Assembly: GCA_017936885.1 (NCBI GenBank) | Contig: JAGBEO010000019.1 | Coordinates: forward strand, 1-34,973 | Length of the DNA: 34,973 nt | Source: Lachnospiraceae bacterium | Lineage (GTDB): Bacteria > Bacillota > Clostridia > Lachnospirales > Lachnospiraceae | Direction: 5' to 3' | In this document: one piece after another, positions 1 to 34,973 of the stretch | How the letters are laid out: the number at the start of each line of letters is the position of its first letter | Position numbering within the stretch: the first letter of the stretch is position 1 | The notes under the pieces: generated by a model | Database searches by the model: none | Told to the model about the DNA's origin: nothing | Seen by the model: the letters and a program-made list of their open reading frames with translations, nothing else | Translations under genes and position numbers: made by a program

Positions 1-55
1 ATGGCACCATTTAGTAAAGAGCATAAAAACATTTTTGTCAAATTTTTTTTAGATG

Positions 56-79
56 AAAAAAGCCAGCATTTATGCTGAC
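56..79 (-). terminator. Possible minus-strand intrinsic terminator
   Basis: An 8-bp stem (62-69 with 72-79, one G-T wobble) is followed, on the minus strand, by a run of six T. The loop would be only 2 nt unless the top pair opens. No convincing minus-strand gene feeds it, so it may belong to a lost gene, a mobile-element remnant or a small RNA. Confidence 0.35.
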
Positions 80-190
80 TACAATGATTTGATATGAAAC
101 TGAACTCCAAAAGAATATAGTGCTAAATCCTAAAGACGGGACCTTTGTCAGGAGTTTTTCTGGTAGCTGACGGTAGGTAAAAAATAATCC

Positions 191-219
191 TTGACAAAAG
201 AAATCAATGTGACTATAAT
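191..219 (+). promoter_or_regulatory. Strong sigma-A-type promoter
   Basis: TTGACA at 191-196 and TATAAT at 214-219, both perfect consensus, are separated by exactly 17 nt. Transcription should start near 226. The terminator at 241-271 lies only about 15 nt further on, so most transcripts would be very short unless read-through is controlled. The nearest large downstream gene is the acetolactate synthase at 620. Confidence 0.7.
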
Positions 220-240
220 CATAAAATATCAAAAGCAAAG

Positions 241-271
241 GCGCTTGATCGTTTGGTCAGGCGCTTTTTTT
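241..271 (+). terminator. Intrinsic terminator
   Basis: A 10-bp stem (241-250 with 255-264, three G-T wobbles, loop GTTT) is followed by seven T (265-271). It directly follows the strong promoter at 191-219. It could end transcription entering from the left edge or attenuate the adjacent promoter. Confidence 0.7.
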
Positions 272-327
272 GTTGTATGAACGTGCTTGCACAGTCATGG
301 CAGCATTCAGACTGTTGAGCCGGATGT

Positions 328-486
328 ATGATAAGGTATGAAATAAAGGTGTTTCATTTCCCGCAGTGGGATGGAACTCCTTTTTTGTTAGAGGAACCTC
401 CGATGATAGACGGCAGCTACTTCGGTGTGGAGGGTACGGCTGTTATTTTGACGGATATTGTGAAGAAACTGTATTGCAATGGTTAA
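328..486 (+). CDS. Possible small ORF (52 aa) upstream of acetolactate synthase
   Basis: An ATG at 328 opens a 52-codon frame ending at TAA 484-486. I recognise no family. An internal ATG at 403 has a GAGG Shine-Dalgarno-like site at 391-394 and would give 27 aa; the 328 start has no clear ribosome-binding site. The C-terminal half is rich in V, I and L. It lies between the terminator at 241-271 and the acetolactate synthase gene, so a leader peptide is conceivable, but a chance ORF is equally possible. The rest of 272-619 shows no other gene; 538-600 is an A-rich stretch with a repeated AAACAGAGATAA word. Confidence 0.25.
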   Translation: MIRYEIKVFHFPQWDGTPFLLEEPPMIDGSYFGVEGTAVILTDIVKKLYCNG

Positions 487-619
487 GTAAGTTCTTCCCC
501 GGCTGGCGCTAAAAACAGCACAAGGGATAAAGAAAGAGAAAAACAGAGATAAGTAAAACAGAGATAAATAATGTAAAGATAAAAATAAAGACAAATAAGG
601 AAGGCTTCAAAGAAAGATA

Positions 620-2266
620 ATGAGCAAGCAAATGAACACGGCACAGTTATTAGTAAAATGTTTGGAAGAAGAAGGCGTGAAATATATCTTTGGTATTCCG
701 GGCGAGGAGAATCTGGAAATTATCAGCGCACTGGAAGATTCCGATATTGAATTTATAACCGTGCGCCACGAACAGGGAGCCGCTTTTATGGCAGATGTAT
801 ATGGCAGACTGACAGGACAGGCAGGGGTCTGTCTGGCAACCTTAGGACCCGGTGCCACCAATCTGGTGACGGGTGTTGCAGATGCGGATCAGGACGGCGC
901 GCCGCTGATTGCCATTACCGGACAGGTGGGTACGGAGCGGATGCATATTACCTCCCACCAATATCTGGATCTGGTCAAAATGTTTGAGCCGATTACAAAG
1001 AAAAGCAAGCAGATCGTCCGCCCTGACACCGTAAATGAAATCGTAAGAATTGCATTTAAACACGCGGAAAGCGAGAAACCGGGAGCCTGCCACATTGACC
1101 TGCCGGTAAATATCTCCAAAATGCCTGTAGGAGACGGGGAACGTCCTTTGCAGAAAAAGATCGTGCCTACGGAGTATGCGGATCTAAATTCCGTCAAGGA
1201 AGCGGCAAGACTGATTTCCGAAGCTGTCTCTCCGGTTGTTTTCATCGGCAGTTCTGCGGTTCGTGCCAATGCCAGCAAAGCAATTACGGAATTTGTAACG
1301 GCACTGAAAATTCCGGCAGTTAACACCATGATGTCTAAAGGAGTGGTGCCTTGCGATAACCCATACTGTATGTGGACCATCGGAATTCCCCAGAGAGACT
1401 ATCCGAATCTGTTGATGGACGAGGCGGATCTGATTATCGCCATCGGCTATGATCTGGTGGAATATGCACCCGGCAAATGGAATCAGAACCCGGACAGGAG
1501 GATTATCCATATAGATACGAGTGCCGCTAATATCAATAAACTCTATCAGCCACAGGTCGAGGTGGTAGGAGATATCTCGAATTCGGTGTCATGGATACAG
1601 TCCTTTGTGGAACAGAAGGTACAGCCCTCTTATGATGTGAAGATCAAAGAGAAAATGGCGGCAGAATTCAGCGCCCATGATGAAGATGACAGCTTCCCCA
1701 TGAAACCGCAGCGAATCTTAAGCGATATTCGCAAGGTGATGGGAGCGGATGATATTTTGATTTCCGATGTGGGCGCCCACAAGATGTGGATCGCCAGACA
1801 GTATCATTGCTATAAGCCCAATACCTGCATCATATCCAACGGTTTTGCAACGATGGGAATTGCCGTGCCGGGGGCTGTTGCGGCGAAACTGCTCAACCCG
1901 GATAAGAAGGTTCTGGCTGTCAGCGGAGACGGCGGTTTTATGATGAATTGTCAGGAATTAGAGACGGCAGTCCGAATCGGTACGCCTTTTGTGACATTGA
2001 TTTTTAACGATTCCTGCTATGGATTGATTAAATGGAAGCAGTTAGACCAATATGGAAAATACAGCTGCGTGGATTTCGGATCGATTGATTATGTGAAATT
2101 CGCGGAGAGCTTCGGAGGCAAGGGTTATCGTATTGAAAAGGCGGAAGATTTGATTCCTACTCTGAAAGAGGCTTATGCACAGAATGTACCCTGCATCATT
2201 GACTGCCCGGTGGATTATTCGGAGAATGAGAAATTGTCGGAGCATTTGCGGCATTTGGAGATTTGA
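620..2266 (+). CDS. alsS: Acetolactate synthase, catabolic (AlsS-like)
   Basis: A thiamine-diphosphate enzyme of 548 aa that condenses two pyruvates to 2-acetolactate and CO2 in the cytoplasm. The N-terminal domain carries FGIPG (24-28) and RHEQ, with Glu51 in the position of the catalytic cofactor-activating glutamate. The C-terminal domain has the TPP/Mg motif beginning GDGGF near residue 436. The central region reads IGYDLVEYAPGKWN, like Bacillus AlsS, and lacks the RFDDR FAD motif of anabolic enzymes; no ilvN small subunit follows. This favours the catabolic (acetoin) type over IlvB. No alsD is adjacent, so a role in branched-chain amino acid synthesis cannot be excluded. The ATG at 620 is chosen by family N-terminus; the AAGGAAGG site lies somewhat far upstream (about 14 nt). 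The downstream neighbour is convergent. Confidence 0.88.
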   Translation: MSKQMNTAQLLVKCLEEEGVKYIFGIPGEENLEIISALEDSDIEFITVRHEQGAAFMADVYGRLTGQAGVCLATLGPGATNLVTGVADADQDGAPLIAITGQVGTERMHITSHQYLDLVKMFEPITKKSKQIVRPDTVNEIVRIAFKHAESEKPGACHIDLPVNISKMPVGDGERPLQKKIVPTEYADLNSVKEAARLISEAVSPVVFIGSSAVRANASKAITEFVTALKIPAVNTMMSKGVVPCDNPYCMWTIGIPQRDYPNLLMDEADLIIAIGYDLVEYAPGKWNQNPDRRIIHIDTSAANINKLYQPQVEVVGDISNSVSWIQSFVEQKVQPSYDVKIKEKMAAEFSAHDEDDSFPMKPQRILSDIRKVMGADDILISDVGAHKMWIARQYHCYKPNTCIISNGFATMGIAVPGAVAAKLLNPDKKVLAVSGDGGFMMNCQELETAVRIGTPFVTLIFNDSCYGLIKWKQLDQYGKYSCVDFGSIDYVKFAESFGGKGYRIEKAEDLIPTLKEAYAQNVPCIIDCPVDYSENEKLSEHLRHLEI

Positions 2267-2309
2267 ACGTATTGTACAAAGAATATATGAAAAATTCCTG
2301 AAAATCAAA

Positions 2310-2335
2310 GAGGAGCCGGATAATACCGACTCCTC
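2310..2335. terminator. Weak hairpin between convergent genes
   Basis: GAGGAG at 2310 pairs with CTCCTC at 2330, extended by three more pairs past one mismatch. There is no T-run on the + strand and only a broken one on the minus strand. It lies between the ends of alsS and the abi gene and could serve both. The rest of 2267-2408 shows nothing else. Confidence 0.25.
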
Positions 2336-2408
2336 CAAGTATGCGTCCTCAAACACATACCCCAATTACTACCTATAATATACTATAAATAAGCAGGATA
2401 TGCAAGAA

Positions 2409-3398
2409 TTAGAAAAAATTTTTTAGTGCAGCCATACGGGAAGCTAAATCAGAATGAATGGTGATGGCGGTAACATTAGCATTTACAGAGGTCTTGTATT
2501 CTTCTGTAATTTTTTCAAATTCATGTATAAATGTTTTGATTTCTGTTTTTGAGACTTTCAGTAATTGTAAATAGTAGCATATAAGAATGATGTAATCGCC
2601 GATGGTTTTAAAATTGATATAAGGCATTCCCATTTCCATCATAAGGCATTGTTTCATCGGTTTGGAGGGGTCAATTTTTCTAAAACGGGTATCATAGATT
2701 ACATCGTTGTGGGCAATAGCGTTTCTTAAATCTTTAAGGGCATAAACATATTTGTAGAGTAATTCGAGATTTGTATCGCAAGAGAGGTTAATGCCGATTT
2801 CGCGGGATATTTTTTCACGCATATGTATGGTTAGGCAAGAAAGCAAATATCCAAAATCCCCCATAGTAAGAATCTCAAAAATTGCCCAAATGGGAACTTC
2901 ATTATAGTTTACATTATTATAAAAATGGGTGATTTTAGGGTTGTCCTTCCGGTATGCAGCGGCAATGGAATTTTGTATCGAACCCTGAAGGTTCAATTTG
3001 CTGCTCTGATATTTTTTCTTAAGATCTTCACGGGTGCCTGGCGGAGCGTTTTTATAGCTGCTGACTACTTTATCATACATATCATAGATACTATTGGAAT
3101 CTATCTCTGACATGATGGTATTTAACGCGATATTCTTTAGGGCAGTTTCAATAAACATCATTTTTCCGTATAGAAGGGATTTCAGTTTTGTGTCATATTG
3201 TATCGTTGCGTTGATTTCACTATAGGCAGTAAAAGGAAGGCGGTTTGAAGATGAAAGAAAAAAGCGATATCCCTTGTAACCATGAAAATCCCCTGTATTG
3301 ATTAACTGTTGTTTTTGAGAAGTACCGGAAATGGCGATTCCATCTTTTTGAAGATGCTTTAATAAGTCATCAACTGACTTGTAATCTGTATTTGGCAT
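2409..3398 (-). CDS. Abi family (Abi_2, AbiD/AbiF-like) HEPN protein
   Basis: A 329-aa protein with the layout of the Abi_2 abortive-infection family. Key evidence is RNAIAHN at 225-231, an R-x4-H HEPN ribonuclease motif, after a long helical domain that includes an ETALKN segment near 84-89. HEPN proteins of this type are expected to cleave RNA when triggered, in known cases stopping phage growth. The ATG has an AGGAG site just upstream and its own promoter (3430-3458), divergent from valS. Its AT-rich sequence and minus orientation differ from the neighbouring housekeeping genes, which suggests acquisition. No second protein component is next to it. The trigger and target are unknown. Family assignment is good; AbiD versus AbiF subtype is not settled. 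Confidence 0.85.
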   Translation of the reverse strand: MPNTDYKSVDDLLKHLQKDGIAISGTSQKQQLINTGDFHGYKGYRFFLSSSNRLPFTAYSEINATIQYDTKLKSLLYGKMMFIETALKNIALNTIMSEIDSNSIYDMYDKVVSSYKNAPPGTREDLKKKYQSSKLNLQGSIQNSIAAAYRKDNPKITHFYNNVNYNEVPIWAIFEILTMGDFGYLLSCLTIHMREKISREIGINLSCDTNLELLYKYVYALKDLRNAIAHNDVIYDTRFRKIDPSKPMKQCLMMEMGMPYINFKTIGDYIILICYYLQLLKVSKTEIKTFIHEFEKITEEYKTSVNANVTAITIHSDLASRMAALKNFF

Positions 3399-3429
3399 AA
3401 GAACTCCTGAATTATAGAATAGTGCATTA

Positions 3430-3458
3430 AGTATAATACAAACGATATTTTATTACAA
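3430..3458 (-). promoter_or_regulatory. Promoter of the abi gene
   Basis: On the minus strand TTGTAA (3458-3453) and TATACT (3435-3430) are spaced by 17 nt, about 30 nt before the abi start codon. It is divergent from the valS promoter; the two -35 boxes are about 53 nt apart. Confidence 0.5.
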
Positions 3459-3511
3459 GTAATAACCAAATTTTTTGTAAAATCTTTTGTTGCAAAACCA
3501 GTTTTCCAGCC

Positions 3512-3540
3512 TTGACAAAAAATCCACAATTTACTATAGT
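3512..3540 (+). promoter_or_regulatory. Promoter of the valS leader
   Basis: TTGACA at 3512-3517 and TATAGT at 3535-3540 with a 17-nt spacer. The start would be near 3547, giving a leader of about 400 nt that contains the T-box. Confidence 0.75.
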
Positions 3541-3552
3541 AAAATCATGCAG

Positions 3553-3573
3553 AATGATTGCGAAACAATCATT
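3553..3573 (+). other. Perfect 5' hairpin before the T-box
   Basis: AATGATTG (3553-3560) pairs perfectly with CAATCATT (3566-3573) around the loop CGAAA. It would lie within the first 10-30 nt of the valS transcript, outside the canonical T-box. A 5' stabilising role is possible. Confidence 0.5.
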
Positions 3574-3589
3574 CGAAACAGATTCATAA

Positions 3590-3914
3590 CAAAGGTAATG
3601 ACAAAGAGGAGTACATGATGACCGCCGCCAGAGAGAGCAGCCGTATGCTGAGAGGCCGCTTCGGAGAGGAATGATGGAAGGTAGCTTTGGAACCGGATTG
3701 CCGAAAGGCTGTAGTATGCGCGGATCGGGCGTACAGTGCAGGAAGAACCCCGTGGTTACACGAGGTAAAGTTCCGGCAGACAGCGTAAGTAAGCAGTCAC
3801 GCCTTATCCCCGTTAACGGATAGGATTCTGACAGGAATCTGAGAGTGAGAAATTAAGGTGGTACCGCGTATGATGCGCCCTTTGCTGACAGTGTCGGCAA
3901 AGGGCGCTTATTCG
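3590..3914 (+). promoter_or_regulatory. T-box leader specific for tRNA-Val
   Basis: A tRNA-sensing transcription attenuator. Visible parts are an AGAGAG element of Stem I near 3630, a specifier region GAAGGTAGCTTTGG with the valine codon GTA at 3681-3683, the T-box AAGGTGGTACCGCG at 3855-3868, and a terminator hairpin at 3875-3907. The TGGT in the T-box would pair with the ACCA end of tRNA-Val, whose discriminator base is A. Uncharged tRNA-Val should stabilise the antiterminator and let transcription enter valS. The 5' boundary is approximate. Confidence 0.93.
3875..3912 (+). terminator. T-box terminator hairpin of valS
   Basis: A stem of about 15 bp (3875-3889 with 3893-3907, short loop, one G-T wobble) is followed by a weak T-rich tail (TTATTC). 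It is the competing structure to the T-box antiterminator. Confidence 0.8.
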
Positions 3915-3945
3915 TGCGGCTGAGCATAAGGAAGGAGAGGACAAC

Positions 3946-6648
3946 ATGAGCAAAGAATTAGCAAAAACCTATGACCCCAAGGGCATAGAAGACAGACTGT
4001 ATCAGAAATGGCTGGACAACAAATACTTCCACGCCGAGGTAGATAAAACCAAGATCCCATTCACGATCGTGATCCCGCCGCCAAACATCACAGGGCAGCT
4101 TCACATGGGACATGCACTGGACAATACCATGCAGGATATCCTGATCCGCTATAAGAGAATGCAGGGCTACAATGCGCTCTGGCAGCCGGGCACAGACCAT
4201 GCCTCCATCGCCACGGAAGTGAAGATCATCGAGAAACTGAAAGAAGAGGGCATCGACAAAGAAGACTTAGGACGTGAAGGCTTCTTAGAGCGTGCATGGG
4301 AATGGAAAAAGGAGTACGGCGGACGTATCATCAGCCAGCTTAAGAAATTAGGTTCCTCCTGTGACTGGGACAGAGAACGTTTCACCATGGATGAAGGCTG
4401 CAACAAGGCGGTTACGGAAGTGTTCTGTAAGATGCATGAAAAAGGCTGGATCTATAAAGGCAGCAGAATCATCAACTGGTGTCCGGTCTGCAACACTTCC
4501 ATATCCGATGCGGAAGTAGAGTATGAAGAGCAGGCAGGACATTTCTGGCACATCAAATATCCGTTGGTAGATGAAAACGGACAGCCTAGCAAGACGGAGT
4601 TTCTGGAGTTTGCCACAACCCGTCCCGAGACAATGCTCGGTGATACTGCCGTAGCAGTCAATCCGAAGGATGAAAGATATACTTATTTAAAAGGCAGACA
4701 GGTATGGCTTCCGATCGTCAACAAACCGATTCCGGTAGTGGAAGATGAGTATGTTGATATGGAATTCGGTACCGGCGTTGTTAAGATCACACCTGCTCAC
4801 GACCCCAACGACTTTGAAGTCGGTAAGAGACACAACCTGCCGGAAATCAACATCATGAATGATGATGCCACCATCAATGCAAACGGCGGTAAATACGAAG
4901 GATTAGATCGCTATGAGGCGAGAAAACAGATCGTTGCGGAACTGGAAAAAGAAGGCCTGTTAGTACGCATTGAAGACTATTCCCACAATGTAGGTACTCA
5001 TGACCGCTGCAAGACAACCATCGAGCCGCTGATCAAAAAACAGTGGTTTGTCAAGATGGATGAGCTGATCAAGCCTGCTGTAGAAGCAGTCAAGAACGGC
5101 GATATCAAGCTGATTCCGGAGCGCATGGAGAAGACCTATTTCAACTGGACCGACAATATCCGTGACTGGTGTATCAGCCGTCAGTTGTGGTGGGGACACA
5201 GAATCCCGGCATATTATTGTGATAAGTGTGGGGAAGTGGTAGTTGCGGGAGAGATGCCAACGGTATGTCCGAAGTGCGGCGAGACCCATTTTACCCAGGA
5301 CCCGGATACGCTGGATACATGGTTTTCCTCCGCACTCTGGCCTTTCTCAACCTTAGGATGGCCGGAAAAAACAGAGGATTTGGAATATTTCTATCCGACA
5401 GACGTATTGGTAACCGGATACGATATCATTTTCTTCTGGGTAATCCGTATGATCTTCTCCGGTTATGAACAGATGGGAGAGAAGCCTTTTAAGACCGTAT
5501 TGTTCCACGGTCTGGTAAGAGATTCTCAGGGACGGAAAATGAGCAAGTCCCTCGGCAACGGCATTGACCCGCTGGAAATCATTGATCAGTACGGCGCGGA
5601 CGCCCTTCGTCTGACACTGATCACCGGAAATGCGCCGGGTAACGATATGCGTTTCTACTATGAGAGAGTAGAGGCGAGCCGTAACTTTGCCAACAAGGTA
5701 TGGAATGCTTCCCGTTTCATTATGATGAATATGCAGCAGGCGGAGGAAAAGACAGGCGCCCGCGGATGGGAAACTGCATATGATATGATCAAGGCAGACT
5801 TAGAGCCGGTAGATAAATGGATCATTTCCAAATTAAATACGCTGATGCAGGAAGTAACAGATAACATGGATCATTTTGAACTGGGGATTGCGGTTCAGAA
5901 GGTATATGACTTTATCTGGGATGAATTCTGCGACTGGTATATCGAGATGGTGAAACCCCGTCTTTATAATAAAGAAGATACCGATGAAAAGAGCAGGAAC
6001 GCAGCCCTCTGGACACTGAAAAATGTGCTGATCGACGCACTGAAACTGCTGCATCCGTATATGCCGTTTATCACAGAGGAGATTTTCTGTACGATTCAGT
6101 CCGGGGAAGAGTCTATCATGATCTCCAAGTGGCCTGAGTATACGGAAGAGAGGAACTTTGCGGCAGAGGAGACTGCGATTGAGTTAATTAAGGAAGCAGT
6201 CCGTGGCGTCCGTAATGTCCGTACCCAGATGAACGTTGCTCCAAGCAAAAAGGCGGCGGCCTTCGTAGTCAGTGACAAGGAAGAGGTCAGAACGATTTTC
6301 ACGGACGGCAGGCTGTTCTTCGCATCCCTTGCAAGTGCGTCCGAAGTAACCGTGCAGGCAGACAAGACAGGCATTGCTGATGATGCGGTATCCGTAGTGA
6401 TTCCGAATGCCACACTGTATATTCCTTTTGCAGAGCTTGTAGACATCAAGCAGGAGATTGAACGCCTTACGAAGGAGCAGAAGCGTCTGGAGGGCGAGCT
6501 TGCCCGCGTCAACGGTATGCTCTCCAACGAGCGCTTTATGTCCAAGGCGCCGGAAGCAAAGGTCGCAGAAGAACGGGCTAAGCTTGAGAAATATACCCAG
6601 ATGAAGGCACAGGTAGAAGAGAGACTGAGCCAGTTAAAAGTAAAATAA
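3946..6648 (+). CDS. valS: Valyl-tRNA synthetase
   Basis: A class I aminoacyl-tRNA synthetase that charges tRNA-Val in the cytoplasm. At 900 aa it has the usual bacterial length. The HIGH signature appears as HMGH at 53-56 and KMSKS at 531-535. The editing (CP1) domain lies between them, with [10 protein letters not shown] typical of the family. The anticodon-binding domain and the C-terminal coiled-coil arm end the protein. The ATG at 3946 has a strong GGAAGGAGAGG upstream. Expression is controlled by the valine T-box directly before it, in agreement with the function. No terminator is obvious in the 190-nt gap to the next gene, in which I see no other feature. Confidence 0.98.
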
Positions 6649-6838
6649 GTATTTGGTGTGCATCTGAGTTGCAGGATACAGGGAAGCTACTGAATGATTC
6701 CGCAGCCTGATAAAACCGGCGGATACAAGCTGTAATAAAGTTCTGAATAAAATGGAATAGGACTGGAAAAGTAGGGTATTTTAGTGTAAAGTTATAAGAG
6801 GAGAAGATTATTCTTATCAAGTCATAAAGGAAAGTGGG

Positions 6839-8374
6839 GTGAGTCACGTGAGCGAAGTGAATTTTTCATTGGAGCAGATGAATAAATTAAAGAGTGCCAT
6901 GGCAAAGGCGATGGATTCGGGAGCGGCTAAAGATGTGAAAGCACAGCCGGGAACACCGGATTATGCCGATACAGAACAATGGGATTCTAAAGGAACTGCC
7001 CTTGCTAAAGGAACTTATCTGCGGGTGGATGATGATCAAATGGCGGCGTGGCTTTATCTCGCACCGCCCGACAGAGGACAGGTTTATGTGAAAAGTGACT
7101 TGGAAACTTTTCTGGAACGCAGCGGTGTGGTCAAGGGATTTCACAGTTCCAATCTGTCGGCAATGATTAAGAAGAAGGTTTATGACAGGGAAATTCTGGT
7201 GGCCAGAGGCGCAGAGGTGAAAGAGGGTGTCGACGGCTACTTTGAGTATCTTTTTACACCGGAGGAATACGGTGTGCCCAAGATCCGGAAAGACGGTACC
7301 GTAGACTATTCCCACATGAGTGCCCTTCAGAATGTGAGTAAGGGTGAGAAGGTGGCGATTTATCATTATGCCGTGCATGGAGAGGACGGCTATACCGTGA
7401 CGGGCGGAGAGATGAAAGCAAAACCGGCAAGAGACCTGCCGCCTATGCGCGGGAAGGGTATTCTGCGTGAAAATGACATCTATTATGCCCAGTGTGACGG
7501 CAAGATCGAGGTCAAGGACGGTAAGATTGATATTCAGAATGTCCATGAGATCAGCGGTGATGTGGATATGATTATCGGTAAGGTAGAGTTTTTCGGAGAT
7601 GTGATTATCTATGGCAATGTGGAAAGCGGTGTTACGATCCGTGCAGGCCGTAATATCGAGATCCATGGGACTACCGGTGCCGCTCACTTATTTGCCGGAG
7701 GTGATGTCATATTGTCCAGAGGAATACAGGGCGGCGGTAAGATTTCCGCCAGAGGAAATGTGTTTGCAGACTTTATAGAGAATACCACGGTGGAATCGGG
7801 AGGTACGGTGCAGTCCAACACGATTTTGAATGCAAAGATTTCCGCTAAGGATAAGGTGATTACCACCGGTAAGAAAGGTGCGATCATCGGCGGTTATACA
7901 CATGCGCTGAAAGGAATCGAAGCGATGACGGCAGGCAATGATGTGGAGGTTAAGACGATTCTGCATTGCGGCTACGAGCCGGAAGAATTTGATAAGCTGA
8001 TTGAGGCAAGGCAAAAAGAAGCAGAGACGAAGGCGAAGCTGTCAGAATTGGTGGAGACGATGACGGAGGCCCTTCGGGAGAAGCGTATGCGCGGTTCGGT
8101 CACATCCGGTGCTACGGAAGCGAAGCTGTCAGAATGGAACAAGCTGAAGGATGATTATTTCGCCAAACTGGATAGAATCGGGGGCGAGCGTGAAAGACTG
8201 GAAGAAATCATGGAGCGGAGTAAAGGCGCCTATATCAAGATCGATGGCAATCTGTACCGCAATGTAGTGATCTGCCTTAATGCGGAGCAGATGGTTATGG
8301 ACCGCAATACTTGCTTTATGAAGTATACGGCGGATCGCGGTATTATTGAAGGAACGGTGATTATTCATAATTAG
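6839..8374 (+). CDS. FapA family protein (DUF342)
   Basis: A 511-aa protein with the FapA/DUF342 pattern. A glycine-rich region of repeated beta strands (about 200-370, for example GDVDMIIGKVEFFGDVIIYG) suggests a right-handed beta-helix, followed by a charged helical, probably coiled-coil segment (about 385-470) and a short C-terminal beta part. The biochemical role of the family is poorly defined; some members have been linked to flagellar or cell-surface functions. The start is a GTG at 6839 with AAAGG 8 nt upstream; GTG codons at 6848 and 6857 are alternatives. It lies between valS and folC on the same strand. No signal peptide is visible, so a cytoplasmic location is likely. Confidence 0.85.
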   Translation: MSHVSEVNFSLEQMNKLKSAMAKAMDSGAAKDVKAQPGTPDYADTEQWDSKGTALAKGTYLRVDDDQMAAWLYLAPPDRGQVYVKSDLETFLERSGVVKGFHSSNLSAMIKKKVYDREILVARGAEVKEGVDGYFEYLFTPEEYGVPKIRKDGTVDYSHMSALQNVSKGEKVAIYHYAVHGEDGYTVTGGEMKAKPARDLPPMRGKGILRENDIYYAQCDGKIEVKDGKIDIQNVHEISGDVDMIIGKVEFFGDVIIYGNVESGVTIRAGRNIEIHGTTGAAHLFAGGDVILSRGIQGGGKISARGNVFADFIENTTVESGGTVQSNTILNAKISAKDKVITTGKKGAIIGGYTHALKGIEAMTAGNDVEVKTILHCGYEPEEFDKLIEARQKEAETKAKLSELVETMTEALREKRMRGSVTSGATEAKLSEWNKLKDDYFAKLDRIGGERERLEEIMERSKGAYIKIDGNLYRNVVICLNAEQMVMDRNTCFMKYTADRGIIEGTVIIHN

Positions 8375-8401
8375 GGGTTGTGATCAGATGGAGCTTACAT
8401 T

Positions 8402-9724
8402 ATGATAGAGCAGATTAACACTTACAGGGAAGCAGAAGAATATATCAATACCATTCCGAAGTTCACCAGTAAGAACAGTATGGAACATACGAAAAGGTTT
8501 TTGGAGCATTTGGGAAACCCGGCGCAGAACAGTAAAATGATTCACATAGCAGGCACAAACGGAAAAGGTTCCGTTTGTGCTTATTTGTGTTCCGTGTTTA
8601 AAGAAGCGGGCATATCCGCAGGGATGTTTATCTCCCCGCATCTGGTCACGATGCGGGAACGGTTTGTGATTGAGGGGAAAATCATATCGGAGGAAGCATT
8701 CCTAGAGGCTTTCAGGATAGTAGCTGCCTATTTGCAGAAGCTGCCGGAGGACTTGCAGAGGATTTCCTATCATCCCACGTTTTTTGAATTCCTGTTCTTT
8801 ATGGCAATGGTGATTTTTAAAAGAAGCGGTGTAGAGTACGTGGTGATGGAGACGGGACTTGGCGGCAGACTCGATGCTACCAACTCGGCAGAGAATAAAG
8901 TGATGTGTATTCTGACCGCTATCGGCTATGACCATATGGAATACCTGGGAGATACCCTGACTGAGATTACCTTTGAAAAAGCGGGAATCCTGCGTTCCGG
9001 CATTCCGGTTGTATATCCGGTGAAGCAGGCAGAGGTGGCAGATAAGATCAGGGAATGTGCCGGGCAGACCGGTGCTGAAATTTTTCCGGTGGAAAAGCAG
9101 GCGATAAAAGAAATTAAGATTCATCACAAAACAATTGATTTTTCTCTTCATTTACACTATTATGATTATATTAGTTTTACTGTGTCTACTTCCGCAGTCT
9201 ATCAGATTGAGAATGCTTCTTTGGCGATCAGGGCCTTGGAGCTTTTGGCGGATGAGCGGATTACCGTTCCCGTGATGCAGGCGGGAGTCCGTAAGGCATT
9301 TTGGGAAGGCAGAATGGAAGAAATTCTGCCGTCGGTCTATTTGGACGGCGCCCATAATATTGATGGCATTTTGGCTTTTATAGAAACAGTAAAATCTCAT
9401 CCCTGTCAGGGAAGGCGGAAGTTACTTTATTCCGTGGTGAAGGATAAACAATATCAGGCAGTAATAGAGGCACTGGCATCATCAGGATTATTTGATGTGA
9501 TTGGTGTGGTAGCACTTACGGATGCACGTGCATTACCGCTTGCAGCACTGGAAGAAAATTTCAGACAATATACCGGATTTGAATGCAGGATGTATGAAGC
9601 GCTGGATACGGCAATGAAAGAGCTGGTATTTGGCAAGGGTGACGAGGATAAAGTGTATATTGTCGGTTCATTATATTTGGTAGGCGAAGTAAAAGCCCTT
9701 TTAAGGAGGCCTCGGCATGATTAA
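8402..9724 (+). CDS. folC: Folylpolyglutamate synthase / dihydrofolate synthase
   Basis: A Mur-ligase-like ATP-dependent enzyme of 440 aa that adds glutamate to dihydropteroate and/or to folates. The P-loop GTNGKGS is at 51-57, followed by the family segment ETGLGGRLDATN and by DGAHNIDG in the C-terminal domain. Length is typical. The ATG at 8402 lies after a GGAG-containing stretch. Its last codons overlap the start of the next small gene. The valS to folC neighbourhood is common in Firmicutes. Whether it performs both reactions or only polyglutamylation cannot be read from sequence. Confidence 0.95.
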   Translation: MIEQINTYREAEEYINTIPKFTSKNSMEHTKRFLEHLGNPAQNSKMIHIAGTNGKGSVCAYLCSVFKEAGISAGMFISPHLVTMRERFVIEGKIISEEAFLEAFRIVAAYLQKLPEDLQRISYHPTFFEFLFFMAMVIFKRSGVEYVVMETGLGGRLDATNSAENKVMCILTAIGYDHMEYLGDTLTEITFEKAGILRSGIPVVYPVKQAEVADKIRECAGQTGAEIFPVEKQAIKEIKIHHKTIDFSLHLHYYDYISFTVSTSAVYQIENASLAIRALELLADERITVPVMQAGVRKAFWEGRMEEILPSVYLDGAHNIDGILAFIETVKSHPCQGRRKLLYSVVKDKQYQAVIEALASSGLFDVIGVVALTDARALPLAALEENFRQYTGFECRMYEALDTAMKELVFGKGDEDKVYIVGSLYLVGEVKALLRRPRHD

Positions 9725-9866
9725 TTTTGAAGAAGAATTAAAGAAGTTTCACCCAAGTTTAGAAGTTGAAGATGCGGAAGAAGCGATTTATAATCAGGAT
9801 CTGACGGATATGGCAGACCTGATGGTTAAGATTGTTAAGGATGCAAAGAAAGTTGAAGAAGAATAG
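9717..9866 (+). CDS. Small acidic protein of unknown function (49 aa)
   Basis: ATG at 9717, TAG at 9864-9866, 49 aa. It has an excellent AAGGAGG site at 9702-9708 and overlaps the end of folC by 8 nt, so translation is probably coupled. The sequence is charged, Glu/Lys-rich and predicted helical, ending in KKVEEE. I recognise no family. The strong ribosome-binding site and tight placement between folC and the TPR gene support a real gene. Confidence 0.75.
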   Translation: MINFEEELKKFHPSLEVEDAEEAIYNQDLTDMADLMVKIVKDAKKVEEE

Positions 9867-9879
9867 GGGATTGGCATAG

Positions 9880-11298
9880 ATGATTTGTTATCAGTGTGGA
9901 TGTAATCTGTCCGAACATGATTTCTGCACGAACTGTGGTGCCGATGTAGCCCTTTATAAAAAGATCATATATATATCCAACCGGTTCTATAATGAAGGTT
10001 TGGAGAGGGCAAATGTCAGAGATCTGACAGGTGCGGTCACAAGTTTAAGGCAAAGTCTGAAGTTTAATAAAAATAACGTGGAAGCACGGAATCTGCTCGG
10101 TCTGGTATATTTTGAGACCGGTGAAGTGGTAGCGGCGCTCAGTGAATGGGTTATCAGTAAGAATCTGCGTCCGAAGAAGAATATTGCAGATGATTATATT
10201 GATATGATTCAGACGAACCAGAATCGTCTGGATATCATTAATCAGACGATTAAGAAATACAATCAGGCACTTACTTATTGTAATCAGGATAGTCTGGATC
10301 TGGCGGTGATCCAGCTTAAGAAAGTTTTATCGTTAAATCCGAAATTTATCAGGGCACATCAGCTTTTGGCACTTTTGTTTATCAATAATGAAGAGTGGGA
10401 GAAAGCCAAGAGAGAACTGAGCAAGTGTCTGGAAATAGATACGAATAATATAGTGACACTCAGGTATCTGAAAGAAGTAGATGAGATGCTCATACCTGAG
10501 GAAGGTGTGAAGAATTCTACGAAGAAGCAGAAGAAAACAGAGGAGATCATCAAGTATCAGAGCGGTAACGAGACGATCATCCAGTCTGTCAATGTGAAGG
10601 AAGGCAAGGGAGTTACTTCGCTGCTGAATCTCGGCATCGGTCTTGTAATCGGCATTGCCATTGCTTTTTTCCTGATTCTGCCTGCCAGAATTCAGAATGC
10701 CAGAGCAAATATTGATGAAGAACTGCGCAAGGTAAGCGAACAGTCGGATGCTAAGACAGCGACAATCGATGAAATGCAGCAGCAGTTGGATGAACTGACG
10801 GCGGCAAACAGCAATTTGGAGCAGGATTTATCAGCTTATATGGGAACGGACGGAACCTTACGTTCCGTAGACAGTTTGATGAAAGCGGCGGGAGCCTATT
10901 TAACCAATCCGGAAGAGGTAACTGTGGTGGCAGATTATCTGGAGGAGATTCAGACGGAAGAATCGGATGAAGAAAGCAGTACTTCCGAAGCTTTTGATAA
11001 TCTCTATCATACCCTGCTGGCACTGGTGGGGCCGAGCATTGCCGAGTCTTACTATAATGACGGCTATGAGGCATACAGGCAGGAGAACTACGAAGATGCG
11101 ATCCCTAACTTAGAGAAAGCATTTAAGTATGATGCTACCAACGGGGAAGCCTTATATAATCTTGCCAATGCCTATTACAGGATTGGTGACGAGGACAAGG
11201 CGAGAACTACTTATCTGCAGATCATTGAGTTGTTCCCGGGAACCGAGAAAGCCAGCAAGTCAGAGGCATTCTTAGAAGAGATGGGCAATGCGGAATAG
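9880..11298 (+). CDS. Zinc-ribbon, single-TM, tetratricopeptide repeat protein
   Basis: A 472-aa protein. The N-terminus has a zinc ribbon with cysteines at 3, 6, 16 and 19 (CxxC-x9-CxxC). TPR-like helices fill about 25-210. One transmembrane helix lies near 248-271, followed by a coiled-coil-like Gln/Glu-rich stretch. A second TPR group is at the C-terminus (about 385-465). It is likely a membrane-anchored scaffold with repeat domains on both sides; orientation is not certain. No enzymatic motif is visible. It follows folC and the 49-aa gene after a short gap, and ends at a terminator before the spoIIA operon, so it belongs to the upstream transcript. Confidence 0.8.
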   Translation: MICYQCGCNLSEHDFCTNCGADVALYKKIIYISNRFYNEGLERANVRDLTGAVTSLRQSLKFNKNNVEARNLLGLVYFETGEVVAALSEWVISKNLRPKKNIADDYIDMIQTNQNRLDIINQTIKKYNQALTYCNQDSLDLAVIQLKKVLSLNPKFIRAHQLLALLFINNEEWEKAKRELSKCLEIDTNNIVTLRYLKEVDEMLIPEEGVKNSTKKQKKTEEIIKYQSGNETIIQSVNVKEGKGVTSLLNLGIGLVIGIAIAFFLILPARIQNARANIDEELRKVSEQSDAKTATIDEMQQQLDELTAANSNLEQDLSAYMGTDGTLRSVDSLMKAAGAYLTNPEEVTVVADYLEEIQTEESDEESSTSEAFDNLYHTLLALVGPSIAESYYNDGYEAYRQENYEDAIPNLEKAFKYDATNGEALYNLANAYYRIGDEDKARTTYLQIIELFPGTEKASKSEAFLEEMGNAE

Positions 11299-11325
11299 AA
11301 TCGGATAAAGAATATTTAAAACACG

Positions 11326-11359
11326 AAAGAGGACGTAGTAATTTACGCCCTCTTTTTTT
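11326..11359 (+). terminator. Intrinsic terminator before spoIIA
   Basis: A stem beginning at GAGGACGTA (329-337 of the 11 kb block) pairs with TACGCCCTC with one mismatch and is followed by seven T (11353-11359). It separates the folC/TPR transcript from the spoIIA operon. Confidence 0.85.
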
Positions 11360-11401
11360 GCGCATATAAGCAGAGTCAGAAGACCGATTAAAACGGAAAG
11401 G

Positions 11402-11413
11402 AGTTTACATAAC
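11402..11413 (-). repeat. Inverse copy of the GTTATGTAAACT word at the spoIIAA start
   Basis: AGTTTACATAAC lies between the Shine-Dalgarno site and the ATG of spoIIAA. Its reverse complement GTTATGTAAACT matches the word repeated in the cobalamin genes. Confidence 0.6.
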
Positions 11414-11722
11414 ATGGATGAAGAGTTTAAAGTGATTGACAATTATCTAATGATAAGACTGCCGAATGAGATTGACCATCATAAATCGGTGGACATCAGT
11501 GCAAAAGCGGACCGGTATATCGTTTCAAAGAAAGTGGGAAATGTTGTTTTTGATTTTGAGCGGACAACCTTTATGGACAGTTCGGGAATCGGCATTATCC
11601 TGGGAAGGTACAAGAAGATATCCTGTTTCGGCGGCAGAGTGTATGCGGTTAATGTAGACAGCAGAATACGTCGGATACTGCTGTTGTCCGGATTGGAAAA
11701 TATTGTGGAGATTATGGAATAG
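11414..11722 (+). CDS. spoIIAA: Anti-sigma F factor antagonist SpoIIAA
   Basis: A STAS-domain protein of 102 aa. Unphosphorylated SpoIIAA binds the anti-sigma factor SpoIIAB and frees sigma F in the forespore. The phosphorylation region reads [15 protein letters not shown], and Ser57 aligns with the serine phosphorylated by SpoIIAB in Bacillus. An AAGGAG site lies about 10 nt before the ATG. It is the first gene of the conserved spoIIAA-spoIIAB-sigF operon. I could not identify a clear sigma-H promoter in the short gap after the terminator at 11326-11359. Confidence 0.95.
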
Positions 11723-11754
11723 TGCAGGAGAAGGAGAGGTTAAAGGAGGAGAAC

Positions 11755-12243
11755 ATGATTGAGATTATAGAAAAGAAGGATATCGGAACGATCACCAATG
11801 AAATGCGGCTGGAGTTTGCGGCAGTGTCGGACAATGAGGCTTTTGCAAGAATGGCGGTGGCGGCTTTTATTACGCCCCTCAATCCTACCTTGGAGGAATT
11901 GTCCGATGTGAAGACAGCAGTATCTGAGGCAGTGACTAATGCCATTATTCACGGTTATGAGAATCGGGGCAGCAGAGAGAACAAGGTTTGCATGTACTGC
12001 GTGATCAGAAAAGATGTGCTGGAGGTGGTTATCAGCGATCAGGGATGCGGGATTGAGAACGTGAAGCGGGCGATGGAACCGCTTTATACCACCAGACCGG
12101 AGTTAGAAAGATCCGGCATGGGCTTTGCTTTTATGGAAGCCTTTATGGATGAGCTGCAAGTGCACTCCGAGGTGGGAGAAGGAACTGTTGTCAGGATGTA
12201 TAAGAAGATAGGACTTGGTTCCTGGATAGATAGAGAGGAATAG
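11755..12243 (+). CDS. spoIIAB: Anti-sigma F factor / serine kinase SpoIIAB
   Basis: A GHKL-fold kinase of 162 aa that holds sigma F inactive and phosphorylates SpoIIAA. Visible motifs are the N box [14 protein letters not shown], the G1-like [10 protein letters not shown], and the ATP-lid region [10 protein letters not shown]. The start is set at ATG 11755 because of the AAAGGAGG just upstream; an upstream in-frame GTG at 11722 overlaps the spoIIAA stop and is less likely. It is followed after 3 nt by sigF. Confidence 0.95.
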
Positions 12244-12246
12244 CCG

Positions 12247-13032
12247 ATGGAGGAAACTGCCGTATTAATTGAACGATCACAGGCAGGAGATAAAGAGGCA
12301 AGAGAGAAACTGATAGAGGAAAACCTGGGGCTGGTACGGCATATCGTGAAGCGTTTTGTAGGACGGGGATATGATATGGAGGATTTATTTCAGATAGGCT
12401 GTATCGGATTGATGAAGGCAATCGATAAATTTGATTTGCGTTTTGAAGTCCGCTTCTCCACCTATGCAGTTCCCATGATCCAGGGGGAAATTAAAAGATT
12501 CCTTCGGGATGACGGTATGGTGAAGGTGAGCAGAACACTGAAGGAGAACGGATGGAAAGTAAAGCAGGCGGCAGAGCGGCTTTCCCAGGAGTATGGACGG
12601 GATGCCACCTTGAAGGAATTGTCGGAGGAAACTTCGCTTAGTATAGAAGATATTGTGATGGCATTGGATGCCAATGTAGAAGTAGAGTCTATTTATAAGT
12701 CGGTCTATCAGTCCGACGGAAATGAGATCTATCTGGTAGATCAGGTGGTAGGCGGCAATGGCGGTGTGGGTTGTTCCGCTGCCGGACAGACAGGGTTAAA
12801 CGGAAACGGTGTCTGTGAAGACGTAGAAAAGGAAAAAATACTAAACCATATGCTGTTAGATCAACTGCTTGGACAGTTGGGAGAGACAGAGAGGACATTG
12901 ATTCAAATGCGGTATTTTCAGGACAAGACTCAGGTAGAAGTGGCGAAATGTCTGGGAATCAGTCAGGTTCAGGTCAGCCGTATGGAGAAGAGGATTTTGA
13001 TGCAGCTTCGCAAAGAAGTGTGTGCCTGTTAA
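12247..13032 (+). CDS. sigF: RNA polymerase sporulation sigma factor F
   Basis: The forespore-specific sigma-70-family factor (SpoIIAC), 261 aa. Region 2 is clear (EENLGLVRHIVKRF, then DLFQIGCIGLMKAIDKFD). Region 3 follows, and region 4 with a helix-turn-helix lies near the C-terminus (TQVEVAKCLGISQVQVSRME). A Gly/Ala/Asn-rich linker near 174-195 (GGNGGVGCSAAGQTGLNGNG) between regions 3 and 4 looks like an expanded flexible loop. Only 3 nt separate it from spoIIAB. The 3' end runs into a short three-copy repeat. Confidence 0.96.
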   Translation: MEETAVLIERSQAGDKEAREKLIEENLGLVRHIVKRFVGRGYDMEDLFQIGCIGLMKAIDKFDLRFEVRFSTYAVPMIQGEIKRFLRDDGMVKVSRTLKENGWKVKQAAERLSQEYGRDATLKELSEETSLSIEDIVMALDANVEVESIYKSVYQSDGNEIYLVDQVVGGNGGVGCSAAGQTGLNGNGVCEDVEKEKILNHMLLDQLLGQLGETERTLIQMRYFQDKTQVEVAKCLGISQVQVSRMEKRILMQLRKEVCAC

Positions 13033-13070
13033 AAATAGTGTCTGTTAAGAATCGCCTGTTAAGAATAGTA
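13024..13070 (+). repeat. Three imperfect tandem units at the sigF stop
   Basis: GCCTGTTAAAAATAGTG (13024-13040), TCTGTTAAGAATC (13041-13053) and GCCTGTTAAGAATAGTA (13054-13070) are imperfect copies. The first contains the sigF stop codon. This looks like slippage or local duplication. Confidence 0.6.
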
Positions 13071-13080
13071 ACGGGAATTG

Positions 13081-13109
13081 TTGCAATGTGATACTTTTTC
13101 ATGTAAAAT
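13081..13109 (+). promoter_or_regulatory. Possible promoter for the small genes after sigF
   Basis: TTGCAA (13081-13086) and TAAAAT (13104-13109) are spaced by 17 nt, about 110 nt before the 37-aa gene. The match to the sigma-A consensus is moderate; a sporulation sigma factor may instead be used. Confidence 0.3.
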
Positions 13110-13221
13110 AAAAAGCAGTTTGGAAGACAGTATTGGTTATGTTTTAACGCAAGAAATTATAGCGCGGGAAAATAACACGAAAAGTATAAGGATAATGTAA
13201 TTGCAGCAGGGAGGTATTTTT

Positions 13222-13335
13222 ATGGGATTTTTATTATTGGCAGGCGGATTGCTGGTTGTTATTATTGCGGTTATCGTAGCGGTGGTTTCTTCGGTATCGG
13301 CTGCTGTTGCCGCTGATCAGGATATAGACAGTTAA
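13222..13335 (+). CDS. Small hydrophobic membrane peptide (37 aa)
   Basis: ATG at 13222, TAA at 13333-13335, with GGGAGG about 8 nt upstream. The 37-aa product starts MGFLLLAGGLLVV, runs as one hydrophobic helix to about residue 31 and ends with an acidic tail (DQDIDS). I know no family for it. Its position between sigF and spoVAA suggests, but does not prove, a sporulation role. Confidence 0.65.
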   Translation: MGFLLLAGGLLVVIIAVIVAVVSSVSAAVAADQDIDS

Positions 13336-13359
13336 TGGTGTGCCAGGAGGAACGATAGG

Positions 13360-13533
13360 ATGAATACATTTCAATATCAGGTGGTAAGTATCGATGGGGA
13401 TTACGCGAACTTAAAGCGCATCGATATCGAAAGTGACGAAATCAAGCTGGTGGCGAGAGCTTTACTGCCGCCTGAAATTATGGAAGGAACGAAACTTTTA
13501 TATGAAATGATGCAGTATGAGATCATGGAATAG
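13360..13533 (+). CDS. Small protein (57 aa), possibly DUF3006-like
   Basis: ATG at 13360 with AGGAGG 7-8 nt upstream and TAG at 13531-13533. The 57-aa sequence has a short beta-rich start (FQYQVVSIDGDYANLKRI), then LLPPEIMEGTKLLYE. This resembles small proteins of the DUF3006 type, but the match is from memory and tentative. It ends just before a strong terminator, so it closes the transcript with the 37-aa gene and perhaps sigF. Confidence 0.65.
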   Translation: MNTFQYQVVSIDGDYANLKRIDIESDEIKLVARALLPPEIMEGTKLLYEMMQYEIME

Positions 13534-13550
13534 AATGTATTGTCAGAGGA

Positions 13551-13583
13551 AAGAATGGAGTGAAATGCTTCATTCTTTTTTTT
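13551..13583 (+). terminator. Intrinsic terminator after the sigF region
   Basis: AGAATGGAG (13552-13560) pairs with CTTCATTCT (13568-13576), with one G-T wobble, and is followed by eight T in total. It separates the sigF-side transcript from the spoVA genes. Confidence 0.85.
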
Positions 13584-13603
13584 GTGTGTCATAGGAAGGT
13601 GCT

Positions 13604-13634
13604 CGAGCAGTGATAAGAAGAAAGTCATGCTGCC
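13604..13634 (+). repeat. Degenerate 31-nt intergenic repeat, copy 1
   Basis: Starts CGAGCAGT, then an AAGAAGAAAGT core, then GC-GCC. It is similar to 18807-18837. Both copies lie about 20 nt after a terminator and before a promoter. Confidence 0.45.
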
Positions 13635-13655
13635 GGGGCTGACTTTTATGTGTAA

Positions 13656-13685
13656 AGAATAGAAAATCCGGTTTTAGTTATACTA
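13656..13685 (+). promoter_or_regulatory. Sigma-G-like promoter of spoVA
   Basis: AGAATA (13656-13661) and TATACTA (13679-13685), spaced by 17 nt, each differ by one base from the sigma-G pattern TGAATA / CATACTA. The spoVA operon is sigma-G controlled in Bacillus subtilis, which supports the reading. A sigma-A start using TATACT is the alternative. Confidence 0.5.
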
Positions 13686-13719
13686 AGAGCAGAATAGCAA
13701 AAGGAGAAAATATAAAGTT

Positions 13720-14352
13720 ATGTCAACTAATATAACCGTTTATCTCAAGGCGGAGCAGAATGTAGAATTGCAGACAGCGGACGTGTATGTCAAGGATATC
13801 GGAAAACTGACTTGCAGTGACGAGCATGTTCTGGCGAAGGCCAAGGCGATTAAGCTGCATCATTTTAAGGATGGAGAAAGAAAGAGAGAGGTTATCAGCA
13901 TCTTAAAGGTAATCGAGGAGATTGAAAAGGCATGTCCGAATACCAGTGTGGAAAATATCGGTGAGACTGATGTGCTGGTGGAATACATTGATGTGAATAA
14001 ACATAAGGGTTTTGTTCAGTGGGTCAAGCTTCTCTTTGTGGCATTGGTCAGTTTCTTCGGAACATCCTTTACTATCATGGCTTTTCATAATGATATCGGT
14101 ATTAATGATGTGTTTACCAAGATATACGAGATGGTGATGGGACAGCCGGGGGACGGTTACGGCATTTTGGAACTTGCATATTCTGTCGGATTGGCGGTGG
14201 GGATCATAGTATTCTTTAATCATATCGGCGGCAGAAGAATTACCAAAGATCCTACGCCTATCGAGGTGGAAATGAGAGTGTATGAAAGGGATGTAAATAC
14301 GGCATTGATAGAAACCGCGGAAAGGGAAGGAAAGGTCAAAGATGTTCTTTAA
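13720..14352 (+). CDS. spoVAA: Stage V sporulation protein AA
   Basis: A 210-aa membrane protein of the SpoVA system, which moves dipicolinic acid into the forespore and out at germination. The N-terminal soluble domain (about 1-105) precedes two membrane segments (about 107-127 and 160-180). The segments MAFHNDIGINDV, YSVGLAVGIIVFFNHI and PTPIEVEMRVYE match the Bacillus SpoVAA pattern well. AAAGGAG lies upstream at a rather long distance (about 13 nt). It overlaps spoVAB by 11 nt, indicating translational coupling. A sigma-G-like promoter lies in front. Confidence 0.93.
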   Translation: MSTNITVYLKAEQNVELQTADVYVKDIGKLTCSDEHVLAKAKAIKLHHFKDGERKREVISILKVIEEIEKACPNTSVENIGETDVLVEYIDVNKHKGFVQWVKLLFVALVSFFGTSFTIMAFHNDIGINDVFTKIYEMVMGQPGDGYGILELAYSVGLAVGIIVFFNHIGGRRITKDPTPIEVEMRVYERDVNTALIETAEREGKVKDVL

Positions 14353-14839
14353 ACAGATATTGCTGGCAGTGATCGGTGCCAGTGCAGGATTGATTGTTTC
14401 GGCAGGGGTTTTTACTGTATTGATTTCAGTAGGGTTAATTCCGAGATTTGCGGGCAAAATGCATGTGGCACGCAAGATTTTTGCCTTGGAGGAAATGGTG
14501 GTATTCGGCACGTTGGCGGGCGGCTTTTGCAGTATTTTCAGTGACTGGGGTATGATAGGAGAGTATGTCAGAAAGCATCAGGTGTTTGGTGCGGAAGCTA
14601 CGGATGGTGTATGGGATCTGTCAGCTATGATATTTTTGATCATATTCGGGCTGTTTGCAGGCATTTTTGTGGGATGTCTGGCATTGGCGATTGCGGAGAT
14701 GCTTGATACGATCCCGATTTTTTCAAGGAGAATAGGATTCCGGCACGGACTGGGAATTGCCATTTTAGCCGTTGCCTTGGGTAAATTAGTGGGAAGCCTG
14801 ATTTATTTCACACAACAGGTGTATCTGTATGGCGGGTAA
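14342..14839 (+). CDS. spoVAB: Stage V sporulation protein AB
   Basis: A polytopic membrane protein of 165 aa with four to five hydrophobic helices. The start FFKQILLAVIGASAGLIVSA and the LISVGLIPRFAGK segment fit SpoVAB. It works with the other SpoVA proteins in the inner forespore membrane. The ATG at 14342 lies inside the end of spoVAA. Confidence 0.9.
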   Translation: MFFKQILLAVIGASAGLIVSAGVFTVLISVGLIPRFAGKMHVARKIFALEEMVVFGTLAGGFCSIFSDWGMIGEYVRKHQVFGAEATDGVWDLSAMIFLIIFGLFAGIFVGCLALAIAEMLDTIPIFSRRIGFRHGLGIAILAVALGKLVGSLIYFTQQVYLYGG

Positions 14840-14890
14840 GCATGATAAAGGTAATAGGAATTAAGAAGATTAGAAAAAGGAGATAGAGAC

Positions 14891-15376
14891 ATGGCACAAA
14901 ATCAAAAACCTAAAACAATGCAGGAAAAAAAGGAACAGGAATATCAGCAGCATGTGGAGCAGGTGACGCCCAAATACAGCCTTCCATGGCGGATGTGTAA
15001 GGCGTTTATCACAGGCGGTATTATCTGCCTGATCGGGCAGTTTATTTTAAATTATGCAACCAATACGGCAGGGCTTGATAAGGATACGGCAGGATCATGG
15101 TGTTCTATGCTGCTTGTACTGGCAAGCGTAGTACTGACAGGGTTTAATCTGTATCCCAGACTGGTGGAATGGGGCGGTGCGGGCGCTCTCGTACCGATCA
15201 CGGGTTTTGCCAATTCTATTGCATCTGCCGCGGTCGAATACCAGAAGGAAGGTCAGGTATTCGGTATCGGATGTAAGATTTTTACCATTGCGGGTCCGGT
15301 GATTTTATATGGTATTTTCACCAGTTGGGTATTGGGGGTTATTTGCTGGCTGATGCAGCTTGTGGGGATAGGATGA
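14891..15376 (+). CDS. spoVAC: Stage V sporulation protein AC
   Basis: A 161-aa membrane protein; in Bacillus SpoVAC behaves as a mechanosensitive channel for dipicolinic acid. A charged Gln/Lys-rich start is followed by the family motif FITGGIICLIGQ, by LTGFNLYPRLVEWGGAGALVPITGFANSI (only partly quoted elsewhere) and by SAAVEYQKEGQVFGIG. AAAAAGGAGA lies before the ATG. spoVAD and spoVAE normally follow but are absent here; the next gene is an unrelated binding protein. Confidence 0.93.
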   Translation: MAQNQKPKTMQEKKEQEYQQHVEQVTPKYSLPWRMCKAFITGGIICLIGQFILNYATNTAGLDKDTAGSWCSMLLVLASVVLTGFNLYPRLVEWGGAGALVPITGFANSIASAAVEYQKEGQVFGIGCKIFTIAGPVILYGIFTSWVLGVICWLMQLVGIG

Positions 15377-15450
15377 CAGGGAAAAGGTGGATAAAATTAT
15401 AATCCGTAGTTATTTTTGCACAAAAAATAAATAAAAAATACGATAAACAC

Positions 15451-15479
15451 TGGAAAACTGCATAAAATAGATGTATACT
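15451..15479 (+). promoter_or_regulatory. Possible promoter of the binding-protein gene
   Basis: TATACT at 15474-15479 with TGGAAA at 15451-15456, a 17-nt spacer, about 87 nt before the ATG. The -35 match is weak. No convincing sigma-D motility promoter was found. Confidence 0.35.
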
Positions 15480-15565
15480 AAGGATAAAAGTTTAGCAAAA
15501 GAATATTTTTCTCACATAAGAGTTTAAAGAGAACAATAGATTTGGGGAATAGAAGGGAGACAGGT

Positions 15566-16852
15566 ATGAAAAAGAAATTGATATCAGTATGGATGTCAGC
15601 GGCTATGGTGTGCGGCTTTTTAACAGGATGCGGACAAAATACAGATACGCAGCAGACCGCAGGGGAGAACACAGAAGCTTCGGTGGAAGCCTCAGCAGGA
15701 CAGGAAGGATTGGAGTCTGGTGATATCACATTATCCATTTGGGCCGGTGAGGAGGACAAGGATTTGATCGCCGCTATTGCGGATCAATTTGTGGCAGAAC
15801 ATGCTGATGAGGCAAATATTACGATAGAATGGTCTCCTATGGTGGAGGGAGAATGCCGTTCCAATCTATTGGGTGATATCTTGAACGCACCGGATGTGTA
15901 TACAACTACGGACGGAGATCTGCGGTCTATCGTTGCCGGCGGCGGTGCTTCTCCTGTGATCAATCCCGATGAGATTAAGGCAGAAAATCTGGAGGCGGCG
16001 GTAGCGGCGCTGACGATCAATGATACAATATACGGGTATCCGATTACTGCGGATAACGGATATTTTCTATATTATAATACGGCATATCTGACGGCGGAAG
16101 ATGTGCAGAGTCTGGACAGAATTCTGGAGGTGGCCGCAGAGAACGGCAAAACCTTCGATATGAACTGGGAATCCGGATGGTATCTGTATTCTTTCTTCGG
16201 ACAAACCGGTTTGAAAGTCGGGTTAAATGATGATGGCGTGACGAATTTCTGTGACTGGAATTCTACAGAGAATGCCATTAAGGGAGTAGATGTGGCAGAA
16301 TCGCTTCTTGCCATTGGTGCCAATCCCGGGTTTAAGAATACAGAGGACTGGCTGACAGATGCTCAGGAGGATACGTGTATCGCTCTTGTCAGCGGCGTGT
16401 GGGATGCATCTGCCATCAAGGCGATATGGGGCGATAACTATGCGGCGGCGAAGCTGCCTACTTATACCTGTGCCGGACAGCAGGTGCAGATGGCCTGTTA
16501 TTTCGGATATAAAATGATTGGTGTCAACCCCTATTCAGAACATGAGACATGGGCGCATGAACTTGCAAAATACATATCCAATGAAGAAAATCAGAAATTG
16601 CGGTTTGAAATGAGGGGACAGGGACCTTCCAATATCAATGCGGGACAGTCTGAGGCGGTAAAGCAGGACATGGTTATACAGGCGGTGCTTGCCCAGTCTG
16701 CTTATTCGGAACCGCAGAGGCTGGGCGGCAACTTCTGGACACCGTCCATGAATCTGGGCATAGCCTGTGATACAGGTGAGATCGGAGATGTTACGCTGCA
16801 GGAATTGCTGGACAATACGGTGGCTGAAATTACGGCGTCTTCTGTCCAATAA
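15566..16852 (+). CDS. Sugar-type ABC solute-binding lipoprotein
   Basis: A 428-aa extracellular solute-binding protein, family 1 (maltose/maltodextrin-like fold). The signal peptide MKKKLISVWMSAAMVCGFLT ends in the lipobox LTGC (Cys21 or nearby), followed by a Thr/Glu/Ala-rich linker and the binding domain (from about residue 50, ITLSIWAGEEDKD). The start is set at ATG 15566 because the signal peptide begins there and GGGAG lies just upstream. No permease or ATPase gene is adjacent. The next gene is a chemoreceptor, so it may deliver ligand to it as well as to a transporter encoded elsewhere. The substrate is not identifiable. Confidence 0.87.
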   Translation: MKKKLISVWMSAAMVCGFLTGCGQNTDTQQTAGENTEASVEASAGQEGLESGDITLSIWAGEEDKDLIAAIADQFVAEHADEANITIEWSPMVEGECRSNLLGDILNAPDVYTTTDGDLRSIVAGGGASPVINPDEIKAENLEAAVAALTINDTIYGYPITADNGYFLYYNTAYLTAEDVQSLDRILEVAAENGKTFDMNWESGWYLYSFFGQTGLKVGLNDDGVTNFCDWNSTENAIKGVDVAESLLAIGANPGFKNTEDWLTDAQEDTCIALVSGVWDASAIKAIWGDNYAAAKLPTYTCAGQQVQMACYFGYKMIGVNPYSEHETWAHELAKYISNEENQKLRFEMRGQGPSNINAGQSEAVKQDMVIQAVLAQSAYSEPQRLGGNFWTPSMNLGIACDTGEIGDVTLQELLDNTVAEITASSVQ

Positions 16853-16954
16853 GAGGGAATGAAGTGACCCGTACGAGGGGATTACGGATTAGCTGTGGTG
16901 CCCGGATGATATGCGGGAATTGTGAGGGAAAATCATTTTAAGGAGATTATTAAT

Positions 16955-18685
16955 ATGAGCAAAAAGAAATCCAGTATCAGATGGTGGCTTTTTATTCCGG
17001 TGGCGGCAATGGGGATTATGATTTTATTGTCTAATGTGATGGCAATCACAAGCCTTAGAAATGTTAATAAAGAGGCGAGGGAGATCTCAGATGTATATAT
17101 GGAAGGGATCAGTCAGCTTGGAGATATCCGCAGCAGTGTAAAAGATTTGCATACTACCGCATTATCCCATATTGTGGCAACGGATTCCAACACAATGATT
17201 GCTCTGGTAGATACCGTACGCGAAATGGAGGATAGTCTGGTGCAGGAATTGGAAGCATATAGGCCTTATCTGCAGGCAGGCGATGAAACAGTCTATGATG
17301 AAATTTTGGCGCAGTATGAGATTTCCAGGGATGCGATTGCTTCCATGATGGCACTGAGTGCAGACACACAGAATGCGGCGGCTTTTGAGATTGCCAATAC
17401 CACATTAAAAGACAGCACCGATGCTATGAATGATGGAATCGATACGCTGGTGGAACATGCGCAACTGTCTTCTGAGGCGGCAAAAGATAGTTTATCCGGT
17501 GTTTATCAGAGGGCTTTTTCCATGAATGTTGTGATAGGTGTGACAGGCATGGCAATGCTGGTGTTGGCACTGATCGTGATTCAGTGGAGAGTCTTGTCTC
17601 CGATTGCCAGAACCGAGAAATCGTTAGTGGGTATTATGGATGATATTGATAACCGCCAGGGCGATTTGACGAAGCGGGTGAAGTTGTACAGCCGTGATGA
17701 GATTGGATCTTTAGGAGGCGGTATCAATGCCTTTATTGAGAAATTACAGAATATTTTAAGAACAGTGACGGACAGTTCCGTACAGATGAACGGAATCGCC
17801 GGAGAGGTAGCTCTTAGTCTGGAAAAATCCAACAGCAGTGTGACAGAACTTTCCGCAGTGACGGAGGAATTATCGGCTACGATGTCTGAGGTGGGCAGAA
17901 ATGCGAGTATTATTAATGAGAGCGCCGCGTCTGTCAGCAGTGAGGTAGGTGCGATTGCCGAGAAGACGAATGAGATCAGTGATTATTCCAAGGAGATGAA
18001 GAAGCATGCGGATCAGATCGAGACGTCTGCCCGTGATACCATGGAGAGCACCGGCAACAAAGTAAAAGAGATTGTGGATATATTAAACAAGGCGATTGCG
18101 GAGAGTGAGAGCGTTAATCAGGTTAATACGCTGACTCAGGATATCTTGAGTATTGCCAGACAGACCAATCTGCTTGCGCTGAATGCTTCTATCGAGGCGG
18201 CAAGAGCAGGAGAAGCAGGCAAGGGCTTTGCCGTGGTGGCCACTGAGATCAGTCATCTGGCAGAGGGCAGCCAGAATACGGCGGGGCGCATTCAGCAGAT
18301 CAATAATATCGTGGTAGCAGCGGTACATAATCTGGCAGACAATGCAAACGGTCTGATCGCTTATATGAATGATGCAATTCTTCCGGAGTTCGAAGGGTTC
18401 GTGGCAGCTGGCAGTGAATACAAGAAGAATGCTTCTTATATCGAGAGTGTGATGGGAGAGTTTGTCAGTAAGACGGATAAACTGAATGAATCCATAACCG
18501 AGATCGCAGATTCTATCGAGTCCATCAGCCGTGCGATCGGAGAAGGTGTGAATGGTGTTGCCAGCACGGCGGACAGTATGCAGACTCTGGCATTGGAAGT
18601 AAATGAAGTATCCAGAAAGATAGATGAGAATCAGGCGATTGCCGGTTCTTTGAAGAAAGAGACGGAGATTTTCGTGAACCTGTAG
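16955..18685 (+). CDS. Methyl-accepting chemotaxis protein
   Basis: A transmembrane chemoreceptor of 576 aa. TM1 is near 10-31, an extracellular helical (four-helix-bundle-like) sensor covers about 32-188, TM2 is near 190-212, HAMP near 213-270, then the long cytoplasmic coiled coil. The conserved signalling tip reads [19 protein letters not shown] and [16 protein letters not shown] around residue 403-435. It should signal through CheW/CheA. The ATG at 16955 is chosen for its AAGGAG at 16940-16944; a GTG upstream at 16922 is less likely. It follows the orphan binding protein and ends before a strong terminator. No other chemotaxis genes are in the window. Confidence 0.92.
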
Positions 18686-18752
18686 GAAATGAATCTGCAA
18701 TCATGTAATGAAAGTGATATGCAATGATATACAGAATTATGTTTGTTGTGTG

Positions 18753-18784
18753 AAACGACAGAAGTGTTGTGCTTCTGTCGTTTT
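18753..18784 (+). terminator. Intrinsic terminator after the chemoreceptor
   Basis: A perfect 12-bp stem AAACGACAGAAG / CTTCTGTCGTTT with loop TGTTGTG and a short T tail ending the binding-protein/chemoreceptor region. Confidence 0.85.
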
Positions 18785-18806
18785 GCTTATGTGGTAAGAA
18801 AGGGGG

Positions 18807-18837
18807 CGAGCAGTAGCGAGAAGAAAGTTAGGCAGCC
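18807..18837 (+). repeat. Degenerate 31-nt intergenic repeat, copy 2
   Basis: CGAGCAGT, then GAGAAGAAAGT, then GGCAGCC. It matches copy 1 at 13604-13634 in order and spacing, again shortly after a terminator. Confidence 0.45.
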
Positions 18838-18870
18838 AAGGTAAAAAGGGATGATTTCAGACGATAGAAA

Positions 18871-18879
18871 TGATATACT
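18871..18879 (+). promoter_or_regulatory. Extended -10 promoter before cbiD
   Basis: TGATATACT is an extended -10 (TG-N-TATACT) about 98 nt before the cbiD ATG. There is no good -35. This is the best candidate start of the cobalamin transcript. The leader has no recognisable B12 box. Confidence 0.5.
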
Positions 18880-18976
18880 TAGAACGATATGAAAATGATG
18901 CATATATATAAGTTTATATGCCGGGAGAAAGACTTTGATCATAGTAAACCGCTCTGATTGGAGGAACGTGACAGAA

Positions 18977-20101
18977 ATGGATCATTTTATCTATAAAGAC
19001 CAGAAGAAGTTAAGATTAGGTTATACCACGGGCACTTGTGCAACGGCAGCAACCAAAGCGGCTGCACAGATGCTGCTTGGCGGTAAGCGGGTGGAACGGG
19101 TAGAACTGATAACACCCAAAGGAATACCGTTACAATTAAAGGTAGAGCAGATTACTGTGGAAGAAAATAAGGTATCCTGTGGGATACGAAAGGATGCCGG
19201 GGATGACTACGATGTGACAAACGGTGCCTATGTATATGCCAGTGTGGAGAAGATTAAAGAGGGGTATGAGATAGACGGCGGCGAAGGCATTGGAAGAGTG
19301 ACGAAGCCGGGATTAGACCAGTCCGTAGGAAATGCTGCAATCAATACGGTACCGCGACAGATGATGGCGGCAGTGATGGCGGAAGCAGCGGATGATTACG
19401 GCTATGAAGGCGGGCTGCGCACGGTGATCTCCGTGCCGGAGGGTGTGGATATCGCTAAGAAGACATTGAATGAGAAAATGGGAATTATGGGCGGCATCTC
19501 TATTTTAGGCACATCCGGTATTGTGGAGCCTATGAGCGAAGCCGCATTGACGGATACGATCCGGGCAGAGTTGAGTATGTATTGCGCCCAAGGGCAGAAG
19601 GATATTATTATTACGCCGGGTAATTACGGAGAAACCTTTCTGACTGATCAGTTAGGGCTGGATCTGGATCATACGGTAAAGTGCAGTAATTTTATCGGAG
19701 AGACGATCGATATGGCTTATGAATTTAAGCTGTCCAGCCTGCTTTTGATCGGACATTTGGGAAAGCTGGTAAAGTTAGGCAGCGGTATTATGAATACTCA
19801 TTCCAAGTATGCTGACGGCAGAATGGAAACGTTATCAAGCTGTGTTCTGCTTGCCGGAGGAAGCGGAGAGCTTGCCCGCAGGATCTTGGACTGTAATACG
19901 ACTGATGAAGCAGTGGAAGTGCTGTGGATGGCGGCTTTTTTGCAGCCGGTCATGGAGCAGTTGATGAAGAAAATTGAGAGTGCGCTGCGGCAGCGGGCAT
20001 ATGAAGGCTTGGAGATTGAGGCGGTGGTCTTTTCTAACCGGTTCGGTGTGCTGGGCAAAACCAAAGGTGCGGATCAGTTGATGATGCTGCACCGTAAATA
20101 G
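18977..20101 (+). CDS. cbiD: Cobalt-precorrin-5B C1-methyltransferase CbiD
   Basis: CbiD methylates C1 of the corrin ring in the anaerobic cobalamin pathway, using S-adenosylmethionine. The 374-aa product has the N-terminal signature LRLGYTTGTCATAATKAA and the family segments DYDVTNGAYVYA and GNYGE. The ATG at 18977 is chosen from the family N-terminus; GGAGG lies 12 nt upstream, and in-frame GTG 18968 and TTG 18935 are alternatives. It is the first gene of a run of cobalamin genes with the same orientation. The stop is followed by GGGAATGAAG, also seen at the start of the hairpin element at 23990. Confidence 0.95.
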   Translation: MDHFIYKDQKKLRLGYTTGTCATAATKAAAQMLLGGKRVERVELITPKGIPLQLKVEQITVEENKVSCGIRKDAGDDYDVTNGAYVYASVEKIKEGYEIDGGEGIGRVTKPGLDQSVGNAAINTVPRQMMAAVMAEAADDYGYEGGLRTVISVPEGVDIAKKTLNEKMGIMGGISILGTSGIVEPMSEAALTDTIRAELSMYCAQGQKDIIITPGNYGETFLTDQLGLDLDHTVKCSNFIGETIDMAYEFKLSSLLLIGHLGKLVKLGSGIMNTHSKYADGRMETLSSCVLLAGGSGELARRILDCNTTDEAVEVLWMAAFLQPVMEQLMKKIESALRQRAYEGLEIEAVVFSNRFGVLGKTKGADQLMMLHRK

Positions 20102-20173
20102 GGAATGAAGCGTGTGGGGCTGCAGTAGGTGTAGCAGGTGGAAATGTCGGGAAAGAAAGGCTTGGTTGTTGAG

Positions 20174-20944
20174 ATGGTAGATTTTGTGGGAGCGGGGCCC
20201 GGAGCGGAGGATCTGATTACGGTGCGCGGCATGAGGCTTTTGCAGGAGGCGGATTGTATTATTTATGCGGGTTCGCTGGTAAATCCTGAATTGTTGTCTT
20301 ATGCGAAAGAGGATTGCGTGGTTTATAACAGTGCCGTCATGCATTTGGGTGAAGTGTTGGAAGTTATGGAGCATATGGAAGCCGAGGGAAAGCATACGGT
20401 CAGGCTGCATACCGGAGATCCGTCTCTCTATGGTGCTATCCGGGAGCAGATTGATGCTTTGAAAAAGAAGGGAATTTCGTGCAGAATCTGTCCCGGAGTG
20501 AGCAGCTTCTGCGGAGCGGCGGCAGCTCTGGAAGCGGAATATACACTGCCATCGGTGAGCCAAAGTGTGATTATTACACGCATGGAGGGCAGAACACCGG
20601 TGCCGGAGCGGGAGAAATTACACTCCCTGGCGCAGCATGGTTCTACCATGGTACTTTTCTTAAGCAGCGGCATGACAGAGCGGGTACAGGCAGAATTATT
20701 GCGGGGGGCCTACACGGAGAAGACGCCTTGTGCCATTGTGTATAAGGCAACGTGGCAGGATGAAAAGGTGATCCGTGGCGTGGTTGGACAATTATGTAAA
20801 CTTGCAAAAGAGAATCATATCACGAAGACGGCATTGATCGTTGTGGGAGATGTGTTGGGGGATGATTACGAGTTGTCCAAGCTGTATGACAAACATTTTA
20901 CCACAGAGTTCAGGCAGGGAACCGATTCAGATCAGAGCAAATGA
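20174..20944 (+). CDS. cbiF: Cobalt-precorrin-4 C11-methyltransferase CbiF
   Basis: A SAM-dependent uroporphyrin-III-type methyltransferase (256 aa from this start). It begins with the family signature MVDFVGAGPGAEDLITVRG, then has YAGSLVNPELL, HTGDPSLYGA and CPGVSSF, and the segment TRMEGRTPVPE typical of CbiF/CobM. The start at ATG 20174 matches the family N-terminus; in-frame GTG 20138 and ATG 20144 would add 10-12 residues, and no start has a strong Shine-Dalgarno site. The stop codon overlaps the next ATG (ATGA). One copy of the 12-mer ATTATGTAAACT lies in the gene (QLCKLAK). Confidence 0.95.
   Translation: MVDFVGAGPGAEDLITVRGMRLLQEADCIIYAGSLVNPELLSYAKEDCVVYNSAVMHLGEVLEVMEHMEAEGKHTVRLHTGDPSLYGAIREQIDALKKKGISCRICPGVSSFCGAAAALEAEYTLPSVSQSVIITRMEGRTPVPEREKLHSLAQHGSTMVLFLSSGMTERVQAELLRGAYTEKTPCAIVYKATWQDEKVIRGVVGQLCKLAKENHITKTALIVVGDVLGDDYELSKLYDKHFTTEFRQGTDSDQSK
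20791..20802 (+). repeat. ATTATGTAAACT word in cbiF
   Basis: Exact 12-mer, in frame as TTA TGT AAA CT (Leu-Cys-Lys-Leu). One of five exact copies in the cobalamin genes. Confidence 0.7.
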
Positions 20945-21666
20945 GCGGCTGTGATATGGCAGGGGATAAAAGCAGGACGGCAGGCGGTTGGAGCCGGACG
21001 GATCCGGATAGAAGACAGGCATGTTTGAGCAGAACTGACAGTGACGAAAAGGAAAAAGCGGCAGGAGCAAAGACAGTGGGAATGACAAAAGAAGATATTA
21101 CAATTCGGGCTGCATCGGTAAAGGATGCGGAAGCACTTTTGGCAATTTATGCACCTTATATAGAACAGACGGCAGTGACCTATGAATATGAAGTACCAAC
21201 AGCAGAAGAATTTGCGGCAAGAATCAGGCATACGCTGGAGAAGTATCCTTATCTGGCGGCAGAAGCCGGAGGAGAAATCGTAGGGTATGCTTATGCGGGG
21301 CCTTTGCATGAAAGGGCGGCCTACGATTGGTCCGTGGAACTGTCTGTTTATGTGAAGATGAATCGGAAAGGCCGGGGGATCGGCAGAAGGCTGTATGAGC
21401 AGTTGGAAGAGTCCTTAAGAGAGCAGGGGATTGTCCACGCGGCGGCCTGCATCGCTTACCCAGAACAGGAGGATGAATATTTAACTTATGACAGTGTGCG
21501 TTTCCATGAGAGACTGGGGTTTACCATGGTGGGGCAGTTTCATGTATGTGCTTATAAGTTTAATCGTTGGTATGGTATGGTCTGGATGGAAAAACAGATC
21601 GGAGAGCGCCATGAGAAACAGCCGTCGGTGAAGCCTTTTTCGGAAATCTGTAAGAAGGAAGAGTAA
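20941..21666 (+). CDS. GNAT-family N-acetyltransferase (phosphinothricin acetyltransferase-like)
   Basis: A 241-aa frame. The GNAT domain starts near residue 53 (ITIRAASVKDAEALLAIY) and contains TAVTYEYEVPTAEEF, the acetyl-CoA loop RKGRGIGRRLYEQL and FHERLGFTMVG. The pattern is close to Pat/MnaT-type enzymes that acetylate phosphinothricin-like or methionine-derivative amines. The first 47 residues are a hydrophilic, low-complexity extension; a start at ATG 21082 would remove it. The ATG at 20941 overlaps the cbiF stop, suggesting coupling. Its role in a cobalamin cluster is unclear. Confidence 0.8.
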   Translation: MSGCDMAGDKSRTAGGWSRTDPDRRQACLSRTDSDEKEKAAGAKTVGMTKEDITIRAASVKDAEALLAIYAPYIEQTAVTYEYEVPTAEEFAARIRHTLEKYPYLAAEAGGEIVGYAYAGPLHERAAYDWSVELSVYVKMNRKGRGIGRRLYEQLEESLREQGIVHAAACIAYPEQEDEYLTYDSVRFHERLGFTMVGQFHVCAYKFNRWYGMVWMEKQIGERHEKQPSVKPFSEICKKEE

Positions 21667-21771
21667 AACAGCAATGAAAATAGAAATGAAAGCAGAAATA
21701 AAACAGAAATAAAAACAGAAATGACAATTGGGAAAAACAAGGGAATATAAGGGGAAATAAGGAACAGAGTC

Positions 21772-22746
21772 ATGATAAAAATTGATTTGATCACCGGATT
21801 TCTGGGCTCCGGTAAGACAACTTTCTTAAAGAAATATGCGAAGTATCTGTTGGAACAGGGACAAAGAATCTGTATTCTTGAGAATGATTTCGGCGCAGTC
21901 AATGTAGACATGCTGCTGTTGCAGGATATTATGGGTGAAAATTGTGAACTGGAAATGGTAGCCGGAGGGTGTGATGCGGACTGCCATAAGAGACGTTTTA
22001 AGACGAAACTGATTTCTATGGGGATGCGGGGATTTGACCGGGTTCTCATAGAACCGTCAGGGATTTTTGATGTGGACGAATTCTTTGACTCTTTACATGA
22101 GGAACCTCTGGACCGCTGGTATGAAATCGGTAACGTGATTGCAATCGTGGATGCCCGGCTGGAACCGGAGCTGTCAGAGGAATCGGAGTATCTTCTGGCA
22201 TCGCAGGTGGCCGGTGCAGGGCAGATTGTACTGAGCAAGTCTCAGGAAGCCAGTCAGGAAGATGTGGCCGGGACTGCGGCGCGCTTAAACAGAGTGATGG
22301 AAGCTTTTCAGTGCCCGCGCAGATTTACGATAGAGCAGGATATGATCGTTAAAGACTGGGCGGAACTGACGGAAGAAGATTATAAGAGGCTTTCAGGCTG
22401 CGGATATGTGTCAGAAAATTATCGGAAGCTTTGGTTTGACCAGAGAGAAGCCTTTCATTCCGTTTATTATATGCATGTGCGTATGACGAGAGAAAAACTG
22501 CGGGAGACGGCAGAAATGCTGCTGCAGGATAAGGCCTGCGGAACTATTTTCCGAATCAAAGGATTTATGATGGAAGCGGAGAATCGGTGGATAGAGCTAA
22601 ATGCCGTTCGGGGAGACATTTCGCTGCAGCCGATTGAGAAAGGTCAGGAAGTATTGATTGTGATTGGGGAAGGATTAGCCAAGAACGCTATCGATCCCTA
22701 TTTTGTACCTTATATTGTGGAAGAAGGAACAGTATGCGCAGAGTAA
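21772..22746 (+). CDS. CobW/COG0523-family GTPase, metal chaperone-like
   Basis: A 324-aa G3E-family GTPase. Walker A is GFLGSGKTT at 9-17, Walker B region ENDFGAVNVD, and the switch region RVLIEPSGIFD near 90-100. The metal-binding site, normally CxCC, is GGCDADCHKR with Cys67 and Cys71 (C-x3-C). The canonical NKxD guanine motif seems replaced by LSKSQEA. A short CobW C-terminal domain follows. Family members insert or deliver metals, cobalt in the CobW case. Placement directly before cbiG, overlapping it by 13 nt, suggests a role in cobalt handling. The preceding gap (21667-21771) is A-rich with repeated ACAGAAATA words. Confidence 0.83.
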   Translation: MIKIDLITGFLGSGKTTFLKKYAKYLLEQGQRICILENDFGAVNVDMLLLQDIMGENCELEMVAGGCDADCHKRRFKTKLISMGMRGFDRVLIEPSGIFDVDEFFDSLHEEPLDRWYEIGNVIAIVDARLEPELSEESEYLLASQVAGAGQIVLSKSQEASQEDVAGTAARLNRVMEAFQCPRRFTIEQDMIVKDWAELTEEDYKRLSGCGYVSENYRKLWFDQREAFHSVYYMHVRMTREKLRETAEMLLQDKACGTIFRIKGFMMEAENRWIELNAVRGDISLQPIEKGQEVLIVIGEGLAKNAIDPYFVPYIVEEGTVCAE

Positions 22747-23987
22747 TCATTCTTTCCTACACGGAGGCAGGAAAACAATTAAATAAAAAGGTAACAGATT
22801 ATTTCGTGAAAAAAGGCGACGTTTTAGTCTCATGCTGTTATGGTCGTGCGCGTGGTTTTCTGTCAGTTGATTCTGATGCGGATGGGGCGATTGATGGGAT
22901 GGATTTTATGTCAACCGATGAGTTGCTGCAGCAGGAATGGTGCAGAACGGATGCTTTTGTGTTTATCGGAGCAATGGGGATTGCCGTGCGCCATGTGGCA
23001 CCTTTTCTGGAAAGTAAGGTGCATGATCCTGCGGTACTGGTTCTGGATGAAAAGGGACAATTCGTGATACCTGTGGTGTCCGGACATATCGGCGGGGGTG
23101 TTACGCTGGCGCGGGAACTGGCAGCAGTAACCGGAGGACAAGCGGTGATTACCACAGCGACGGATGTGGAAGAACGGTTCGCGGTGGATGTGTTTGCCGG
23201 GCGAAATCATTTTTGGATCGAGAATCCGAGTAGCATTAAAAACGTATCTGCGGCGCTTTTGCAAGGCAGGACGGTGGATGTGTGGACAAGCCTTCCTATC
23301 GGGGGTGAAGTACCGGAGGGGCTGCGGGTATTGCACTTGGAAGGAATAAGTTTGAAGGATTTACTGGGATGGGAAGAAATATCGGCGGAAGCGCCGGAAC
23401 AGGGAAGGATATTGAAAGAGCTGCCGATGCAGGAAGCCGGGACACGGAAGACCGCAGCACATGCGGCTATCACCATAGGAGTGCCGCTGTGGGAGCGGGA
23501 ACGCATTTACGAATATTATGGTTCTTCACAGGTATGTGTCCTCAAGCCGCGGCAATATATTCTCGGTATAGGCTGTAAAAAGGGCAAAACTGCAGAAGAA
23601 TTGGAAGTTTTTTTGCGGCAGATTTGTGACAGAGTAAAAATAGATATTCATGAGATCGGAGCCATTGCCTCTATCGATGTGAAAAAAGAGGAACCCGGTA
23701 TCTGGGAATTATCCCGCAGGCTTAGGGCAGAATTTGAAGTATTTTCTGCTGAGGAACTGGCGCAGGTGGAAGAAGCAGTAACGACATCTGATTTTGTGAA
23801 AGAAACCGTAGGCGTGGATAATGTCTGTGAGCGGAGCGCTTACTGTCTTGCCAAACGATGGATGTGTGAAGATGGATTGACGGAATGCGGGCGGCAGGAG
23901 GAAAAATATAGTCTGATATTGGGAAAACAGGCTCAGGATGGCATGACCATGGCGATTGTGAAAGTTATTCCGCGGGTTGGATGGTAA
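22734..23987 (+). CDS. cbiG: Cobalt-precorrin-5A hydrolase CbiG
   Basis: CbiG opens the lactone of cobalt-precorrin-5A and releases acetaldehyde, the ring-contraction step before CbiD. The 417-aa protein has the N-terminal domain with FIGAMGIAVRHVAPFLESK and VVSGHIGGG, a variable middle domain, and a C-terminal domain starting ILGIGCKKGKTAEE with IHEIGAIASIDVKKEE. All three are typical. A hydrophilic linker lies near 215-245. The start overlaps the cobW-like gene. Three nucleotides after the stop begins the two-hairpin element at 23990. Confidence 0.95.
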   Translation: MRRVIILSYTEAGKQLNKKVTDYFVKKGDVLVSCCYGRARGFLSVDSDADGAIDGMDFMSTDELLQQEWCRTDAFVFIGAMGIAVRHVAPFLESKVHDPAVLVLDEKGQFVIPVVSGHIGGGVTLARELAAVTGGQAVITTATDVEERFAVDVFAGRNHFWIENPSSIKNVSAALLQGRTVDVWTSLPIGGEVPEGLRVLHLEGISLKDLLGWEEISAEAPEQGRILKELPMQEAGTRKTAAHAAITIGVPLWERERIYEYYGSSQVCVLKPRQYILGIGCKKGKTAEELEVFLRQICDRVKIDIHEIGAIASIDVKKEEPGIWELSRRLRAEFEVFSAEELAQVEEAVTTSDFVKETVGVDNVCERSAYCLAKRWMCEDGLTECGRQEEKYSLILGKQAQDGMTMAIVKVIPRVGW

Positions 23988-23989
23988 AA

Positions 23990-24076
23990 GGGAATGAAGT
24001 TATACTAAGGCTGCAAAATACGCAGCCTAAGTATAACTAAATCATTCCCGGAAGAACGCAGAAGCGGCGTTCTTCC
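23990..24076 (+). repeat. Two-hairpin structured element, copy A
   Basis: Hairpin 1 (23990-24049) has an outer stem GGGAATGA/TCATTCCC and an inner 17-position stem with one A-A mismatch, a 7-nt loop AAAATAC and a 3-nt 3' bulge. Hairpin 2 (24050-24076) is a perfect 10-bp stem GGAAGAACGC/GCGTTCTTCC with loop AGAAGCG. There is no T-run. It has the same architecture as 25930-26018, with compensatory changes. It lies between cbiG and cbiH. The remaining 90 nt before cbiH show only an AAAAGGAG site. Confidence 0.85.
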
Positions 24077-24168
24077 AATGGGTGTGTTAGAAACAGTATA
24101 ATGATGGAAATAAGAGAATGGAGATACTCTGGGGTTGCAAATAGGCAGCTTAAAAAGGAGATTGAGTT

Positions 24169-24903
24169 ATGTTGACTGTAATCGGGATCGGGCCGGGGAA
24201 AAAAGATGGAATGACAATTGAAGCTTATCAGGCTTTGGAGCGAAGTGAGTGTATCGTCGGATATACGGTGTATGTGGAACAGGTGCGTGAGCTTTTTCCT
24301 GATAAGCAGTATTATACTACGCCCATGACGAAGGAAGTCGAACGGTGTGAATGGGCCATTACGCAGGCGGGAATGGGCAGAGAGATTGCTATGGTGTGCA
24401 GCGGTGACAGCGGCGTATATGGCATGGCGGGATTGATCTGTGAACTGGCAGATGATACTCTGGAACTGGAAATTCTGCCGGGGGTAACCGCAGCGTGCAG
24501 CGGAGCGTCTGTGCTGGGGGCACCGCTTACCCATGATTTTGCAGTGATCAGCTTAAGTGACAGGCTGACGCCATGGGATCAAATCAAACGGCGTCTGCGG
24601 GCGGTAGTGATGGGGGATTTCGTCATCTGTCTTTATAATCCGGCAAGCAAGGGGCGCCCCGATTATCTGCAAAAAGCCTGTGATATTCTGCTGGAAGAAG
24701 GGATAGATGGGGACAGAGTCTGCGGTGTTGTGCACAATATCGGAAGAGAGGGACAGAGGGCACAGATTATGACCCTGGCGAAACTGCGGGACTATCGGGC
24801 AGATATGTTTACCACTGTGTATATTGGTAATGCAATGACGAAAGAATATAACGGACGGATGGTAACACCCAGAGGATACCGCGAAGTGTATGAGAAAAAG
24901 TGA
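24169..24903 (+). CDS. cbiH: Cobalt-precorrin-3 / precorrin-3B C17-methyltransferase CbiH
   Basis: A SAM-dependent corrin methyltransferase of 244 aa, acting at C17 with ring contraction. Family segments are VIGIGPGKKDGMTIEAYQAL at the start, MVCSGDSGVYGMAGL, LPGVTAACSGASVLGAPLTH and DFVICLYNPASKGRP. AAAAGGAG lies 8 nt before the ATG. It is separated from cbiG by the two-hairpin element and from cbiJ by about 57 nt. Confidence 0.95.
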   Translation: MLTVIGIGPGKKDGMTIEAYQALERSECIVGYTVYVEQVRELFPDKQYYTTPMTKEVERCEWAITQAGMGREIAMVCSGDSGVYGMAGLICELADDTLELEILPGVTAACSGASVLGAPLTHDFAVISLSDRLTPWDQIKRRLRAVVMGDFVICLYNPASKGRPDYLQKACDILLEEGIDGDRVCGVVHNIGREGQRAQIMTLAKLRDYRADMFTTVYIGNAMTKEYNGRMVTPRGYREVYEKK

Positions 24904-24960
24904 TGTATAGAGCAATGGTGAGACAAAGCAGTATCAAAAGAAGTATATAGGAAGAAAGAG

Positions 24961-25953
24961 ATGGGACAGACAGGGAACAGGAAATGTGTCGTATTTGCCG
25001 GTACAAGTGAGGGAAGGCAGCTTTATGAATTCTGTGCAGAGAATAGGATAGATGCCGTATTCTGTGTGGCAACGGAATATGGGAAAAACGTATTATGTAA
25101 ACTAAATGATGCGAAGTGCTATATGCAGGGAAAATTAGACAGACAGCAGAAAGAGTCTGAACCGGAAAGCCGATTTTGGCAGGAAGCGGTAAGAAAACGG
25201 GAAGAAGGCAGGATAGAAGCGCGGAATATGCTGCCGGGAATAGAGATTCATGTAGGGAGAATGGATAAGGATGAGATGACAGCCTTTTTGCGGCAGGAAA
25301 CGCCGGAACTGATCATTGATGCGACCCATCCGTATGCGACAGAGGTTACTGAGAATATACGAAATGCTGCCGAAGCGTATCGAAAGGAACAGAACATAGA
25401 AAATCCGGTATATTACAGAGTATTGCGGAATCTGACAGATGAAGGGACATCGGCAGATACAGTGAGGAAAGCGGAGTTGGGAACAGAAGCAGATACAGCG
25501 GGAAAAGCTGATACAAAGATCAGTTATCATGAAAATATTCGTCAGGCGGTCGCTTACCTGCAATCTACGGAAGGCAATATTTTTGCCACCACGGGCAGTA
25601 AACAGGCGGGAGAATTATGTAAACTAAAGAACTTCGAAAAGAGAGTGTACCTGAGGATACTGCCCAACGTGGAAATGTTGTCTAAGTGTCTGGAACTTGG
25701 TTTTTTGCCGGATCATATGATTTGTATGCAGGGCCCCTTTTCCGAAGAACTCAATGAAGTGATGCTGCGGGAGCATGATATTAAGTATCTGCTGACCAAG
25801 CAGTCCGGTGAGACGGGCGGCTATCCGGAGAAGGTAAAGGCGGCCCGCGCATGTGGAGCAGAACTGGTGGTGCTTATACCGCCGCAGGAAAAAGAGGGTG
25901 TAAGCGTGGAGCAGATGTGTGAGATCATAGGGCATGAAGTAATACTAAGATAG
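24961..25953 (+). CDS. cbiJ: Cobalt-precorrin-6A reductase CbiJ
   Basis: An NADH/NADPH-dependent reductase of the cobalamin ring, 330 aa, longer than the roughly 250-aa norm. The N-terminus CVVFAGTSEGRQLYEF and the segments IDATHPYATEVTENI, FATTGSKQAGELCKL and DHMICMQGPFSEELN are typical. The extra length lies in two hydrophilic insertions, about 48-88 and 160-185. Two copies of ATTATGTAAACT occur (25092 and 25614), both coding LCKL; the first marks the start of the first insertion. The last seven codons and the stop are part of the hairpin element at 25930, so the tail GHEVILR may be an acquired C-terminus. Confidence 0.93.
   Translation: MGQTGNRKCVVFAGTSEGRQLYEFCAENRIDAVFCVATEYGKNVLCKLNDAKCYMQGKLDRQQKESEPESRFWQEAVRKREEGRIEARNMLPGIEIHVGRMDKDEMTAFLRQETPELIIDATHPYATEVTENIRNAAEAYRKEQNIENPVYYRVLRNLTDEGTSADTVRKAELGTEADTAGKADTKISYHENIRQAVAYLQSTEGNIFATTGSKQAGELCKLKNFEKRVYLRILPNVEMLSKCLELGFLPDHMICMQGPFSEELNEVMLREHDIKYLLTKQSGETGGYPEKVKAARACGAELVVLIPPQEKEGVSVEQMCEIIGHEVILR
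25092..25103 (+). repeat. ATTATGTAAACT word in cbiJ (first)
   Basis: Exact 12-mer coding V-LCKL-N at the beginning of the first hydrophilic insertion of CbiJ. Confidence 0.7.
25614..25625 (+). repeat. ATTATGTAAACT word in cbiJ (second)
   Basis: Exact 12-mer coding E-LCKL-K, 522 nt after the first copy (174 codons) and in the same frame. Confidence 0.7.
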
Positions 25954-26018
25954 CAAAGTACGCAATCTAAGTATTACTATATCATGCCCGGAAGAATGCC
26001 AAAAGCAGGCATTCTTCC
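25930..26018 (+). repeat. Two-hairpin structured element, copy B
   Basis: Hairpin 1 (25930-25989) has the outer stem GGGCATGA/TCATGCCC and an inner stem with two A-A mismatches, loop AAAGTAC and bulge ATA. Hairpin 2 (25990-26018) is an 11-bp stem GGAAGAATGCC/GGCATTCTTCC with loop AAAAGCA. Against copy A, four base pairs in hairpin 1 and one in hairpin 2 change on both sides and keep pairing. The 5' part overlaps the 3' end of cbiJ and carries its stop codon. Confidence 0.85.
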
Positions 26019-26078
26019 CAAAAAGTTTGTGCTGCTGAGAGGTGCGGCCGGAAATGTGAATGATGTGAGGATGTAGGT

Positions 26079-27494
26079 TTGAATAGAAAAGAGCATGTGA
26101 TCAAAGAAGTTTACCCGGATTCTATCGCGCAGGAGATGGGAATTGAGCCGGGGGATGTGCTTCTTGCAATCAATGACAATGAAATAGGGGATGTATTCGA
26201 CTATCGGTATCTGATCAAGGATGAGTATGTGGAAGTGCTGATTCGTAAGTCGGACGGCGAGGAATGGCTTCTGGAGATCGATAAGGAGTATGATGACGAT
26301 CTGGGCGTAACCTTTGAAAATGAGTTGATGAGCGATTACCGTTCCTGCAGCAACAAATGTATTTTCTGTTTTATTGACCAGATGCCGCCGGGGATGCGTG
26401 ATAATCTGTATTTTAAAGATGATGATTCCAGACTTTCCTTTTTACAGGGCAATTATATCACCCTGACGAATATGTCCGATCAGGATGTGGAGCGAATCAT
26501 TAAGATGCAGCTTGCGCCTATCAATATTTCCGTGCAGACTACGAATCCGGCGCTTCGCTGTAAGATGCTGAATAACCGGTTTGCAGGGGAAAAGTTGAAA
26601 TTTTTGGACAGGCTTTATGAGGGGCATGTGGAAATGAATGGGCAGATCGTGTGCTGCAAAGGGGTAAATGATGGAGAGGAACTTCGGCGCAGTATTACGG
26701 ATCTGATGAAATATCTGCCTTTTATGCGGAGCGTGTCGGTGGTGCCTGCGGGAATTACCAAGTACAGGGAAGGCTTGTATCCCATCCCTCTTTTTACCAA
26801 AGAAGAGGCGGGCGAGATCATAGATATGATTGAAAGTTATCAACCGGAGTGTTTTGAGCGGTACGGTCTGCATTTTATCCATGCCAGTGACGAGTTCTAT
26901 ATCACGGCAGAGCGGGATTTCCCGGAAGAAGAACGGTATGACGGTTATATCCAGTTGGAAAACGGCGTGGGTATGATGCGCTTGTTTCGGACAGAGTTTG
27001 CGGAGGCGTTTGCGGCAGCTACACACGGCATGAAATACCATGTTCAGAAACATAAATTAAAGAGGGCGTTAACTGTAGTGACCGGAAAACTGGCATATTC
27101 CACGGTGCATGAATTTGCAAGGCAGATGATGCAGGCTTATCCGGGGCTTACGATTCAGACCTTTGCCATCCGCAATGATTTTTTCGGAGAGACGATTACG
27201 GTAACAGGGTTGATTACGGGGCAGGATCTGATCGCACAGTTAAAAGAGCAGCAGGACAAGGGCGTTGATCTGGGGGATACGCTTATGATCTCTGCCACCA
27301 TGCTTCGAAGCGGGGAGCTGGTTTTCTTAGATGATGTGACGATACCGCAGGTAGAAGAGGTGTTGGGACTTCGGGTTGTTGTCGTGGAGTCTGCCGGTCA
27401 GGATTTCGTAGATGCTATCCTGCATCGGGATTATTGTATGGAGCGGGCGAATGAGAATTTTGTTTATGTGCAGGCGTATGAGCGGGATAAGTAG
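26079..27494 (+). CDS. DUF512 protein with PDZ and radical-SAM-like cluster motif
   Basis: A 471-aa protein. A PDZ-like domain covers about 1-65 (VYPDSIAQEMGIEPGDVLLA). Cysteines 90, 94 and 97 form C-x3-C-x2-C within CSNKCIFCFIDQMPPGMRD, the spacing of radical SAM [4Fe-4S] sites, and the DUF512 domain fills the C-terminal half. Biochemical function is unknown to me. The start is a TTG at 26079; GTG 26097 is an alternative. It follows copy B of the hairpin element and precedes the toxin-antitoxin-like pair. Relatives are found away from cobalamin genes, so the placement need not mean a cobalamin role. Confidence 0.85.
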   Translation: MNRKEHVIKEVYPDSIAQEMGIEPGDVLLAINDNEIGDVFDYRYLIKDEYVEVLIRKSDGEEWLLEIDKEYDDDLGVTFENELMSDYRSCSNKCIFCFIDQMPPGMRDNLYFKDDDSRLSFLQGNYITLTNMSDQDVERIIKMQLAPINISVQTTNPALRCKMLNNRFAGEKLKFLDRLYEGHVEMNGQIVCCKGVNDGEELRRSITDLMKYLPFMRSVSVVPAGITKYREGLYPIPLFTKEEAGEIIDMIESYQPECFERYGLHFIHASDEFYITAERDFPEEERYDGYIQLENGVGMMRLFRTEFAEAFAAATHGMKYHVQKHKLKRALTVVTGKLAYSTVHEFARQMMQAYPGLTIQTFAIRNDFFGETITVTGLITGQDLIAQLKEQQDKGVDLGDTLMISATMLRSGELVFLDDVTIPQVEEVLGLRVVVVESAGQDFVDAILHRDYCMERANENFVYVQAYERDK

Positions 27495-27566
27495 GTGAGA
27501 TTATCCCCGAACACGTTACGATAATATTTATATAGAGACCTATAGTAAGAAGGAGAAAACGATACT

Positions 27567-28040
27567 ATGATTTTATATCATGCAAGTAAGGAAATTGTAG
27601 AATTTCCGGAGATCAGAAAAACCCGGTATACGAAGGATTTTTCATGGGGATTTTATTGTACAAACAGTTGGGAGCAGGCGGTTCGCTGGGCTAATCGTGG
27701 TATTGGAGAACCAGTGGTGAATTTTTATTTATATGAACCCTTAGATACGTTGTCAATACTGAGGTATGAAAAGATGACAGATGAGTGGCTGGATTTTATC
27801 GCAAAATGTAGGAATGGAGAGACACATTCATATGATATTGTTGAGGGACCAATGGCAAATGATACGGTTTGGAATTATGTAAATGACTTTTTGGCTGGAA
27901 ATATAACCCGAAAACAGTTTTGGACATTGGCTGAGTTTAAGCATCCGACTCATCAGATTAGTTTTCATACATTGTCTGCACTTAATTGTCTGAAATTTGA
28001 AAGGAGTGAAGTGGTTTATGATAACGAAAGAGAAAAATGA
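27567..28040 (+). CDS. DUF3990 protein, putative ADP-ribosyltransferase-type toxin
   Basis: A 157-aa protein with the DUF3990 pattern: LYHASKEIVEFPEI, then TKDFSWGFYCTNSWEQAVRWA, and a DTVWNYVNDF segment. The family resembles the ADP-ribosyltransferase fold and is often paired with small partner genes as a toxin. GAAGGAG lies before the ATG. The next ORF starts inside its end (28018), typical for a toxin-antitoxin pair. Base composition is more AT-rich than the flanking cobalamin genes, indicating insertion. Enzyme activity is not demonstrated by the sequence. Confidence 0.75.
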   Translation: MILYHASKEIVEFPEIRKTRYTKDFSWGFYCTNSWEQAVRWANRGIGEPVVNFYLYEPLDTLSILRYEKMTDEWLDFIAKCRNGETHSYDIVEGPMANDTVWNYVNDFLAGNITRKQFWTLAEFKHPTHQISFHTLSALNCLKFERSEVVYDNEREK

Positions 28041-28461
28041 TCTCTTTTATGTTTGTTCGTTAATTGAATATATTGCGCGGAAAACAAAGAATAAAAGGAA
28101 AATTATTGTCGATTTGTTAGGTGAAGAAGGTATTCGGAAACAATTATATGATGCGGAAGTGAATCATTGTCTTTCATTTGAACAGGTGAGCGATGAACTG
28201 ATTGAACAGTATAAAATTCCTCAGGGAACATTTGACACTATTGCAGGATGCAAATACTCAATTCCCAGTGTGACAGATATTGGGAAATTATATAGCATTA
28301 TGATAGAGAATTGTGCAAAGCCGGGAGACGAGATAGGAGAATTGATACGAATATTTTCTTCATTTATCAGTGAAAAAATCTCGGACTTCAAAACAGATGT
28401 GTATTATCAAAATCCAGACTATTTGGAATGTTCTTATAGGTCAGGATATTTGCTGGACTAA
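28018..28461 (+). CDS. DUF3791-containing partner of the DUF3990 protein
   Basis: A 147-aa protein from ATG 28018 (AAGGAG 11 nt upstream; an in-frame TTG at 27997 is less likely). The N-terminal part, to about residue 65 (FYVCSLIEYIARKT then VIL-like pattern ending EQVSDELIEQYKI), fits DUF3791. A second domain follows (SVTDIGKLYSIMIENCA, ending YLECSYRSGYLLD) like the small proteins usually encoded beside DUF3990. It would be the antitoxin, possibly a fusion of two partners. It overlaps the toxin gene by 23 nt and is markedly AT-rich. Confidence 0.7.
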   Translation: MITKEKNDLFYVCSLIEYIARKTKNKRKIIVDLLGEEGIRKQLYDAEVNHCLSFEQVSDELIEQYKIPQGTFDTIAGCKYSIPSVTDIGKLYSIMIENCAKPGDEIGELIRIFSSFISEKISDFKTDVYYQNPDYLECSYRSGYLLD

Positions 28462-28546
28462 TGGATGCATTGAAAGGGAATATACAATTTAAGTGACAAT
28501 AGACAGTAAAATATTTGAGAAGAGATTGAAAAGAAATGAGGAAAAG

Positions 28547-30007
28547 ATGAAACCGGAAAATCATATCTACATCATCGGCATCGGCATGGGTGATCCCCGG
28601 AACCTGACCGTGGAGGCGGCAGAGGCAATAGAGACGGCAGATCTGCTGATCGGGGCGAAACGTGTGCTTGTGCCCTATGAAAAGTCCAAAAGGTGTGTAG
28701 CTTCTTATCAGACCAAAGAAATATTACAGATGTGTCTGGATCGGGACGCACAGGAGCAGATGCAAGAGGAGAATACCAGGCGGGAGAGCACCGGACAGCA
28801 GCTAGAAAGTTTTCGGAAGATGCGTATCAGACAGCATGCAGAAAGCACGGAAAGAGTGGAAAACATAGCTGTCTTAATGTCCGGCGACAGCGGTTTTTAC
28901 AGCGGCACGAAGGCACTTCTGGCAGCGCTTGAAGCTGAATGGGGTGAAAAGGCGGTACACAGCCGGGTTACGGTTCTCCCAGGGATTTCTTCGTTATCCT
29001 ATTTCTGTGCAAGGATCGGAAGGTCATGGGAGGACGCAGAAATCGTGAACCTTCATGGCGTGCAGGAGAACCTGTGGCAGGCGGTGCTGACCCATGAGAA
29101 AGTATTTGCCATAACCGGAGGTAATGTGAAGCAGCATCTACAACAGTTGGCGGAACATGGTCTTGGGGATGTGTATGGTTATGTGGGAGAGAATTTATCC
29201 TATATGCATATGACGGAGCAAAGATCAGAAGAATCATGTGCTGCAAAATCAGAGCAAAGAAACACAGAGCAGGAGATAAGTACAACAGCCATGTCTACAA
29301 AAATGCAGGACGGTGATGATGCACTTTGGGAATGCATATCAGAAGGAACAGTCCGTGAACTGGCACAGAAACACTACGCAAACTTAGCAGTTCTCTATCT
29401 GGAAAATCCGGCAGCAGTCAGCACCAATTTATGGGGCTTGCCGGACGAAAGCTTTATCCGCGGGGAGGTTCCCATGACTAAAGCAGAAGTAAGGGCGGTT
29501 GTGATGAGTAAGCTCCGTATCAGAGATAAAGATGTGGTTTATGATATCGGTGCGGGAACCGGATCTGTCTCTGTGGAGATGGCATTGGCGGCACGCAAAG
29601 GAAAAGTATATGCGATCGAAACAAATTCCGTGGCGATAGAATTATGTAAACTGAATCGACAGCACTTTTGTTTACATAACATGGAAACTATAGAAGGTAT
29701 GGCACCCGAAGCGTTACAGGATCTGCCTGCGCCGGACGTGGCTTTTATCGGCGGAAGCAAAGGGCTTCTTCGGGAGATCGTGGAGCTGCTATACCGTAAA
29801 AATCCGGCTATTCGCCTGGTGATCAACACCATCACCGTGGAAAATACCGCCACAGCGCTGACACTGTTGGAGTCGGAGCAGTTTATTGATGTGGAAATGG
29901 TGCAGCTTCAAGTCAGTCGGGCAAAGAAAGCAGGCACAAGCCATATGCTGACAGCACAGAATCCGATTACGATTTTGACCGCCAGAGGAAAGGGTGCGAA
30001 ACTGTAA
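28547..30007 (+). CDS. cbiET: Bifunctional cobalt-precorrin-7 C5-methyltransferase / precorrin-6B C15-methyltransferase CbiET
   Basis: A fused enzyme of 486 aa (equivalent to CobL). The CbiE domain begins IYIIGIGMGDPRNLTVEAAE and includes MSGDSGFYSGTK and LPGISSLSYFCARIG. The CbiT domain begins near residue 300 (FIRGEVPMTKAEVR), with the SAM motif VYDIGAGTGSVSVEMA near 330. CbiT also decarboxylates the acetate side chain. Two hydrophilic insertions (about 62-100 and 220-255) lengthen the CbiE half. The start is ATG 28547 with GAGG 5 nt upstream; a GTG at 28493 is rejected. The gene carries one forward and one inverted copy of the TTATGTAAAC word. Confidence 0.95.
   Translation: MKPENHIYIIGIGMGDPRNLTVEAAEAIETADLLIGAKRVLVPYEKSKRCVASYQTKEILQMCLDRDAQEQMQEENTRRESTGQQLESFRKMRIRQHAESTERVENIAVLMSGDSGFYSGTKALLAALEAEWGEKAVHSRVTVLPGISSLSYFCARIGRSWEDAEIVNLHGVQENLWQAVLTHEKVFAITGGNVKQHLQQLAEHGLGDVYGYVGENLSYMHMTEQRSEESCAAKSEQRNTEQEISTTAMSTKMQDGDDALWECISEGTVRELAQKHYANLAVLYLENPAAVSTNLWGLPDESFIRGEVPMTKAEVRAVVMSKLRIRDKDVVYDIGAGTGSVSVEMALAARKGKVYAIETNSVAIELCKLNRQHFCLHNMETIEGMAPEALQDLPAPDVAFIGGSKGLLREIVELLYRKNPAIRLVINTITVENTATALTLLESEQFIDVEMVQLQVSRAKKAGTSHMLTAQNPITILTARGKGAKL
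29641..29652 (+). repeat. ATTATGTAAACT word in cbiET
   Basis: Exact 12-mer coding E-LCKL-N. It forms an inverted pair with 29670-29680, 17 nt away. Confidence 0.7.
29670..29680 (-). repeat. Inverted GTTATGTAAAC word in cbiET
   Basis: GTTTACATAAC on the + strand. With the following ATGGA it matches the spoIIAA start region over 16 nt. Confidence 0.6.
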
Positions 30008-30123
30008 AGAAGTTTTTACAGATTTGTATGTGGAACGTTTGAGAATGTAGTGTTTGAATAAATTCTGTCAGAATGGGATTCCGTCCGCTTCTCTTTGCAA
30101 AAATATTTCGGAATAGAGGAAAA

Positions 30124-31776
30124 ATGTATCATACAATTTCAGAAAAATCAGAACAACATAATTCACAGCCGGGCGGCATTCTGATTGCAGCTACAGCCAG
30201 CGACAGCGGCAAGACGACGTTTACCTGCGGTTTGCTTCGTTTGCTTGTGCAAAAGGGTTTAAATCCCTGTGCTTTTAAGTGCGGTCCGGACTATATTGAC
30301 CCCTCTTTTCACAAGCGGGTACTTGGTGTGCCAAGCTTCAATCTGGATCCCTTTTTCACAGGGGACAAGGTGCTTAGGCAGCTATATGAAACCCACAGCA
30401 AAGCCCACGGTATCAGCGTGATCGAGGGCGCTATGGGTTACTATGATGGACTTGGATTTACCGATGAAGCAAGCACCTACTCAGTAGCAAAAGCCTTGGA
30501 TATTCCGGTGCTTTTGCTGGTGGATTGTAAAGGCATGGGACATTCTGTTATGGCGGCGGTGGAAGGATTTGTGAAGCACAGACAGCCCAGCGGGATCAAG
30601 GCTGTGCTTTTTAACCGTATGGCGCCTTCTCTTTATGAAAAGGCGGCGGAGTCGGTGTGTGCATTGGGGATCAGTCCTTTGGGGTATCTGCCGGAAAATA
30701 AGGAACTGTGTTTAGAAAGCAGGCATCTGGGACTGGTGATGGCGGATGAGGTGCAGGATTTTACGGAGAAAATAGACGGTATAGCGGGGCTGATTGCGGA
30801 GACTGTGGATGTGGACGGAATCGTAAAACTTGCGGGAAGCGGAATGCCTGCGCAATCAAGACAGTTTGGCGCACATTTTAAAGAAATAGAAAGCATAAAG
30901 TCAGCGGCATATATAAGTTCAGCAGATTGTGAGAACAAAATCGCTGCTGGAAATAAGACAAGATATGAAAAGGAAAAGACAGTAGATAAGGCAGGGCAAG
31001 TTACATTCGCAGAGGTAAACAAGCCTTGTACCGTGCTGCGCATTGCCGTAGCACAGGATGAAGCCTTTTGCTTTCTCTATGAAGATAATCTGAATTTCTT
31101 GCGGGAGAAGGGGGCGGAGATTGTCTTTTTCAGTCCTTTACATGATTGTTCTCTTCCGGCAGGCTGCGATGCTTTGTACTTAAGCGGCGGTTACCCGGAG
31201 TTATATGCCGGACAACTGGAACAGAATGGTTCCATGAAAAAGGATATTCGGGAAAAGATAGCATCCGGAATGCCCTGTATTGCGGAGTGCGGCGGTTTTC
31301 TGTATCTGCATGAACAGTTGGAAGCTTTGGAAAAGATGACAGATCAGAATTCGCAGGAAAGGGCAGGAAATGCGGTTGGGCGGATTGAACCGGAAAAACC
31401 GGAACAAGTGACGAAGCAGTCGATGGGAGCAGAAAAGCAGCACTTCTATGAAATGGAGGGAGTCATTCCGGCGCAGGCTGTGAACCGCCGCCGGAAAGGA
31501 CGGTTCGGTTATATCGAGGTGACGCTGATGCAGGACTGCCTCTTAGGGCAGAAAGGGGATTCTTTCCGCGCTCATGAGTTTCATTATTGGGAGTCGACCA
31601 TGAAACAGGCGGATCTGCATGTGCTGAAACCGGGGAACGGAAATACATGGACAGAGGGGCTTTGTACGGATACTTTGTATGCGGGTTTTCCTCATTTGTA
31701 TTTCTATGGCAGCCCTGAGGTGGGAGAAAATTTTTTGGCGGCTGCTGAGAGATATGGTGATAAATTGCCTGAGTGA
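30124..31776 (+). CDS. cbiA: Cobyrinate a,c-diamide synthase CbiA
   Basis: An ATP- and glutamine-dependent amidase-ligase that amidates the a and c side chains. The 550-aa protein has an N-terminal dethiobiotin-synthase-like ATPase (ATASDSGKTTF near 23-33, KCGPDYIDPSFH) and a C-terminal type I glutamine amidotransferase (LYLSGGYPELYAGQL, nucleophile near Cys389 in AECGGFLYL). Insertions lie near 238-300 and 405-440, making it about 90 residues longer than usual. The start is ATG 30124 after AGAGG; an upstream ATG at 30073 has no Shine-Dalgarno site. The gap 30008-30123 shows no feature. Confidence 0.95.
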   Translation: MYHTISEKSEQHNSQPGGILIAATASDSGKTTFTCGLLRLLVQKGLNPCAFKCGPDYIDPSFHKRVLGVPSFNLDPFFTGDKVLRQLYETHSKAHGISVIEGAMGYYDGLGFTDEASTYSVAKALDIPVLLLVDCKGMGHSVMAAVEGFVKHRQPSGIKAVLFNRMAPSLYEKAAESVCALGISPLGYLPENKELCLESRHLGLVMADEVQDFTEKIDGIAGLIAETVDVDGIVKLAGSGMPAQSRQFGAHFKEIESIKSAAYISSADCENKIAAGNKTRYEKEKTVDKAGQVTFAEVNKPCTVLRIAVAQDEAFCFLYEDNLNFLREKGAEIVFFSPLHDCSLPAGCDALYLSGGYPELYAGQLEQNGSMKKDIREKIASGMPCIAECGGFLYLHEQLEALEKMTDQNSQERAGNAVGRIEPEKPEQVTKQSMGAEKQHFYEMEGVIPAQAVNRRRKGRFGYIEVTLMQDCLLGQKGDSFRAHEFHYWESTMKQADLHVLKPGNGNTWTEGLCTDTLYAGFPHLYFYGSPEVGENFLAAAERYGDKLPE

Positions 31777-31894
31777 CGTTGGGTAACACCGGGGATATTT
31801 GGGCTGGAATGGCATGAGCACAGAAGAGAAACTTCTGCGGGATTTTTGGCGGTATTATTGCAACAGATGCTCTGGAATGGAGGATAATATCTAT

Positions 31895-32956
31895 ATGACA
31901 AAAGAAGAATTATGTAAACTTAAAATAGAGCCATTACAGGAAACGGCACAAAAACGCGCACGGGAACGCCTGGATGCCATCGCCAAACCTTTGGACGGGC
32001 TGGGACAGTTCGAGAAGCTGATCGTGCAGATTGCGGGTATTACAGGCACGGATGAAGTGCAGATCAGTAGGAGAGCCATCCTCGCTATGTGCGCAGATAA
32101 CGGTATCGTAGCGGAAGGGGTAACCCAGACATCCAGTGACGTGACGGGAATCGTAGCTGTCAATATGGCAACAGGGCGATCCAGCGTCAATCGCATGGCG
32201 GCGGTGGGCGGCACCGAAGTATTCGCTGCGGATATCGGTATCTGCACCGAGGTGGATTGTGAAAGCCTGCGAAAATGCAGAGTCCGCAGCGGCACCGCGA
32301 ATTTCCTGTCAGAACCGGCCATGAGTGAGTCGGAGACTTTGCAGGCGATCGGGGAAGGTATCCTGTGGGTGAAAGAGTGTAAAGAGAAAGGCTATCAGAT
32401 ATTAGGAACGGGAGAAATGGGGATCGGCAATACGACCACTTCTACCGCAGTAGGCTGTGCGCTTCTTGGTCTGGCACCGGAGGAGGTAACCGGACGCGGC
32501 GCCGGACTGGACGATCAAGGGTTGGAACGCAAGAAACGTGTGATCGCACAGGCGATTCAGAAATATGATCTGTACCGCCAGGATGCCCTTACGGTGCTGC
32601 GAACGGTAGGAGGCTTGGACATTGCGGGAATCGCCGGAATCTTTATCGGCGGTGCATTGTACCATGTGCCGATTGTGCTGGACGGCATGATTACGGCGGT
32701 AGCCGCACTGGCGGCAGAAAGACTTGTACCGGGAGTGCGCTTTTATATGATCGCATCCCATCTGAGTAAGGAACCGATTACCCGTAGAATTATGGAAGAA
32801 TTAGAACTTTATCCCGTCATTCAGGCAGGACTTGCTTTGGGAGAGGGAACCGGGGCGGCAATGCTGTTTCCACTGTTGGATATGGCACTGACGGTCTATC
32901 GGGAGAATGATTCCTTTGATGAGATGGAGATAGATGCTTATGAGAGATACGAGTGA
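31895..32956 (+). CDS. cobT: Nicotinate-nucleotide:dimethylbenzimidazole phosphoribosyltransferase CobT
   Basis: CobT activates the lower-ligand base by transferring phosphoribose from nicotinate mononucleotide. From ATG 31895 the protein is 353 aa, the family norm. Signatures are AKPLDGLGQFEKL, MCADNGIVAEGVTQ, GTGEMGIGNTTT and GEGTGAAML; Glu317 in the last fits the catalytic glutamate of Salmonella CobT. GGAGG lies 11 nt upstream; in-frame starts at 31799 (TTG) and 31814 would add an unconserved N-terminus. The 12-mer ATTATGTAAACT codes LCKL at residues 6-9. cobU begins close to the stop. Confidence 0.95.
   Translation: MTKEELCKLKIEPLQETAQKRARERLDAIAKPLDGLGQFEKLIVQIAGITGTDEVQISRRAILAMCADNGIVAEGVTQTSSDVTGIVAVNMATGRSSVNRMAAVGGTEVFAADIGICTEVDCESLRKCRVRSGTANFLSEPAMSESETLQAIGEGILWVKECKEKGYQILGTGEMGIGNTTTSTAVGCALLGLAPEEVTGRGAGLDDQGLERKKRVIAQAIQKYDLYRQDALTVLRTVGGLDIAGIAGIFIGGALYHVPIVLDGMITAVAALAAERLVPGVRFYMIASHLSKEPITRRIMEELELYPVIQAGLALGEGTGAAMLFPLLDMALTVYRENDSFDEMEIDAYERYE
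31909..31920 (+). repeat. ATTATGTAAACT word in cobT
   Basis: Exact 12-mer near the 5' end of cobT, coding E-LCKL-K. Confidence 0.7.
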
Positions 32957-32996
32957 TAAACCGCAGGAAATATGTATCACAGAGAAAAAGGCGAAT

Positions 32997-33554
32997 ATGT
33001 TATATCTGATTACCGGCGTAAGCGGCAGCGGAAAATCTGAATATGCGGAAAATCTGGCGGTGAAGCTGGCAGCAGGCGAGCCTCTTTACTATGTGGCGAC
33101 CATGGAGCCTTACGGACAGGAAGGGCAGGCGCGGATCGAGCGGCATCATAAGCTGCGGGCGGGCAAAGGGTTTGAGACGATAGAATGCTATCGGGATATT
33201 ACGGGGATCGTGGAAACGATTGGTCAGGCGCGGTGCCGCAATGCAACGATCCTGCTGGAATGTATGTCTAATCTATTGGCAAATGAGATGTTCGGAGAGA
33301 AAGCGAATGAGGGGAACACCAGTGGAGCATTAACAGAGAAGGAGCAGACCGACAGACTGCTATCCGGGATATCCTGCATTTCCCGACAATGCAGACATTT
33401 GCTCATCGTTACCAATGAGGTATTTTCGGACGGAATCGGGTATGCATCGGAGACTGAGGAGTACAGGAAGATGCTTGGCAGACTGAACCGGGAATTAGTC
33501 AGTATGGCGGATGAAGCGGTGGAAGTGGTGTATACGGTGCCGGTCAGGATATAG
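32997..33554 (+). CDS. cobU: Adenosylcobinamide kinase / guanylyltransferase CobU
   Basis: A bifunctional enzyme that phosphorylates adenosylcobinamide and adds GMP for nucleotide-loop assembly. From ATG 32997 it is 185 aa, the family norm. It has the P-loop GVSGSGKS at 7-14, VATMEPYGQEGQARIERHH with the His region used for guanylylation, and TNEVFSDGIGY. AAAAAGG lies 5 nt before this ATG; in-frame ATGs at 32934 and 32940, inside cobT, would give an extra 19-21 residues. A small hydrophilic insert lies near 100-120. It is the last cobalamin gene before the insertion sequence. Confidence 0.94.
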   Translation: MLYLITGVSGSGKSEYAENLAVKLAAGEPLYYVATMEPYGQEGQARIERHHKLRAGKGFETIECYRDITGIVETIGQARCRNATILLECMSNLLANEMFGEKANEGNTSGALTEKEQTDRLLSGISCISRQCRHLLIVTNEVFSDGIGYASETEEYRKMLGRLNRELVSMADEAVEVVYTVPVRI

Positions 33555-33682
33555 TAATCTAAGCATGGTGTTTTTCCTAATTTGTTTATAAATCCCTAAA
33601 ATACAAAAAAATATTGTTATTTTTTATATTATCTTGATTGTTAGTGTATAATTTTCATTGGCAAGAAAGGCAACAAGGAATA

Positions 33683-33693
33683 GTTATGTAAAC
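33683..33693 (+). repeat. GTTATGTAAAC word beside the insertion sequence
   Basis: An 11-nt variant of the cobalamin-gene word, in non-coding DNA about 100 nt before the transposase. Confidence 0.5.
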
Positions 33694-33700
33694 GAAAAGA

Positions 33701-33728
33701 GGAAGCAGGGATGAAAATCCCTGCTTCC
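33701..33728 (+). other. Perfect hairpin upstream of the transposase
   Basis: An 11-bp perfect stem GGAAGCAGGGA / TCCCTGCTTCC with loop TGAAAA. It has no immediate T-run (a run of five T comes 12 nt later). It may shield the transposase from read-through transcription or mark the element end. Confidence 0.55.
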
Positions 33729-33791
33729 CAATCATACAGTTTTTCTTTATGATGTTAATTGTCGAGAAAAACACGTAAAGGAGACTGTATG

Positions 33792-34973
33792 ATGAAATCT
33801 ATTGTAGAGGAAAGTCTGGTAACATTCAAGGAGTTAGAGAAGAAAATTTTTGCATATGTCTGTGAAGCTGCAGTGGAGATGACACAGATCATTCTGGAGG
33901 ATTATGACAGGGAGCTTCATGACAGCCGCGATATAAAGAAATATAGGGATAAAGGCTGCCGTACCACTACCATAAAAACAGTATATGGGGATGTAACATA
34001 TGACCGCCATGTATACCAGACCTCAGATGAAGAAGGTCACAAGGTGTTTGTGTATCTGCTGGATGAAGCTGTGAAAATGGATAAGATAGGCCTGATTTCT
34101 ACCAACCTGGCGGAAAAGATAGCATCCTGTGTGACAGAGAATCCATACCGTGTGACGGCAGAGATCATATCCAGTACAAGCGGCCAGAGAATCAGCCATG
34201 GAGGCGCATGGAAGCTGGTACAGAAGCTTGGGGAGCGTGTCACTGAGGAGGAAGAACTGCAGGTAAAACAGATGCATGCAGATGAAGCAGAAGGAACCCG
34301 TGAGATCAGAGTGCTTTTTGAGGAAATGGATGGTGTATGGCTGCGGCTGCAGGGAAAAGACCATAAATCCATATCGAAGCAGGAAATGAAAGTGGCAACG
34401 ATTTATGAAGGCTGGGAAAAGGACGACCGGACAGGAAGCCGTCTGTGCGGCAAAAGAGTCATTGCCGGAATGGAGAAAAGCAGTGAGTTCCATGAAAAAC
34501 GGGAAGCCCAGATCAGGAGCATCTACAATGCAGATGAGATAGAATACCGCATTCTGAACGGGGATGGAGGAAGCTGGATAAAAGACCCCTATGAGCCGGA
34601 AACAGTGTTCCAGCTGGACCGTTTCCACATCCGTCAGGAAATAAAGAGAAAACTGAACAAGGACAAGGAATCTGCCAAAGCCGTTGAAGGATTATTTGAA
34701 GCAGAAAAGATGGATGAGATGCTGGAATATATCCGGATATATGCGGACAGTGTGGAAACAAACGATGAAAAGGATACCCGATCCAAAAAGGCCCGTGAAC
34801 TGTATGAGTATCTGAACAGCAACAAAAAAGGACTGATGCCATACCGGAAACGAAATATCAGACTACCGGAGCCGCCGGAAGGGATGAGGTATGGAAATAT
34901 GGGAGTGCAGGAGAACCAGAACTGCACAGTGATCACAATACGGATGAAAGGGAACCGGAAACGCTGGTCAGTG
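33792..34973 (+). CDS. ISLre2 family transposase, 3' end missing
   Basis: An open frame of 394 codons that reaches the window edge without a stop. ISLre2 transposases are about 450-490 aa, so only the C-terminus is missing. Family segments are EKKIFAYVCEAAVEMTQIIL, YRDKGCRTTTIKTVYGDVTY, EEMDGVWLRLQGKD, EMKVATIYEGWEK and ILNGDGGSWIKD; the Asp residues in the second last group and in NGDG probably belong to a DDE-type site. AAAGGAG lies about 10 nt before the start; ATG 33789 is an equally possible start. No frameshift is seen. Confidence 0.92.
   Translation, partial: MKSIVEESLVTFKELEKKIFAYVCEAAVEMTQIILEDYDRELHDSRDIKKYRDKGCRTTTIKTVYGDVTYDRHVYQTSDEEGHKVFVYLLDEAVKMDKIGLISTNLAEKIASCVTENPYRVTAEIISSTSGQRISHGGAWKLVQKLGERVTEEEELQVKQMHADEAEGTREIRVLFEEMDGVWLRLQGKDHKSISKQEMKVATIYEGWEKDDRTGSRLCGKRVIAGMEKSSEFHEKREAQIRSIYNADEIEYRILNGDGGSWIKDPYEPETVFQLDRFHIRQEIKRKLNKDKESAKAVEGLFEAEKMDEMLEYIRIYADSVETNDEKDTRSKKARELYEYLNSNKKGLMPYRKRNIRLPEPPEGMRYGNMGVQENQNCTVITIRMKGNRKRWSV

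Follow-up and report, generated by a model that had tools for sequence, protein, structure and literature searches.

The window, the whole 34,973-nucleotide stretch of Lachnospiraceae DNA analyzed here, contains plus-strand cobalamin genes among which lie two copies of a structured repeat. The upstream gene is cbiG (22734–23987), an ORF with the Pfam domains CbiG_N, CbiG_mid, and CbiG_C that ends in a TAA stop codon at 23985–23987. Copy 1 occupies 23990–24076 and consists of hairpin 1 (23990–24049; fold and covariation) and hairpin 2 (24050–24076; fold and covariation). Between the copies lies cobJ/cbiH (24169–24903), assigned to precorrin-3B C17-methyltransferase by a TIGR01466 match above cut-off and by Pfam TP_methylase. 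The cbiJ/cobK ORF (24961–25953) follows; its Pfam CbiJ/CobK match extends to residue 322 of 330, and its stop codon is at 25951–25953. Copy 2 (25930–26018) comprises hairpin 1 (25930–25989; fold) and hairpin 2 (25990–26018; fold and covariation), and it is covered by a covariance-model match of 105 bits at 25927–26019. All of these features are on the plus strand. Genes for a PDZ/radical-SAM/DUF512 protein (26079–27494) and a DUF3990 protein (27567–28040) are also found amid the cobalamin genes, and a gene for an Abi_2 family (abortive-infection-like) protein lies elsewhere in the window, at 2409–3398 on the minus strand.

An initial annotation of the window had described the two copies and their architecture, and its account was exact when the sequence was re-read and refolded. 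Both copies have the coordinates that it gave. In both folds, hairpin 1 contains an 8-bp outer stem, a 3-nt bulge on the 3' side, a 9-bp stem, an A-A mismatch, an inner stem, and a 7-nt loop, and hairpin 2 is a stem of 10 or 11 bp with a 7-nt loop. In copy 1, the mismatch is formed by two CTAAG motifs, the loop of hairpin 1 reads AAAATAC, and the stem of hairpin 2 is GGAAGAA...TTCTTCC. None of 200 dinucleotide shuffles equalled the folding energies of the copies (z = −10.4 and −11.6). The two versions of hairpin 1 differ at 11 of 60 positions, as had been reported: eight of these make up four compensated pairs, one breaks a pair, and two are changes in the loop or bulge. A fifth compensated pair, C-G to T-A, was confirmed in hairpin 2. 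No T-run follows either copy. The annotation had recognized no named RNA class, and a search of the entire window against Rfam at the gathering threshold returned no match; at a relaxed threshold, positions 23900–26100 gave a single chance match to a miRNA with an E value of 3.7.

Two features of the locus were absent from that annotation. The first stem base of copy 1 lies two spacer bases past the cbiG stop codon, and the last codons and stop codon of the cbiJ/cobK ORF fall inside copy 2. When CobK was compared by BLAST with the proteins of six relatives, homology stopped at residue 318 in one, at residue 323 in three, and at residue 327 in two. Residue 323 is encoded by the codon that immediately precedes the first stem base of copy 2. 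One of the proteins whose homology stops there, that of relative G294, continues for ten more residues. The two alignments that reach residue 327 extend four residues into copy 2, which we count against reading the element as a mobile one.

A dispersed repeat family of Lachnospiraceae

Further copies were sought by BLAST with copy 2 and then with a covariance model built from 16 copies. In the 3.57-Mb genome that contains the window, at least 52 model matches were obtained at E ≤ 1 and at least 43 at E ≤ 1e-3 when 150 of 1395 candidates were scored; of the nine weaker matches, eight fall on the opposite strand of copies already known. Among the candidates scored, matches at E ≤ 0.01 were present in at least 24 of the 25 genus genomes (this one included) and in none of 16 genomes that represent other families of this order. 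When 250 genomes were drawn across the family and 17 candidates were scored for each, at least 19 genomes, from at least 18 of 249 genera, had matches at E ≤ 1e-4. The spread across the family is thus patchy, and the count is a minimum. Genome contigs scanned for an exact pattern contained at least 117 stretches; the 80 titles listed name Lachnospiraceae or genera placed there, apart from a few that say merely bacterium or Clostridia bacterium. Two stretches came from viral contigs, and plasmid and phage collections searched with copy 2 contained no match. In the titles and abstract openings surveyed, a sample that took in few subscription journals, no such element is named.

Alignment of the copies shows what is constant. 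Conserved across copies are the pair of CTAAG motifs responsible for the A-A mismatch, the AG/CT of the junction, portions of the loop, and the first A of the bulge. An A precedes the first stem base in 96% of 233 copies, and the GGAAGAA/TTCTTCC arms of hairpin 2 are conserved within the window's own genome. Hairpins 1 and 2 are unlike in sequence and size, so that the element is not an inverted pair of like palindromes. Some variants are without the inner hairpin, and others have an additional hairpin inside the 3-nt bulge. The latter arrangement, seen in L013/L056 (G000:C29:26215-26325), L136, and L141, produces a three-way junction.

In the three best-sampled sets, copies from the same genome have identities of 0.92, 0.84, and 0.76, compared with 0.55–0.72 across genomes; the sets at 0.92 and 0.76 contain tandem copies. 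Copies from the window's own genome are mixed (0.70 within versus 0.59–0.71 across genomes, a figure that rests on 36 of 42 copies), and this counts against a mobile element. Tandem arrays with units of ~91–145 nt were observed at L098, L099, L100, L101, L175, and G052:C25:27129-27552.

Placement of copies at stop codons

The position of the copies relative to stop codons, which the initial annotation did not mention, is the main clue to their nature. The commonest arrangement is a copy that begins at a stop codon or directly behind it; in other cases, the arms of the copy themselves provide a stop. Among 230 copies, which are not independent because some occupy orthologous sites or are tandem neighbors, 98 have an upstream stop codon in the sense direction whose first base lies 1–6 nt before the helix, and in 105 a sense stop falls within the interval from −8 to +1 relative to the helix. 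The ORF ends inside the element in 59 copies and 9–36 nt upstream in 19, and for 47 there is no long ORF that ends close by. Of the 51 copies in a comparable set, several proved to be second copies in tandem arrays or to follow short genes such as rpsN. These counts leave aside one truncated match (L243), 14 of 206 matches in relatives with too little upstream sequence, one duplicate, three copies without a usable fold, and the own-genome match at C23:112762, which is next to another copy.

The placement is strongly oriented. ORF ends at the copies number 109 in the sense direction and 9 in the antisense direction; 2.3 would be expected from random positions, but since some of these fall in coding DNA, the antisense ends serve as the fairer control, and one element may be included twice in such counts. 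By a rough, ORF-based classification, stop-abutting copies form the largest class both between tandem genes (70 of 133) and between convergent genes (21 of 56). The base before the stop codon is a purine in 85% of cases versus 57% of control ORF ends, and TGA accounts for 18 of 118 stops at copies versus 387 of 1214 in controls, the controls being long ORFs of which some are perhaps spurious.

Filled and empty versions of the same site were compared in 30 of the 46 genus genomes with an S8 hit, at the rpsH and rpsN loci. The rpsH-rplF spacer contains a model match in 14 of the 30 loci, and a match lies immediately upstream of rpsH in 14 of 30, ten of which were parsed as the rpsN-rpsH spacer. 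Most of these copies start directly after the stop codon; the exceptions after rpsH are L284 and L293. S8 ends with a tryptophan followed by the stop in all 30 loci, whether the site is filled or empty. The rplE-rpsN junction measures 14 nt and has no element in all 28 loci parsed. In the rpsH and rpsN spacers, the junction on the stop side is clear, and the far side is a variable tail in which no target-site duplication could be read. At cobJ, the window copies were found in one of 30 loci examined, namely the window's own; a match in genome G313 lies ~1.1 kb upstream of cobJ, and in G294 CbiG terminates at the matching residue with the element absent.

One genome contains nine matches that are 0.92 alike, three of which form a tandem array. 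The seven genes that precede these copies encode IF-2, a PucR/CdaR-type regulator, NIF3, a GlnQ-like ATPase, PseI, FlgK, and an AraC-type regulator. For all seven, the family model ends 0–13 residues from the ORF end and is itself matched up to its last few positions (585 of 587 positions reached for IF-2, 256 of 256 for NIF3, 239 of 240 for GlnQ, 327 of 327 for PseI, 435 of 437 for FlgK, 58 of 59 for the PucR-type HTH, and 288 of 292 for AraC). Because the family models reach the gene ends, even these recent copies lie at natural C-termini. The stop codon adjoins the helix in three of the seven, and the other four ORFs end slightly further inside.

The window's own genome has six copies within ~10 kb among the genes of a ribosomal-protein operon (G000:C10:206500-226400, L086), which we take to follow rpsQ, rpsN, rpsH, adk, infA (a shortened copy), and rpsD. 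These copies also fit a function in that operon, and we count them against a mobile element.

Covariation and the nature of the pairing

The initial annotation had proposed a search with a covariance model of the two copies, in which many copies with significant covariation and no Rfam hit would support a new class, and by the shuffle tests given here the outcome was positive. Two-sided changes occur at 24 of 35 pairs in an alignment of 16 copies and at 34 of 35 pairs in one of 73 copies. With 73 copies, all five covariation measures exceed every one of 500 shuffles; with 16 copies, four of the five do so, and the fifth, the count of further pair types, was equalled by 96 of 500. Controls in which the pairing was slid along the alignment all scored lower than the true pairing.

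Folded RNA tolerates G-U pairs and not A-C pairs, whereas a DNA palindrome treats both alike. In the element, cells with G-U and A-C number 44:53 in 73 copies, 60:49 in 112, 25:35 in 40 (aligned by MAFFT only), and 8:6 in 16. Alignments A4 and A5 were fitted to the model; A3 and A6 were made by MAFFT. The control, RNase P RNA taken from 30 genomes within the genus, gave a G-U:A-C ratio of 264:13, or 77:9 when only variable pairs were counted; the RNase P pairs came from RNAalifold run on that same alignment, which favors G-U, a bias that is presumably small beside the 20-fold difference. Copies at least 80% alike gave ratios of compensated to G-U to A-C changes of 206:35:42 (of 435 pair differences) and 99:38:44 (of 237), compared with 760:579:50 for RNase P, with the qualification that pairwise counts tally shared changes repeatedly. 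Two aspects of these data count against a mobile element: the class of other changes is large (152 of 435 and 56 of 237), and compensation is weaker between closer copies (26:21:17 at 85% and 4:5:5 at 90% identity in A4; 52:14:17 and 24:6:11, respectively, in A5).

Covariation is therefore strong, yet single copies show no sign of selection on an RNA fold. The annotation had taken the paired changes as pointing to selection on the folded structure; the step from there to RNA fails since the G-U excess of RNase P is missing. It is the likelier inference that the copies from which others derive were kept complementary as DNA. Equal numbers of G-U and A-C could also reflect unselected decay after insertion, which weakens the case for a DNA hairpin and leaves the evidence firmer against RNA selection than for such a hairpin. 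Of the three candidates that had been put forward, a palindromic mobile repeat is best supported, given the missing G-U excess relative to an RNA control from the same genus. A structured RNA class as such is unsupported: neither G-U pairs in excess of A-C nor a match to an Rfam family was found. An RNA role for individual copies is possible, most of all for those in the ribosomal-protein operon. The control suggests that strong covariation alone is no proof of RNA structure, and the comparison of G-U with A-C helps to separate DNA palindromes from folded RNAs.

Candidate origins of the element

We favor, at about even chances, a REP-like nature: the element would be a non-autonomous mobile palindrome of Lachnospiraceae, ~90 bp long with two hairpins, that resides at gene ends. 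The copies are dispersed, form similar subfamilies in some genomes, occupy sites that are empty in relatives, lie at gene ends in the sense orientation, and have arms that are nearly always Watson-Crick paired, without an excess of G-U. In such a mobile palindrome, pairing would matter as a DNA hairpin, either single-stranded or in a cruciform, and a putative nuclease or recombinase would read the hairpin with the A-A mismatch as its recognition mark. Template switching during replication may help to maintain the complementarity of the arms. Insertion would prefer purine-TA-purine, as found in purine-TAA or purine-TAG stop codons, although this target signal is weak. Gene-end copies would persist because the protein's C-terminus is spared and the element brings stop codons in three frames. 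In mRNA, the result would be a strong hairpin at the stop codon that may, as with REPs, affect termination and mRNA decay as a side effect. If purine-TA-purine were the sole target, intergenic sites should be hit as well; these are seldom filled, which counts against mobility.

The Y1 transposase (PF01797) was not found in the window's own genome, which is 93.6% complete, and across 60 genomes of the genus it is missing in 36 and present in 24. Six copy-rich genomes (G001, G002, G006, G009, G013, and G016, each with at least 21–32 element matches) all lack it. These gaps led us to reject the Y1 transposase as the mover. ORFs of at least 90 codons within 3 kb of copies in relatives, or within 1.5 kb of copies in the own genome, were clustered; inspection by eye of the 28 most recurrent of 1974 clusters revealed ribosomal proteins, transporters, other cellular proteins, and unrecognized reading frames, none of them recognizable as a transposase or recombinase. 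That no mover came to light in these searches counts against mobility. No terminal inverted repeats common to the element and a known insertion sequence were found.

The closest analogs are the REP and REPIN sequences of Proteobacteria, which are moved by RAYT Y1 transposases. Like these, the element is a short, extragenic, imperfect palindrome present in many copies near stop codons and in operons, some of which overlap the last codons of an ORF. The border motif of REPs is GTAG, and the element likewise has a purine-TA-purine border beside the hairpin. It differs in its length of ~90 bp, its two dissimilar hairpins, the lack of a Y1 transposase in its own genome, and a stop-codon placement that is far tighter and restricted to the sense strand. 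MITE-type and other repeats such as ERIC and NEMIS are non-autonomous intergenic palindromes as well; unlike them, the element is anchored at stop codons. By comparison, 446 of 4,072 (~11%) REPs of Escherichia coli lie within 15 nt of a stop codon, and 260 of 496 REPs were proposed as translational regulators in an earlier study, according to PMC12306157. The element would add to the known REP-like repeats one with an unusual placement and with no mover found in the genomes searched.

A cis-acting RNA element that acts on the terminating ribosome, by slowing termination or by protecting or processing the 3' end of the upstream frame in operons, is possible and less probable than a mobile palindrome. 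Such an element would place the 5' strand of its outer 8-bp stem in the mRNA channel of the terminating ribosome, and the stem would close on release. Sense orientation and tight spacing to the stop codon favor this idea, as does the finding that the inner helix starts 9–13 nt from the first base of the stop in 85 of the 130 copies measured. So do the six copies in the ribosomal-protein operon, genes of which recur near the copies of relatives. REPs close to stop codons in E. coli are reported to stall ribosomes and to act as RNA on termination or on the decay of the mRNA (PMC12306157). Against an RNA element, G-U is no commoner than A-C even in 85 stop-abutting copies (42:39, versus 55:56 in 88 others), and related species differ in occupancy at the same gene.

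The copies might instead be neutral palindromes whose complementarity is kept solely by template switching during replication, the hairpin being recognized by no protein. In favor of this, single-sided changes are fewer than compensated ones at 80% identity and the two strands behave symmetrically, and paired changes produced by template switching have been described for RNA hairpins in PMC8794818. We nevertheless regard this explanation as improbable: correction of this type would be expected to erase the A-A mismatch and the conserved CTAAG motifs, and it explains neither the similar subfamilies nor the placement at gene ends.

The element also resembles the attC sites of integrons, on which the IntI recombinase acts: a hairpin of variable sequence with conserved unpaired bases that abuts the stop codon in the orientation of the gene. 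The core site of attC may itself contain a stop codon, as noted in PMC8876359. A structure-specific recombination site of this kind, folded from a single strand beside the stop codon of each gene, is very unlikely here. The conserved motifs are different, and the integron integrase (TIGR02249) scored above cut-off in none of the 60 genus genomes, all of which contain tyrosine recombinases below that threshold. In the loci examined, the genes ahead of the copies are resident ones, ribosomal-protein genes for example, and no cassette arrays were seen. Rho-independent terminators or attenuators are the least plausible of all: strong hairpins at gene ends would suit them, but neither window copy is followed by a T-run, the 40 nt after 231 copies show no such enrichment, and six copies lie within the ribosomal-protein operon.

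It is tempting to speculate that the element belongs to a new kind of mobile DNA-hairpin system, in which a dedicated enzyme inserts copies specifically at stop codons and gene ends are colonized harmlessly, although we consider this rather unlikely. Landing at stop codons, if true, would make insertion unusually safe, and it raises the question of how mobility at the level of DNA could sense a translational signal.

Other repeats share the sites that the element occupies. Four rpsH-rplF spacers of genus genomes (L287, L303, L307, and L310) contain dispersed-looking structured repeats (GGAGCAATAAAATCAAGC... and ACAACGAGAGATTCTCGAGTCTGGAGAATG...) near the rpsH stop codon; these repeats, which are partly tandem, may be diverged relatives of the element.
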